Source: an uncultured Acetatifactor sp. (lineage in GTDB: Bacteria; Bacillota; Clostridia; Lachnospirales; Lachnospiraceae). Taken from it: a DNA stretch of 64,000 bases. The position numbers were made by a program, and so were the translations under genes. The notes beneath the pieces were generated by a model that was not told the origin of the DNA, did no database searches, and was given only the letters and a program-made list of their open reading frames with translations. Position 1 is the first letter of the stretch. Every line of letters begins with the position of its first letter. Where the stretch lies: contig CATKYJ010000019.1 in NCBI GenBank assembly GCA_949840885.1, positions 1-64,000 on the forward strand. The letters run 5' to 3'. Below are positions 1-64,000 of this stretch, piece by piece.

Positions 1-255
1 CCAAAATAACACCGATCTTTGCCGTTGCTTATAGTATACGGCCAGAAAATAACAATTGCAAACCCAGACTTGCCCAAAAGGTTTCATTTATGGTGGTGTC
101 AAGTGTGCAGGACATGGGAGTTTAGTTCGATAGTATAACACAAGATTGCGGAAAAGTCTACTTGCAGGGCTGCTATTTCGTACGGGTGTAGCGGAAAACG
201 GTTTTCGTTAAGACATATTTTATGATCAGTCCAAGCATCTTTCTGTTTAGCAGAA

Positions 256-546
256 ATGCGGAGGATTGCCTTGGCCAGGCTATTTTTAAGGAATAAAGAA
301 ATGGCTTTCCTTGATGAGATCACGTCAGGGCTTGACAATGCCACCGCCTATGAAATTGAAAAAAGGCTCTTGGATGAAGATATGACCCTTATCAGCATCA
401 CACATAGATACAATAAGACCCTTATGCAGAAGTACAATGAAATTATTGTAATGGACGGAGGTAAAATGGTCGAAACAGGAACTTTTGATGAATTGATGGA
501 AAAGAAGAGGAACTTTTTTGAATTATACAGGATCCTCAGCGAATAA
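256..546 (+). pseudogene. Truncated ABC transporter ATP-binding domain (C-terminal part only)
   Basis: Walker B/D-loop-like 'MAFLDEITSGLDNAT' and H-loop-like 'LISITHRYN', but no Walker A or transmembrane domain upstream; signature motif degenerate (CLAEMRRIALARL). Confidence 0.7.
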
Positions 547-572
547 GGAGGGTGGTTTCCGCTCCCGGCTGC

Positions 573-615
573 AAAAAAATTCGCCTTACAAGCCAGTAAG
601 GCGAACTTTTTTATT
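573..615. terminator. Rho-independent, bidirectional-looking terminator
   Basis: AAAAAAATTCGCCTTAC-aagcca-GTAAGGCGAACTTTTTT stem-loop between converging genes. Confidence 0.85.
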
Positions 616-776
616 GATTCATAAGTCCTGTTGACCCGTCTGCCTACAAAAGGACATATCTGCTCAGCTTGCCGCTTCCCTCTGTCTTCAGCTTCCCATC
701 CATGCAAAGTTCTCTCAGCAGTCGAAAAGCTTTTGTTGTTCCGGCCTGAGTCAGTTCCTCTTCCGGCCGGTCTCCT

Positions 777-1322
777 TTACTGCTCCATCTGCCTCCCGAG
801 AAATCCGGCAGCGGACTGCAGGAGCTTTTGCTCCACTTCTCCCATCCGGCTCTTGTTGTCATTCTGCAGCAGCACCACGCTGCCGATGATGTCCCCCTCG
901 CAGAGGATGGGCGCAATGGCCTCGTGCTGGTACTCGTCCCCGCCCTCGTCGCAGACCGGGATGAAGCTTCTGTCCCCCCTGGTGGCCATGATGGTCTCCC
1001 GGTTATGGATTTTCTCGTCCATCTGTCTGCTCACGGACTTGTTCACCATCTGTTTATAGCCTCCGGCCGCCGCAATGAACTGATCTCTGTCCGCGATGAG
1101 CGCCGCGTGGCCGGAGACCTGGGCCAGGCTCTCCACATACTGCTTTGCAAAAGTGCTCATCTCCCCGATGGGAGAATACTTTTTCAGGATGACCTGCCCC
1201 TCTCTGTCCGTGAAGATTTCCAGGGGATCCGATTCCCTGATGTGCAGAGTTCTTCGAATTTCCTTAGGAATGACTATTCTGCCTAAATCATCTATACGTC
1301 TCACTATTCCCGTTGCTTTCAT
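777..1322 (-). CDS. spoVT: Stage V sporulation protein T (AbrB-type transcriptional regulator)
   Basis: N-terminal MKATGIVRRIDDLGRIVIPKEIRRTLHIRESDPLEIF AbrB swapped-hairpin plus GAF-like C-terminus ending FLGRQMEQ. Confidence 0.95.
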   Translation of the reverse strand: MKATGIVRRIDDLGRIVIPKEIRRTLHIRESDPLEIFTDREGQVILKKYSPIGEMSTFAKQYVESLAQVSGHAALIADRDQFIAAAGGYKQMVNKSVSRQMDEKIHNRETIMATRGDRSFIPVCDEGGDEYQHEAIAPILCEGDIIGSVVLLQNDNKSRMGEVEQKLLQSAAGFLGRQMEQ

Positions 1323-1430
1323 AGATATCTTCCCTCCATTTATTCAGGCGTGTATCGCTTTTTGCGAATTCTTTATCCGACATGGAGTTAGTATCTGTAA
1401 AAAAAGGAATAATATGCATGTTACGCGGAC

Positions 1431-2234
1431 CTAATCTTTTTCGTATCCGTTCCTTTTATAAAGTATCAAAAACACCAGAATGCTGACGGCAAGCTCCCCG
1501 AACAGCACCGCCATATCCAGCGCGGACATCACATACCTCTCCCCATTCGCCAGGCGCTCCGTCATGCCTGTCATGACTCCGGTGAACAGAAATCCCGAAA
1601 TCTTGTGAAGTCCCTCGGACAGGTTCCCGAATACCGGTATCATCATGAACACCATCAGGAACGGATAGGAGATCAGATTGGCGTTCATCTGGTTCTTGGC
1701 GCAGATCCCCACGATCATCCCCAGCACGCAGCTGGTCAGGGAAGCCACCGCGCTCACCAGGAAGAAAGGAATCCAGGGCACGATCTCCAGGGAAATCCCG
1801 CTGATGAAGAGCACGATGTAGTTCACTGCCATCAGCATCACAAAGGGAATCAGGATGCTCCCGAAGAAATACTGTACTCCTGTAATAGAAGATGTCATAA
1901 GAGCCCGCAGCGTATGGTTCTCTTTCTCCTCCGCAATGGAGGTCCCCACCATAATGAAGCCCTCGGCACAGATGTTCATGCTGATGCCGATGTTCAAAAG
2001 CATCCCGGTGAGGAACGGCACCAAAGTGCCCTCCGACCTGACTCCGTAGAGGATCTTGCACGCATACACCATCCCGATGACGATCAAAGGCCCTATCATG
2101 ATCATCGTGTTCCGGCTGATGCACAGCCATTTGATCTGTGTCACCGCAGCCAATTTATGCAGGCTTCCTCCCCTCCCCGCAGCTTTGCCCATGCTCATCT
2201 GCGCAGGCCGCATCGCTCCATCCATACTTTTCAT
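1431..2234 (-). CDS. ABC transporter permease (ABC-2 type)
   Basis: Multi-TM protein directly downstream of an ABC ATPase gene on the same strand. Confidence 0.8.
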   Translation of the reverse strand: MKSMDGAMRPAQMSMGKAAGRGGSLHKLAAVTQIKWLCISRNTMIMIGPLIVIGMVYACKILYGVRSEGTLVPFLTGMLLNIGISMNICAEGFIMVGTSIAEEKENHTLRALMTSSITGVQYFFGSILIPFVMLMAVNYIVLFISGISLEIVPWIPFFLVSAVASLTSCVLGMIVGICAKNQMNANLISYPFLMVFMMIPVFGNLSEGLHKISGFLFTGVMTGMTERLANGERYVMSALDMAVLFGELAVSILVFLILYKRNGYEKD

Positions 2235-2265
2235 ATCAAAAATCTCCTTTCCGTATGCTTCGTCC

Positions 2266-2321
2266 TACATTCAAATTCATACATTCAAGTTCATACATTC
2301 AAATTCATACATTTAAATCTT
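2266..2321. repeat. Four tandem copies of a 14-bp unit (tacattcaaattca)
   Basis: TACATTCAAATTCA / TACATTCAAGTTCA / TACATTCAAATTCA / TACATTTAAATCTT read directly. Confidence 0.9.
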
Positions 2322-3162
2322 TCCCCGTGACCTCCAGGAACACGGTCTCTAAAGTGGGCTCGCAGGAATGGATCCGCATGATCTCGTCCCCCTCCATCCA
2401 CCGGGTGATCTTTACGATGTTCTCCGGATTCTGGGCCAGCTCCAGCTCCCTGCCGCCTGCCAGCAGCACATGGTACTTTTTGTTCCGGTTGTACTTCAGG
2501 CAGATCTCCTGGGGAGAGCCGAACTCCACAATCTCCCCGTCGTGGAGCAGCGCCACCCTGTCGCAGAGTTTGGTTGCCTCCTCCATGTTGTGGGTGGTGA
2601 GGAAGATCGCCATCCCCTGCTCCTTCAGCTCTAAGAGCATCCGGTGGATGGCCACGGCTGTGGTGGGATCCAGGCCGCTGGTGGGCTCATCCAGGAACAA
2701 CACCCTGGGCTTGTGCAGCACCGCCCGGGCCAGGACCAGGCGCTGGGTCTGGCCCTTGGAGAGCTTTCCGGCGGGCTTGTTCTTATGCTCCGCAAGCCCT
2801 ACCTGGTCCAGCACCTGCTCCACCCTCTCCCGCGGCACTTTCCATATCCTGGCGAACACGGCCAGGTTCTGCCACACGGTCATCTTCTTATAGATGCCGC
2901 TGCTGTCCGACACCACGCCGATGTTCTCATAGATGGACTCGTCGATGTTGGCGGAGTCCGTGCCCAGGAGCCTGGCCTCCCCGGAGGTCTGCCGGAGCTG
3001 TCCGGTGATGATCTTGATGGTGGTGGTCTTCCCTGCCCCCGAGGGTCCCAGGAAGCCCAGGATCTCCCCCTGGCGCAGGGTCATGTTGATGTCTTTCAGC
3101 GCCAGCTCGGTTTTGAAGCGCTTGGAGACATGCGACAGAGATAGCAGTACATTCTGTTCCAT
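2305..3162 (-). CDS. ABC transporter ATP-binding protein
   Basis: Walker A GPSGAGKTT, signature LSKGQTQRLVLARA, Walker B VLFLDEPTSGLD. Confidence 0.93.
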   Translation of the reverse strand: MEQNVLLSLSHVSKRFKTELALKDINMTLRQGEILGFLGPSGAGKTTTIKIITGQLRQTSGEARLLGTDSANIDESIYENIGVVSDSSGIYKKMTVWQNLAVFARIWKVPRERVEQVLDQVGLAEHKNKPAGKLSKGQTQRLVLARAVLHKPRVLFLDEPTSGLDPTTAVAIHRMLLELKEQGMAIFLTTHNMEEATKLCDRVALLHDGEIVEFGSPQEICLKYNRNKKYHVLLAGGRELELAQNPENIVKITRWMEGDEIMRIHSCEPTLETVFLEVTGKDLNV

Positions 3163-3291
3163 ACATTTATCCTCTTTCCTTGTTTTTTATGCGGGTGCCA
3201 GTTCTGCCCCGCATACCAGCATCATATCACCCTCCCCCGCCCCTGTGGGGAATTGTGCCCCAACGGAACGGGGCGCTGCCTGAGCGGAATC

Positions 3292-4026
3292 TCACATCCT
3301 CTCCAGCAGCGCCCCTTTCACATTCCTTGCGAACAGGCATCTCTCTCCATTTTTCATTCGTATCTCTCTGCCCCGCAGATCCAGCTCCGCAATCTGTTCC
3401 ACATTCACCAGATAGGCCCTGTGGGTCCGCAGGAACCTCTCTCCCAGCTGCTCCTCCAGCTCCCGCAGGCTGCCGATGAAGTCGAACCAGTCGTTCACCC
3501 CGTGGAGGGCGATCCTGTGGGTCCGCTGAGTGGCCTCGAAGAACATGATTTCGTCTATGGGCACATGTTTTATCACATCCATCACTTTCACGGAGAAGAA
3601 TTCCCTGTGCTCTCCCTGCTCCGCCCGCATGCGCTCCGTGATCACCGAAAGGCTCCTGCCAAGCCCCTCCTCCATCTTCTCCATGCTCTCTTTCACGATA
3701 TAGTCCAGGGCCTCCAGATGGTAGCGGAACGTCTCGAACGCCAGGTTCCCATAGGCCGTCACATAGACGATGAACCCCCTGGGATCCAGCCTCCTGATCT
3801 CCCGCCCCAGGGCGAACCCGTCCATTTCCTCCCCTTTCAGCTCCACGTCCAGGAAGTAGATCCCCCTCCCCGGATTCTTTTCCACTGCCTCCAGAATCTC
3901 TCCGGGACAGCCGCTGGAAAGGGCGATCTCCATGTCATACCCCTGTATCATGATCTGTTTTTCCAGACATTCCCTCTGGATTCTGCGGACTTCCTCCTGG
4001 TCCTCGCAAATGTATACCGACAGCAC
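3292..4026 (-). CDS. LytTR-family response regulator
   Basis: N-terminal receiver (MLSVYICEDQEEVRRIQ... IYFLDVEL) and LytTR-like C-terminus (FFSVKVMDVIKHVPIDEIMFFEATQRTHRIALHG...FLRTHRAYLVNVEQI). Confidence 0.92.
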   Translation of the reverse strand: MLSVYICEDQEEVRRIQRECLEKQIMIQGYDMEIALSSGCPGEILEAVEKNPGRGIYFLDVELKGEEMDGFALGREIRRLDPRGFIVYVTAYGNLAFETFRYHLEALDYIVKESMEKMEEGLGRSLSVITERMRAEQGEHREFFSVKVMDVIKHVPIDEIMFFEATQRTHRIALHGVNDWFDFIGSLRELEEQLGERFLRTHRAYLVNVEQIAELDLRGREIRMKNGERCLFARNVKGALLERM

Positions 4027-4081
4027 CTTACCCTCTCCTTATTTCAGTTGCGCTTCTGCACCGCACAGCAGCTGTTATACT

Positions 4082-5452
4082 TTACTTCCCGTTCTGCTCC
4101 CGCACCTTAAACTCCTGGATGAAATATCCCTCCTGCACCGCCGTGGCAGGCAGCACGTCCTCATAGCCCGCCAGAATCTTCCGGTAGCTGGCAAGCCCCA
4201 GGCCCCTGTCCGCCCCTTTGGTGGAATACCCCTGCTGCCAGATCTTATGGACGTCAACGGTATGGTACAGCCGGTTCTTCACCCGGAACGTGGTGTACCC
4301 CTCCTGGCTGCTTATCATGATATGCACCCGGGCGTCCTCCCGCCCCCTGACCTCCTCCATGGCATTGTCGATGAGGATCCCTAAGCATCTGCACAGATCC
4401 GTGGTCCTGCACCTGGTTCCGCGGAAGGGGTGCATCACCTCCAGCTCGCAGACCGTGCCGTCCCTCTGCATCTGGACCAGCTTTGTGAGGAGCAGCCCCT
4501 TTACCTCCGTCATGCAGACATTGCCAAGCTGTCCCATCTGCCAGATCCGGTCTCCGATCTGGCTGTCGAAGTCCTCCGTCATCTCCTGGATGAAGCAGTG
4601 CGTCTTCGCAAGCTCCCCCTCACTTGCCGTAAGATACAGCCCCGACATCATATTTTTGTAATCATGCCGGAAGCGCCGCATCTCCTCCTGCATCCCTTCC
4701 AGCGTCTTTATATAGACATCCTGCTGCTGGAGGATGATCTGCTGGGAGGCGAATTCCCTGCGCTGCCATTCCTCCATTCCCATGTGGTGGAACAAGACCA
4801 AGGCCACGGACAGCATGAGCAGCATAATGCCCAGGCTGACATTGCGGCTCACCCCACTGCCCATGAGGAGGTCTGCGGGCCCATAGATCAGAATCGGATA
4901 TGCGCTCAGGCAGATCATGCCCCGGCTCCAGAACTCCCCATGCTCCAGCCACCGGCGATACGCGTCTCCCACCTTCATTTTATACAGGAGGTACAGAAGC
5001 AGAAAAAATGCCCCGGGCCCCACCCCATAGTTCACCAACATGTACACCCTGCGCTCTTCCGGGATGCTCAGCGCAAGGGCTCTGTCCGTGAAAATCAGAA
5101 AGGACAGGGTCCCCGAATACTCCAGTACAATTCCCGTAAACAAGACAATGCCCCAGCACCGCCGGAATTTTTCACGAAAAATCAGGCCCACGCAGAACGC
5201 ATTCACGATCAGCTGCAGGTAAAGCAGCAGTATGCTGTTGAAAATATGCACCAATAAGCCTTGCTTGTAAAAAACGGTAGCAATGAATATGCCCAACCCC
5301 TGGCAGACCATCGCAAGGGCGATTCTGCAAAGTCCGCATTTCCTCCAATCGGCGGGCAGAATCTTCAGCACCGCCATGCCCGCGAAGACCACGCACACCA
5401 GACTCACAACAGACGCCACCGTATTATGGGCGAATACACTGATAAAACTCAT
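4082..5452 (-). CDS. GHKL-domain sensor histidine kinase (AgrC-like)
   Basis: Multi-TM N-terminus, 'FRHDYKNMMSGLY' H-box, 'LGILIDNAMEEV' N-box, 'STKGADRGLGLASYRKI' G-box; upstream of the LytTR regulator. Confidence 0.92.
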   Translation of the reverse strand: MSFISVFAHNTVASVVSLVCVVFAGMAVLKILPADWRKCGLCRIALAMVCQGLGIFIATVFYKQGLLVHIFNSILLLYLQLIVNAFCVGLIFREKFRRCWGIVLFTGIVLEYSGTLSFLIFTDRALALSIPEERRVYMLVNYGVGPGAFFLLLYLLYKMKVGDAYRRWLEHGEFWSRGMICLSAYPILIYGPADLLMGSGVSRNVSLGIMLLMLSVALVLFHHMGMEEWQRREFASQQIILQQQDVYIKTLEGMQEEMRRFRHDYKNMMSGLYLTASEGELAKTHCFIQEMTEDFDSQIGDRIWQMGQLGNVCMTEVKGLLLTKLVQMQRDGTVCELEVMHPFRGTRCRTTDLCRCLGILIDNAMEEVRGREDARVHIMISSQEGYTTFRVKNRLYHTVDVHKIWQQGYSTKGADRGLGLASYRKILAGYEDVLPATAVQEGYFIQEFKVREQNGK

Positions 5453-5458
5453 GGCCCG

Positions 5459-7072
5459 TCACAGCTCCACATCGTTCAGCGCCTCGATGGCACAGGCGTA
5501 GATTTTCATGGCCTCCACGAACAGACGCAGGTTCAGCGCCTCGTCCGGCTCATGCCCGCCCCCATGCCCCGGGGCGAAGAGGCGCTCCCTGGCCTCCTTG
5601 TCCTCCTCGCTTTCCTTTATGCCGCCGGGGCCGTAGGAAAAGGCGTTGGGGAGCTTCCTGGCATAGGTGCCGCCTCCCATCACATAGCTTTTGGCATCGC
5701 TTCCCGTGAGCTCATTGTATACATCCGTCAATATGTCCACAGCCGGATGCTCCTTTGGAAAATACCCGGGCCTGGAATTGCGCTCCAGCCGGAAACGGAT
5801 TTTGTTGGCGGCGCCGTAGGCCGTGAGGGCTGCGATGTCCTCCCGGTCCTGGGCCGTGATGGCATAGCGGATGTTCAAGGTCAGGCTCAGATGCCCCTCC
5901 TCCATGGCCAGCACCGTGCCCGCGCAGGTGGTCTGGCCGGACACTTCGTCCCGGTAGGCTATCCCCACCTCCGCCCCGTCGTACTCTTCCGTGAGCTTTC
6001 CGATCTTCGCGAACAGCTCCCTGTCATTTTCCGACAGCGATGTCATATTTCCCAGGAAAACGCACAGCTCATGGATGGCATTGACGCTGCCGTGGGGACC
6101 GGCGCTGTGCCTGCTGGTTCCGCGGGCGGTGACGCGGATGCCCCGGGCCTCGGTTTCCCAGGAGATCCTGCCGTTTCCTGCGGCATTATCTCCGGACACC
6201 TGATCCGTTTTTTCCTTTTCGCCGCTCCCTTTTGCGGGCATGGCTTTCTCCGTTTTACTCTCACCGGCAGCCACAGCGTCTCCTGATTTGTCAGTCCTGG
6301 GAACAGCGTTCTCATGGGCTGTAGCCTCAGGGACAATCTCCGCCTGCCTGCAGAGGCTTTCCAGCTCCTCCCGCAGGTCCTTGCTATCCCGAAGCACTGC
6401 CCAGGCCCTGTCGGGAATCATGTTGCTGGCATTGCCGCCCCTGACCTCCAGCACCTGGGCGGACACTGTGCCCTCCGTGACCATCTGCCCCTCCAGGATG
6501 CCTTTCTCGCCGTAACACACCGGAAAGCCGCTGTCAGGGGTCATGGACAGCTTGGGCGTGGGGTAATGGGCCGTATAGTATTCCATGTCCTCCATCCCCC
6601 GCTCCTCGTCCGTTCCCACGAACAGGCACAGCTCATGTTTCAGGGGCACTTTCAGCTCCCGCAGGCATTCCATCACGTACAGGATGCCCACGGCGGGCCC
6701 CTTGTTGTCCGAAACGCCCCGGCCGATCAGAAACCGGTCTTTCTCCACGGGCTCAAAGGGCCCTTTCTCCCAGCCGCTGCCCGCAGGCACCACGTCCAGA
6801 TGGTTCCAGAAGCCGATCAGGTTCTCCCAGTTCTTTTCCGCCGCGCCGATGCTGCCCACCATGTCCCCATGGTTCTCGCAGTGGAACCCATGCTTCCTGC
6901 CGATGGCCAGCATCTCCTCCAGGGCCTGCCGGCATCCCTCTCCAAAGGGTGTGCCGTCCGTGCCGGGCCGTGAGACGCTGTCTATGCGCACCAGGCGCTT
7001 GATATCCTCCACCATGGCATCCCTGTGTCCCTCCAGCCACGCGCTTACTTTTTCGTACAATCCTCTGTCCAT
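5459..7072 (-). CDS. M20 family metallopeptidase (Sapep/PepV-like dipeptidase)
   Basis: 'FWNHLDVVPAGSGW', 'GRGVSDNKGPAVGILYVMECL', 'GTDEERGMEDMEYY' metal/active-site motifs. Confidence 0.92.
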   Translation of the reverse strand: MDRGLYEKVSAWLEGHRDAMVEDIKRLVRIDSVSRPGTDGTPFGEGCRQALEEMLAIGRKHGFHCENHGDMVGSIGAAEKNWENLIGFWNHLDVVPAGSGWEKGPFEPVEKDRFLIGRGVSDNKGPAVGILYVMECLRELKVPLKHELCLFVGTDEERGMEDMEYYTAHYPTPKLSMTPDSGFPVCYGEKGILEGQMVTEGTVSAQVLEVRGGNASNMIPDRAWAVLRDSKDLREELESLCRQAEIVPEATAHENAVPRTDKSGDAVAAGESKTEKAMPAKGSGEKEKTDQVSGDNAAGNGRISWETEARGIRVTARGTSRHSAGPHGSVNAIHELCVFLGNMTSLSENDRELFAKIGKLTEEYDGAEVGIAYRDEVSGQTTCAGTVLAMEEGHLSLTLNIRYAITAQDREDIAALTAYGAANKIRFRLERNSRPGYFPKEHPAVDILTDVYNELTGSDAKSYVMGGGTYARKLPNAFSYGPGGIKESEEDKEARERLFAPGHGGGHEPDEALNLRLFVEAMKIYACAIEALNDVEL

Positions 7073-7357
7073 GCCTGCTCCCTCTCATTCTGCGTTCTTA
7101 TCCCAAATGCCATAGCGGCTGATTTGGCGGTTTTTCTCCGCCTTTCTATTTGAATAATTCCCCGGCAACCCGTTCCGCACACTCCCGGATCGTGGATGCC
7201 CGTATCTGCTCTGGCGCTGTATTGAATGTTTTCACGCATCAAATCATACCGTTCCCGGGATTGTGTCTCATGTCTGTCCCCGCGGGGTATATAGCGCCGT
7301 CTGCAGATGTCCGGCGTACAATTCAAATCTGCCGTCAATTCACGACGCGATGCATCC

Positions 7358-8743
7358 CTATGCCACAATATTGTTCAGCCACACGCCTTTCTTCACCAGC
7401 ACGAACCCGATGACACATTTGATCAGATCCAGCATCTGGCAGCTTAAGTACAGTGAAGCTATGGCCATGGCGGTATGGCGGCTGAGCACATAGGCCACCG
7501 GAATGCTGACGCACCAGAGAAACACGCTGTCAAACAGGAAAGTGATAATGGTCTTGCCCCCTGAACGCAGCGTAAAATATGTCGTATGCAGGAAAGCGAA
7601 GACCGGCATGCACAGCGCCGCTACCCACAGCAGAGTGGCTGCCAGATCCTTTACCTCCCGGCTGGTGTTATAAAGCTGCGGGAACAGGGGCGCTGTCAGC
7701 GCCACCACGGCTCCCATCCCTATGCTGCTCATAACCGCAAATGCGATAAGCTTCCTGTCCGTATCCTTGGCCTCTTCCATCTTCCCCGCGCCCAGAAGCT
7801 GTCCCACAATGATGGACACCGCGCTGCCCATGGCCACGAACACTACGTTGAACAGGTTGGAGATCACCGTGGAGATGTTTAAGGCCGCCACCGCGTCCAG
7901 CCCCCTGGTGGAGTAGCACTGGGTCATCATGGCCATGCCCGCGGACCAGAGAATCTCATTGACCATAAGTGGCGTGCCTTTCCCGACAATGTTCCAGGAA
8001 AGCTGACCGGGAACTTTCCACTCTCTGTAGGCGCCCACGATGAAAGGCATCTTTTCCGGATTCCTGTGAGTCCAGGCAATGACCACCACCATCTGCACGT
8101 ACCGGGAGATCACCGTGGCAACGGCAGCGCCCACCACGCCCAGCTGCGGGAAGCCGAACTTACCGAAGATCAGCACATAATTCAGGGCCAGGTTCACCAG
8201 CACCGCAGCCACGCCCGCTATCATGGGCACTTTCGTCTCGCCGCCCTCCCTCAGGGTGCTGGCATATATCTCCTCCAGCACAAAGGGCGGCAGCCCGGCC
8301 AGCATCACCCAGAGGTATTTTCTCCCATACCCCAGCGTGGCCTGCAGGGCCTGTTCATTGCCCTCCCCGTGGAGATACATCTGTATCAGCTGCTCCCCTC
8401 CGGCCATCAGGATAATCGTGCCCAGCACCAGAATCCCCAGGCCCACATAAATCTTGAACCGCAGGGTATGCTGGACGCCCTTTTGATTCCCGCAGCCGAA
8501 AAACTGGGCGCCGAAAATGCCCACCCCGGAAAGCGCCCCGAAGATGGCCAGGTTGAATACCATCAATAGCTGGTTCACGATGGCGATACCGGACATCTGC
8601 TCCGTGCCGATCCGCCCCACCATGATATTGTCCAGCAGGCCTACGAAATTCGTGATGCCGTTCTGGATCATGATGGGCACCGTCACCGTCAATACCATGC
8701 GGTAGAATGCCCTGTCTCCGAATAGCTTTTTCCTGATGTTCAT
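7358..8743 (-). CDS. MATE family efflux transporter
   Basis: 12-TM-like protein with MATE features (VPIMIQNGITNFVGLLDNIMVGRIGTEQMSGIAIVNQL). Confidence 0.93.
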   Translation of the reverse strand: MNIRKKLFGDRAFYRMVLTVTVPIMIQNGITNFVGLLDNIMVGRIGTEQMSGIAIVNQLLMVFNLAIFGALSGVGIFGAQFFGCGNQKGVQHTLRFKIYVGLGILVLGTIILMAGGEQLIQMYLHGEGNEQALQATLGYGRKYLWVMLAGLPPFVLEEIYASTLREGGETKVPMIAGVAAVLVNLALNYVLIFGKFGFPQLGVVGAAVATVISRYVQMVVVIAWTHRNPEKMPFIVGAYREWKVPGQLSWNIVGKGTPLMVNEILWSAGMAMMTQCYSTRGLDAVAALNISTVISNLFNVVFVAMGSAVSIIVGQLLGAGKMEEAKDTDRKLIAFAVMSSIGMGAVVALTAPLFPQLYNTSREVKDLAATLLWVAALCMPVFAFLHTTYFTLRSGGKTIITFLFDSVFLWCVSIPVAYVLSRHTAMAIASLYLSCQMLDLIKCVIGFVLVKKGVWLNNIVA

Positions 8744-9094
8744 TTCTATACCTCCCTGCGCGCTTGGGCGCGCATATTCCTCTCCTGTCTATGTACTCAT
8801 GTACCGAAACCACAGCCCCTGCCTAAAGTGCAGTGCTGTCTATTCTACACCAAACAGCCTGGGTTTGTCTATGTATTTTCTTGACTTATCACACTCAGTT
8901 CTGATGCACCAAAGCAGAAACATCATCCGCCATACGGCAGCCTATATGGCATTTGAAACATTCATTGCCCAATCCCTGTCTTCCATTGTCATGCATCCTG
9001 TTGCCATGCACAAAAACGGCAGTATACAGGCCCCATTCCTGTAACTGCCGTTTTCTCCTATCTCAAATTCAAAGCCCTGTACGCCAATCCGCTC

Positions 9095-11935
9095 CTATGC
9101 AAACTTCGCCAGCGCCTCGTCCAGCGCCTCCAGCATTCCGGCCTCCAGATGCCCTGCGAACTGCGCTGCCAAATCCCGGATACTGCTGGACCGCATATGC
9201 TCCGGCACCTGCCCGATCTGAGGTATCTTCTCCGTTAAGAAACTTTGAATCGCCGGAACGCCCAAAAGCTCCTTAAGCGGCGTAGCCGTGCTGTAAATCT
9301 TGCGCAGCAGCCCGGTGGTCTGGTAGCTGACACTGTACTGCCCTGCCTTTAAATGGCACACCCCGTCCGCCACATCCGCAAACATGGGATTCGTCTTATC
9401 CCCGTACACGCTCTCCGGCGCATAGGGCAGAACCACATCCGCCTGGCAGCCGAAAGGAACCGTCACCCGCACCTCCAGATGATAATCGTCCACCGCTTTC
9501 CAGGAGGTCTTCCACAGTCCCATGCCCGACCGGTAACATGCCTCCACATGCCCCAGCCTGGAATCCACCACCGGACAAATGCACACATGTCTGAAGCCGA
9601 TGCTGTCTTCCGCCTGCCTGATGCCCGCCACATAAGCGTACATCCACTCCACAATGGAGCCGTAGGAATAATGGTTGAAGCTGTTCATGCCTGTGGAAGA
9701 CACGCTTCCGTCTGCCAGCATGCTGTTCCAGCGCTCCCAAATGGTGGTGGCTCCCAGCTTCACCTCGTAGAGCCAGCCCGGATACTCCTCATTAAACAAC
9801 AGCCCATAGGCCAGCTCGTTCAGACCCGCTTTGGTCAGTTCCTCGCCCAGAATCGGCGTACCCACGAATCCGGTCTGCAGCTTTCCGTTGTTGTCATTAA
9901 ACTTCTTCTCCAGCCGCTTTACCGTCTGCTCCCTGTCCACCGTGAGGCCATGCCGCAGGCTCAGCAAAAGAGCTGTCTGGGTGTCCAGGCAGCACCGCCC
10001 GGAGGGCGCAAAATACTCGTGCCGGATTTCCCCTAAAATCTTGTCCGCCACTGCATTGTAACGGGCTTCCTCTTCGGTCTTCCCAAGCACTGCCGCCGCC
10101 TTTGCCGTCAGCTCCGCGCTGTAGCGCAGATACACCAATGCGATAAACGCGCTCTCCGTAGCGCCCATGACGCCGTCTATGCCCCCGGGGCCGTCCAAGG
10201 CCAGCCAGTCCCCATAGTGGAAATGCTTCCGCCAGCCCTGATCCTGCTGCTCCAGCCCATAGATATGGTCCACCCAGCCTCTCATGCTGTCGAACTGCTC
10301 CTCCAATATGGCCTTATCGCCGTAGAACCGATAAATTACCCAGGGAATCACGCAGGCCGCGTCCCCCCAGGCGCAGGAAATGCCATGATGGCCAAAGGAG
10401 GGGATCACATCCGGCACAGCGCCGTTTCGGTTCTTCTGCTCCGTGGCCATATCGTGGAGATACTTTGCAAAGAAAGCGTAGCTGTCCCTCTGATAACATG
10501 CAGTGGGGGAGAACACCTCCGCATCCCCGGTCCATCCCATGCGCTCGTCGCGCTGAGGGCAGTCCGTGGGCACATCCAGAAAATTGCCTTTCTGGCCCCA
10601 CTCCGTGTTCAGAATCAGCCTATTCACCAGGTCACTTCCGGTCTCAAGCCAGCCGCTTCTGGGCAGGTCGGAATACATGGCCAACCCCGTGAAATCCTCC
10701 GCTTTCAGAGCGGCCACGCCCTCCACTTTGGCATAGCGATAGCCATAGAACGTGAAAAAGGGCTGCAGAACATGCTCTTTGCCGTCCGAAACATAGATGT
10801 ACTCCGCTTTCGCCGTGCGCAGATTGTCCCGGTAGAAGTTGCCCTGCTGCAGCACCTCTCCCACCTGGACATGAATCCTCGTACCTTTCGGCTCGCAGAC
10901 CCGCAGTCTGAAAGACCCTGCGATATTCTGCCCCAAATCCACCACCGTCTCTCCCGCAGGCGTGTGGATCAGCTCCGCCACAGGCAGCTCCTCCAGCACC
11001 TTTACCGGGAGGCTGCGCCTGGCCGTCAATTTCCCCTTAGGCGGCTCTGCCTCACAGGCCGCTGCCGGCGCCACAGGCATCAAGGTATCGTCCATGTGCT
11101 CGCCGTCATAAATATTGGAGAAACAGAGATTGCTGTAGGTCACCTGCCAGCTCTCGTCCGTACCGATGACCTCTTCGGTGCCGTCCTCATAGGCCAGGTG
11201 CAGCTCCGCAATCAGTTTCCGCCCCTTTCCGTAATAAGGCCTCCCATCCGGATCATTGAAGCCGAAGCGCCCGAAATACCAGCCATTGCCCAGCAATACG
11301 CACAGATCGCCCTCTTTCTGAAGCTGCTTTGTCACATCGAAAGTCTGGTACTGCACCCATTCATTGTAATTGTTGCAGTAGGGGGCCAGCAGCTCGTCCC
11401 CAATCTTCGCCTCTGCCCGCAGCATTTCTATGGAATCCGCCTGCGCGGCTCCGGCTCCCGGCATATAATAGGCCTCGTAAAGGCCCAGGCCGCAGATATA
11501 GAGCCTTGCGCTCTTCACGGGCTTTGCGGGGGCGATGTGCTTCGAATACATGGGGTGACGCTTCTCGCTGTCCCCGATCCACTTCCCGCTCCAGCTCTCC
11601 GCTTCCTTTCCGGTCTCGAACCAGTTTACGTCGCTTACCGCCTCCTCCCCGGCATCCGTGCACACGGTCACGGTCCAGGTGTAGCGGGTCCGGGGGGCAA
11701 GCTCCATGTCCACGGGAACCGCCAGATTGTCCAGGTCGGCAAAGCCTGTGTCCGCCACTGTCCCGCCGTCACGGCATACCACCAGACGTGCTTTGGTCTG
11801 GGCCTTTCCTTTCGCCTCCTCCACCTGCCAGGAGAAGACCGGCTTTTCCATCCAGTACCCCAGAGGGTTGGTCAGATGGTTGACCTTACAGTTCGTGATT
11901 TTCATTCCTTTTCCTCCTTTCAAGGATGCCATCAC
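9095..11935 (-). CDS. Alpha-L-rhamnosidase (GH78-like); start likely at the downstream Met (MKITNCKVNHLTNPLGYWMEKPVFSW) after an RBS
   Basis: 'DVPTDCPQRDERMGWTGDAEVFSPTACY', 'WGDAACVIPWVIYRFYGD', 'NHYSYGSIVEWMY' typical of GH78. Confidence 0.92.
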   Translation of the reverse strand: MMASLKGGKGMKITNCKVNHLTNPLGYWMEKPVFSWQVEEAKGKAQTKARLVVCRDGGTVADTGFADLDNLAVPVDMELAPRTRYTWTVTVCTDAGEEAVSDVNWFETGKEAESWSGKWIGDSEKRHPMYSKHIAPAKPVKSARLYICGLGLYEAYYMPGAGAAQADSIEMLRAEAKIGDELLAPYCNNYNEWVQYQTFDVTKQLQKEGDLCVLLGNGWYFGRFGFNDPDGRPYYGKGRKLIAELHLAYEDGTEEVIGTDESWQVTYSNLCFSNIYDGEHMDDTLMPVAPAAACEAEPPKGKLTARRSLPVKVLEELPVAELIHTPAGETVVDLGQNIAGSFRLRVCEPKGTRIHVQVGEVLQQGNFYRDNLRTAKAEYIYVSDGKEHVLQPFFTFYGYRYAKVEGVAALKAEDFTGLAMYSDLPRSGWLETGSDLVNRLILNTEWGQKGNFLDVPTDCPQRDERMGWTGDAEVFSPTACYQRDSYAFFAKYLHDMATEQKNRNGAVPDVIPSFGHHGISCAWGDAACVIPWVIYRFYGDKAILEEQFDSMRGWVDHIYGLEQQDQGWRKHFHYGDWLALDGPGGIDGVMGATESAFIALVYLRYSAELTAKAAAVLGKTEEEARYNAVADKILGEIRHEYFAPSGRCCLDTQTALLLSLRHGLTVDREQTVKRLEKKFNDNNGKLQTGFVGTPILGEELTKAGLNELAYGLLFNEEYPGWLYEVKLGATTIWERWNSMLADGSVSSTGMNSFNHYSYGSIVEWMYAYVAGIRQAEDSIGFRHVCICPVVDSRLGHVEACYRSGMGLWKTSWKAVDDYHLEVRVTVPFGCQADVVLPYAPESVYGDKTNPMFADVADGVCHLKAGQYSVSYQTTGLLRKIYSTATPLKELLGVPAIQSFLTEKIPQIGQVPEHMRSSSIRDLAAQFAGHLEAGMLEALDEALAKFA

Positions 11936-12009
11936 GCTTTAGATAGATCCTATTCCTCATCATAGCAGAAAAGCCGCAAATATAATAGATAGAAAATAAG
12001 AAAAATTTA

Positions 12010-12984
12010 CTAAAGTTTTGCTGCGCGCCCTATATCCCGCTCCAGGATCTCATTGATCAGCGCCTCCACTTCCTTATAGGGCATCTTCTCCAACAGAAAG
12101 CTTTGTTTTCCGCCCGCTTCCTCTTTCCAGGAGCTCCTCCCCTCATCGTCCACGCAGATCTTTCCATGGGGATATAAATGCCAATACCCGGCATCCGGGC
12201 GGATAGCATAAAGCATGGTGGCGCCGTCCCAGCTTTCCCTTCCCACAGCGCCGCCTCCGTCTTTCCTGCTCCAGCTCTCGTAGCAGAGCCTCACCGGATT
12301 GTCTTTTGCTCCCCTTTGCTGGAGGCCGCCGCAGGTAATCATCTTCAGCCCGATCTCATAGCTGCAGAATATCAGTTCGGCGGGCCAGCTGTCACAGACC
12401 GTCTGAGCTGCGGGAATATCACATTTTACATTCCATTCCGCCTCCACCACATAGCCGTCCCCCAGCACTACCGGCTCCGGCCAGGCCTCTTTGAAGCGGC
12501 CCGCCATGCACACCGCCCGCTCCACTTTCTGCCCCACCAGCTCTGCGCCGGAGAGAGGACTGTGCTCGTCCGGCCCGCTCTCTAAAAGCCTCTCAAGGCT
12601 GGCCAGGGAGCCTGTGGCCACAAGGGTGGCTTTCCCCTCTGTCCGAGCCAGGGTTCGCCGCATCAGTGCTACCGTATTTTCGTAGGGCTCCCCTCTCCTG
12701 TAACGAGTATCGCACGCGAGCGCTACATCCGAAGCATAGACATCATGCCATTCGCTAGGCCTGATGCCGTCCCCTTCCCTGAATGTCCCCACCGGAACCT
12801 CCGGATGTCCATAGTAGTTTAAAATGGCTTCCACGCAGCCTGCTGCCGCTTCGCTCATGGTGCAGTGGGTCACCGCGAGCAGCCGGCACTCCCCGGCGTC
12901 CATCAATTCCAGCGCCAGGGCCAAGGCCGCCGCATCATCGCAGTCACAGCCGATATCCGTGTCAAATATGATGTTTGTCTTCAT
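12010..12984 (-). CDS. Inosine-uridine-preferring nucleoside hydrolase-like protein
   Basis: N-terminal 'MKTNIIFDTDIGCDCDDAAALALALEL' metal-binding Asp cluster of the IUNH superfamily. Confidence 0.85.
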   Translation of the reverse strand: MKTNIIFDTDIGCDCDDAAALALALELMDAGECRLLAVTHCTMSEAAAGCVEAILNYYGHPEVPVGTFREGDGIRPSEWHDVYASDVALACDTRYRRGEPYENTVALMRRTLARTEGKATLVATGSLASLERLLESGPDEHSPLSGAELVGQKVERAVCMAGRFKEAWPEPVVLGDGYVVEAEWNVKCDIPAAQTVCDSWPAELIFCSYEIGLKMITCGGLQQRGAKDNPVRLCYESWSRKDGGGAVGRESWDGATMLYAIRPDAGYWHLYPHGKICVDDEGRSSWKEEAGGKQSFLLEKMPYKEVEALINEILERDIGRAAKL

Positions 12985-13013
12985 CCGAAACTCCTCTCTG
13001 TTTTATACTGTGT

Positions 13014-13103
13014 ACACCAGTAAACTTGCTGCAAATCCCGACGGCAGATCGCCGGCAAGACGCACGTTTTCCTACCGTAAATCCCGGCGGCCCGCAGCAT
13101 AAA
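13014..13103. repeat. Dispersed imperfect-palindromic repeat, family B copy 1
   Basis: acaccagtaaacttgctgcaaatcccgacggcagatcgccggc...gtaaatcccggcggcccgcagca; matches 33085-33178. Confidence 0.8.
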
Positions 13104-13163
13104 CATATATTCGTGTTTTTATCCCTCTCACTACCCCAATACAATGCATGACCTGCACCAGGC

Positions 13164-14054
13164 TCAGCCTTTAAGCCCTGATGTCACAATTCCCTGCACC
13201 AGATATTTCTGGAAGAAAAAGAAGAGAATGATCACCGGCAGCGTAAACAGGACGCAGGCCGCCATCAGCACCGGCTCCAGTATGATCTCCGGCTTGTCGG
13301 GCAGAAAATAGATATTTCCGAACATAGCCGTCGCCAGCGGGAACTTGTCCCCGGTCAGAAACATCTGCGGCCCCATATAGTCGTTCCATGCCGCCACAAA
13401 AGCGTTGAAGAACAGCAGCGCGTACAGAGGCTTGGACAGCGGTATCACGATCTGTGCGATCATGCGCAGGAAGCCGCACCCGTCCACCTTGGCCGCATCG
13501 TCCAGTTCCCGCGGGAAAGAGGACATAAACTGCTTTACCAGAAAAATGTTGTAAGCGCTCCCGCCCAGCGCGTTTAAGATAAAAATCCAATAGGTGTCCA
13601 TGAGTCCCAGTGTATTGTACCATACAAACTGCGGAATCTGAATCGCAATATAGGGAATCATGAGCTGCAGCAGGACCAATTTGAACAGCACCTCTTTCCC
13701 CGGAGCCCGAAGCCTTGCAAAGGCATATCCCATCAGAAAGTCCATCACCAGACTGCCGAATACCGAGATCGCCACAAGCTTCATGGTGTTCAGCAGATAC
13801 TTGAAAAACGGGATCATAGCCACTGCAAAGTAGTAATTTTCCACATGCCATTCCGTGAAGAAGATAACCGGCTTCTTGTTGATATAGGGGCGCAGGGAGT
13901 TGGCGGCCAAAAAGATCAACGGATAGAGAAACACAACACTGAGGGCCACAAGGAACGCATACGCCAGGTATTTCTGGATTTCTTTTTTTCTGTTCATGCC
14001 ATGCGCCTCCTTAATCCGAGTAGAATACCCAGTATTTCTGTGTCTTTGTGACAA
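13164..14054 (-). CDS. Carbohydrate ABC transporter permease (MalG-like); likely start at Met 20 (MNRKKEIQKYLAYAF)
   Basis: 6-TM permease with 'ELDDAAKVDGCGFLRMIAQIVIPLSKP' EAA loop. Confidence 0.92.
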   Translation of the reverse strand: MSQRHRNTGYSTRIKEAHGMNRKKEIQKYLAYAFLVALSVVFLYPLIFLAANSLRPYINKKPVIFFTEWHVENYYFAVAMIPFFKYLLNTMKLVAISVFGSLVMDFLMGYAFARLRAPGKEVLFKLVLLQLMIPYIAIQIPQFVWYNTLGLMDTYWIFILNALGGSAYNIFLVKQFMSSFPRELDDAAKVDGCGFLRMIAQIVIPLSKPLYALLFFNAFVAAWNDYMGPQMFLTGDKFPLATAMFGNIYFLPDKPEIILEPVLMAACVLFTLPVIILFFFFQKYLVQGIVTSGLKG

Positions 14055-14925
14055 TGACCGTCAGGATATTGATGATGAACACCAGCACCCACATCATGGC
14101 CAGCCCATAGCCAAAGCGGGAATAGCCCAGTATCTGCTGGTAGGCGTGGACCATATAGGTATAGGTGGGCTTCAGCGGAAGATTCAGGACCCCGTTGGAT
14201 CCAGGCGCCAGCAGAACCGGCTGGGCATAGAGTTGGAAGCCGCCGATGATCCCCATGACCAGATTGAAGAACAGGATCGGGGAGATCATGGGCAGGGTGA
14301 TCTTGGTAAATTTCTTCCATCCCCCAGCTCCGTCCAGGGCGGCCGCCTCATAGAGCTCATTCGGGATTCCCTGCAAAGCAGCCAGGTTCAGAAGCAGCCC
14401 TCCTGTGGAGCCCCAAGTCATCATAATCACCAAAGCGGCCAGGATATGGTCATACCCCAGCCAGTTCACTGGATTGATCCCGAAAATCCCCAGGAACTTG
14501 TTGAGCAGTCCCTCGTTTGCATTGAATATGATCCTCCACATCAGGCCTGCAGCCACCGTGGGGATGATGGAGGGCATATAGATAATGGTCCTGAAAACCC
14601 CCAGTCCTTTCCTTGCCTTGTTCAAAAGCAGAGCGCAGCCCAGCCCCACGATCAGCCCCAGCGGCACGGTGATGCATCCGATCAGAAAAGTTCTCCCCAG
14701 GGAACTCATTGCCTGAGCGTCCGTAAACACACGCTGATAATTGTTTACCCCAACGAACTCCACCCTGTCATAATTATACCCGGTATAATTTGTCAGACTC
14801 AAATACAACCCGTTTACGAACGGAACCAGCTTCGTTGCGATAAACAATATCACAAACGGAGCTACCAGTACATAGAAAAGTGCAATCTCCCTTCGCTTCG
14901 CATTCCAGAATCTCTTTTCTGCCAC
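14011..14925 (-). CDS. Sugar ABC transporter permease (MalF/UgpA-like)
   Basis: 'ELYEAAALDGAGGWKKFTKITLPMISP' EAA loop; AAGGAGG RBS before a GTG start (VAEKRFWNAKRREIALF); ORF track start 15117 is over-extended. Confidence 0.9.
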   Translation of the reverse strand: MAEKRFWNAKRREIALFYVLVAPFVILFIATKLVPFVNGLYLSLTNYTGYNYDRVEFVGVNNYQRVFTDAQAMSSLGRTFLIGCITVPLGLIVGLGCALLLNKARKGLGVFRTIIYMPSIIPTVAAGLMWRIIFNANEGLLNKFLGIFGINPVNWLGYDHILAALVIMMTWGSTGGLLLNLAALQGIPNELYEAAALDGAGGWKKFTKITLPMISPILFFNLVMGIIGGFQLYAQPVLLAPGSNGVLNLPLKPTYTYMVHAYQQILGYSRFGYGLAMMWVLVFIINILTVIVTKTQKYWVFYSD

Positions 14926-14954
14926 CGCCGGAACCTCCTTATCTTCTATGATAG

Positions 14955-15073
14955 CCCTGCACCCATGCCATTCCATGGGCGCAGGGCGCAGCATTATGTC
15001 AAGAACAATCGGTGCAAGACCGGAAGAATGCCCGCACTTTGGGCATTCTTCTGTGTGCAACTTTGCACACTTA
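14955..15073 (-). repeat. Three successive hairpins between the solute-binding-protein gene and the permease gene; includes family D repeat
   Basis: GTGTGCAA/TTGCACAC (15053-15070), AAGAATGCCC/GGGCATTCTT (15024-15050), CCCTGCACCCATG/CATGGGCGCAGGG (14955-14986). Confidence 0.85.
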
Positions 15074-16528
15074 GTCCACGCCGCAGATTTCCTTGCCCTC
15101 TGCCAATAAGGTCTCAAATTGCTCCTGCATGGCTACAATGGCATCGTCCATGGTCATCCGCTCGTACAGCACTTCATAGAAGAACTGTTGGAAAGTAGAT
15201 TCCATTCCCTGTGCGGTTATATAAGGGTTGGTTTTCAGCGTAATCATATTTTTCATGCCGAATTCATTGGCGTCATAGGTCTGCTTCTGGAATTGTGTCT
15301 CCTGGGGCAGAAGCTCTACCAGATCGCTCTGGGCGGGATTTCCAAAGCCCTGAATCGCTCTCTTCTTTGCCCACTCCCCTCCATTGTACAGTTCAATGAA
15401 CTTAAATGCCGCCTCCTTGTTCTTGCTGCCTCTCCAGATGGAAGCGCCCACGCCTGCCATACATGCGTTTGCACCCTTGGAGGTGTCCAGGCTGGGAGCC
15501 TGAATCAGCATAAAGTCGTCCATACGGTCTTTTGCATTTTCGTTAAAGGCCAGAGTTCCGTTTCCGAACCAATAGCCGCAGCAGAGCATGCCTACCTTGT
15601 CCAGCGCAAAGGAATCGCCGCCCCAGTCTCCGGGGGTGCTCATATCGCTGATGGCCGCCCCGGATTTGTACATGTCCGCCCAGTAGTCAAAGGCCGCCCG
15701 GATTTCCGGCGTATCGATGTAGACCTCTGAAAGATCGTCTGAGAACATGGATTTTCCAACAGAACATACCATGCCAGTGATGAGCTGGTATAGATTGTTG
15801 GTAGTGCCCATGCCCCAGCGGGTCTGCTCTCCGCTTTCGTCAAATTCCACGCATGCTTTCGCCCATTCCCTGATTTCGTCCCAGGTATAGATCTTTGTGG
15901 GATCCGGGATCTCCAGGCCTGCGTCCGCAAACACCTTTTTATTCACCCAGATCTGGTTGTCCAGGCTCCAGTCCTTCACAATGCCGTAGATAGGTCCTGC
16001 CCCTACCTCTTTCCCGTCAAAGCGGTACAGATTCTCCACATCTGTAAAGTTTGCCTCATCAAACACATCGCTGGCGGCAATGTAATCGTCCAGAGGCTCA
16101 TACAAACCCCTCGCCGCATACATGGCGCCATGGCTGAACGCAGACAGGCACCATATGTCCGCCGCTGTCCCTGTGGCGACCATGCTCATCATCTTGATCT
16201 CGTCCGCAGAGACGATTTCATAAGTCAGGCCCTCTCCGTTCTCCGCCACATATTTCTCAAATTCCGCATTGTTCAGCAGATCCGTAGCGCCCCATACCCG
16301 AACCGTTACACCGTCAAACCGCTGGCTCTCTACCCCCTGGCTTTCCGGAGCCTGTTCCTGGCTCTCGCTGGACGGCTCTGCGGATTCGCTCTGGGAAGAT
16401 TCCGTCTTCCGGGATTCGGATTCCGAAGACTCCTCTCCCGGCAGTGCGGGAGCGGCACATCCGCTGGCCCCCAAAAGCATTCCCGCCGTCAATAGGATAC
16501 TCAAAGTTTTTCTAAATGTGTTCTTCAT
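15071..16528 (-). CDS. Extracellular solute-binding lipoprotein (sugar ABC transporter)
   Basis: Lipobox-like 'LTAGMLLGASGCAAP', Ser/Glu linker, then family-1 SBP features; followed by two permeases. Confidence 0.92.
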   Translation of the reverse strand: MKNTFRKTLSILLTAGMLLGASGCAAPALPGEESSESESRKTESSQSESAEPSSESQEQAPESQGVESQRFDGVTVRVWGATDLLNNAEFEKYVAENGEGLTYEIVSADEIKMMSMVATGTAADIWCLSAFSHGAMYAARGLYEPLDDYIAASDVFDEANFTDVENLYRFDGKEVGAGPIYGIVKDWSLDNQIWVNKKVFADAGLEIPDPTKIYTWDEIREWAKACVEFDESGEQTRWGMGTTNNLYQLITGMVCSVGKSMFSDDLSEVYIDTPEIRAAFDYWADMYKSGAAISDMSTPGDWGGDSFALDKVGMLCCGYWFGNGTLAFNENAKDRMDDFMLIQAPSLDTSKGANACMAGVGASIWRGSKNKEAAFKFIELYNGGEWAKKRAIQGFGNPAQSDLVELLPQETQFQKQTYDANEFGMKNMITLKTNPYITAQGMESTFQQFFYEVLYERMTMDDAIVAMQEQFETLLAEGKEICGVD

Positions 16529-16610
16529 ATTAATACCTGTTCTCCTTTCTTTGCCTGCTGTTCAAACCCCTTTTACTGTTCTTCAGTTCCTTTTCCTTGG
16601 CCCGTTTCCC

Positions 16611-17978
16611 TTACATGCAGCTCTTTTCCCTTACATGCAGCATTCCTACAGGATAGAAACCGTCTTCGCTTCTGCCCTCAAGGGGCAGGCGGATGTGTTC
16701 CTTGCCGTATCCGCAGACTGCAAACTCCACCGGATACGCTTTTGGTTCCAGCCCTTCCGGCACCTTTACGGGCGTGCGGTATGTCCTGGGCTGGTCTTCG
16801 GACAGTTCCCCGGGGACAAACCCCCTCTCCTCTGTAACCTGTCCCGCTATGCGGATTTTTAAGGATCCCTCCGAGCAGAATCTCCCGGCTCCCCGGTTGA
16901 CCCAGCTGTGGACAATGGTGATCCAGCCCTCGCCGCCGGCCTCCGGGATCTCCACTGCAAAGGGAAGCAGCCTGTATCCCATTCTTTTGAGCCCGTGTTC
17001 GATCAGATCCGGTCTCTGCTCATAAAACTGCACACTGTCCCACATCAGCATCATATAATTGGGGTGCAGAAGCAGCGCCTCTTCCACTGTGTCCTCCACA
17101 AAGTATCCCCTGCTGCCCTCCGGCGAGTTTTTGATCAGATAGCCGTTAAAGAACTCCGCGATCATGGGAAGCTTTTTCCCTGACTCATAGAAATCCCGCA
17201 TCAGCTTCGCGTCCCAGATTTTCACCGCACCGCCTATTCCGTCCCTGCGCAGGGATATTCCAGGCTTTTTCAGCGCATAGTCAAAGCCAGACCAGTAGAG
17301 ATACTCCTCGTAGCTCTCAGGCGCATGCAGCGGCGGGTTGCGGTCTTTCATCCACTCATAGGAGCAGGAAAGGATCAGGGTCTTTTTTCCGGAAAAAGCG
17401 CATTCCCAGGCATCGATCAGGCTGCGCAGCGCAGCCGCATGCTGGGCGTATGTGGGGTGCTGATAGCCGCTGTGCCACTCCCCCCAGGCTCCGTATCCCC
17501 TTAAATCCACTGTCTCCAGCGCCGGCTCATCCCCGTAGCGGTCCGCCAGGGCGCATAGAAATCTGCGGAGCGCTTTCTGGTAATCCGGGTTCAGGTAATC
17601 CGGATACCTGGTGCTGTAACCATCCTCATGCACTGCCTGGTAAGCCACGCCGTATTTTTCATACAGCCAGTCCGGCGCCCCCTGTCCCTGCCCGTCATAG
17701 AGCATGGGATCCGTGGAAATGCGGAACTGCAGCTTCTTTCCGCGGCTCTTCCATTTCTCTATGGAAGCGTCCAGATCCTCGAAAGAAAATTCCTTTTCCT
17801 CTCTCTGCAGATGGGCCCACCAGGACAGCAGGGCCACATTGTCCAGATTTTCATAATGGTCCGGCTCGTTGGCATCCTTTTTCCCTTTCCGGATGTCATG
17901 ATGGATGACCCATCCCATACCCGGATTGGAAAAGCATTGCCCATTGTCTTCATGATAATATTTTGCCAATTTTTTCAC
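16611..17978 (-). CDS. DUF4832-like / glycoside-hydrolase-like protein (GTG or TTG start)
   Basis: 'CFSNPGMGWVIHHD' N-terminus, 'VDLRGYGAWGEWHSGY' TIM-barrel-like motif, beta-sandwich-like C-terminus; inside the sugar operon. Confidence 0.6.
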   Translation of the reverse strand: MKKLAKYYHEDNGQCFSNPGMGWVIHHDIRKGKKDANEPDHYENLDNVALLSWWAHLQREEKEFSFEDLDASIEKWKSRGKKLQFRISTDPMLYDGQGQGAPDWLYEKYGVAYQAVHEDGYSTRYPDYLNPDYQKALRRFLCALADRYGDEPALETVDLRGYGAWGEWHSGYQHPTYAQHAAALRSLIDAWECAFSGKKTLILSCSYEWMKDRNPPLHAPESYEEYLYWSGFDYALKKPGISLRRDGIGGAVKIWDAKLMRDFYESGKKLPMIAEFFNGYLIKNSPEGSRGYFVEDTVEEALLLHPNYMMLMWDSVQFYEQRPDLIEHGLKRMGYRLLPFAVEIPEAGGEGWITIVHSWVNRGAGRFCSEGSLKIRIAGQVTEERGFVPGELSEDQPRTYRTPVKVPEGLEPKAYPVEFAVCGYGKEHIRLPLEGRSEDGFYPVGMLHVREKSCM

Positions 17979-17982
17979 CTCC

Positions 17983-18268
17983 TATTAAAATCGCTGCGCG
18001 ATGGCTCTAAAGGGTAAAGTCCCTTCGGCGCACTTCCTTGAGAGGAAATTTCATTCGACAGGGCTCTCATGATATTTCCTCTCCTGCGCTTTCGCGACTT
18101 TACTATTAAAATCGCTGCGCGATGGCTCTGAAGAGTAAAGTCTCTTCGGCGCACTTCCTTGAGAGGAAATTTCATTCGACAGGGCTCTCATGATATTTCC
18201 TCTCCTGCGCCTTCGCGACTTTACTATTAATATCGCTGCGCCATGGCTCTAAAGGGTAAAGTCCCTTC
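17983..18268 (-). repeat. Tandem 121-bp repeat, family A: two full copies (17983-18103, 18104-18224) plus a 44-bp partial copy (18225-18268)
   Basis: Copies read directly with few mismatches; nested inverted repeats GTAAAGTC/GACTTTAC and GAGAGGAAAT/ATTTCCTCTC in each full copy. Confidence 0.95.
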
Positions 18269-19192
18269 CCGGGCTTCCACCTCCCTGCGAGACGGCAGTG
18301 ACTCCTGCGCCCCGGCGCGGGTAACGGCGATGCTCGAAGCGCAGATCGCAAATTCCACTGCCTCCTGCTCTGTTCTCCCTTCGGCCAATGCCACGGCTAA
18401 TGCCGCGTTAAAGCAGTCTCCCGCCGCAGTAGTGTCCACGGCCCGCACCTGTTTTGCCGGGAACCAGGCAGCATGCCCTTTCCGAAAGACACCACAGCCT
18501 TTTTCTCCCAGCGTCACGATCACGGTTCCCACCCCTTTCTCCAGGAGCCTGCGCGCTCCTTCCTGTATGGCCTGTCCGTCCCAGGTGCCGCCCGAAAATT
18601 CTCCCTCCATGCCACACAGCTTCATCAGTTCCGTTTCGTTGGGCGTCAGATAGTCCAGTCCCCGGTAAATCTCATCCGGAATATGCTCCGGCGCGGGAGC
18701 AGGGTTTAAAATCACTTTTCCGTGGACAGCCCTGGCATCCAGAATCGCCCTGTACAGCGCCTTTTGAGGAATTTCCATCTGAACCAAGACAATACCGGCG
18801 GATCGGATGACTTCCCTTTTGCTTTTTATGTAATCCTCATCGCAGGAAAGGTTCGCCCCCTGGCTGACCACAATACAGTTGCCTCCGTTTTCCTCCACAC
18901 AGATAAAAGCGCTCCCCGTGGAGATGGTCCTGTCGGTTTTGATATCGGAAACATCCACTCCCGCCTCTCTTAGCGCCTGGGTATGCTTCCTCCCGAAGTC
19001 ATCATCGCCCACACAGCCCAGCATCCTGACCTTTCCTCCCAGCCGTGCGGCTGCCATTGCCTGATTCGCCCCTTTGCCTCCAAGACCAAAGGAAAGATTC
19101 CTCGCAAGGATGGTCTCTCCGGTCTTCGGCAGTTCTTTCACCCTGATTGTCATATCTACGTTCATGCTTCCGATCACAAGGATATCACCCAT
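18227..19192 (-). CDS. rbsK: Ribokinase (PfkB family)
   Basis: 'VIGSMNVDMTIRV', 'GGKGANQAMAAARLG', 'ILNPAPA', 'DTTAAGDCFNAALAVAL'; start at MGDILVIG with upstream GGGAG; ORF track start 19258 over-extended. Confidence 0.92.
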   Translation of the reverse strand: MGDILVIGSMNVDMTIRVKELPKTGETILARNLSFGLGGKGANQAMAAARLGGKVRMLGCVGDDDFGRKHTQALREAGVDVSDIKTDRTISTGSAFICVEENGGNCIVVSQGANLSCDEDYIKSKREVIRSAGIVLVQMEIPQKALYRAILDARAVHGKVILNPAPAPEHIPDEIYRGLDYLTPNETELMKLCGMEGEFSGGTWDGQAIQEGARRLLEKGVGTVIVTLGEKGCGVFRKGHAAWFPAKQVRAVDTTAAGDCFNAALAVALAEGRTEQEAVEFAICASSIAVTRAGAQESLPSRREVEAREGTLPFRAMAQRY

Positions 19193-19322
19193 TGCATTAC
19201 TCCCTTTCGCGCCGGGGCGGCCGCCGGCGGCTTGCCATTGTTCCGTAAGCCGAAACAAGAAACGGAAACGGCTTTCGTCACAATGTTATGATAAATTAGT
19301 TTCGTAAAATATTTTACTTACT

Positions 19323-19381
19323 TGATTTTTTCACATAAATAGTGTAAAGTCAATATTAAATATACAACATGCACAAGAAAG
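19323..19381. promoter_or_regulatory. Shared promoter/operator element, copy 1
   Basis: TGATTTTTTCACATAAATAGTGTAAAGTCAATATTAAATATACAACATGCACAAGAAAG; 57/59 identical to 23164-23222. Confidence 0.85.
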
Positions 19382-19418
19382 TATTTTCTTAACAATTTTT
19401 CCTATACTTTCTTGTGCA
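19370..19418. promoter_or_regulatory. Operator-like dyad upstream of the LacI-kinase fusion
   Basis: Perfect 14-bp inverted repeat TGCACAAGAAAGTA-N21-TACTTTCTTGTGCA. Confidence 0.75.
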
Positions 19419-19451
19419 GAAACAGCAAGCATAAGGAGGCAAAGAACTATT

Positions 19452-21356
19452 ATGACCATCAACGAAATCGCCCGACTGGCAGACGTGTCTATTTCCACTG
19501 TGTCCAAAATCATGAACCACAAAGATCAGAACATCACTGCCGGGACCCGGGAAAAAGTATTGCAGATTGCAAAAGAATACAACTATGTCCCCTATGCTTC
19601 TGCCCGCAGCGCGTCTGTTTCCAAGACCTTTCTGCTGGGTGTGCTCATACCGGACTTCTCCCAATGCGGGAGGCTGCTGGAAGGAATTCTGGACAGGGCC
19701 GCGAGACAGGGCTACCGCGTCATACCTTGCAGCAGCCAGGGCGATGCGGAAACCGAACTCAAGCATATCTCCGCCCTGTGCAGGGCAAAGGTGGACGGCG
19801 TGATCTGGGAGCCCGTGTGCACGGAAAGTCTTTCCCGACAAAGGTATTTTGAGGAAGAAAGCATCTGTGTCACCAGGCTTTGTGCAGGGACAAAGGACTG
19901 CTTTTTCATGGACTACAATACTATAGTCTTTCGTGGCGCAGAAGAACTCATCCGGCTAAAGCACACGCAGTTTTCTCTGTTGGCAAATTCTCTAAATCCT
20001 GCCGATGCCCTGGCCGGCTTCCGCTCCGCCCTCTTCAGCCACCAGATCCCCTTTGATCCCGACCGGATCCTTGGGCAGGATTCCCGGGACTGGATCCCAA
20101 AAATAAAGTCCCTGGGGCTCACAGGCGCCATCTGCACGGATTATCGTGACGCCCTGGAGCTGCTGGCACTGTTAAAGCAGTATCAGTATCAGGTGCCCGG
20201 CGATTTTTCCGTCCTGGCGGTCACGGACGACAGGACGGCTCCGGTGCTGGCCGGATGCGTATCCACGCTTGCAGTCCCCTTTTATTCGTTTGGGATGCAT
20301 CTGTGCGCCCATCTGTTGGGCCAGTGCGAACAGCACATCGCGCAGTATGTCCCTTTCGTCCCCGACTGCAGTCCGGACTCTTCCCTGACGCTGGACGTAC
20401 CGCCCAGCGTAAAGCTTCCCCATATCATTGTAGTTGGCAGCCTCAACATTGACACCACTCTGAACATCGGACGGCTCCCAAAGCCTGGGGAGACCATTAC
20501 CGCCCGCCAGACCATCACCCCCGGCGGAAAGGGCACCAATCAGGCCGTAGGCGTGGCCAAACTCAACCACAAGGTCACTCTGCTGGGAAATGTGGGAAAC
20601 GATCTGGAAACAGGACTGATCTATTCCTGCTTAAAAGAATACGGCATCGACATCACGGGCATCCAGAAAGATAAGTCCGCCGATACCGGAAGAGCCTACA
20701 TTCAGGTACAGGACAGCGGGGAGTCCACAATCACGCTGCTCACCGGGGCAAACGGCACGCTGACGGCCAGAACCGTGGAGGAGAACAGCCATCTGTTCTC
20801 CCATTGCGCCTACTGTCTGCTGCAGACCGAAGTAGCGGTAGAAGCCATTGAGGCGGCGGCTGCCATTGCCCACCGCCATGGCGTAAAGACGATCCTGAAG
20901 CCCTCCTCCGTCTCCCGCTTAAGCGATGGGCTGCTGCGGAACACGGACATCTTCCTGCCTAACAGGGCGGAGATGGCAATCATATGCAATGAGGCTCCGG
21001 CCTTTTCTTCAGAGGCATTGAACCGACAGGCAGACCGCATCCTGGAAAAAGGCGCCGGCGCCGTCATCATCACGCTGGGAGAGGACGGATGCTTTTTAAA
21101 GGATGCGGCTCACTCCATGCTCTTTCCGGCAGCGGATTTCGCCCCCATGGACAAAACCGGCGGCAGCGATGCCTTTATCAGCGCCCTGGCCTCCTATCTT
21201 CTGTACGGCTATGGTCTCCATGCCGCGATCCGCATTGCCCACTGCGCCGCCGGCTTTTGCATCTCCAGGCAGGGCATTGTCCCCGCTCTGATCGATCAGA
21301 CATCGCTGGAGAAGTATATCCACAATACCTGCCCGGAACTGCTGGAAAAAAAGTAA
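19452..21356 (+). CDS. LacI-family transcriptional regulator fused to a PfkB/ribokinase-like domain
   Basis: N-terminal HTH 'MTINEIARLADVSISTVSKIMNHKDQNITAGTREKVLQIAKEYNYVPYASARS'; from about residue 327 'PHIIVVGSLNIDTTLNIGRLPKPGETITARQTITPGGKGTNQAVGVAKL... DKTGGSDAFISAL'. Confidence 0.92.
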   Translation: MTINEIARLADVSISTVSKIMNHKDQNITAGTREKVLQIAKEYNYVPYASARSASVSKTFLLGVLIPDFSQCGRLLEGILDRAARQGYRVIPCSSQGDAETELKHISALCRAKVDGVIWEPVCTESLSRQRYFEEESICVTRLCAGTKDCFFMDYNTIVFRGAEELIRLKHTQFSLLANSLNPADALAGFRSALFSHQIPFDPDRILGQDSRDWIPKIKSLGLTGAICTDYRDALELLALLKQYQYQVPGDFSVLAVTDDRTAPVLAGCVSTLAVPFYSFGMHLCAHLLGQCEQHIAQYVPFVPDCSPDSSLTLDVPPSVKLPHIIVVGSLNIDTTLNIGRLPKPGETITARQTITPGGKGTNQAVGVAKLNHKVTLLGNVGNDLETGLIYSCLKEYGIDITGIQKDKSADTGRAYIQVQDSGESTITLLTGANGTLTARTVEENSHLFSHCAYCLLQTEVAVEAIEAAAAIAHRHGVKTILKPSSVSRLSDGLLRNTDIFLPNRAEMAIICNEAPAFSSEALNRQADRILEKGAGAVIITLGEDGCFLKDAAHSMLFPAADFAPMDKTGGSDAFISALASYLLYGYGLHAAIRIAHCAAGFCISRQGIVPALIDQTSLEKYIHNTCPELLEKK

Positions 21357-21384
21357 GCCCGGAGGCCGGAACTTATCCGCCTCT

Positions 21385-23115
21385 TTACGTATCCTGCATG
21401 CAGGAAAGCCATGTCACATACCGGCTCCCGGTCCCGCCCAGATGGCAAAAGTCGCAGAGCGTAATGCCGTCAGAGAGCCTGATATAGGTCCGGTCTCCAT
21501 CGGTAAGGGACGGCGTCTTCACAATTTCCGCACAGGAAAGCGGCGGAAGCTTCGTGATGTCATGCCCGCGGCACAGGGATGTATCGCACCCGAAAAGCAA
21601 AGGCCCCCTCAGTACGCTTACCTTGTCGGCATACTCCCCGCCGCCCTGCTCGAACCGAGTGGAAAAATCGAATTCCAGCCGAATCCGGCAGCTTCCCTGG
21701 CAGGAAAACCGGTAATATTCCCCTGCCACGGCAGCACGCTCCTCTTCGTCCACAAAAAGTCTGGTCCTCTTTGACCATTCCGGAATGCGCAGCCACACCT
21801 CCCCGGCATGGCCCCCAATCGTTGCCTCCACCTGGTTCTGGGAGGGATAAAGCCCTTGTACCTCAATCTGCGCGCCGTTTTCCAGGACCACCTTTCCCCG
21901 CTCCCAGGAATTGATGACAAGTGCACCATCATCATTCTGTGCAAAGGCCCACTCGCTGATCATCCCCACGGCCCGGGCGGCGTTTACCGAGCAGCAGTTC
22001 AGTTCCGGAGATCCTGCCCTGCTCTGGAAAACAATCTGTTGGAAATTGGCCACGCGCTCCCCGCACATGGGCGTATTATAGGTAGACCACCTTCCGGTGG
22101 GCGACCAGATCCCCAGACAGGCGTTGTAATGGGAGCGCTCCAGAAAGTCGATGATCCTGCTCTCCCCCGTCAGCTTATACACCTCCACTGCCAGCGCATT
22201 ATAGGCAATGACGCAGCATGTCTCGATTTTTCCGTTTTCGTATGGATTCCCCAAGGCCTGCTCGTAGGTGGAAAATCCTCCCGTATTGTGGACGTCCGTT
22301 CTCAGAATGGAGTCAAAAATCTGTTTACAGGCCCGCAGATAATCCTCTTTTCCGGTAGCCCGGTACATTTCCGCAAACCCCATAATGGTGTGCAGGCTCT
22401 CCCACCTGGGCTTCGGGCATTGGTAGAACTCCCGTCCGGCCAGCGCATGCTCCAGATAATTTCCCGCGTTGGGGTCCGCAATGTCCCGCTCCAGCTCCAG
22501 CGCAAAGTCCAGGTATTCCTTTTTCCCGGTCTGGTTGTAGAGCAAAGCGAACCCATGGTAAGGAGCCAGATTCATCTCCGTGCAGCCGATCTCCACCATT
22601 CTCGCATTTCCGGTTTGGGGATTGTAAAATTTCTTTCTGAAAAGTGCAGCCATCTTTTCCACGCATGCCATGTATTCTGCTTTTTTGGTCTCTCCATACC
22701 AGAGCAGAAGTCCGAACATGGCATGGTAATGCGCCCATGCATCCCATGTCTTGCCGTTTTCTCCGGGTTCCTGGGAGAATGCCCCGCTCAGGCGGCACTC
22801 CCTGCTGTATACTCCCAGATACCCGTCCTCGTCCTGCGCCGTGACAAACTCGTCCAGGAAACGGATCATATACTGATATAAATCCTGATCTCTTGTCAGG
22901 CAGTAAATGTAGTATGCCCCTGTGACATACTTGCCGGCAAACTCTCCCGACCAGGGAAGCAGGTCACGGTACGGCTTCTCATCCCGCTCAAAAAACATGT
23001 CCAGAATTGCGGGATTGGTCTCCCGCAGTCCCAGCAGCCAGTTCTTGGTAATGGCTCCGGCCAGCTTCCCGGTCATGCCGGAAAGCGCGCTCTTAGTGAT
23101 TCCTATTGGTTTCAT
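21385..23115 (-). CDS. GH127/DUF1680-like glycoside hydrolase (beta-L-arabinofuranosidase-like)
   Basis: (alpha/alpha)6-barrel-like sequence with 'ETCCVIAYNALAVEVYKLTG' and 'SPELNCCSVNAARAVGMI' Cys motifs; AGGAGAGGG RBS before MKPIGITKS; ORF track start 23175 runs into the promoter element. Confidence 0.82.
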   Translation of the reverse strand: MKPIGITKSALSGMTGKLAGAITKNWLLGLRETNPAILDMFFERDEKPYRDLLPWSGEFAGKYVTGAYYIYCLTRDQDLYQYMIRFLDEFVTAQDEDGYLGVYSRECRLSGAFSQEPGENGKTWDAWAHYHAMFGLLLWYGETKKAEYMACVEKMAALFRKKFYNPQTGNARMVEIGCTEMNLAPYHGFALLYNQTGKKEYLDFALELERDIADPNAGNYLEHALAGREFYQCPKPRWESLHTIMGFAEMYRATGKEDYLRACKQIFDSILRTDVHNTGGFSTYEQALGNPYENGKIETCCVIAYNALAVEVYKLTGESRIIDFLERSHYNACLGIWSPTGRWSTYNTPMCGERVANFQQIVFQSRAGSPELNCCSVNAARAVGMISEWAFAQNDDGALVINSWERGKVVLENGAQIEVQGLYPSQNQVEATIGGHAGEVWLRIPEWSKRTRLFVDEEERAAVAGEYYRFSCQGSCRIRLEFDFSTRFEQGGGEYADKVSVLRGPLLFGCDTSLCRGHDITKLPPLSCAEIVKTPSLTDGDRTYIRLSDGITLCDFCHLGGTGSRYVTWLSCMQDT

Positions 23116-23163
23116 ATTCTGCCCTCTCCTTATCTTTCTGCCGCTTATCGTACCGGCTATACC

Positions 23164-23222
23164 TGATTTTTTCACATAAATAGTGTAAAGTCAATACTAA
23201 ATATACAATATGCACAAGAAAG
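23164..23222. promoter_or_regulatory. Shared promoter/operator element, copy 2
   Basis: TGATTTTTTCACATAAATAGTGTAAAGTCAATACTAAATATACAATATGCACAAGAAAG. Confidence 0.85.
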
Positions 23223-23256
23223 CGTAAGCCCACAGCAGTTCTTCTCTTTCGCACAG

Positions 23257-23297
23257 AAAAAAGACAGGGCACCTTTCATCATCAGGTTCCCTGTCAA
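23257..23297 (-). terminator. Rho-independent terminator after the 34-aa ORF
   Basis: Minus strand GACAGGGAACC-tgatgatgaaa-GGTGCCCTGTCTTTTTT. Confidence 0.85.
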
Positions 23298-23321
23298 CAG
23301 TATCACACCGGGAGAGATATG

Positions 23322-23426
23322 TCAGTCCTCCAGATACTCCCTGTAATCCGCCTCGCTGGCAAACAGAACGTATCTGCCGTCCACCAGTCCCATGTAGCCG
23401 TCCGCTGTATTGTATCCTTTCATCAT
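23322..23426 (-). CDS. 34-aa microprotein MMKGYNTADGYMGLVDGRYVLFASEADYREYLED (absent from ORF track)
   Basis: ATG ATG ... TGA translated by eye; AGGAGGTAAT RBS directly upstream; terminator directly downstream. Confidence 0.75.
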   Translation of the reverse strand: MMKGYNTADGYMGLVDGRYVLFASEADYREYLED

Positions 23427-23570
23427 ATTACCTCCTGATCAGTTCTTGTCTGCTGTTCTGAACAAAAGGTAACATTTTTTGAGGGTCATAAAACTCCCTC
23501 AAAGTTCCGAAATACGAATTTTGCTCCCTATGCGGCCTTGTTTCACGCCTGCCGCCGGCCCCAACGTTTT

Positions 23571-26500
23571 TTACCCCACTGTCTCCGGCACGTCCTCCAG
23601 AAAAACTTCCGCGTCTTTCAGGAAATCCTCAGTCCACGCCATCAAAAACTCCGCATCCTTTTCCATCAGCCCCGTCTTTTTATATTTATAGGCAAAGGAG
23701 GGCTTCCCATAGGCCGTAAAGGTCAGGCTTGGCCCATACTTGCGCAGGATCACCGGAATTTTCGCCGGGTTCACCTCCGCGTCCGGGCGGAAGAGGAACG
23801 TTATCTTCTCATTTTTCCCCTTGACATCCGTCATGTACAGCTTATGGGCGGCCACCCGGATCAGGGCGATGCGCAGCAGATTGTCCACAGACTTCGGGAT
23901 CTCCCCGAAGCGGTCCAGCAGTTCGTCCCGCATGTCGTCCCGCTCCTTTCCGTTCTCAATGCCCGCGATCCGCTTGTAGATGTCCAGTTTCTGCACCTCA
24001 TTGACGATATAGGTGGGCGGGATAAACGCGTCCACGTCCAGGTCGATGACCGTGGCGAAATCCTGGGCCACCTTACCTCCCTTTAGGCCCTGGACGGCTT
24101 CATTGAGCATCTTGCAGTACAGATCGTACCCCACGGCCTCCATATGCCCGTGCTGGCGCACCCCCAGGAGGTTTCCCGCCCCCCGGATCTCTAAGTCCCG
24201 CATGGCGATCTTGAAGCCGCTGCCTAAGTCGGTGAATTCCCGGATGGCGGAAAGGCGCTTCTCCGCCACTTCTTTCAGCATCTTGTCCCGCCTGTACATC
24301 AAAAAGGCATAGGCGGTGCGATTGGAGCGGCCCACCCGGCCCCTGAGCTGGTAGAGCTGGGACAGGCCTAAGTTGTCGGAATCGTGGATGATCATGGTGT
24401 TTACATTGGAGATGTCCAGTCCGGTCTCTATGATGGTGGTGGACACCAGCACGTCGATCTCCCCGCCTATAAAGTCAAACATGATCTTCTCCAGGTCGTT
24501 TTCTTTCATCTGGCCGTGGGCGTAGGATACGGTGGCATCGGGCAGCAGCGCCGCCAGTCCGGCAGTGACGTCCGCAATGTTGTTCACCCTGTTGTACACA
24601 TAGTATACCTGCCCGCCCCTGGCCAGTTCTCTGGAGATGGCTTCCCGCACCAGCTCCTCGTTGTACTCGCAGACAAAAGTCTGGATGGGCTGGCGGTCCC
24701 CCGGAGGCTCCTCCAGCACGCTCATGTCCCGTATGCCGATGAGACTCATGTGCAGCGTCCTGGGGATGGGGGTGGCGGTGAGGGTCAGCACGTCCACATT
24801 TTCCTTTAGCTTCTTTATCTTTTCCTTATGAGTGACGCCGAAGCGCTGCTCCTCGTCTATGATCAGCAGGCCCAGATCCTTGAATTTCACATCCGCCGAC
24901 AAAACCCTGTGGGTGCCGATGACGATGTCCACCAGGCCTTTCTGGAGGTCCGTTATCGTCTTTTTGATCTCCCCGGCGGTGCGGAAGCGGCTCATGAGTT
25001 CTATGCGGATGGGATAGTCTTTCATGCGCTGTACGAAAGTAGTGTGGTGCTGCTGGGCCAGGATGGTGGTGGGCACCAGGTACACCACCTGCTTTCCCTC
25101 CTGGACAGCCTTGAACGCGGCCCGGATGGCGATTTCCGTCTTGCCGTAGCCCACGTCCCCGCAGATGAGCCGGTCCATAATCTTGTGGCTCTCCATGTCC
25201 GCTTTCGTGTCCGCAATGGCCGTCAGCTGATCTTCCGTCTCCTCAAAGGGGAACATCTCCTCAAACTCCCGCTGCCACACCGTGTCCTTTTCATAGGCAT
25301 GGCCTTCGCTCTGCTGGCGCAGGGCATAGAGCTGTACCAGGTCTGTGGCCACCTCGTTTACGGCGCTGCGCACCTTGGTCTTGGTGCGCTCCCATTCCTT
25401 TGAGCCCAGCTTGTTCAGCTTCGGCTTCCTGGCATCGGCGGAGGCATACTTCTGGATCACGTCCAGGCCTGTTGCCAGCACATAGAGATTGCCGCCGTCC
25501 CGGTACTCTATCTTGATGTAGTCCTTGACCACGCCCTCCATCTCCACCTTTTCGATGCCCTGGTAGATCCCTAAGCCGTGGCTTTCGTGAACCACGTAGT
25601 CCCCTACTTTCAGGTCGCCCATATCCTTGATTTTCTGGCCCTCGTAGAGTTTTTTCGCACGCTTCTTCTTTTTCTCTGCGCCGAAGATATCGGTCTCGGA
25701 AAGCACCACGAATTTCAGGAGCGGGTACTCGAAGCCCTTGTCTACATGCCCGTAGTATGTCACCACCTCCCCGGCCTGCACCTCCCGCAGGGGATCCTCC
25801 GTGTAGATGGCGGTGAGCTCCTGATCCCGCAGATCCTCCGCCAGGCGCTTTGCCCGGGTGCGGGAGCCGGACAGCAGCAGGACGCGGTATCCGTTCCTGC
25901 GGAATACTTTCAGGTCTTTCACCAGGGCCTCGAAGCTGTTATTGTAGGGGGCCAGATTCCTGGCGGCCACGTCCAGTTTCCGGTCGGGCTTGAAATAACC
26001 TTTTGTGTCCATGGTGGACAGGGTGACTATGCTGCCCTTTAAGAGATTGGCAGCCACCTGCTCCCCGCTGTAAAGGACATTCATCTGGCCGGGCAGGATA
26101 TACCCTTTCTCCGCGCGCTGCCGCATGCTCTCGGAGAACTCCAGCTCTATGGCAGCCGCCTGTTCCCTGACACGGTTAGGCTCGTCTATGAAATACACCG
26201 GCCCGGCATTGCCCGCAGCCGCGCCCAAGGTACCGCCCGCCGACCTCCCGCCTGCCTCACCCAAAGCGCTGCCTCCGGCCAGCCTGCCGCTCCCCGGCCT
26301 GCCGCCCTCGCCCGCGGCAGAGCCGCCCCTGGCGATCCGCCCCAAAATCTCCGGCAGGGTCATGGTATCCTCATAGAAATACCGGATATACCCCTCCAGG
26401 TTCACCTTAGCCTTGAATTCCAGAAGCTGTTCCTTTAATTCCTTTACCTGGGATGAGATGCGGTGGGCCTCCTCGGTCTGAAAGGCCTCCCGGAAAATTT

Positions 26501-27242
26501 TCTGCTGCTTCGCGCTCTCGGCCTCCAGTTTTTTAAGACCTGCCCGGATGCGTTCCTCCTCCAGCACGAATTCCGAAGCGGGGAAGACGGAAACACCCTC
26601 CAGATTCTCGATGGAGCGCTGGCTTAAGATGTCAAAGCTGCGGATGGACTCCACCTCGTCCCCCCACAGTTCGATGCGGTAAGGGTTCTCCTCAGTCAGG
26701 TCGAAGATGTCGATAATGCCGCCCCGGACGGAGAACTGTCCCTGGCTCTCCACCTGGTAGCTCTTTTCGTAGCCCATGTCCACCAGCCGCCTGCACAGCC
26801 CTCCCTCGTCCAGAGTGCTGCCCTTGTACACATCTATTACATCTCTGTCAGCGTCCCACAGCACCTGGGGGGACATGAGAGCGGCATAGGTGGTGACTAT
26901 TGTCACAGGCTTCCTCTCCATGAGCCTGCGTAGGACTTTGACCCGTTCCTTTACCAGTTGGTTGCCGTGGATGTCCGCCTGGAAGAAGATCAGATCCTTG
27001 GCGGGATACAGCATGACATTCCTGTCGTAAAATTTATATTCCTCAAAGATTTCCTTTGCTTTCAGGTCACTGTAAGTGACGATGACCTTGATTCGAAAGC
27101 CATCGCCCAACCCATAGATCATATGCAGCTTCTGGGAGTCCACGCACCCGGTGAGGGCCGTGACGCCCGCCCCTTTCCGGATAGCCTCCCTGATATTGCC
27201 GTATTCCGCCAGCTCCTGCAGCGGCGCCAGTAATGCCTGCAT
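23571..27242 (-). CDS. mfd: Transcription-repair coupling factor
   Basis: 1223 aa; UvrB-like N-terminus, 'KVGDYVVHESHGLGIYQGIEK' CarD-like RID, 'DRLICGDVGYGKTEIAIRAAFKAV', 'IIDEEQRFGV', 'LTLTATPIPRTLHMS', TRCF C-terminal domain. Confidence 0.97.
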   Translation of the reverse strand: MQALLAPLQELAEYGNIREAIRKGAGVTALTGCVDSQKLHMIYGLGDGFRIKVIVTYSDLKAKEIFEEYKFYDRNVMLYPAKDLIFFQADIHGNQLVKERVKVLRRLMERKPVTIVTTYAALMSPQVLWDADRDVIDVYKGSTLDEGGLCRRLVDMGYEKSYQVESQGQFSVRGGIIDIFDLTEENPYRIELWGDEVESIRSFDILSQRSIENLEGVSVFPASEFVLEEERIRAGLKKLEAESAKQQKIFREAFQTEEAHRISSQVKELKEQLLEFKAKVNLEGYIRYFYEDTMTLPEILGRIARGGSAAGEGGRPGSGRLAGGSALGEAGGRSAGGTLGAAAGNAGPVYFIDEPNRVREQAAAIELEFSESMRQRAEKGYILPGQMNVLYSGEQVAANLLKGSIVTLSTMDTKGYFKPDRKLDVAARNLAPYNNSFEALVKDLKVFRRNGYRVLLLSGSRTRAKRLAEDLRDQELTAIYTEDPLREVQAGEVVTYYGHVDKGFEYPLLKFVVLSETDIFGAEKKKKRAKKLYEGQKIKDMGDLKVGDYVVHESHGLGIYQGIEKVEMEGVVKDYIKIEYRDGGNLYVLATGLDVIQKYASADARKPKLNKLGSKEWERTKTKVRSAVNEVATDLVQLYALRQQSEGHAYEKDTVWQREFEEMFPFEETEDQLTAIADTKADMESHKIMDRLICGDVGYGKTEIAIRAAFKAVQEGKQVVYLVPTTILAQQHHTTFVQRMKDYPIRIELMSRFRTAGEIKKTITDLQKGLVDIVIGTHRVLSADVKFKDLGLLIIDEEQRFGVTHKEKIKKLKENVDVLTLTATPIPRTLHMSLIGIRDMSVLEEPPGDRQPIQTFVCEYNEELVREAISRELARGGQVYYVYNRVNNIADVTAGLAALLPDATVSYAHGQMKENDLEKIMFDFIGGEIDVLVSTTIIETGLDISNVNTMIIHDSDNLGLSQLYQLRGRVGRSNRTAYAFLMYRRDKMLKEVAEKRLSAIREFTDLGSGFKIAMRDLEIRGAGNLLGVRQHGHMEAVGYDLYCKMLNEAVQGLKGGKVAQDFATVIDLDVDAFIPPTYIVNEVQKLDIYKRIAGIENGKERDDMRDELLDRFGEIPKSVDNLLRIALIRVAAHKLYMTDVKGKNEKITFLFRPDAEVNPAKIPVILRKYGPSLTFTAYGKPSFAYKYKKTGLMEKDAEFLMAWTEDFLKDAEVFLEDVPETVG

Positions 27243-27252
27243 TGTTTCCTCC

Positions 27253-27312
27253 TATTTTAAGTCGCTGCGCGACAGCACTAAAGGGTGTGGTTCCTTCGGC
27301 GCGCACACCTGT
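27253..27312 (-). repeat. Dispersed repeat family A, diverged half-copy immediately upstream of the mfd RBS
   Basis: tattttaagtcgctgcgcgacagcactaaagggtgtggttccttcggcgcgcac versus 17983 tattaaaatcgctgcgcgatggctctaaagggtaaagtcccttcggcgcac. Confidence 0.8.
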
Positions 27313-27433
27313 CCAGCTAAACATTGATAATCAAATACCCCGCTGCAAGCAATGGGGTATCAATCTTGCAGCGCTGCAGAGCAGAAAGTGTCCTTCGGAC
27401 ACTTTGGTATTTGACCCTCGCGGCATTCGTCAA

Positions 27434-27483
27434 ATGTGCATGCAAGCATGCCCACTTGACTCATTGCTCGCGGGAATAAATGG
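27434..27483. repeat. Dispersed palindromic repeat, family C copy 1
   Basis: atgtgcatgcaagcatgcccacttgactcattgctcgcgggaataaatg; matches 42036-42084. Confidence 0.8.
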
Positions 27484-27562
27484 CTTGACATCTCTTAGCT
27501 GGACTGTTATCTTCTTTCCGTCATCCGCTGTCTGTCCCACAGGGCCTGGTCTGCCCAGGGCC

Positions 27563-28405
27563 TCACCGTTCCCCGAATATCCTCCTCAGATGGTTCTGGC
27601 CTCTCTCCAGGAGTCTCGTTCTCTGCTCCGGCGCTTCGGCCGCCCCTTCCGGAAGCCCGCCTCCCGCCTCGGATTTTCCGGTTTCCTCCCGGGGAACAGC
27701 ATTTTTCTCGGCCGCCATTTCTCCTGTCTCGGGCTTGCCGCGCTCTTCCCGGAGTCCGGCGGGCTCTCCGGACTGTTTGGCTTTATCAGGCTTTTTCGCC
27801 TCCTGCCTTTTCGGCTCCTTAGGCTCTTTCGCAGGCTTCTTCACGGTGTTGAACTGATTCATGGCGGCGTCCGGCCCTTCCGCAATGATCATCCTGACAG
27901 CCTCCGCCGCCCGGTCCGCCGCCTCGTCCATGGCTTCCCTGTCTTTTGGCGAAAAACGCCCCAGCACATAGTCCACCAGATCCCAGCCCGCGGGCTTCTC
28001 GCCCACGCCCATCTTCACCCGGATAAAGGAATCGTGGCCTATGTGGGCAATGATGTTCTTCAGGCCGTTATGGCCGCCCGCACTGCCTTTCTTGCGGATG
28101 CGGATCTGCCCCACTTCCAGGCTTATGTCATCGGAGATGACGATCAGCTCCGCGGTCTCGTCCACTTTGTAGAAGTCGATTAACTGCCTCACACTCTCGC
28201 CGCTTAGGTTCATATAGGTCTGCGGCTTGGCCAGGACGCATTTCTGTCCCGCCACCATGCCCTTGCCGATAATGGCCTTATGCTTCTTCTCCAGAATGGA
28301 GATGTTCTCTTTCGCCGCCAGCTTCTCTAGCACCAAAAAGCCCACGTTGTGCCGTGTGCCCTCATATTCCTTGCCGGGATTCCCCAGCCCTGCTATAATA
28401 AACAT
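27563..28405 (-). CDS. pth: Peptidyl-tRNA hydrolase with a long low-complexity C-terminal extension
   Basis: 'MFIIAGLGNPGKEYEGTRHNVGFLVLEKLA', 'KPQTYMNLSGESV', 'GSAGGHNGLKNIIAHIG'; tail after about residue 190 is K/E/P/G-rich. Confidence 0.95.
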   Translation of the reverse strand: MFIIAGLGNPGKEYEGTRHNVGFLVLEKLAAKENISILEKKHKAIIGKGMVAGQKCVLAKPQTYMNLSGESVRQLIDFYKVDETAELIVISDDISLEVGQIRIRKKGSAGGHNGLKNIIAHIGHDSFIRVKMGVGEKPAGWDLVDYVLGRFSPKDREAMDEAADRAAEAVRMIIAEGPDAAMNQFNTVKKPAKEPKEPKRQEAKKPDKAKQSGEPAGLREERGKPETGEMAAEKNAVPREETGKSEAGGGLPEGAAEAPEQRTRLLERGQNHLRRIFGER

Positions 28406-28571
28406 CGTAAGCTCCTATCTGTCCGCCTCTCCGGGCAGGACAAATCTTTCTCTGTCCACATGACAGTATCATTGAAGTCCCTGCTGTCCCCCGTTCCATT
28501 CGTCCCGGTTCTCCTGATTTGTCCATGGCAAAACTATGAAAAAGTCCGTCTGACACTTCAAGCCAAAAACT

Positions 28572-29069
28572 TCACCGAATGGAATCCATATACCCTTTCA
28601 GCCGCTCTCTCTGGGTGGGAATGCATCTGTCCGAGTCAAAGAAACGAATCAACTCTTCCTTTCCTATCCATCTGTATCCTATGGTCTCCCCCTCCTGAAG
28701 CGCTACCGAGTCTTTTGCGGCATCCGTAACGCACAGATAGCCGTAATGGATCCCGTGGCCGGCATGGCTTACAGAGCGGTATATCTCCTCCAGTTCCCCT
28801 GCCTTGATTCCGCTCTCCTCCCAAAGCTCCCTGACAGCGCCCTGGAGGGGTGTCTCTCCTTTCAGCGCACTGCCTCCCGCGCCGATTTCCTCGTAACCGG
28901 GATAGGCCTCTTTTCCAAAATCCCTCTGCAGCAGAAGATAATCTCCGTCCCTGTGCCGCACCACCACCTCGCAGACCAGGTGGTACAGGCCCTCTCCAAT
29001 TTCTTCCCCGCGTATCAAGTCTGTCCCGGTCTTCACTCCCTGCCTGTCATAGGCATCCCAAATCTCCAT
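28572..29069 (-). CDS. NUDIX hydrolase
   Basis: NUDIX box 'GSALKGETPLQGAVRELWEESGI'; probable start MEIWDAYDRQGVKTG (ORF track start 29198 covers the promoter). Confidence 0.88.
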   Translation of the reverse strand: MEIWDAYDRQGVKTGTDLIRGEEIGEGLYHLVCEVVVRHRDGDYLLLQRDFGKEAYPGYEEIGAGGSALKGETPLQGAVRELWEESGIKAGELEEIYRSVSHAGHGIHYGYLCVTDAAKDSVALQEGETIGYRWIGKEELIRFFDSDRCIPTQRERLKGYMDSIR

Positions 29070-29112
29070 AAGCTGCTCCTGTGGGTTTTTGTTTATGATG
29101 ATTAGAACTCTG

Positions 29113-29168
29113 ATAATAGAATCCTGTATTTGGATTCTATTATACATACCCCACTGCTCACTTGTAAA
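29113..29168 (-). promoter_or_regulatory. Promoter with overlapping perfect 12-bp dyad, upstream of the NUDIX gene
   Basis: Minus strand TTTACA-N18-TATAAT (-35 at 29163-29168, -10 at 29139-29144) overlapping ATAATAGAATCC-aaataca-GGATTCTATTAT (29113-29143). Confidence 0.6.
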
Positions 29169-29370
29169 GCGAAATGGCAGAGATTCTAAAAAATCCACAA
29201 TTTCATACTATCTTTTTCCGGGCATTTATGCTGCGGCCAACATACAATGTCCTCTCTTGCCTCCTCTTCCTTAATATGGTACAATGTTGACCCATAAGGA
29301 CGATGCCCCGCAATGTTACGGTACAATAGGAAAGCAAAAATTTCCCGGAGCCCCGGGGGAGAGGAAACAA

Positions 29371-30510
29371 ATGAATTTCGAACCACTGACCCGTTTCATG
29401 GATTATATGTCAAGAGAGAGGACTCCCGGAAACGCCATTATGGTCTATCTGGGAGGGAAATGTGTATATCGGTATGCCTGCGGATATGCGGATCTGGAGT
29501 CAATGACGCCGCTTACGGGCGAAGAATTTTTCAATCTGTATTCCTGCTCCAAGATCACCACCGTGACAGCGGGACTACAGCTATTGGAAAAGGGGCGCTT
29601 CCTGCTGACGGATCCCCTCTGTGAATACATTCCGGAATTCCGGGAAATGTATGTGAAACCCGCCGGCGGGGAGTTGGTCAGGGCGGAGAATCCCATTACC
29701 GTCCGGGATCTGTTCTGTATGTCCGCAGGCTTTTCCTATGATATGAATTCCCCGGGCTTCCAAAAAGCCCGGACGCTTACGGGAGGGACCATGGATACGG
29801 CGGCCACCGTGCGCTGCGTTGCCGCCGACCCGCTCCTCTACGAGCCCGGAACACACTGGGCGTACAGCATTGCCCACGATGTGCTGGCAGGCCTTGTGAG
29901 TATTATTGAGGGGAAAAAATTCCGCGACTATGTAAAAGAGGCCATCTTTGATCCCCTTGGAATCGAAAACTGCGTCTACCACCAAACCCCGCAGGTAAGG
30001 GAGCGCATGGCTGCCCAATACTGCTATGAGCCGGAAAAGGGGGACTCCTTTGACGCTTTTGTAAATGTGGGAAAGGACGTGTCCCATATCCTGGGAGAAG
30101 AATATGACAGCGGAGGCGCCGGGATTACGGGTACCGTGCCCGACTATGTGAAATTACTGGCGGCTTTGGCAGGCGGCGGACTGGGCCTAAACGGGGAGCG
30201 GATTCTGTCCGGGGGGAGCGTGGAGCTTCTGAAGCTGAATCAGTTAAGCGAGGCCCAGATGAAAGACTTTAACTGGAAGCAGCTCACCGGCTACGGCTAT
30301 GGGCTGGGCGTGCGCACTCTGTTGGACAAGGCGCTTGCCGGCTCCGTGGGAAATCCGGGAGAGTTCGGCTGGTGCGGCGCAGCAGGCTCCATGGCGCTGA
30401 TGGACACAGAGCGGAAGTTGGCTGTGTTCTATGTGCAGCATCTTCTGAATCCCAGGGAAGAGTATTATATGCCCAGACTGCGGAATGTGCTGTATTCCTG
30501 TCTGGACTGA
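29371..30510 (+). CDS. Serine hydrolase (beta-lactamase class C / penicillin-binding family)
   Basis: 'YSCSKITTV' SxxK motif, 'HWAYSIAHDVLAGL' Y-x-x/S motif region, 'GWCGAAGSMALMD' C-terminal; GAGAGG RBS before MNFEPLTRF. Confidence 0.88.
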   Translation: MNFEPLTRFMDYMSRERTPGNAIMVYLGGKCVYRYACGYADLESMTPLTGEEFFNLYSCSKITTVTAGLQLLEKGRFLLTDPLCEYIPEFREMYVKPAGGELVRAENPITVRDLFCMSAGFSYDMNSPGFQKARTLTGGTMDTAATVRCVAADPLLYEPGTHWAYSIAHDVLAGLVSIIEGKKFRDYVKEAIFDPLGIENCVYHQTPQVRERMAAQYCYEPEKGDSFDAFVNVGKDVSHILGEEYDSGGAGITGTVPDYVKLLAALAGGGLGLNGERILSGGSVELLKLNQLSEAQMKDFNWKQLTGYGYGLGVRTLLDKALAGSVGNPGEFGWCGAAGSMALMDTERKLAVFYVQHLLNPREEYYMPRLRNVLYSCLD

Positions 30511-31113
30511 GGGCAGGGAAAAATATAGGGAGGTTTTATCGGAATTTGGAGCAATTGCCATGTTTATCAAGATAGCCCAAAATATAATTGGAAATTGAAA
30601 GGCGAACCCAGCCGTCTGAACGGCATGCCAGGGGACGCCACAGGTACGGCATGCCCGAAAAAAATACTTGCCATCCCAAAAACAATATGCTAAAATGAAT
30701 CCAGTCAGAAAGGTACCATTCGGTAAAAGGTGAGGGAATGAGTAGTCGATAACCAGATTTGGAATTGCAGACAGTTTTGTATAAAAGCTTGCGCCGCAGG
30801 CCTGTTTGTGTATGCCGAATCGGATTTTGCGCTCATTTCGGAAGCCTTTTTTCTTTGCCAGGATTTCGTCAGAACCCCGCTGCCATTCTTTCGGATTTCC
30901 AAAAACGTCCGTTGAATCATGCCGGATTTCTGCCGGTTCCAAGTCGATATTGGGTTCTGCGGTTTTTCTGTAGCCGTCAGGCCGCCTGAAGCGGATTTTG
31001 CCGCGGCAATCCTCCTGAGACCCGATTTTCCCGAGACGACACAGGCTTCCCCCAAAATGAGCTGCTCCGGCCACACAACGTACCGGCGGGCCGGCTTTAG
31101 AGAGGAGGCCTAT

Positions 31114-32664
31114 ATGTTACAGATCAAACATTTAAGTATCACCCATAAAAAGGACCTGCGCCTTATCCTGCAGGATTTTTCTTTTGTATTGAACCCTGGA
31201 GACAGGGCAGTCATCATCGGCGAGGAGGGCAACGGAAAGTCCACGCTGCTAAAATGGATTTACGACCCAGAGCTGACAGAGGATTATGCCGAGGCTATAG
31301 GAGAAAGAATCGCCTCTGGGGAACGCCTGGCCTATCTCCCCCAGGAGCTGCAGAAAGCGGACGCAGAGAAAACGCTCTATGCATTTTTCGCGGAAAGCCC
31401 CGCTTTCTTTGACCAGACGCCCAGGGAGCTAAAAGCCCTGGCGGGCAGCTTTCATCTGCCTCAGGATTTCTTTTACGGAGATCAGTCCATGGGAAGCCTG
31501 TCCGGCGGCGAGAAAGTCAAGGCCCAGATGATGCGGCTTCTGATGGCCCGTCCCACCGTGCTTTTGCTGGACGAGCCCTCCAATGACTTAGACATCGGGA
31601 CGCTGGAATGGCTGGAGGAGATGATCCTGGGCTGGCAGGGCGCGGTGCTCTATATCTCCCATGACGAGACTCTCATCGAGCGCACGGCCAACATGGTCAT
31701 CCACTTAGAACAGATTCGCCGCAAGACCGTCAGCCGAATAACCACAGCCCATGTACCCTATCTGCAGTACAAAAAGGAGCGGGAGGAAAAGTTCGAGAAG
31801 CAGGCCAGACAGGCAGTCAGCGAGCGAAAGGAAAAGGAAATCCGGGATGAAAAGCTGCAGCGCATCGAACAGAGCGTGGCCTACCATCTGAACACGGTCT
31901 CCAGACAGGCCCCCTCCAAGGGCAGGCTCTTAAAAAAGAAGATGAAAGCCGTGAAGAGCATGGAGCATCGCTTTGAGCGTCAAGACGCGGAAATGACCCG
32001 GATGCCGGAGGAGGAAGACGCCATTTTCTTCAAGCTGGGGGACAGGGACGCCGCTATCCCTGCAGGCAAGACCGTCATCGAATACCAACTGCCCTGTCTG
32101 CGCACGCCGGACGGCGCGCGGATCCTTGCAAAGGACATTTCCCTGCACATCCGCGGCTCCGAGAAGATAGGCATCATCGGCGACAACGGCTCGGGCAAGA
32201 CCACGCTGCTTCGCCTGATCGCAAAAGAGCTCCTCTCCCGGCAGGACATCCGCGCGGCCTATATGCCCCAGAATTACCAGGAGCAGCTGAACCCGGAAGC
32301 GACTCCCGTGGATTATCTCTCCCGGACCGGGGACAAGGAGGAGACCACCCGCATCCGGACTTTCCTGGGCTCCCTGAAGTACACCTTTGACGAGATGGAT
32401 CACCCCATCGCGGAGCTCTCCGGCGGGCAGAAAGCGAAAGTGCTGCTGCTAAAGATGAGTCTTTCCGGGGCAAACGTGCTGATTTTGGACGAACCTACCA
32501 GGAACTTCTCCGCCCTGTCCGCCCCTGTGATCCGGCGGATGCTGGCGGAGTACCCGGGAGCCGTCATCAGCATCTCTCACGACAGGAAGTACCTGCGGGA
32601 GGTCTGTGACAAAATATACCGGCTCACGGAGCATGGGCTGGCCTGTGTGCCGGACTTTGCCTGA
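31114..32664 (+). CDS. ABC-F family ATPase (ribosome-associated/antibiotic-resistance type)
   Basis: Two ABC domains with no TM: 'GEEGNGKSTLLKWIYD', 'LSGGEKVKAQMMRLLMARPTVLLLDEPSNDLD', 'GDNGSGKTTLLRLIAK', 'LSGGQKAKVLLLKMSLSGANVLILDEPTRNF'; GAGAGGAGG RBS before MLQIKHL. Confidence 0.92.
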   Translation: MLQIKHLSITHKKDLRLILQDFSFVLNPGDRAVIIGEEGNGKSTLLKWIYDPELTEDYAEAIGERIASGERLAYLPQELQKADAEKTLYAFFAESPAFFDQTPRELKALAGSFHLPQDFFYGDQSMGSLSGGEKVKAQMMRLLMARPTVLLLDEPSNDLDIGTLEWLEEMILGWQGAVLYISHDETLIERTANMVIHLEQIRRKTVSRITTAHVPYLQYKKEREEKFEKQARQAVSERKEKEIRDEKLQRIEQSVAYHLNTVSRQAPSKGRLLKKKMKAVKSMEHRFERQDAEMTRMPEEEDAIFFKLGDRDAAIPAGKTVIEYQLPCLRTPDGARILAKDISLHIRGSEKIGIIGDNGSGKTTLLRLIAKELLSRQDIRAAYMPQNYQEQLNPEATPVDYLSRTGDKEETTRIRTFLGSLKYTFDEMDHPIAELSGGQKAKVLLLKMSLSGANVLILDEPTRNFSALSAPVIRRMLAEYPGAVISISHDRKYLREVCDKIYRLTEHGLACVPDFA

Positions 32665-32701
32665 AAGCCGGAAAGCCCGCCCGGCATAAAGTCCCAAGCA
32701 C

Positions 32702-32736
32702 AAAAAAGCCATGGCCTATGGCCATGACTTTTTTGT
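32702..32736. terminator. Bidirectional terminator between ABC-F and spoVG
   Basis: AAAAAAGCCATGGCC-tat-GGCCATGACTTTTTT. Confidence 0.88.
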
Positions 32737-32778
32737 GTCTGGGGGATTTAACTGTCTATTTTCCTATGATGTCACATC

Positions 32779-33051
32779 TCACTCCCCGTCCGGCTCCTCC
32801 AAAGCTTTCCTGTAGCTTTCCAGGATAACCTCCTGGATGGCTTCCCTGGCGGAAGCATTGATGGGATGGGCAATATCCTTGTATTCCCCATCTGCCGTCC
32901 TCTTGCTGGGCATTGCGATGAACAGGCCTTTGTCTCCTTCAATCACCTTGATGTCATGCACCACGAACTCCTCGTCCAGGGTGATGGAGACAATCGCCTT
33001 CATCCTGCCTTCCTTCGCAATCTTGCGCACGCGAACATCTGTAACCTGCAT
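32779..33051 (-). CDS. spoVG: Septation/sporulation regulator SpoVG
   Basis: '[70 protein letters not shown]' matches SpoVG. Confidence 0.97.
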
Positions 33052-33084
33052 CTTTTAAACCCCCTTATTTGGAATCTAAACCGC

Positions 33085-33178
33085 ACACCAGTAAAATTTG
33101 CTACAAATCCCGACTGCAGATCGCCGGCGAGATGCTTTCGCTCATTTTTCTATTGTAAGTCCCGGCGGTTTGCAGCAA
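33085..33178. repeat. Dispersed imperfect-palindromic repeat, family B copy 2
   Basis: acaccagtaaaatttgctacaaatcccgactgcagatcgccggc...gtaagtcccggcggtttgcagcaaa. Confidence 0.8.
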
Positions 33179-33189
33179 AGCCACCTATG

Positions 33190-34311
33190 TCACATCGTGT
33201 ATCTTTCGTTTCTCTCTACTACGATGCGAACCTGCCCATCTTCCCCCACATAGCGGGAGTTTGCCCGAATGGTACTATGGCTTTCTAAGATGCAATTCTC
33301 GATGTAAGTGTTGTCGCCGATGTACACATCATTCAGAATGATGGAATTCTTGATGACACAATTATTGCCTATATAGCTCTTCTTGAATACTACGGAATTC
33401 TCTACCACGCCGTTGACGATGCAGCCGCTGGAGATGAGGCTGTTCCGGACGCTTGCCCCCACATTGTACTTGGCCGGGGCCAGATCGTCCACCTTGGAGT
33501 AGATGTCCGGGTACTGCTTGAAGAAGTAGCCCCGCACCTCAGGCTTTAAGAAGTCCATGTTGGTGCTGTAGTAGTCTTCCACGGAGGCGATGTTCCTCCA
33601 GTAGTCCCGTATCTTGTATCCGTAGATCTTTTTCACATCCTTGTAACGGATCAGGATGTCCCTGACGAAATCGTATCTGTCTTCCTCAATACACTTCTCC
33701 ACCATCTCTATGAGCTGGCGTCTGCGGAGGATGTAGATGCCGCAGGAGATGACCCTGGATTTCGCCTGCAGGGGCTTCTCCTCAAATTCCTCAATGCGGC
33801 TCTCCTCGTTCATGCGGATGCTCCCGAAGCGCTCCAAATTCGCTTTCGGAGGCATGTCCCGGCAGACTACAGTGATGTCCGCCTTTTTCTCGATGTGGTA
33901 CTCCATCATCTTGCCATAGTCCATCTTGTACACGCCGTCCCCGGAGGCCACCAGAACATAGGGCTCATGGCTGCTCTTTAGGAAATCCAGGTTCTGGTAG
34001 ATGGCGTCCGCCGTGCCTCTGTACCAATTGCTGTTCTGGGCTGTCACCGCTGGCGTGTACACATACAGGCCTCCCTGCTTGCGCCCGAAATCCCACCATT
34101 TGGAGGAGCTTAGGTGTTCGTGGAGGCTGCTGGCATTGTACTGGGTCAGCACCGCCACTTTCTGGATATGGGAATTGGACATATTGCTCAGGGTAAAGTC
34201 AATGCTGCGGTAGCTTCCCGCGATTGGCATGGCGCACACGGCGCGCTTGTGGGACAGTTCCCGCATCCTGCGGTTGTTGCCGCCTGCCAAAATGATTCCG
34301 ATCGCCCTCAT
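33190..34311 (-). CDS. glgD: Glucose-1-phosphate adenylyltransferase-like subunit GlgD
   Basis: '[47 protein letters not shown]' and left-handed beta-helix C-terminus; adjacent to glgC. Confidence 0.94.
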
Positions 34312-35591
34312 AGCTGTTCACCTGCCTTAATCAAAGATTTGCCGCTGGGCAGACAGGAATTCTCATAGTCCAGACCTGTGGTAATGCCGAAGATCACCGC
34401 ATTCTTTCCCACTGTGATACCGTTGGGAACCACGCTGCGCTCCCCTATGGTCACGATATCGTGGTTGTAAATATGGGGAGCCATCTCATTTTCCGCTGCC
34501 TCTCCCACACCCAGCCGCACATGGTCTCCTATCCGCACCTCCTCGTCCACAATGGCCTTGCTCAACTCGCAGCAATTCCCGATCTGGGTCTGGTTCATGA
34601 TAATGGAATCCCGCACAACGGTGCCCTTTCCTATGGTGACCCCGCAGCCTATGACGGAATGGTACACCTTGCCATAGATATCCGTCCCCTCTCCTATGAT
34701 GCTTGTCTCCACCACACTGTCCGGGGAGAAATACTGGGGCGGCTGGATCTCGCTCTTGGTGTAGATCTTCCAGTACTCCTCATAGAGGTTGAACTCCGGC
34801 ACGATATTGATGAGTTCCATATTGGCCTCCCAATAGGAATGAAGAGTGCCCACATCCTTCCAATAGCCGTTGAATTCATAGGCGTAGAGGAATGCCCCTT
34901 TCCTGTGGCAGTAGGGAATCACATGCTTGCCGAAGTCCAGTGCAGGCTGGCCTGCCATGTCCACCAGGGCTTTCTTCAGGGTCTTCCAGTTGAAGATGTA
35001 GATCCCCATGCTGGCCAGATTGCTCCTGGGGGTTTTGGGCTTTTCCTCAAAGTCCGTGATCCTGCGCTTCTCGTCGGTGATCATGATGCCGAAACGCCCT
35101 GCCTCCTCCATAGGCACCGGCATCACTGCAATGGTCACATCCGCATTGTTGGCCTTGTGGAAGTCCAGCATCAACTCGTAGTCCATCTTGTATATATGGT
35201 CGCCGGACAGGATCAGCACATAGTCGGGATGGTAACTCTCCATGTATTCCAGGTTCTGGTAGATGGCATTGGCCGTGCCCGTGTACCATTCGCTGTTTAC
35301 GCTCCTCTCATAGGGCGGCAGCACTGAGACTCCGCCGATGTTGCGGTCTAAGTCCCAGGGGATGCCGATTCCGATATGGGCGTTCAGCTTCAGGGGCCTG
35401 TACTGGGTCAGGACGCCCACTGTGTCGATCCCGGAATTGATGCAGTTGGAGAGCGGGAAGTCAATGATACGGTATTTCCCCCCAAACGCCACGGCAGGCT
35501 TTGCCATCCTGGCTGTCAATACGCCCAGCCGACTGCCTTGCCCGCCTGCCAGCAGCATGGCAATCATTTCTTTCTTCACCATGGTTGTCAC
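34308..35591 (-). CDS. glgC: Glucose-1-phosphate adenylyltransferase
   Basis: '[45 protein letters not shown]' ADP-glucose pyrophosphorylase motif. Confidence 0.96.
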
Positions 35592-35942
35592 CTCTGTTTC
35601 GTGTAATGTCGGAGCAAGTCATATTTGGACAGTTTCTCGCCATGCGGTCTTTTTATGCCGCGCATTTCTTTGTTAATTAAGGTCATTATAGCATACGCCC
35701 CGACAAAATGGAATATTTAATGTCAAAATATTTATTTTTTATATTCTTATTTGTGTTAAAAATTAACATATTTTCACTTATCCCCCCTGTATTTTTGTGT
35801 ATTTTTTTAATTTTTGTATTTTATATACACAATTTTCGCTGTCACCTTGGACATCTCAGGAAATCGTATTTCATGTTGATTTTTTTTCGCAGCCGGTGCT
35901 ATAATAAGGAAGAAATGAAAATCTGATAAGGAAGTAGGCAAT

Positions 35943-37319
35943 ATGTATACAATCGACTTTAAGCATCCCTCCTCTCTGTATTTTGTGGGCATCGGCGGCA
36001 TCAGCATGTCCGGGCTGGCAGAGCTTCTGGCCGACGCAGGCTTTAAGGTCTCGGGCTCAGACCGCTCCCAAAGCGATACCACCAAAATGCTGGAGGCACG
36101 GGGTATCAAGGTATTTTATGGACAAAAGGCAGAAAATATTACGGATTCCATTGACTGTGTCATCTTCACTGCAGCCATTCATCCGGACAATCCCGAGTAC
36201 AAAGCCGCCCATGAAAGAGGACTTCCCTGCCTGACCAGGGGGCAGCTCATGGGACAGGTAATGAAAAACTATGGGACGCCCATCGCGGTCAGCGGCACCC
36301 ACGGCAAGACTACCACCACTTCCATGATCGGCGAGATCCTGCTTGGGGCAGGCTTGGATCCCACCCTGGCCATCGGCGGGATCCTAAAGGATATCGGAGG
36401 CAATATGCGCATCGGCCATTCAAAGTACTTTGTGGCCGAGGCCTGCGAGTACACCAACAGCTTCCTGGATTTCTTCCCGAAAGTCAGCGTCATCTTAAAT
36501 ATTGGAGAAGACCACCTCGACTTCTTTAAAGATCTCGAAGATATCCGCCATTCTTTCCGGCGCTTTGCCCAGCTCCTGCCTGCGGACGGGTGTCTCATCA
36601 TAAACGGGGAGACAGCGCGCCTGGAGGAGATCACGGAAGGCTTGCGCTGCCAGGTCATTACCTTTGGCAATGAAAGCTGCGATTACTACGCCACGGACAT
36701 CCGGTATGACCAATGGGGGAATCCGGACTTTACGCTGCACCACAGGGGCGGAAGCGCCCGCGCCGTTTCCTTAAGCGTGCCCGGCGAGCACAATGTAATG
36801 AATGCCCTGGCGGCCTTTGCCCTGGCGGATTACCTCTCCATTGACCGCCAGAAAACCGATACCGCCCTGAAAGGGTATAAGGGCACCGACCGGAGGTTCC
36901 AATACAAGGGCTCCATCGGCGGCGTCACTGTCATTGATGACTATGCCCACCATCCCACGGAAATCACCGCCACCCTGAAAGCGGCCGCAAACTACCCGCA
37001 CAGAAAGCTGTGGTGCGTCTTCCAGCCCCACACCTATACCCGCACCAAGGCCTATCTGAAAGAGTTTGCCCGTTCTTTATGTCTGGCCGACGAGGTGGTG
37101 CTGGCGGACATTTACGCGGCCCGGGAGACGGATACCCTTGGCGTACATTCCCAGGATCTGCAGCGGGAGATTCAGTCCCTTGGGCACGGCTGTCATTATT
37201 TTCCAAGTTTTGACGAGATAGAAAATTTTCTTCTGGAAAATTGCATAAAGGGCGATGTGTTGATAACCATGGGGGCCGGGGATGTGGTAAAAATCGGCGA
37301 AAACCTGCTGGGAATCTAA
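35943..37319 (+). CDS. murC: UDP-N-acetylmuramate--L-alanine ligase
   Basis: 'LYFVGIGGISMSGLAELL', 'AVSGTHGKTTTTSMIGEILL', 'DDYAHHPTEITATLKAA'. Confidence 0.97.
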   Translation: MYTIDFKHPSSLYFVGIGGISMSGLAELLADAGFKVSGSDRSQSDTTKMLEARGIKVFYGQKAENITDSIDCVIFTAAIHPDNPEYKAAHERGLPCLTRGQLMGQVMKNYGTPIAVSGTHGKTTTTSMIGEILLGAGLDPTLAIGGILKDIGGNMRIGHSKYFVAEACEYTNSFLDFFPKVSVILNIGEDHLDFFKDLEDIRHSFRRFAQLLPADGCLIINGETARLEEITEGLRCQVITFGNESCDYYATDIRYDQWGNPDFTLHHRGGSARAVSLSVPGEHNVMNALAAFALADYLSIDRQKTDTALKGYKGTDRRFQYKGSIGGVTVIDDYAHHPTEITATLKAAANYPHRKLWCVFQPHTYTRTKAYLKEFARSLCLADEVVLADIYAARETDTLGVHSQDLQREIQSLGHGCHYFPSFDEIENFLLENCIKGDVLITMGAGDVVKIGENLLGI

Positions 37320-37569
37320 TTATCCACATTATCCACAGAAAAGATGAAAATCCGGACTGTGGATATTTTTTTGATAAGAGGCTGTCAAAGTCTGGATCCT
37401 GGAAAGTTATGCACTGTTTCCACATTTTCCACATTTGGGGCAGGTGCAGGAATCCCGAAACGGATTCTGGCAATTTGACTATTTCTTTTTTCGTGACCTT
37501 ATGCTATACTTTTTCTACTGCGTCAGCAGACGCATTGTAAAGCAATTGTTTGAGAGGCAGGGGGAGCAA

Positions 37570-38736
37570 ATGGCGCGTTTGACGATTTATCCGGATAACC
37601 ATGTGGACTCTACGGTAGTGTCCAATCTTTTCATTGATGAGTATATGAAAGATGCCAATGACGCGCAGCTCAAGGTCTATCTCTATCTGCTCCGCATGAT
37701 GAACGCCCATCTGGCCACCAGCGTATCCGATATCGCGGACAAGTTCAACCACACGGAAAAGGATGTGCTGCGCGCCCTGAAATACTGGGAAAAGCAGGAT
37801 ATCTTAAGCCTGGACTATGACGGGGGGAAGAATCTGGTGGGGATCCACATCCATGACTTAAGCGAGGAGAGCAAAAGAAATGCCGACCCTCAGGGACCGT
37901 CCTCCTTTGTACCCGTTCCCTCCCAGGCAGCGGAAAAGCCCCCGGCGTTTGGGGAGGATTTTGCCGCGCACAGTTCCGCCTTGGATGCTCCCATGGCAGA
38001 GGATGTTCGGGAAAGCCCCCTCCCGGAAGAGGCTGCGGCCGCTTCCAAGCCCCAGGAGACCTCTCCTTATGAGAAGCCATCCTACACGGCTGAGCAGCTT
38101 CGGGCGTTCAAGAACAGACAGGAGACCACCCAGCTTCTCTTCATCGTGGAATCCTATATTGGGAAGCCCCTGACACCAGCCGAGATCAGAACCATTCTGT
38201 ACTTTACGGATGTACTGCATTTTTCCGATGACCTCATCGACTATCTGATCCAGTACTGTGTGGACCGGGGAAAGAAAGACTTCAAATACATAGAGCGGGT
38301 AGCGGTGAACTGGGCCGAGGAGGGCATCACCACCCCAAAGCAGGCCAGGAAGAGCGCCACTCGCTATGACAAGAATATCTACGCCATCATGAATGGACTG
38401 GGAAAGAGCAATTCCCCCACTTCCAAGGAGCTGGAGTTCATGACCAGATGGCTGAAAGATTACGGCTTTTCCATGGATATCATTATCGAAGCCTGCGAGC
38501 GCACTGTCCTCGCAACGGACAAGCACCGCTTCGAGTACGCGGAGAGCATTCTAAGCAGCTGGAAGCGCCAGAACGTGCACCATAAGTCCGACATTCAGGG
38601 CATCGACGACATATTCCAGCAGCGCAGGAAGAATTCCGGTTCCAGCCCGCCGAAGCAATCCGGCAACCGTTTTCATCAGTTTGCGCAGAACAATTACGAT
38701 TTTGCCGCTCTGGAACAGGAACTGGTCAGCAATTAA
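37570..38736 (+). CDS. DnaD-domain replication initiation protein
   Basis: C-terminal repeats typical of DnaB_2/DnaD ('FIVESYIGKPLTPAEIRTILYFTDVLHFSDDLIDYLIQYCV', 'YAIMNGLGKSNSPTSKELEFMTRWLKDYGFSMDII'); followed by dnaC; GGGGGAG RBS before MARLTIYP. Confidence 0.88.
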   Translation: MARLTIYPDNHVDSTVVSNLFIDEYMKDANDAQLKVYLYLLRMMNAHLATSVSDIADKFNHTEKDVLRALKYWEKQDILSLDYDGGKNLVGIHIHDLSEESKRNADPQGPSSFVPVPSQAAEKPPAFGEDFAAHSSALDAPMAEDVRESPLPEEAAAASKPQETSPYEKPSYTAEQLRAFKNRQETTQLLFIVESYIGKPLTPAEIRTILYFTDVLHFSDDLIDYLIQYCVDRGKKDFKYIERVAVNWAEEGITTPKQARKSATRYDKNIYAIMNGLGKSNSPTSKELEFMTRWLKDYGFSMDIIIEACERTVLATDKHRFEYAESILSSWKRQNVHHKSDIQGIDDIFQQRRKNSGSSPPKQSGNRFHQFAQNNYDFAALEQELVSN

Positions 38737-38799
38737 GTTTTGTACCGATTCATGATGCTTTCCGCCCATGAGCCTGGTAGCAATGAAAGGAGACCAGAA

Positions 38800-39795
38800 G
38801 TGGCACTGAGCAATTCTCAATACGAAATCATTACAAAGAGATACCAGCGCATCAGGGACGAGAACAGGCGCCTTGCGGATGCCAGGAAGCAGGAAGTCTA
38901 TGAGGCCGTTCCGGAGTATTTGGAGCTGGCGGAGTCCATCAGCACCCTCTCCGTGGCCAGCGCAAAACGCATGCTGGAGGGGGATGAGACCGCGTTGTCC
39001 GGCCTCCATGAGGAACTTGCCAGGGTCACTGCCAGACAAAGGCAGCTCCTTGCCGGGCACGGCTTTCCCGCGGACTACCTGGAGCCTGTCTACCGCTGCT
39101 CCGACTGCAGGGACACCGGCTACATCGCCTCCGAGAACGGCTTCAGGGAAAAATGCCATTGTTTCCGGCAGCAGGAGATCTCCATCCTTTATGCCCAGTC
39201 GCACATTCAGGATATGATCGAGCAGGAGAATTTCTCCACTCTTTCGTACAAGTACTATCAAGATGACGACCTGCGCCGTTTTGAGGCGGCAGCGGACATC
39301 AGCCGCAAGTTTGTCACGGACTTTGGGGAAAGCTACCGGAATCTCTTCTTCTACGGCACTGTGGGAACCGGGAAAAGCTTCCTGTCCGGCTGCATTGCCA
39401 GGGAACTGCTCCAGAAAGGGCATTCCGTGATCTATTTCAGCGCTGCCGGCCTTTTCGATACCCTGGCAAGATATACCTTTGAGGCAAGGTCAAAGGATAG
39501 CCGTCATGATCTGTGCGAAGATCTGTACAGCTGCGATCTGCTGATCATTGACGACCTGGGCACGGAAATCACCAACAGCTTCGTGACCTCCGAACTGTTT
39601 TCCTGCCTCAATGAGCGCCATCTGCGCAGCCGCTCCACCCTGATTTCCACCAATATCAGCTTAGAAGAGCTCAGGGACCGCTACTCTGACCGGATCTTCT
39701 CCCGGATCACCAGCAGCTTTACCCTCTGCAAGCTCACGGGGCCGGACATCCGCATCCTGAAAAAGCGTCTGGCTTCGGCCACATATACTACATAA
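38800..39795 (+). CDS. dnaC: DnaC/DnaI-like helicase-loading ATPase (GTG start)
   Basis: 'CSDCRDTGYI...KCHCFRQQ' zinc-finger-like, Walker A 'FYGTVGTGKSFLSGCIARELL', Walker B 'LLIIDDLGTE'; AAAGGAGA RBS then GTG. Confidence 0.9.
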   Translation: MALSNSQYEIITKRYQRIRDENRRLADARKQEVYEAVPEYLELAESISTLSVASAKRMLEGDETALSGLHEELARVTARQRQLLAGHGFPADYLEPVYRCSDCRDTGYIASENGFREKCHCFRQQEISILYAQSHIQDMIEQENFSTLSYKYYQDDDLRRFEAAADISRKFVTDFGESYRNLFFYGTVGTGKSFLSGCIARELLQKGHSVIYFSAAGLFDTLARYTFEARSKDSRHDLCEDLYSCDLLIIDDLGTEITNSFVTSELFSCLNERHLRSRSTLISTNISLEELRDRYSDRIFSRITSSFTLCKLTGPDIRILKKRLASATYTT

Positions 39796-39966
39796 CGCCA
39801 GAATTTACCGTACTGCACTGGTTGAACGTATATAGCTGGCGTTTTGTAGTCAGGTTACTCGGAAATTCTGTTAAGCAGTATAAATTATTACACACACATA
39901 TTCTTCTTCCGGAGATAGACAACAAAAGCATTCACAACCAAGCAAAAGAGTAGAAAGGGACACATC

Positions 39967-41151
39967 ATGGGCAACCGCGAAGAAAAAAGAAACTTGGAAA
40001 CCATTCCTGTAGGCTCACTGGGAATCATAGCGCTGGAGGGCTGTAGGCCCTTTTCCGAACGGGTGGACCAATACCTGGTCAAATGGAGGGCCGAGCGGGA
40101 GAGCGAGCACAAGGACTCGCTGGCTTTCTCCGGGTATCAGAGGGATTCCTACCTGGTGCACACCAAGGTTCCCCGGTTCGGCTCCGGTGAGGCCAAGGGC
40201 ACGATCCTGGAGTCCGTCCGTGGCTTTGACCTTTACCTGCTGGTGGACGTCTGCAATTATTCCCTGACCTATCGTCTGGGAGGCGGCGTGAACCATATGT
40301 CGCCGGACGACCACTATCAGGACTTAAAGCGGGTCATTGCCGCCGTGGGCGGAAAGGCCAGGCGCATCACAGTCATCATGCCTTTCCTCTATGAAAGCCG
40401 CCAGCATAAGCGCACCAACAGAGAATCCTTAGACTGCGCTCTGGCCCTTCAGGAGCTGGTGCAGATGGGCGTGGACAACATCATCACTTTTGACGCCCAT
40501 GACCCCAGGGTTCAAAACGCCATTCCCCTCCATGGGTTCGAGACTGTCCAGCCAGCCTATCAGTTCATCAAGGGGCTGCTGGGGCATGTAAGCGACCTGC
40601 AGATAGATTCGGATCACATGATGATCATAAGCCCCGATGAGGGAGGCATGTCCCGGGCCATCTACTTCTCCAATGTGCTGGGGCTTGACATGGGAATGTT
40701 CTACAAGAGACGTGACTATACAAGAATAGTCAACGGGCGCAACCCAATCATTGCCCATGAGTTTCTGGGCACCAGCGTGGAGGGAAAGGACATGGTCATC
40801 GTGGACGACATGATTTCCTCCGGGGACAGTGTGCTGGAAGTGGCGGCGGAGCTGAAGAACCGAAAGGCGGGCAAGATCTTCGTCTTCTCCACCTTTGGAC
40901 TGTTCACCAACGGGCTGGACAAATTCGACAAGGCCTATGAGGAAGGAACCATCCACCGAGTACTGACCACGAACCTGATCTATCAGACGCCGGAACTGCT
41001 CAAGCGCGAGTGGTACATCAATTGCGATATGAGCAAATATGTGGCCTACATCATAGATACCTTGAACCACGATTCCTCCATCAGCGATCTGCTGAACCCC
41101 AATGAGCGGATCACAAGCATTGTGGCAAGGTATAAGAACGGAGAACTATAA
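39967..41151 (+). CDS. prs: Ribose-phosphate pyrophosphokinase, divergent long form
   Basis: 'IMPFLYESRQHKRTNRESLDCALALQELVQMGVDNIITFDAHDPRVQNAIP', 'IISPDEGGMSRAI', 'VDDMISSGDSVLEVAAELK'. Confidence 0.88.
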   Translation: MGNREEKRNLETIPVGSLGIIALEGCRPFSERVDQYLVKWRAERESEHKDSLAFSGYQRDSYLVHTKVPRFGSGEAKGTILESVRGFDLYLLVDVCNYSLTYRLGGGVNHMSPDDHYQDLKRVIAAVGGKARRITVIMPFLYESRQHKRTNRESLDCALALQELVQMGVDNIITFDAHDPRVQNAIPLHGFETVQPAYQFIKGLLGHVSDLQIDSDHMMIISPDEGGMSRAIYFSNVLGLDMGMFYKRRDYTRIVNGRNPIIAHEFLGTSVEGKDMVIVDDMISSGDSVLEVAAELKNRKAGKIFVFSTFGLFTNGLDKFDKAYEEGTIHRVLTTNLIYQTPELLKREWYINCDMSKYVAYIIDTLNHDSSISDLLNPNERITSIVARYKNGEL

Positions 41152-41174
41152 AAGCGTTTTAAGAGGATTTTAAG

Positions 41175-41212
41175 AAGACCGCCGGGCTTTGGGTATTCGG
41201 CGGTCTTTTATT
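41175..41212 (+). terminator. Rho-independent terminator of prs
   Basis: AAGACCGCCGggctttgggtattCGGCGGTCTTTTATTT. Confidence 0.88.
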
Positions 41213-41294
41213 TCTGTATTTTTGAGTTTTTTTCTGCGTTTCGATTGCAGTCCTTGATTGTGATTTCTAAATTGTAAACTTATGCAAAAAACAG

Positions 41295-41323
41295 TTGACA
41301 TTTGTCCGCGGCTACATTATACT
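41295..41323 (+). promoter_or_regulatory. Sigma-A-type promoter of bioY
   Basis: TTGACA (41295-41300), 17-bp spacer, TATACT (41318-41323). Confidence 0.8.
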
Positions 41324-41326
41324 TTT

Positions 41327-41395
41327 AATTGTCAACCGTACATATGTATTGGTTTACATTTCTGCCTAGCCAAAGACATTGTACGGCTAACAATT
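41327..41395 (+). promoter_or_regulatory. BirA-type biotin operator plus additional half-site
   Basis: AATTGTCAACC (41327-41337)-N13-GGTTTACATT (41351-41360); extra half-site GGCTAACAATT (41385-41395). Confidence 0.78.
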
Positions 41396-41417
41396 CTACA
41401 GAAAAGAGGAAAACAAA

Positions 41418-41993
41418 ATGAACGACATTACCAAGACAGCATCTCCCAAACTGAGCGTAAAGCAGTTGGCGCTGACAGGCCTGATGACAGCGGTGCTCTG
41501 CCTCCTGGGGCCCATCGCCCTGAACATCCCCATCAGCCCGGTTCCCATATCCCTGGGATTTCTGGGGATTTACTTCATCAGCTCCGTGCTGGGCATGAAG
41601 CTGGGCACCTTAAGCGTCATAGCCTATCTCCTGCTGGGACTGGCCGGCCTTCCTGTGTTCACGAACTTCTCGGGAGGCCCCGAAAAACTTTTCGGCCCCA
41701 CCGGCGGATACCTCATCGGCTATGTGTTTATGGCCCTGATCTGCGGCCTCTTTGTGGACAAAGGCAAGGGCAGGGTGATTTTTATCCTGACAGGAATGGT
41801 TCTGGGCACCGCAGTAGGCTATCTGTTCGGTACCTTGTGGCTGGCCCACCAGCAGTCCGTTGGTTTTGTACAGGCTCTGTTTATGGGTGTCGTCCCCTAT
41901 ATCCTCGTGGATCTCATAAAGCTTGCCCTGGGCGTAACCATTGGGAGTCAGCTGCGCAAGCGCCTTCTACAGGCAGGGCTCCTGCTCCAATAG
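41418..41993 (+). CDS. bioY: Biotin transporter BioY (ECF S component)
   Basis: 'LTGLMTAVLCLLGPIALNIPISPVPISLGFLGIYFISSVLG... GGPEKLFGPTGGYLIGYVFMALICG' typical BioY; BirA operator upstream. Confidence 0.94.
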   Translation: MNDITKTASPKLSVKQLALTGLMTAVLCLLGPIALNIPISPVPISLGFLGIYFISSVLGMKLGTLSVIAYLLLGLAGLPVFTNFSGGPEKLFGPTGGYLIGYVFMALICGLFVDKGKGRVIFILTGMVLGTAVGYLFGTLWLAHQQSVGFVQALFMGVVPYILVDLIKLALGVTIGSQLRKRLLQAGLLLQ

Positions 41994-42035
41994 TGTGCCC
42001 CCGCTGCAGCTGTAAAGCCATATTCTATGGATTTC

Positions 42036-42084
42036 ATGTGCATGCAGACATACCCGCTTGGCTCGTTGCCCGCGGAAATCATGC
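42036..42084. repeat. Dispersed palindromic repeat, family C copy 2
   Basis: atgtgcatgcagacatacccgcttggctcgttgcccgcggaaatcatg. Confidence 0.75.
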
Positions 42085-42606
42085 CCCCGTAAAAGTGTCG
42101 TAAAGGGTCACCACATTGTCCTGGGCATCGTACATGGTGATGGCACTGCAGTCAATGGGAAGCACCACGGCGAAAGGCTCATCGGAGTCCACCCGGATTG
42201 TCTTCTCCTCCACGCTGTTGTCCACCACGATTTTGCATACCTTGTCCTCATTGAGGGAAAGCAGCGCAATGCCCTTATTTTCAAACACCAGACCCTTTAC
42301 GCCCTCCTCCATATAGGCATCCGTGCCGCCCTGTCTGTAAAAATAGCCATATGAGAGCCCCTCCTTTGTCAGGTAAATGGAATAGGTGTACTTGCCCCTG
42401 CTCTCATCGTAGAAAAGCATGGCGCAGATATTGTCGTCCACTGCCTGAACCATCTCCCAGCTATTCTCCACGCTCTGCCTCTTTCTCGCATCCTGCTCCA
42501 GTCTGTCTTTCGACACGCCAAAAATTCCCGCCTGCCATATGATCAGAAAGGCCAACAGAATAATCAGCACCAACCCGATCAGGACTGGTATCTTCTCTGC
42601 TTTCAT
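42079..42606 (-). CDS. Hypothetical membrane-anchored protein (N-terminal TM)
   Basis: Single ORF with N-terminal 'IPVLIGLVLIILLAFLIIWQAGIF' TM segment; no recognised domain. Confidence 0.75.
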   Translation of the reverse strand: MKAEKIPVLIGLVLIILLAFLIIWQAGIFGVSKDRLEQDARKRQSVENSWEMVQAVDDNICAMLFYDESRGKYTYSIYLTKEGLSYGYFYRQGGTDAYMEEGVKGLVFENKGIALLSLNEDKVCKIVVDNSVEEKTIRVDSDEPFAVVLPIDCSAITMYDAQDNVVTLYDTFTGA

Positions 42607-42749
42607 GTTCCTTACCTCCGGTTCCTGCGTATTCTCTCAATGGAAATTTATGACAAAATGCTCTTCTTGAGTCAACATTGTACCACATAACCCCTGATTC
42701 GTCCAGTCATAAAACATGCGCGCTGCTGACTGCCGGGCCTTGCTCTGGC

Positions 42750-45311
42750 CTATTCCCTCAGATAGGTGATGAACTGGTTGCCGTTCTCCTGGAACCACTT
42801 CGCGGCATCACTGTTCTTCATGGTGTATATGGTTCCCTGCAAAGGATCCAGGATGCCCACTTCGACTTCGTTGAACCCTATTAGCAGCACGGCTCCGTTT
42901 TTTTCCGTCAGCGCCAGCACCGGAATGTCCTGATTCACATAATACAGCACGGCATCCAGGCTGCAGCCCGTCAGATCCAGCACCTCGGCCTGTGCCAGAT
43001 TCTCCTCCAGTATCTCCAGGATGGTCTCCCCCCGGTTCAGGTAATGTTGCGTATTCCTCGTAATGCCCTCATAGGACAGCATCGTGTCAAGGCAAACGGC
43101 CAGGGCGTCTTTCTCCGGCGTAGCCTCCGCTTCCTTGATGGCCATGATCTGGTTTTTGGAAGCCCTGTTGCCCCGCAGCCAGATTCTTCGTCCGTCCTCG
43201 TCTATGACTACGCCGGATGAATCATAAGCCAATCCCACGGCACGGGCGGAGGAAAAGAAGATGCCGTCCACGCCATAGGCTCCGTACACATAGTATCTGC
43301 GCCCGTTTTCCCTCTCCGGCAGCGCCAGCCTCCTGCCGCCCTCGTACACCACTTCTTTGGGCGTCAGGATCATGGCCTTTTTACCCTCCGAACCTTTCCG
43401 CATCTGAATCTCCACCAGCCGTTCATATTTTTCCGTGCTGACGGCCGTTACCTGGTTTTTGCCTTTTTCCTCCTCCAGGTTATTCATTACATGATCCTGC
43501 TCTATCTCCTCATACTCTCCCTCTTCCAGCCGCTTTACCCTCTCCAGAGTGATCTGATTGCCCGAGATGGTACAGTCCGTGACATAAACGCCGGACTGCC
43601 TGTACTCTTTGAGCAGCTCTCCGTCAGAATTGCAGATTCCTATGGTATGCATGGGGAAAAAAATCCTGCCGGAATGCTCCTCCACCACATCTTTTGTATG
43701 GGCTATGCCGTATATGATGTCCTCGTTCATAAATCCCAGCGGACGGATGACTTCCCCTTCGGGCATGCTGATGGTCTTCCTGGTTTCACTGCCCAGATCC
43801 TGGATATTCAGTGCATTGCTGTGATAGATGTCCTCTCCTGAGGGCCACACAATGATCCTATGGTTGTCCGAGACCTGGAGGCTTCCGTCCTGTGTGGTTT
43901 CTATCAGCCCGGAGTAAGTCTTCTGCACCAGGTCAATGGCATATACTACGCCGTCCAGCGTCAGGTACAGCTTCTGCTCCCGATTCAGGTACAAAAGTTC
44001 CTCCATCTGTGCCGCCAGGACGCAGTAGGGCCTGTCGTAAGGGATATAGAGCAGTTCCTCTATGGTGTTGCGCTCGCTGTTGTAGGTGCACAGCTGGATG
44101 CCTACCTCCCCCTCATGCCTGCCTCGGTTCATATATCCATACACAGCAAACTCCACATTGCCGCCCTCATTCACACCCAGGATCTTGATGTCATGCCTGT
44201 CATACATGGTGCGGGCATCCGCGTTTTGCGCATCGTAAAAACTAAAGACTGAGGTCAGTTTATTTGTGGTGATATTATAGCAGTAAAGCTGTTTCGCCGT
44301 CACGAATACTACTATATTTCCATCTTCACTTTCAATCATGTCCACGTCCGTTCCCGTGATGCCAAGCAGAATCCTGTCGTCCATGCACAGCTTCTCCCTG
44401 TCCGGGATCTGGGTCATGGTACGCTCGTAGGAGAGCAGGTAGATCCTGTCCGTGGTATACCGAATGCGGTAGTACTCCTGTACCCTGTAATATGCCTCAT
44501 GAGAGCCTGCGGCTTCCTCCGTAAGCCCTGCAGCCGAAAACGGCTCGGAAGTGGCCACTATAAAGTCCATCAGCACGGATGCCGTCTGTTCCCCGATCTG
44601 GGTCAGCCGCATCATAGGCTCCCCGATTTCCCTCACCTCCAGGTCGCCCCATGTAATCTGGCGAAAGCTGCTGTAAATATTCACCTTATGGAAAGAGGCA
44701 TTGGACTCCAGCCTGGCGTTGGACTCCAGGTACTTTGTCAGTTCCCTGGCAGCCTCTTTGTCGTAGAGGCGCTCATGGAAATCCCGGCAGAAGTCCAGCT
44801 TTTCCGCCACATGGAGGCTGTCGCTCCATATGACTCGGGTGTAGTAGGAAATCTGTTCCCCTTCCTCCAGTGTGAGCAGAATGGTGAGAGAATATTCCGT
44901 GTCCGCCTGGATCAGGTCTTTCAGGGCGATATGGCCGTAAATCTGTCCCTCCAGGGCATAATAATCCGTAATCTCCGTGTCCTCTATGAGCCTGGCGCCG
45001 TCCTCGCTCCTGACCTGTATGGAAATCCCCGCCACCTCTCTGTCATAGGTATCCACCACGAAGTCCGCATCCCTGTCCTCGCCCAGCACTGTTACCATAT
45101 CCCTCTGGAACGCCACGTCCACAGGAGTGCTGTAGCCATGGAGCTCATTGCATTTTTTTCCGTCCATCACCATGGTGACCAGGGGGAAAGACGCAGGCGC
45201 CATCTCCATGGTCAGGTTGTCATGCCCTCTGTTCATGAATCTGTTCACGATGACCACCGTCAGCAGAAAGATCAGGCAGCACACCAAAAGCTTAATGATT
45301 GTTTTCTTCAT
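42750..45311 (-). CDS. Large membrane-anchored extracytoplasmic protein of unknown function, C39-like C-terminal domain suspected
   Basis: 853 aa; N-terminal TM 'IIKLLVCCLIFLLTVVIV'; beta-rich middle; C-terminus 'CLDTMLSYEGI...LDLTGCSLDAVLYYVNQDIPVLALTEKNGAVLLIGFNEVEVGILDPLQGTIYTM'. Confidence 0.8.
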   Translation of the reverse strand: MKKTIIKLLVCCLIFLLTVVIVNRFMNRGHDNLTMEMAPASFPLVTMVMDGKKCNELHGYSTPVDVAFQRDMVTVLGEDRDADFVVDTYDREVAGISIQVRSEDGARLIEDTEITDYYALEGQIYGHIALKDLIQADTEYSLTILLTLEEGEQISYYTRVIWSDSLHVAEKLDFCRDFHERLYDKEAARELTKYLESNARLESNASFHKVNIYSSFRQITWGDLEVREIGEPMMRLTQIGEQTASVLMDFIVATSEPFSAAGLTEEAAGSHEAYYRVQEYYRIRYTTDRIYLLSYERTMTQIPDREKLCMDDRILLGITGTDVDMIESEDGNIVVFVTAKQLYCYNITTNKLTSVFSFYDAQNADARTMYDRHDIKILGVNEGGNVEFAVYGYMNRGRHEGEVGIQLCTYNSERNTIEELLYIPYDRPYCVLAAQMEELLYLNREQKLYLTLDGVVYAIDLVQKTYSGLIETTQDGSLQVSDNHRIIVWPSGEDIYHSNALNIQDLGSETRKTISMPEGEVIRPLGFMNEDIIYGIAHTKDVVEEHSGRIFFPMHTIGICNSDGELLKEYRQSGVYVTDCTISGNQITLERVKRLEEGEYEEIEQDHVMNNLEEEKGKNQVTAVSTEKYERLVEIQMRKGSEGKKAMILTPKEVVYEGGRRLALPERENGRRYYVYGAYGVDGIFFSSARAVGLAYDSSGVVIDEDGRRIWLRGNRASKNQIMAIKEAEATPEKDALAVCLDTMLSYEGITRNTQHYLNRGETILEILEENLAQAEVLDLTGCSLDAVLYYVNQDIPVLALTEKNGAVLLIGFNEVEVGILDPLQGTIYTMKNSDAAKWFQENGNQFITYLRE

Positions 45312-46506
45312 ACAACAGCTCCTTCAGGGTGGGATCCACATGCAGGAATTCCATGGTGCGCTCAAGCGCTGCTCTGTCCGTGAGACTGGCGCTCTTCGGA
45401 CGAATCCTGCCGGATGTCTCGGCAGATTTTACCGCCCTGATCATCAGGTTCTTGGGCGTGTGTTCCATGTCGATAAATTCCAGGATCTGCACATCGTATC
45501 CCTGCTCCTCCAGCAAGTCGGCCCGCAGGGCGTCCGTGATCAGGGCCGCCATGCGCTCTTTGATCACGCCGTAGCGAAGCAGGGGCTGAAGCTCCCTGCA
45601 CTGAATCTGGCCGTTCAGTTCATGCTGGCAGCATGGCACCGCCAGGATCACGGCGGCCCCCCATTTCACAGCCTTGTCCAACGCGTAGTCCGTGGCCTTG
45701 TCACAGGCATGGAGGGATACCACCATGTCCACCGGCTCCGTATCCTGAAAATGGGTAATGTCCCCCTGTTCAAAGCGCAGCCCGTCATAATGCAGTCTTT
45801 TAGCCAGTTCGTTGCAGTGTCTGATGACGTCCGCTTTTAAGTCCAGCCCCGTGACCTGAATATCCCTGCCCTGAATCTGGTGCAGGTAATAGTACATGCC
45901 AAAAGTCAGATAAGACTTCCCGCAGCCGAAATCCACGATGCGGATGGTACGGTCTGCGGGAAGCCTGTGGCAGACGTCCTCTATGAACTCCAGATACCGG
46001 TTGATCTGCCGGAATTTGTTGTACTTTGCCCTGACCACCTGCCCCTGGGGCGTCTGTACCCCCAGGCTTACCAGGAAGTCCACCGGCTCTCCCTCCGGCA
46101 GGATATGGCGCTTGGAGCGATTGTGGGCCATATCGGGGCCTCTGTCCTCCCGGCCGCCTCTTGTCTTTTCTTTGCTTATATCATTTCTTTTTTTCGTTTT
46201 TATGGACACTGCGCCCTTTTTGCTCACAAGGATAGTGGCGTCCATTTCCCGGCAGCTTATCTGCCCCTGTCTGAACAGTCCCTCCATATATCCGGCGAGA
46301 CGCCGGGCCAGTTCCTCTTTTCCCAGATTGGCATGGAACACCTGAGTGCCCCGGTAAAGGGTCTCCTGAAAGCATGCCTCTCCCCGGATGATCACCGGGC
46401 GCACTTTCACCTTAGAGGCCTGGGCAGCGTCCCTTGTATTGCTCAGCGTAATCTGTATGATATTTTGATCCGGCAGCTGCCGGAAGAATTCTCTCAGTTC
46501 ATCCAT
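45292..46506 (-). CDS. Class I SAM-dependent methyltransferase (Methyltransf_32-like)
   Basis: 'RIVDFGCGKSYLTFGMYYYLHQIQGRDIQVTGLDLKADVI', 'MVVSLHACDKATDYALDKAV', 'AVPCCQHELNGQI'. Confidence 0.88.
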   Translation of the reverse strand: MDELREFFRQLPDQNIIQITLSNTRDAAQASKVKVRPVIIRGEACFQETLYRGTQVFHANLGKEELARRLAGYMEGLFRQGQISCREMDATILVSKKGAVSIKTKKRNDISKEKTRGGREDRGPDMAHNRSKRHILPEGEPVDFLVSLGVQTPQGQVVRAKYNKFRQINRYLEFIEDVCHRLPADRTIRIVDFGCGKSYLTFGMYYYLHQIQGRDIQVTGLDLKADVIRHCNELAKRLHYDGLRFEQGDITHFQDTEPVDMVVSLHACDKATDYALDKAVKWGAAVILAVPCCQHELNGQIQCRELQPLLRYGVIKERMAALITDALRADLLEEQGYDVQILEFIDMEHTPKNLMIRAVKSAETSGRIRPKSASLTDRAALERTMEFLHVDPTLKELLYEENNH

Positions 46507-46638
46507 GGGATATAATTCCCCTTTTCTATTGTGCGTGCCTGTCTTTCTTTTTTGTCTTATGCGTGTTTCTTATGCGCTTTTACAAGGCACACGCTTCTCA
46601 AGGCACACGTTTTTCTGAAATCCGCTCTCCCCAGGGGC

Positions 46639-47052
46639 CTACAGCCAGGCCGGGAAGCTCCCCCTCCGGCCCCCGTGGCGGCGCTTGTATACTTCATTGA
46701 ACAAAAGGATCTGTATCATGTCCTCTGCAGGCGCATGCTCCTCCTCGTTCTCCAGGACTTTGAGCATGGACTTGGCCAGTGCCTGCAGGCTGTACCTGTC
46801 CGGATATTCGTCATAGATCATCGCACCCTCATAGTCTGTCCTGTCCAGGATTTCCGCTATTCTTCTCTGATAGCGCTTTACGTCTTTTGGATACATCTGC
46901 TGTAAATATTCCAGATCCTGCAGCAGTCTGGCTTCATTCTCTGCGCTGCGATAGTCCGGATAGGTCATATAAAAAGGAAGGGGCCCTTTCCAGCCCCTTG
47001 TCCTCTCTTCCGGAAGCGGCTGTAACAGTTTCGAGTGAAATTCCATATGCAA
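46639..47052 (-). CDS. Hypothetical protein
   Basis: Collinear 137-aa ORF between methyltransferase and atpC with coding-like composition. Confidence 0.7.
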   Translation of the reverse strand: MHMEFHSKLLQPLPEERTRGWKGPLPFYMTYPDYRSAENEARLLQDLEYLQQMYPKDVKRYQRRIAEILDRTDYEGAMIYDEYPDRYSLQALAKSMLKVLENEEEHAPAEDMIQILLFNEVYKRRHGGRRGSFPAWL

Positions 47053-47152
47053 ACTCTCTATCGTTTTTTTACAGCATATGCGCTATTTCCTCTAACTGTT
47101 ACCGGCGGCCCATCCCGGGCCGCCACCCTTCGAACTTTATTACCAGGAATGG

Positions 47153-47563
47153 TCATCCATTCTTTAATACCTGAATCCGCGCGATCGCTCTCTGCAGCGC
47201 TGTCTCGGCTCTGGCGATATCCGTGTTAGGCGCCTTGTTCCGTAAGCGATGCTCTGCCCGCTCCAGGGCGGATTTCGCACGATTTTCATCAATCTCGCCG
47301 GGCCATTCGATTGTCTCGGCCAGAATCGTCACACCCTCCGGCAGGATTTCCGCAAACCCCGCATGCAGGGCCGCCCGTTTCTCCTCCTGGGCCTCATGGA
47401 TGTAAAGGATGCCCGGCTTTGCAATCACTGTCATGGGAATATGCCCCGGCAGTACGCCAATCTCTCCCTCTGTGGTATTGAATTCCACCATATCCGCCTG
47501 GTTCTCATAGAAAACCCTGTCCGGCGTAATGATGCGCAGAAGGAAACTGCTCTTATCTGCCAT
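47153..47563 (-). CDS. atpC: ATP synthase epsilon subunit
   Basis: 'LLRIITPDRVFYENQADMVEFNTTEGEIGVLPGHIPMTV'; operon context. Confidence 0.96.
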   Translation of the reverse strand: MADKSSFLLRIITPDRVFYENQADMVEFNTTEGEIGVLPGHIPMTVIAKPGILYIHEAQEEKRAALHAGFAEILPEGVTILAETIEWPGEIDENRAKSALERAEHRLRNKAPNTDIARAETALQRAIARIQVLKNG

Positions 47564-47578
47564 AGTCGCCCTCCATCC

Positions 47579-49889
<2,311 letters not shown>

Positions 49890-49905
49890 ATTCTATATCC
49901 TCTTT

Positions 49906-51975
<2,070 letters not shown>

Positions 51976-51988
<13 letters not shown>

Positions 51989-52491
51989 GTCTTATCACCC
52001 ATTTCTTTCAAGGTCTCATCTATCAGCTGATTCTGCATGGCGGTATCCACAGATGCCGACACGATTTTGCCGGCCATCAGGGATGCCACGACGATGATTT
52101 CCCTCTTTACGTCATCGGACATCTTCTGCTTCTCAAGCTCCGCTTCCACACGCGCTCTGTCCAGAATCCGAGCCGCCTCTTCCTTTGCCTCGGCCACGAT
52201 GGCGTTCTCATTGGCTAGGGCTTTCCTGCGAGCCTCGCTTAAGATGGCCTCCGCCTCCTTGTCCACGTCCTTCAGCCTTGTCTCATATTCTTTCTTCAGG
52301 CTCTGGGCATTCTGCATGGCGGTCTTCGCGGTTTCCAATTCGTTCCGAATTTTCTCCTTGCGGCCTTCCAGCATCTTCCTGGCAGGGTTGAACAGGAAAT
52401 AGCTCAAAATCAGGAACAGGAAAAAGATGGCAATAATCATCAGACAGGAATCAGCCAACAGCTGCCAGTCCAGGTCGAACAGTCTCGACAT
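51976..52491 (-). CDS. atpF: ATP synthase b subunit
   Basis: N-terminal TM followed by long amphipathic helix 'ARKMLEGRKEKIRNELETAKTAMQNAQSLKKEYETRLKDVDKEAEAIL'. Confidence 0.94.
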
Positions 52492-52640
52492 GGACTCACC
52501 CTCTGTTAAAAGTATCATTATTTGCCTCCTTTCTGCCTCCTAAAATGCATTCGCAAACATTTTACGGGAAGAACGCTTCTCCTGCATTCTTCCGTATGGG
52601 TAGGCGCTGCACTCGCGCCTTAGAAGTTCCTCCCACATTT

Positions 52641-52907
<267 letters not shown>

Positions 52908-52955
52908 CTAAAAATATAAAAATGTAAATAACCAACAGAACTGCTGAATCCTGAA

Positions 52956-53081
52956 AGAATGCCTGAGCTTTAGGCATTCTGACCTGTGAGACTGGTCTGC
53001 AGTGCGAACTCGTTCGCCTGCGGGCCTGGAAGTCCTTAGTCTGCGTACTTTGCAGGCTTAGATCTTCTTCTCACACTACTA
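52956..53081 (-). repeat. Multi-hairpin intergenic element between atpB and atpE, family D copy
   Basis: AGAATGCCT/AGGCATTCT, GCGAAC-TC-GTTCGC; minus-strand TAGTGTGAGAAGAAG beginning at the atpB stop. Confidence 0.75.
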
Positions 53082-53819
53082 CCTTCTGGTGCCATCACCA
53101 ATCTCATTTGAAATGTATGTCATGGTCAGCATGCAGAACACATACGTCTGGATCGCTCCTGAGAACAGATCAAAATACACATGGAGCGCTGCGGGCCAAG
53201 CCGTGGCGAACCATCCCAGCAAACCGTACAGCAATGCCATCATAGCCGTTCCCGACAAAACGTTTGCAAAAAGACGCAATGACAGGGATATCGGCACCGC
53301 AACCGCACTGATCACGTTGATGGGCATCCAGATCGGCAGCCAGGGAGGAAGCGGAGAACAAAGATCCGCCCAGATTGTCTTCGGCTTCTGATACTTCCAT
53401 TTATTATAATGAATCAATGAAAATGTCAGTATCGCCATCGGCAGCGTCACGCCATAGTCCGCCGTAGGCGGCCGCAGGCCCAGCAGACCTGATATATTGC
53501 TGACCAGGATAAAGATAAAAATGGTCCCGATGTAATTAAAATACCTGGGAGCAGCCTGTCCCATAGAACCGCTTACCATACCGTCCAGCTTGTCGACAAT
53601 CATTTCCACCACATTCTGAAAGCTGCCCGGCACCTCTGTCGCTTTGGCCATGCACCGATTGGCGGCAATGGCAAAGGCCACCAGCAGGAGCATCACGATC
53701 AGGATGCATATGTGCGATGTGGTAATCCACACCGGATGTCCGAAAAAGGAATACTGAAACACGCCATGGATATTAAAATCCACTTCCGCACCGCCAGACA
53801 GCAGAATTCCATGTCCCAT
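53079..53819 (-). CDS. atpB: ATP synthase a subunit
   Basis: 'MPINVISAVAVPISLSLRLFANVLSGTAMMALLYGLLGW', 'FSGAIQTYVFCMLTMTYISNEI'. Confidence 0.97.
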   Translation of the reverse strand: MGHGILLSGGAEVDFNIHGVFQYSFFGHPVWITTSHICILIVMLLLVAFAIAANRCMAKATEVPGSFQNVVEMIVDKLDGMVSGSMGQAAPRYFNYIGTIFIFILVSNISGLLGLRPPTADYGVTLPMAILTFSLIHYNKWKYQKPKTIWADLCSPLPPWLPIWMPINVISAVAVPISLSLRLFANVLSGTAMMALLYGLLGWFATAWPAALHVYFDLFSGAIQTYVFCMLTMTYISNEIGDGTRR

Positions 53820-53875
53820 ACTCTCACCTCACTTTCCTTATATATTTTATGCTTTTCGCCGTGCAGCCGCATTTC

Positions 53876-54319
53876 TCACTGCCCGGCAGGGATCTCTCCC
53901 TCCTGTGCCGCAAGCACCTCCTCGGAGAGGGGGACCGGATCCTCCTCATGGAACAGCTTATTGCACAATTTATGAGTAATCGGCTGTAGATATGCCGTTA
54001 CTTTCAGACTCATATACCCCAAAAAGAACACCAGCGGGTTCATCACCTCTGTCAGGGAGATCACCACCAGCACGGCCGCCAGCACAAAATAGCGAAACAA
54101 ATATCCTTTCGTAACCATCCCCGAGGCATTGCTGCCGCTAAGGAGCGCTCTGTCCAGGGTACGGCACATATGGATGCTGCCCGCAAAGGCGAACGCCACA
54201 CCGAACCACAGACTCAGCGCATAGCTTTTCTGATCCTTTACCACCAGGGCTCCCGCCGCCTGACACACCAGCCCGAAGAAGACCATGCCTATGTGCATTT
54301 CCAAAAGCGTCCTATTCAT
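53876..54319 (-). CDS. ATP synthase subunit I-like protein
   Basis: 4-TM-like protein; probable ATG (MNRTLLEMHIGM) overlaps the end of the AtpZ-like ORF; upstream of atpB. Confidence 0.75.
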   Translation of the reverse strand: MNRTLLEMHIGMVFFGLVCQAAGALVVKDQKSYALSLWFGVAFAFAGSIHMCRTLDRALLSGSNASGMVTKGYLFRYFVLAAVLVVISLTEVMNPLVFFLGYMSLKVTAYLQPITHKLCNKLFHEEDPVPLSEEVLAAQEGEIPAGQ

Positions 54320-54596
54320 CCTTTTCGCCGCTTCCATCATCTTCATCGAAAACACGCTCCCTGTCCGATTTCTCCGTGCCGCACATGCGCATGGCCATGC
54401 GGTACACATTCTGCCCTCCGGCCACAGCCCCAATCACAAAAAAAAGAATGGTGATCCAGGAAGTGCCCAGTCTGCGGTCAAGCCAGACTCCAACCGCCGA
54501 CATCGCGCAGACCGGAACTATCATATTCAACCCGAACTGCGTGACCATTGCAAGGGATTGGTACACTTTTCTTTCATCATTTTTTCGCCGTTTCAT
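54312..54596 (-). CDS. AtpZ/AtpI-family protein
   Basis: Two-TM protein 'FGLNMIVPVCAMSAVGVWLDRRLGTSWITILFFVIGAVAGGQNVYRM'; first gene of the ATP synthase operon. Confidence 0.85.
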   Translation of the reverse strand: MKRRKNDERKVYQSLAMVTQFGLNMIVPVCAMSAVGVWLDRRLGTSWITILFFVIGAVAGGQNVYRMAMRMCGTEKSDRERVFDEDDGSGEKDE

Positions 54597-54763
54597 GTTG
54601 CAAATACCGCCGACTCCGCCATTCTAACCACTTACCGGGCATTTTTTGCCCTTTTCTGATTATACCCATTTTTGCCAAAAATGTCTAGGGCAATTATGGG
54701 ATTTCATCATTTTCCTACAATAATTTTCTGTGGACTTTTTGTTAAAAAATGGTTTTCAATGCA

Positions 54764-54792
54764 TTGACTAACCTCCCTGGCCGCTGTATCAT
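54764..54792 (+). promoter_or_regulatory. Promoter of the DUF402 gene
   Basis: TTGACT-N17-TATCAT immediately upstream of 54823. Confidence 0.6.
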
Positions 54793-54822
54793 GGAAAAAA
54801 CATACGTAAAAAGGAGCCTGCC

Positions 54823-55302
54823 ATGAACATATCCAAAATATACCGCAAGCGCATTATTCCCGAAGACTGCATTCTCCTAAAGGACGATATCATTGTAGCA
54901 CAGGACGAGGAGACCGTCATCACCAAATGGAACACCCTAAACCCCAAGCCCGCTTTCTCACACGGCTGCTCCTGCTTCCTTTTGCGGGAGGGGATCAAGG
55001 TCAGCAAGGTATACCGTAGCGACGGCTCTCTCCTGCGCTGGTACTGCGACATTGTGGAGTATGCCTTTGTCCCGGAAGAGGAAAGCATGACTTACACGGA
55101 TCTTCTGGCGGATGTAATCATCGATCCACAGGGAATGGTCAAGGTGGTGGATCTGGACGAGCTGGCCGAGGCCATGGAGCACGGATTGATTACAAAAGAG
55201 CAGTCGATTCTATGTCTACGCAATCTGAATCGCCTGCTCTCTCTTATCTATCGGGACAAGTTCGACAGGCTCCAGGCCAGACTGGACAGCCTGGGACTGT
55301 AG
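54823..55302 (+). CDS. DUF402 family protein
   Basis: 'LLRWYCDIVEYAFVPEEESMTYTDLLADVIIDPQGMVKVVDLDELAEAMEHGLIT'. Confidence 0.8.
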   Translation: MNISKIYRKRIIPEDCILLKDDIIVAQDEETVITKWNTLNPKPAFSHGCSCFLLREGIKVSKVYRSDGSLLRWYCDIVEYAFVPEEESMTYTDLLADVIIDPQGMVKVVDLDELAEAMEHGLITKEQSILCLRNLNRLLSLIYRDKFDRLQARLDSLGL

Positions 55303-55368
55303 TGTGAGAAGAAGTTCCAGGCTTATGAGCGGACAAGTTCGCTTTATGCATGTGCATTCTTCCAAGTA
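55300..55368 (+). repeat. Family D repeat copy starting at the DUF402 stop codon
   Basis: TAGTGTGAGAAGAAGTTCCAGGCTTATGAGCGGACAAGTTCGC...GCATTCTTCC resembles the atpB-atpE spacer read on the minus strand. Confidence 0.65.
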
Positions 55369-55405
55369 TGGTCTATACGCTTTGCCTGCACCTGCGCTGA
55401 AAACA

Positions 55406-56575
55406 TCAATAGAAGACATGTCCGCCGATGTTGATGCCGCTTAAGCCCTCGATGGGAGTCCGGAAGTATACGCAGTTTCCTACATTGGTGATGCCGGACA
55501 TGGCTTCGTCTGCGGCACGGTAGCAGTTTTCCGTGGCCAGATCCGCGGCAAGAGCCAGATCCAGACGGCCGCTGGCCACCGGCGAGAACTGCCATTTCTG
55601 ATAGATGACACCCACCACCGTGTTGGGATACTGAGAGCTGAGCACCCTGTTGATGACCACGCTGCCCACCGCCACCTGTCCCTCATAGGGCTCGCCCCCG
55701 GCTTCGCAGTAGATCAGGTTCGCCAGAAGTTTTCTGTCCCCCTCGGAAAAAGTCACCTCCGAAATGTTGCGCCAGACACCGTTAGCCGCCGCCTGGGACA
55801 AGGCGATCTCCTCCGCCAGCTTTTTCTTCAGGTATTCCAGATTCTCCTCTTTCTTTTTGATCTGTGCCTCATAGGCCAGGGCTTTCTGCTCCGCATCGGA
55901 TATCTGACTAGAATATTGGCTGATGGAACTGGAAGCCTGGTCAATGAGAGCAGAAACCTTGTCACGCTCTGCCTGAGCCTGGGCGATCAGTCCGTCCAGC
56001 TGTTCTTTCTCTGCCTCCAGCCTGGCCTCCTGCTCCTCAATGAGAATTCTGTTGTTTTTGTAGGCTTCCAGCATTTTCTGGTCATAAGCCGCCACTTTTT
56101 CCATACGGTCTGCCAGGTTCAATAGTTCCCCCAGACTGCCGGCCTCCAGCAGGGCGTCCAGATAGCTTGTCTCCTGGCGCTCGTACATACAGCGAACCAG
56201 AATGGCCATGCTCTCCTGCTGCCAGGCTTCCGTGGCCTTTGCTTCCTCCAGCGCCGCCAGGGTGTCCGTGATTTCCTGCTCTTTGTCCTTGATCAGGCCG
56301 TCCAGCTCCTCCAGATTGGCCACCACGGCATCCATCTGGGACTTTAAGTAGGTCAGCTCCTTTTCCAGGCTGTCCCGCTTGCCCTCCAGGCTGTCCAGAT
56401 TCTCCTGGGTCTTGTCCAGTTCATTTTGGAGTTTGTCTTTCTCCTGCTGCTCCCGCTCGATTTCTTCCCTGGTCTTGGTAGTGGCCAAAACCGCCGGCAT
56501 GCCGGGGACAGGTTCCAATTCCGCAACCAACAGAACCACTGCCAGAACAATTCCTGCCCTCTTCCAGAATTTCAA
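55406..56575 (-). CDS. Cell-wall hydrolase: coiled-coil N-terminus plus SleB/CwlJ-type hydrolase domain
   Basis: Signal peptide, PcsB-like coiled coil, 'LLANLIYCEAGGEPYEGQVAVGSVVINRVLSSQYPNTVVGVIYQKWQFSP'. Confidence 0.9.
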   Translation of the reverse strand: MKFWKRAGIVLAVVLLVAELEPVPGMPAVLATTKTREEIEREQQEKDKLQNELDKTQENLDSLEGKRDSLEKELTYLKSQMDAVVANLEELDGLIKDKEQEITDTLAALEEAKATEAWQQESMAILVRCMYERQETSYLDALLEAGSLGELLNLADRMEKVAAYDQKMLEAYKNNRILIEEQEARLEAEKEQLDGLIAQAQAERDKVSALIDQASSSISQYSSQISDAEQKALAYEAQIKKKEENLEYLKKKLAEEIALSQAAANGVWRNISEVTFSEGDRKLLANLIYCEAGGEPYEGQVAVGSVVINRVLSSQYPNTVVGVIYQKWQFSPVASGRLDLALAADLATENCYRAADEAMSGITNVGNCVYFRTPIEGLSGINIGGHVFY

Positions 56576-56595
56576 AACACACCCGCCTCCCCCTG

Positions 56596-57225
56596 TTACT
56601 TGGTTCCGAAAATCCGGTCTCCTGCATCGCCAAGGCCCGGTACGATGTAGCCGTGGTCATTGAGTTTCTCATCCAGAGCGCCTACATAAATGTCCACATC
56701 CGGATGAGCTTCTTTCATAGCCTCGATCCCCTCCGGAGCTGCGATGATGCACATGAAATGAATGTTTTTGCAGCCCTTTTCTTTCAGCATCCGGATAGCC
56801 GCCACGGAAGAGCCGCCGGTGGCCAGCATGGGGTCTACCACAAACACTTCCCGCTCTGCGCAGTCCGCGGGAAGCTTGCAGTAATATTCCACAGGCTTTA
56901 AGGTCTCGGGATCCCGGTAGAGACCGATATGGCCCACCTTTGCCGCGGGAATCAGGGTCAGCATCCCGTCCACCATGCCCAATCCTGCCCGCAGGATGGG
57001 AACGATGGCCATCTTCTTGCCGCTGAGTTCCTTGACTACCGTCTTGCAGATGGGTGTTTCGATCTCCACATCCGACAGCTTCAGCTCCCGGGTGGCCTCG
57101 TAACAGATCAACATGGCAATCTCGCTGATCGTCTGGCGGAAGTCCTTGGTGCCTGTTTCCTTTTTGCGGATCAGACCGATTTTGTGCTGAATCAGCGGAT
57201 GATCCATGATGAATACGTTTGCCAT
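56596..57225 (-). CDS. upp: Uracil phosphoribosyltransferase
   Basis: '[35 protein letters not shown]', '[18 protein letters not shown]'. Confidence 0.97.
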
Positions 57226-57263
57226 TTTGCTTTCCTCCACTTTCGTATGTTTATTTTCCTGCT

Positions 57264-57695
57264 CTATATTTTTTCTATCAGGTCAATTCTTCTCTGATGG
57301 CGGGCTTCCCCGGAAAACGCCGTGTCCAGAAAGGTGTCCACGATCTCCAGGGCCAGGTTCTCCCCCAGGATTCCGCCGCCTAAGGCCAGCACATTGGCGT
57401 CATTGTGGAGCCTGGTCAGCTTTGCGGTGAGGCTGTCCGCGCACAATGCGCACCGAACGCCCGGATGCTTGTTGGCAGAAATGCTGATGCCGATGCCCGT
57501 AGTGCAGATGACGATGCCTTTCTCGCAGCGCCCCTCTGCCACGGCCCGGGCCACGGCATGTCCGTAGACCGGATAGTCGCAGCTCTCCTCCTTGTAGCAG
57601 CCCATGTCCTCGTAGGGTGCTTTCTTTTCCTCCAGATGCCGGATTACGCACTGCTTCAGCGCAAAGCCTCCATGGTCGCTTCCGATTGCTATCAT
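57264..57695 (-). CDS. rpiB: Ribose-5-phosphate isomerase B
   Basis: '[17 protein letters not shown]', '[26 protein letters not shown]', '[12 protein letters not shown]'. Confidence 0.96.
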
Positions 57696-57938
57696 TTTCC
57701 GGTTCCCTCCTGTTCTAGCTCTATCCTGTTCTGTCTTAATTTCTATTCCTTATTTTATACATTTTACCACATCCATAAGGTATTGTTCAAGTACTTCTGT
57801 GGGCGGCAATGACGCCGGTTTTTCGCCCCGCCGGACAGATTCACGTCCTCCCCGATGACAGTCCCCAGCATAGAATCCATCCCGAAGCCATATCTCCTAC
57901 AGGCATCATCAAAGCCGCTGACATTCATGGCTTTCGGA

Positions 57939-58595
57939 CTATAAATATTTACGCGCTTCCGCCTCGTCCAGCTGGTACTGGGTGCACAGTTTCTGAATGA
58001 TTTCCTGGTCGGGCACATTGAAGCTTCGCAGTATATCTATTGTTCCTTTATACATATTGTCAATCGTTTTCCGCTGTTGGCTGATCTCCTGCCTCTGGGC
58101 ATTGAGCTCCTCCCTCTGGGCGTCGAGTTCCTCCCTCTGGGCGTCGAGCATCTCCTGCTGCTCATCAATCATGTACTGCACCGTATTCCTGTCAAGCTCA
58201 TACAATTCCTTTGAGAACATCTCCATCACCCTTTCCGTATTCCGGCAGAGTTCATATCCCTCCTCGTATATCGGACGAAATTCCGGGTACTTCTCCACCA
58301 GTTCCATAATTTTTTCCGGTTCGTCACATGCAAGCAGCGTCAGCCATGCCTCCCGCCTCCCTGTGATATCTCTATTGTGCTGATTTTTTACGAAGATGTC
58401 AAGCGGTATGAGCACATATTTCTGCAGAAGTTCCAGTTTTAAGCCCGTATCTGACTTCTGCTCAAAGAAATGGCGGTACGTTTCCGGGTATTCATGGAAC
58501 TCTTTCGGGCTCTTCTCGAACAGCACTATCTTGTATACATTCTTAATGTCCCGGTAGCTGAACTTCTTCCCTGCCTCTCCGGCAAGGTTTGTCAA
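57939..58595 (-). pseudogene. Rpn/PD-(D/E)XK transposase-like protein, N-terminally truncated
   Basis: C-terminal part of the family ('FSYRDIKNVYKIVLFEKSPKEFHEYPETYRHFFEQKSDTGLKLELLQKYVLIPLDIF... MEMFSKELYELDRNTVQYMIDE') without the N-terminal nuclease domain; ends in coiled-coil repeats. Confidence 0.7.
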
Positions 58596-58643
58596 GCCCT
58601 GTTTTTAGCGGATTTTAACGGGTTCTCAGCGTGACAATAATGC

Positions 58644-59104
58644 GGCAGAGTTGTCAAGAAAGCGGTGCAGATTTTTGACAACTCTGTCCCTTGTCTGTCG
58701 TTTACACTTCTGCTGCAATAAAAGATACACGTTTCTTCAGATGCAGAAAATTAAGCAAAGGGAATTATCATTATGTTGAATTATCTGAAAATATAGTTGC
58801 AGGCTTAGGCTTTCATGATATGAGAGCAATAGAGTGAATAAGAAAAAAATATATAATATTGCGCTTTCTGTCATACTGGTATTGTATTCCTTGCTACCGG
58901 TGAACCAAAGTGTTACAGTGACAGATATGGATATAATTACGGCAATTTTGTAAATCATGACTCATTGGATAATATGTGGAAATTCTCCACGTATCTGGCG
59001 ACAGCGACAGGCAGTTTCTTTACACGTCATCCTTTTGGAAATACTGTGTTAGGGTTGAACATATATACCGGATTAGTCAAAGCTTTTGTTGCATTCATCG
59101 TCTA
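58644..59104 (+). repeat. Long direct repeat copy 1 (dyad + truncated membrane-protein 5' end)
   Basis: Aligns by eye with 61329-61748. Confidence 0.85.
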
Positions 59105-59228
59105 CTATAGATCAAAAGATACTCGTCTGGAATTTTCAATGTTAAACTTTGCTTCTATATCAACAACCATTTGGATAAATACCATCGAATCCATGCAAAA
59201 TTCTGTCAACTCATCATCACATCTTTGA
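58834..59228 (+). pseudogene. Truncated and frameshifted N-terminus of a membrane protein
   Basis: GTG reading VNKKKIYNIALSVILVLYSLLPVNQSVTVTD then frameshift; 58965-59228 ORF continues DNMWKFSTYLATATGSFFTRHPFGNTVLGLNIYTGLVKAFVAFIVYY. Confidence 0.7.
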
Positions 59229-59288
59229 TGAAATTATATAAATTATATTTATCCATGCGAGTTTGAAAATTTACTTTTTAGCCATTCA

Positions 59289-61106
59289 TTACCTCTTGTC
59301 CTTTCGTAAATATCTGCCCCTCTGGATCTGAAACATTTTCCTATAGATCCCACAGTCTTCCATCAATTCCTGATGGGAGCCCACGCCTGCAACCCTGCCA
59401 TCGTCAACGACAACAATCTTATCTGCATTCATTGCCCCTGATAGTCTGTGGGATACCATGATAACCGTTCTACTGCCTCTATTCTCATTGATTACATTAT
59501 ATATTTTTTCTTCAGAAACAGGATCAAGGTTTGATGTGGGCTCATCCAAGACAACCAACGGCACATTTCGGCAAAGCGCTCTTGCCACAGCTATACGCTG
59601 CCATTGTCCCTCTGATAGTACGACTCCATCCTCGTCATATTCCCGATTCATGAATGTCTGTAGGCCATTTGGCAAATCATCCAGTTCTTTCCGTGAAAAG
59701 TCAACTTCAAACAATATTTTTTTGATCTCTTCATCAGGTATGTCATTCTCAAAGGCAATATTTTCTTTCAGGGTAAAGCTATATTTTGCATAGTCCTGAA
59801 ATGTAGCAGACGCATATAAAACGCCTTCGCTGCGCAACGCGCTTATCTCTCTGCCGTCAATACGGATAGAACCCTGGTCCGGCGTATATAGTCCTAATAG
59901 CAGTTTCACCAACGTTGATTTCCCCATTCCGTTTCTGCCAACGACACAAACGCTTTCTCCATGGTTTATTTCCAGGTTTACATCTTTCAAAATAGTCCTG
60001 TCAGTCCCGGGATATGTAAAGGAAACGTTCTCAACGGATATCTTTTGGAAACTTTCCATTGCCGAATGTTTTGATGCCGTACTCCCATAGCTTTCATCCA
60101 ACAGTTCAAACAAATCACTGGTATATAAACTGCTCCCATATATAGCAGTCACATGATCTATCAGCGTCTCTAAAAACGAACTAAACAAAGACAGGCTTGA
60201 TGTATAAAAAATCACCGTGCCCACGGAATCCCCATTAATGATGCCCTTGCTTATGATGATATAGTACCCGACAATGTATAATGCCGTGCTTGCCACAGAA
60301 GAGCCGAAACCAACAGGCAATGATTTGCGTATGTATCTTTTGTGGGCTATATTGTACCTTTGGCAGAAATCCTCATACCGCTTATTGACCCAGTCGAATG
60401 TGCTGAATGTTTTCAACTCTTTTGCGAATACCACGGTAGCAGCCATATTAAATAAATATCCTATTTTTCTTCTTATATTCGTCAACTTTTTGTCGTTTGT
60501 ATGATTGTACCGGGCTATTTTCATATTCATAATATATCTGACCGCGATCACAACGACAAACAGAATGCTGAGCAGCCAAGATACCCTCAGCATAATGAAC
60601 AATGTCCCAGCCCCAAAGATCAGGTCATAAAAAAGCAGGGAACACGAATAGCTGAACTGCTCTATGCATTTGCCGCTCCCCTGCCCCCGGACACGCTCTA
60701 TCCTGTCCATCTCTTTCGGGGATTCGAAGTGGTAGTACGGCTTTTGGGCTATCTTCTGCATGATCCTTGAATTTATGTTTAAGTTGATTCGGTCAATACA
60801 GGAAACATCTATATAGTTTTTCACCGCAAGAATCATATGCAAAAGAACCGTGAACAGAATAATCAAACTCAGGCAGACATAGACTGATGGTTGAATTTTG
60901 TTCTGCTCCAGCGAAGATGTAACGGAATCAATCATCAGTTTGGTGGTGTAATTATTGAATATCGGATAGATGCCCTCGTAGACTTGTACCACGCAGGAAT
61001 ATATGACCCAAAACGGCGAAACGCTCCAAATCAATAATAAGACTCTTCTGTTTTCACGGAAAATCCGTTTTGTCGTTTTCCAAAATGACTCCAGGCTCCT
61101 TTTCAT
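59289..61106 (-). CDS. ABC exporter (fused TMD-ATPase)
   Basis: N-terminal TM domain; Walker A 'GRNGMGKSTLVKLLLGLY', signature 'LSEGQWQRIAVARAL', Walker B 'VVLDEPTSNLD'. Confidence 0.93.
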   Translation of the reverse strand: MKRSLESFWKTTKRIFRENRRVLLLIWSVSPFWVIYSCVVQVYEGIYPIFNNYTTKLMIDSVTSSLEQNKIQPSVYVCLSLIILFTVLLHMILAVKNYIDVSCIDRINLNINSRIMQKIAQKPYYHFESPKEMDRIERVRGQGSGKCIEQFSYSCSLLFYDLIFGAGTLFIMLRVSWLLSILFVVVIAVRYIMNMKIARYNHTNDKKLTNIRRKIGYLFNMAATVVFAKELKTFSTFDWVNKRYEDFCQRYNIAHKRYIRKSLPVGFGSSVASTALYIVGYYIIISKGIINGDSVGTVIFYTSSLSLFSSFLETLIDHVTAIYGSSLYTSDLFELLDESYGSTASKHSAMESFQKISVENVSFTYPGTDRTILKDVNLEINHGESVCVVGRNGMGKSTLVKLLLGLYTPDQGSIRIDGREISALRSEGVLYASATFQDYAKYSFTLKENIAFENDIPDEEIKKILFEVDFSRKELDDLPNGLQTFMNREYDEDGVVLSEGQWQRIAVARALCRNVPLVVLDEPTSNLDPVSEEKIYNVINENRGSRTVIMVSHRLSGAMNADKIVVVDDGRVAGVGSHQELMEDCGIYRKMFQIQRGRYLRKDKR

Positions 61107-61328
61107 ACCGGCTTTGTACCTCCCTGATTTTTGATAACACTTAGAAAACGTTTACTCTTTGTAAAAAAGAGCTTATAAATTTTAACATCCTGAACTATTT
61201 TCTCTCTTAATAAGATAATTCCACTTCTTGTATGGTATCCTTTTCTACTTTCTTTCAGAGTTTTTGAGGCAGCACATTTTGAATATTACTCATGCAAAAA
61301 TAGCTTATCACGACATAAAGCCATTTTT

Positions 61329-61383
61329 CAAGGGACAGAGTTGTCAAAAAAGATTTGTCGATTTTTGACAACTCTGTCCCTTG
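61329..61383. repeat. Perfect 22-bp inverted repeat with 11-nt loop
   Basis: CAAGGGACAGAGTTGTCAAAAA-agatttgtcga-TTTTTGACAACTCTGTCCCTTG. Confidence 0.95.
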
Positions 61384-61460
61384 TCCGGCGTTTACACTTC
61401 TACTATAATAAAAAACATGCGTTTTTTAGGCACAAAACCTTAAGCTACTTTCATGATGTA

Positions 61461-61875
61461 AGGGACAATAGAATGAATAAGAAAAATATATAATATTGCG
61501 CTTTCGGTCATGCTGGTATTGTATTCCCTGTTACTGGTAAACCAAGGTGTCGCAGTGACAGACACTGGGTATAATTACGGCATTTTTGTAAATCACGACT
61601 CGTTGGACAATATGTGGAAATTCTCCACGTATCTGGCGACAGCGACAGGCAGCTTCTTTACGCATCTTCCTTTTGGAAATACTGTGTTAGGGTTGAACAT
61701 ATACACCGGATTGGTCAAAGCCTCTATTGCACTCATCGTCTACTATGCTTGCGTTTATTATTTTGACATGAAGCCTACAGTCGTTTTTGTGGCAGAGCTA
61801 ATGGCGCTGGGCTATTGCTGGTGCCCCACGACGCTGCTGTACAATTATCTTTCCGCAGCTTATCTTCATATGTGA
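61461..61875 (+). pseudogene. Second truncated copy of the same membrane protein
   Basis: ATG AAT AAG AAA AAT ATA TAA early stop, then readable frame VNQGVAVTDTGYNYGIFVNHDSLDNMWKFSTYLATATGSFFTHLPFGNTVLGLNIYTGLVKA...CWCPTTLLYNYL. Confidence 0.75.
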
Positions 61876-61888
61876 ATAAGCTGCGGAA
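61851..61888. repeat. Perfect 13-bp inverted repeat at the pseudogene/IS66-fragment junction
   Basis: TTCCGCAGCTTAT-cttcatatgtga-ATAAGCTGCGGAA. Confidence 0.9.
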
Positions 61889-61909
61889 CAGTCGATCCGT
61901 GGATTCTGT

Positions 61910-62155
61910 ATTTGGAAAAAGAACTGGGTGATGATCGATACCATCGCCGGTGCCAGATCCAGCGCAATTATCTACAGCATTGCAGAGACCGCAAAGGCAA
62001 ACAGCCTAAGGCCATACGATTACTTTGAACACTTTCTTACTGTGATACCGAAACATCTTGATGACACTGACCGCAGTTTTCTGGATGACCTGCTCCCATG
62101 GTCGCCGAACCTCCCTGCGAACTGCCGCAAGCCCGGTAAGGATGAAGTGAAATAA
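61910..62155 (+). mobile_element. IS66-family transposase C-terminal fragment
   Basis: 'KKNWVMIDTIAGARSSAIIYSIAETAKANSLRPYDYFEHFLTVIPKHLDDTDRSFLDDLLPWSPNLP' typical IS66 C-terminus; rest of the element absent. Confidence 0.8.
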
Positions 62156-62217
62156 GACCGGAGCAAATCTGTTTCTATCATACAGTTTTGCTCCAATTTT
62201 GTATAGGCACCCACTAT

Positions 62218-62919
62218 CTACCGTTTGCGGTAGTTCTCAAATCCGTATATCCATTCCTCCCCACGCTCCCTCCCGCCGAACGCCGGGGCAATATTTAGAT
62301 ATTCCCGGATCTGAGCCTCAAAGACTCTCACTGGGAATTCATATTCAAAACGGTCTTCTGTGGGAGCAATCAATAATATGCCGTCATGGAGATCCAGCTT
62401 CACATTGTCCGGAACATAATGACCATATCCCGCCCTCATCTCCTCATAAGTACAGCAGATATCCGTCCTGTATTTCCCGTTTAGGGCATTGTCGCACAAC
62501 AGGAATTCCTCTTTCCCATCATCATACCCGTACACCATCACTTCATGGTTCGAGCGGTGTCCTATCCCATAGAAGCCCAGATATCCCCGGTCAATATTCA
62601 GCAGAGCATAATATCCCTCTTCAATATATTGTCGGATGAACGAAGTCACGGTGTCCGCCATGACTTCTGCACGCCGGTATTTATAAAAATCCAGGAAAGG
62701 ACATTGGTAGAACATGTTCAGCCCGCATTCCCGATTCTGTACTATGCTCAGTTCATAAAGACAAAACGGAGCACCCGGCTTGTATCCAATAATGTTATTA
62801 TAATTCGCCGCAAGCCATATCCTTTCTTTGTCCACAGCGTCAATCACCGCAAGCAAATCCGCTAAAAAACCATATGTATCCAGCAACGGAGTCTTGTTTA
62901 GATATAATTCTTTTTTCAT
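62218..62919 (-). CDS. Possible papain-fold (C39/BtrH-like) protein encoded between ABC exporters
   Basis: 'IDRGYLGFYGIGHRSNHEVMVYGYDDGKEEFLLCDN' His/Asp-region; size and context. Confidence 0.5.
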   Translation of the reverse strand: MKKELYLNKTPLLDTYGFLADLLAVIDAVDKERIWLAANYNNIIGYKPGAPFCLYELSIVQNRECGLNMFYQCPFLDFYKYRRAEVMADTVTSFIRQYIEEGYYALLNIDRGYLGFYGIGHRSNHEVMVYGYDDGKEEFLLCDNALNGKYRTDICCTYEEMRAGYGHYVPDNVKLDLHDGILLIAPTEDRFEYEFPVRVFEAQIREYLNIAPAFGGRERGEEWIYGFENYRKR

Positions 62920-62982
62920 GATATTTTGATTGCTTCTTCCCCCTCTTCTCTATATAGGCATCTCTCACAGCATTCCATTTCT

Positions 62983-63993
62983 TCATTGCTCCATCTTATA
63001 ATTGTCAGTAGTTGCTTTATATAGGGCTTCATACTTTCCATGCATCATCAGCAATTCCTTATGTGTCCCCTCTTCCACAATCCTACCTTCCTCCATAACG
63101 ACAACCCGATCAGCCAAGGCGCTTACATATAATCTGTGTGAAATAAAAATAATGGTATCATCTTGAAAGCAATCAAATACTTCTTTAAAGATATTATATT
63201 CACTTATAACATCCAGCGCACTTGACGGCTCGTCCATAACAATAACAGATCTATGATTTACAAAAACCCTGGCTATCGCTACTTTCTGCATTTCACCGCC
63301 TGATAATATGACGCCATCTTCATCAAATTCTCTCGTCATCTGATGCTCCAGCCCTCCCGAAAGACTCAATATCTTCTCTGACAGTTCCACTTTGACTATA
63401 GCGTCCTTTATATCGGCTTCCGAATCTGGATTAACAAAATCCAGCAAAACGTTTTCAGAGACTGATGCTGCAAAAATATTGAACAACTGTGGAACAACGC
63501 TGAAATTTTTCACATAGGATTCTTTACTGTATTCGCTTATATTTACCCCGTCAATTGTTATACTTCCCTCTGTAGGTTCATATAACCTCAAAAGGAGATC
63601 TACTAATGTTGTTTTTCCCGCTCCATTTCCTCCGACAATAGCAATTTTTTCACCCTTTTTAATCTTTAGGCAAATATTGTCCAGCGCATTTCTTTGCATA
63701 CCGCTGTAAGCAAAAGAAACATGATTAAAGCATATTTCATAATCTTTCTGTTTAAGTAAATCAATCTCTTGTACAACTGACTGACTTGTTTCTCTTTCCT
63801 CAAAGTAAAAATCTCTGAATTTTTGAATGTACAGGTCATTTTCATAAAACCTCTTGGCAACGTTCATAATCCGTTCGAAAGATCCCAGCATGCTTCTGGC
63901 CGAATTGTATAAACCTGAAAAATCAGCTATCGTTATGGCTCCCATAAAAGCCTTTACAAAAAGATAAAAAAGAAGTCCAAATTCATCAAACAA
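62983..63993 (-). CDS. ABC exporter ATPase domain, N-terminus beyond the window edge (partial)
   Basis: Walker A 'GGNGAGKTTLVDLLLRLYEP', signature 'LSGGEMQKVAIARVF', Walker B 'VIVMDEPSSALD'; ORF open at window end. Confidence 0.9.
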   Translation of the reverse strand: MFDEFGLLFYLFVKAFMGAITIADFSGLYNSARSMLGSFERIMNVAKRFYENDLYIQKFRDFYFEERETSQSVVQEIDLLKQKDYEICFNHVSFAYSGMQRNALDNICLKIKKGEKIAIVGGNGAGKTTLVDLLLRLYEPTEGSITIDGVNISEYSKESYVKNFSVVPQLFNIFAASVSENVLLDFVNPDSEADIKDAIVKVELSEKILSLSGGLEHQMTREFDEDGVILSGGEMQKVAIARVFVNHRSVIVMDEPSSALDVISEYNIFKEVFDCFQDDTIIFISHRLYVSALADRVVVMEEGRIVEEGTHKELLMMHGKYEALYKATTDNYKMEQ

Positions 63994-64000
63994 ACCGTAT

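What the first reader, a model, noticed from the sequence alone, without database searches (positions are those of the whole stretch)
17983..18268. 121-bp tandem repeat with nested palindromes, its own RBS-ATG, and a partial copy forming the C-terminus of ribokinase
Seen: two full copies with 121-bp period and a 44-bp partial third copy. Read on the minus strand each contains GTAAAGTC...GACTTTAC enclosing GAGAGGAAAT...ATTTCCTCTC, and AGGAGAGG-N7-ATG opening an ORF MRALSNEISSQGSAPKGLYPLEPSRSDFN. The partial copy encodes the last ~13 codons and stop of rbsK (EGTLPFRAMAQRY*), and the innermost copy ends at the RBS of the next gene. The period is not a multiple of 3, so successive copies are read in different frames. 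Inference: a mobile or recombining structured element that inserts at gene junctions, supplying stop codons, RNA structure and possibly a short peptide.
Basis: partly seen in the sequence, partly recalled or inferred. Interest (0 to 1): 0.74.

Follow-up and report, generated by a model that had tools for sequence, protein, structure and literature searches.

The report
Hairpin repeats inserted before ribosome-binding sites
A gut-bacterial lineage carries a scattered family of short DNA repeats that fold into hairpins and lie almost always directly in front of the ribosome-binding site of a gene, sometimes giving the gene before it a new ending; the repeat in this window is one tandem array of that family.

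Summary
A 121-bp unit occurs 2.4 times at window 17983-18268 (minus strand), between a ribokinase gene and a GH42-like gene. It is not unique: the host genome has about 20 loci, and a covariance model finds the family in 25 of 121 sampled species of the genus but in only 1-2 other genera of 249 tested. Each unit is a long hairpin plus a short 3' hairpin; 17 of 32 base pairs show compensatory changes. The striking feature is placement: of 58 loci picked by the tail sequence alone, 43 are followed at once by a Shine-Dalgarno (SD) sequence and start codon (1.6% at random positions), and in the other 15 further sequence, mostly repeat modules, leads to an SD within 237 nt. Sister-species comparisons show empty and filled sites with an SD present in both, loss of 5' parts by deletion, and tandem copy-number change. 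The ribokinase C-terminus is repeat-derived and differs in the sister species. The proposed peptide shows no coding constraint. Best reading: a BOX/ERIC-like small interspersed repeat with a new, strict, SD-adjacent placement. How it moves and what it does are not known; no Rfam family matched.

The parts
17983..18103 (-). Repeat unit 1 (SD-proximal), 121 bp: long hairpin (18014-18103) plus tail CCTTTAGAGCCATCGCGCAGCGATTTTAATA
   Evidence: covariance-model hit
18104..18224 (-). Repeat unit 2, 121 bp, 97% identical to unit 1
18225..18268 (-). 5'-truncated third unit (end of long hairpin plus tail); read through by the ribokinase ORF as EGTLPFRAMAQRY*
18014..18103 (-). Module M2: hairpin GTAAAGTC...GACTTTAC enclosing GAGAGGAAAT...ATTTCCTCTC
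   Evidence: fold; covariation across 41 copies
17990..18002 (-). Module M3: short tail hairpin ATCGC-GCA-GCGAT
   Evidence: G-C/A-U covariation at the outer pair
17978..17982 (-). SD (GGAGG) of the downstream gene, abutting the 3' end of unit 1; likely start TTG at 17969
   Evidence: direct reading
16611..17978 (-). Downstream gene: GH42-like (beta-galactosidase family) protein; mostly missing in the sister species
18227..19258 (-). Upstream gene: ribokinase (PfkB family); C-terminal codons and stop lie in the repeat
17975..18070 (-). Small ORF MRALSNEISSQGSAPKGLYPLEPSRSDFNRR in unit 1; no evidence of coding selection
27255..27505 (-). Second family member in the window: about 250-bp M1-(short M2)-M3 element before the SD of an mfd-like gene; 97% identical over 263 bp to a copy before gltD on contig C14

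Best explanation
The array is one member of a lineage-specific family of small (about 40-260 bp), non-coding, hairpin-forming interspersed repeats. SHOWN: copies are dispersed, in gene orientation, with the 3' end fixed directly before the AGGAGG of a gene and a variable 5' end; the SD is present in repeat-free orthologous loci; hairpins are kept by compensatory changes; tandem copy number and 5' extent differ between sister species; upstream genes (rbsK and two others) take their stop codon from the repeat. INFERRED: the element spreads as a non-autonomous mobile repeat that homes to SD motifs (or to CCTCC on the other strand), then grows by tandem duplication and shrinks by deletion. It is carried in the mRNA between genes, where its self-contained hairpins leave the SD usable, so insertion in front of a gene is tolerated. 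Any effect on mRNA processing, stability or expression of the downstream gene would be a secondary, locus-specific consequence.
For: Dispersal: 19 places in the host genome at E<0.001, 58 stretches in named Lachnospiraceae genomes, 25/121 species of the genus, 1 strong and 1 weak other genus of 249. Placement: 43/58 tail-selected loci followed at once by SD plus start, against 633/40,000 random positions; the other 15 reach one within 237 nt; 19/28 model- or DNA-selected loci, including another genus. Empty/filled sites with an SD in both: pheS-pheT, an mfd-like gene, the locus of L021, clpP; 5' loss by deletion at gltD. Tandem variation between sisters; tandem spacings 114-130 and 173-175 bp elsewhere. 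Structure: 98.3% of cells paired, 17/32 pairs with two-sided changes, 0/500 shuffles. Host-gene endings taken from the repeat: rbsK, L018 and L021 loci.
Against: No mobilising enzyme found; the Y1 (IS200/IS605) transposase family is missing from 3 of 6 element-carrying genomes. No target-site duplication seen. Spread by recombination between repeats and SD-like ends, without transposition, is not excluded. SD accessibility next to the element is only slightly above shuffled controls (0.49 vs 0.42, p=0.03). Sense-strand G-U excess (55 vs 8) is matched by the same C/T skew in unpaired columns (55 vs 7), so it does not prove RNA-level selection.
Confidence: 0.62

Rival explanations
1. The repeat is a domesticated cis-regulatory RNA: its hairpins act as a 5' stabiliser or processing site (RNase III or RNase Y) or as an attenuator that sets expression of the gene behind it, and selection for this explains position and structure.
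For: Fixed place before the SD, gene orientation, strong compensatory changes.
Against: Downstream genes share no function (tRNA synthetases, ABC transporters, gltD, clpP, cobalamin genes, ribokinase neighbours). Orthologous genes in relatives do without it. Copies are truncated or lost between close relatives. Distribution is patchy within the genus.
Confidence: 0.2
2. The repeat encodes a 28-codon leader peptide whose stop codon next to the SD couples translation to the downstream gene.
For: ATG in 39/41 copies; 29/41 have the full open frame ending just before the SD.
Against: No excess of synonymous changes (15 vs 19.5 expected), equal diversity at the three codon positions, four stop-creating substitutions, 9/41 frameshifts. 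The ATG is held by base pairing (CAT/ATG) in the stem, and its SD is paired.
Confidence: 0.06
3. It is a palindrome-ended derivative of an IS200/IS605 (Y1) element: the bottom strand reads CCTCC|TATTTAAA-GTCGCTGCGCGAC, that is, a target motif, a short spacer and a subterminal hairpin.
For: Strict orientation, no target-site duplication, hairpin near the fixed end, target-like CCTCC.
Against: Y1 transposases are missing in 3 of 6 genomes rich in the element, and the host's single copy has no matching ends. The other end is not fixed, which Y1 chemistry requires.
Confidence: 0.07
4. A local tandem duplication with no wider meaning.
For: Copies here are 97% identical and in tandem.
Against: Dispersed copies at many unrelated loci in many species.
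Confidence: 0.01

Closest known systems
BOX elements of Streptococcus pneumoniae (PMC3049150)
   Same: Modular hairpin repeats, tandem copy-number variation, lineage-restricted, sometimes in 5' UTRs, can contain ORFs of doubtful meaning
   Different: No SD-adjacent placement is described: BOX is over-represented between convergent genes, whereas this family lies directly before SDs. Sequences were not aligned here.
ERIC/RU-1 intergenic repeat units of enterobacteria (PMC2759123)
   Same: About 127-bp imperfect palindromes between genes; RU-1 fusion replaces a gene's stop codon and lengthens its C-terminus, as with rbsK here
   Different: Different taxon; no SD-fixed 3' end described in the passages read
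TAACTGA direct repeats of Beggiatoaceae (PMC4679880)
   Same: Many copies, same orientation, within a few nt of start codons, no common gene function downstream
   Different: 7-bp direct repeats that overlap or replace the SD; here about 120-bp hairpins lie 5' of an intact SD
REP/BIME elements and RAYT (IS200-like) systems
   Same: Short palindromes, dispersed in orientation-dependent arrays (own knowledge)
   Different: REP sit mostly 3' of genes with a GTAG-type foot (own knowledge); here the site is the 5' side of genes and a Y1 enzyme is missing from several carriers

Membership tests
Small interspersed repeat / MITE-like element (general kind) | Short, non-coding, multicopy, dispersed at unrelated loci | tested here: met
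Small interspersed repeat / MITE-like element (general kind) | Presence/absence at orthologous sites | tested here: met
MITE (strict sense) | Terminal inverted repeats at both ends and a target-site duplication | tested here: inconclusive
   The M2 arms form an inverted repeat, but the tail lies outside it, the 5' end is variable, and no duplication is visible in the sister-species comparisons
MITE (strict sense) | Ends shared with an autonomous transposon | not tested
   Only the Y1 family was examined
BOX element | boxA-boxB-boxC sequence modules | not tested
   BOX sequences were not aligned; only distribution and modular form were compared from the paper
IS200/IS605-derived palindromic element (REP, PATE) | Y1 transposase in carriers with matching ends | tested here: not met
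   Missing in 3 of 6 carriers; the host copy has no matching ends
Known structured RNA (Rfam 15) | Match to any of 4227 families | tested here: not met
   (only weak chance matches and a tRNA)
Leader peptide / upstream ORF | Coding constraint on the frame | tested here: not met

The most novel reading that the evidence does not exclude
A mobile, hairpin-forming element that homes specifically to Shine-Dalgarno sequences, using the SD (or its complement CCTCC) as insertion target and entering the chromosome through an RNA or single-strand intermediate with a fixed 3' end and variable 5' end. This would be an insertion specificity for translation-initiation sites not described in what was read here.
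Probability: 0.3. Interest if true: 0.82.

Novelty: new variant of a known kind. Interest (0 to 1): 0.56.

Why it matters
Small interspersed repeats such as BOX collect where they do least harm, between convergent genes. A family that sits almost only at the 5' edge of ribosome-binding sites, mostly between genes in the same direction, implies either a targeting mechanism that recognises SD sequences or strong selection for hairpins just before the SD. Both are testable. The family also shows a simple route by which genes gain new C-termini and stop codons, and it marks a hypervariable set of leaders in a poorly studied gut lineage. It probably also breaks draft assemblies.

Tried and rejected
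Peptide hypothesis: rejected on codon statistics and frameshifts. Sense-strand wobble excess as proof of an RNA role: rejected after the unpaired-column control gave the same C/T skew. IS200/IS605 origin: Y1 transposase search did not support it. True 5' truncation as in target-primed reverse transcription: weakened because at gltD the short form in the sister species looks like a deletion of the long one. Phage or plasmid origin: no match in the phage or plasmid collections; two scans of viral contigs failed with a machine error, so that collection is untested. coaD comparison with the genus shows compact rsmD-coaD junctions without the element, but those genomes are too distant to place the insertion point.

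Full report
OBSERVATION. The window holds two 121-bp units and a 44-bp partial third at 17983-18268, read on the minus strand, the direction of the genes. Each unit is a long hairpin (module M2) plus a tail with a short hairpin (M3), GAGCCATCGCGCAGCGATTTTAATA. One unit folds at -45.9 kcal/mol, z = -5.5. The last unit ends exactly at GGAGG (17982-17978) of the next gene, a GH42-like protein; the partial unit lies under the last codons of a ribokinase.

A DISPERSED FAMILY. The 286-bp array has 19 matches in the host genome at E < 0.001; a looser search and a tail search give about 20 loci. Two contigs (C63 and C85) end in a copy, and C24 starts with a 16-base piece of one. A pattern taken from the tail alone hits 58 stretches in named Lachnospiraceae genomes. 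A covariance model built from 41 copies finds the family in 25 of 121 sampled species of the genus (counts per genome are lower bounds because few candidates were scored) and, in 250 genomes of the family, only in one other genus, with a second weak hit. It is therefore lineage-restricted.

ANATOMY. Full members read M1-M2-M3: M1 = AGTCCAGCTAAGAAATGTCAAG...GCTGGAC; M2 = GGTAAAGTCGCAAAGGCGCACGAGAGGAACTTTCATGAG...CGAATGAAAGTTTCTCTC...GTGYGYCGAAGCGACTTTACC; M3 = CTTTAGTGCCGTCGCGCAGCGACTTTAAAT. Other hairpin modules share the site: M4 (CAGTAATATCCCTC...GAGGGATATTACGGAACTGGAAT) and M6 (GTCTCGGAGC...GAGACGGAACTGGAAT). Modules start with (C)AGT and end in AAT, and are joined head to tail or to AGGAGG. 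Two copies in the host genome, at an mfd-like gene (window 27255-27505) and at gltD, are 97% identical over 263 bp.

PLACEMENT. The 58 tail matches used here come from the loci after removing duplicates. Of these, 43 are followed directly by an SD core and a start codon of an ORF of at least 60 codons; random positions in the same DNA give 633 of 40,000. In the other 15 an SD and start follow within 237 nt; for most of these the DNA in between is further repeat modules, but in L101 its nature was not established. In a second set chosen by the model or by DNA similarity, including a different genus, 19 of 28 satisfy the same rule. The search pattern contained no SD, so this is not by construction in the first set.

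STRUCTURE. In 41 copies 98.3% of paired cells are standard pairs, and 17 of 32 pairs have two-sided changes, against 6.5 in shuffles (0/500 reach it). Some tail bases are fixed because the loci were chosen by them. Sense folds are more stable than antisense in 40 of 41, but unpaired columns show the same C/T skew (55 against 7), so this cannot be read as selection on RNA.

EMPTY AND FILLED SITES. A sister species (handle G061, contigs JAAWOU) is 97% identical around the ribokinase. Compared with it and others: pheS-pheT has the element in the host and none in the sister; the mfd-like gene has it in the host, not in the sister, and another module in G014; the L021 locus has it in the host only, with AAGGAGGAAATYATATG kept in both; clpP has a full copy in the host, a degenerate remnant in the sister and none in two others; at gltD the sister keeps only the tail, directly after the stop codon. 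Tandem copy number differs between the sisters at two loci. So an SD is there without the repeat, the repeat comes to lie directly 5' of it, and its 5' side is lost by deletion.

GENE ENDINGS. The ribokinase ends ...EVEAREGTLPFRAMAQRY* here and ...EVEARERT* in the sister, both inside repeat DNA; a homologue in G014 without the repeat ends ...VENWRDAAEFLEG. At the L018 and L021 loci the upstream stop codon is also inside the repeat in the host but not in the sister. ERIC/RU-1 repeats are a precedent (PMC2759123).

PEPTIDE. ATG is kept in 39 of 41 copies and 29 have the whole frame, but synonymous changes are not enriched (15 against 19.5 expected), the three codon positions vary equally, and 9 copies are frameshifted. 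The ATG lies in the stem (CAT paired with ATG), which explains its conservation.

MECHANISM. Best reading: a non-autonomous mobile or recombining repeat that enters directly before SD sequences in gene orientation, multiplies in tandem, and decays from the 5' side. SDs next to the tail are slightly more accessible than in shuffled controls (0.49 against 0.42, p = 0.03), in keeping with tolerance of the insertion. The enzyme is unknown; Y1 transposases are missing from 3 of 6 carriers. No target duplication was seen. Selective retention of randomly placed copies is less likely, since copies elsewhere in intergenic DNA were almost absent, but it is not excluded.

COMPARISON. BOX repeats are modular, structured and variable in length, but are over-represented between convergent genes (PMC3049150). 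TAACTGA repeats of Beggiatoaceae share the position near start codons but are 7-bp direct repeats in place of the SD (PMC4679880). Rfam holds nothing alike. Literature searches in the open library found no description of this family; subscription papers were not searchable.

VERDICT. A real, unfamiliar family of a known kind, with an unusual and well-supported placement rule; mobility inferred from dispersal and empty sites, mechanism and function open.

Noticed in passing
window 27255-27505 (minus): Second member of the family in the window, M1-(short M2)-M3, with a long insert in M1 made of further palindromes, before an mfd-like gene; near-identical copy before gltD on contig C14.
   Followed up: yes
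L087, L104, L105, L113, L141 and others; A second repeat family (M4, ends ...ATTACGGAACTGGAATAGGAGG) obeys the same SD-adjacent rule and joins to M1-M3 modules.
   Followed up: partly
L018, L023 (element orientation): A short hairpin ACAATAGAAAGC-AG-GCTTTCTATTGT inserted between the tail and the SD at two unrelated loci: another module of the same site.
   Followed up: no
window 16611-17978 and L175: The GH42-like gene downstream is mostly deleted in the sister species, together with most of the repeat array.
   Followed up: partly
alignment A3, unpaired columns: Strong C/T over G/A skew on the sense strand of the repeat (55 vs 7 cells), cause unknown (transcription-linked deamination or single-strand phase?).
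   Followed up: no
window 19452-21356 (plus): Divergent gene encoding a LacI-type regulator fused to a PfkB (ribokinase-like) kinase domain in one protein.
   Followed up: no
window 2266-2318 and 58086-58149: Two unrelated short tandem repeats (14-bp x 3.8, 21-bp x 3.0).
   Followed up: no
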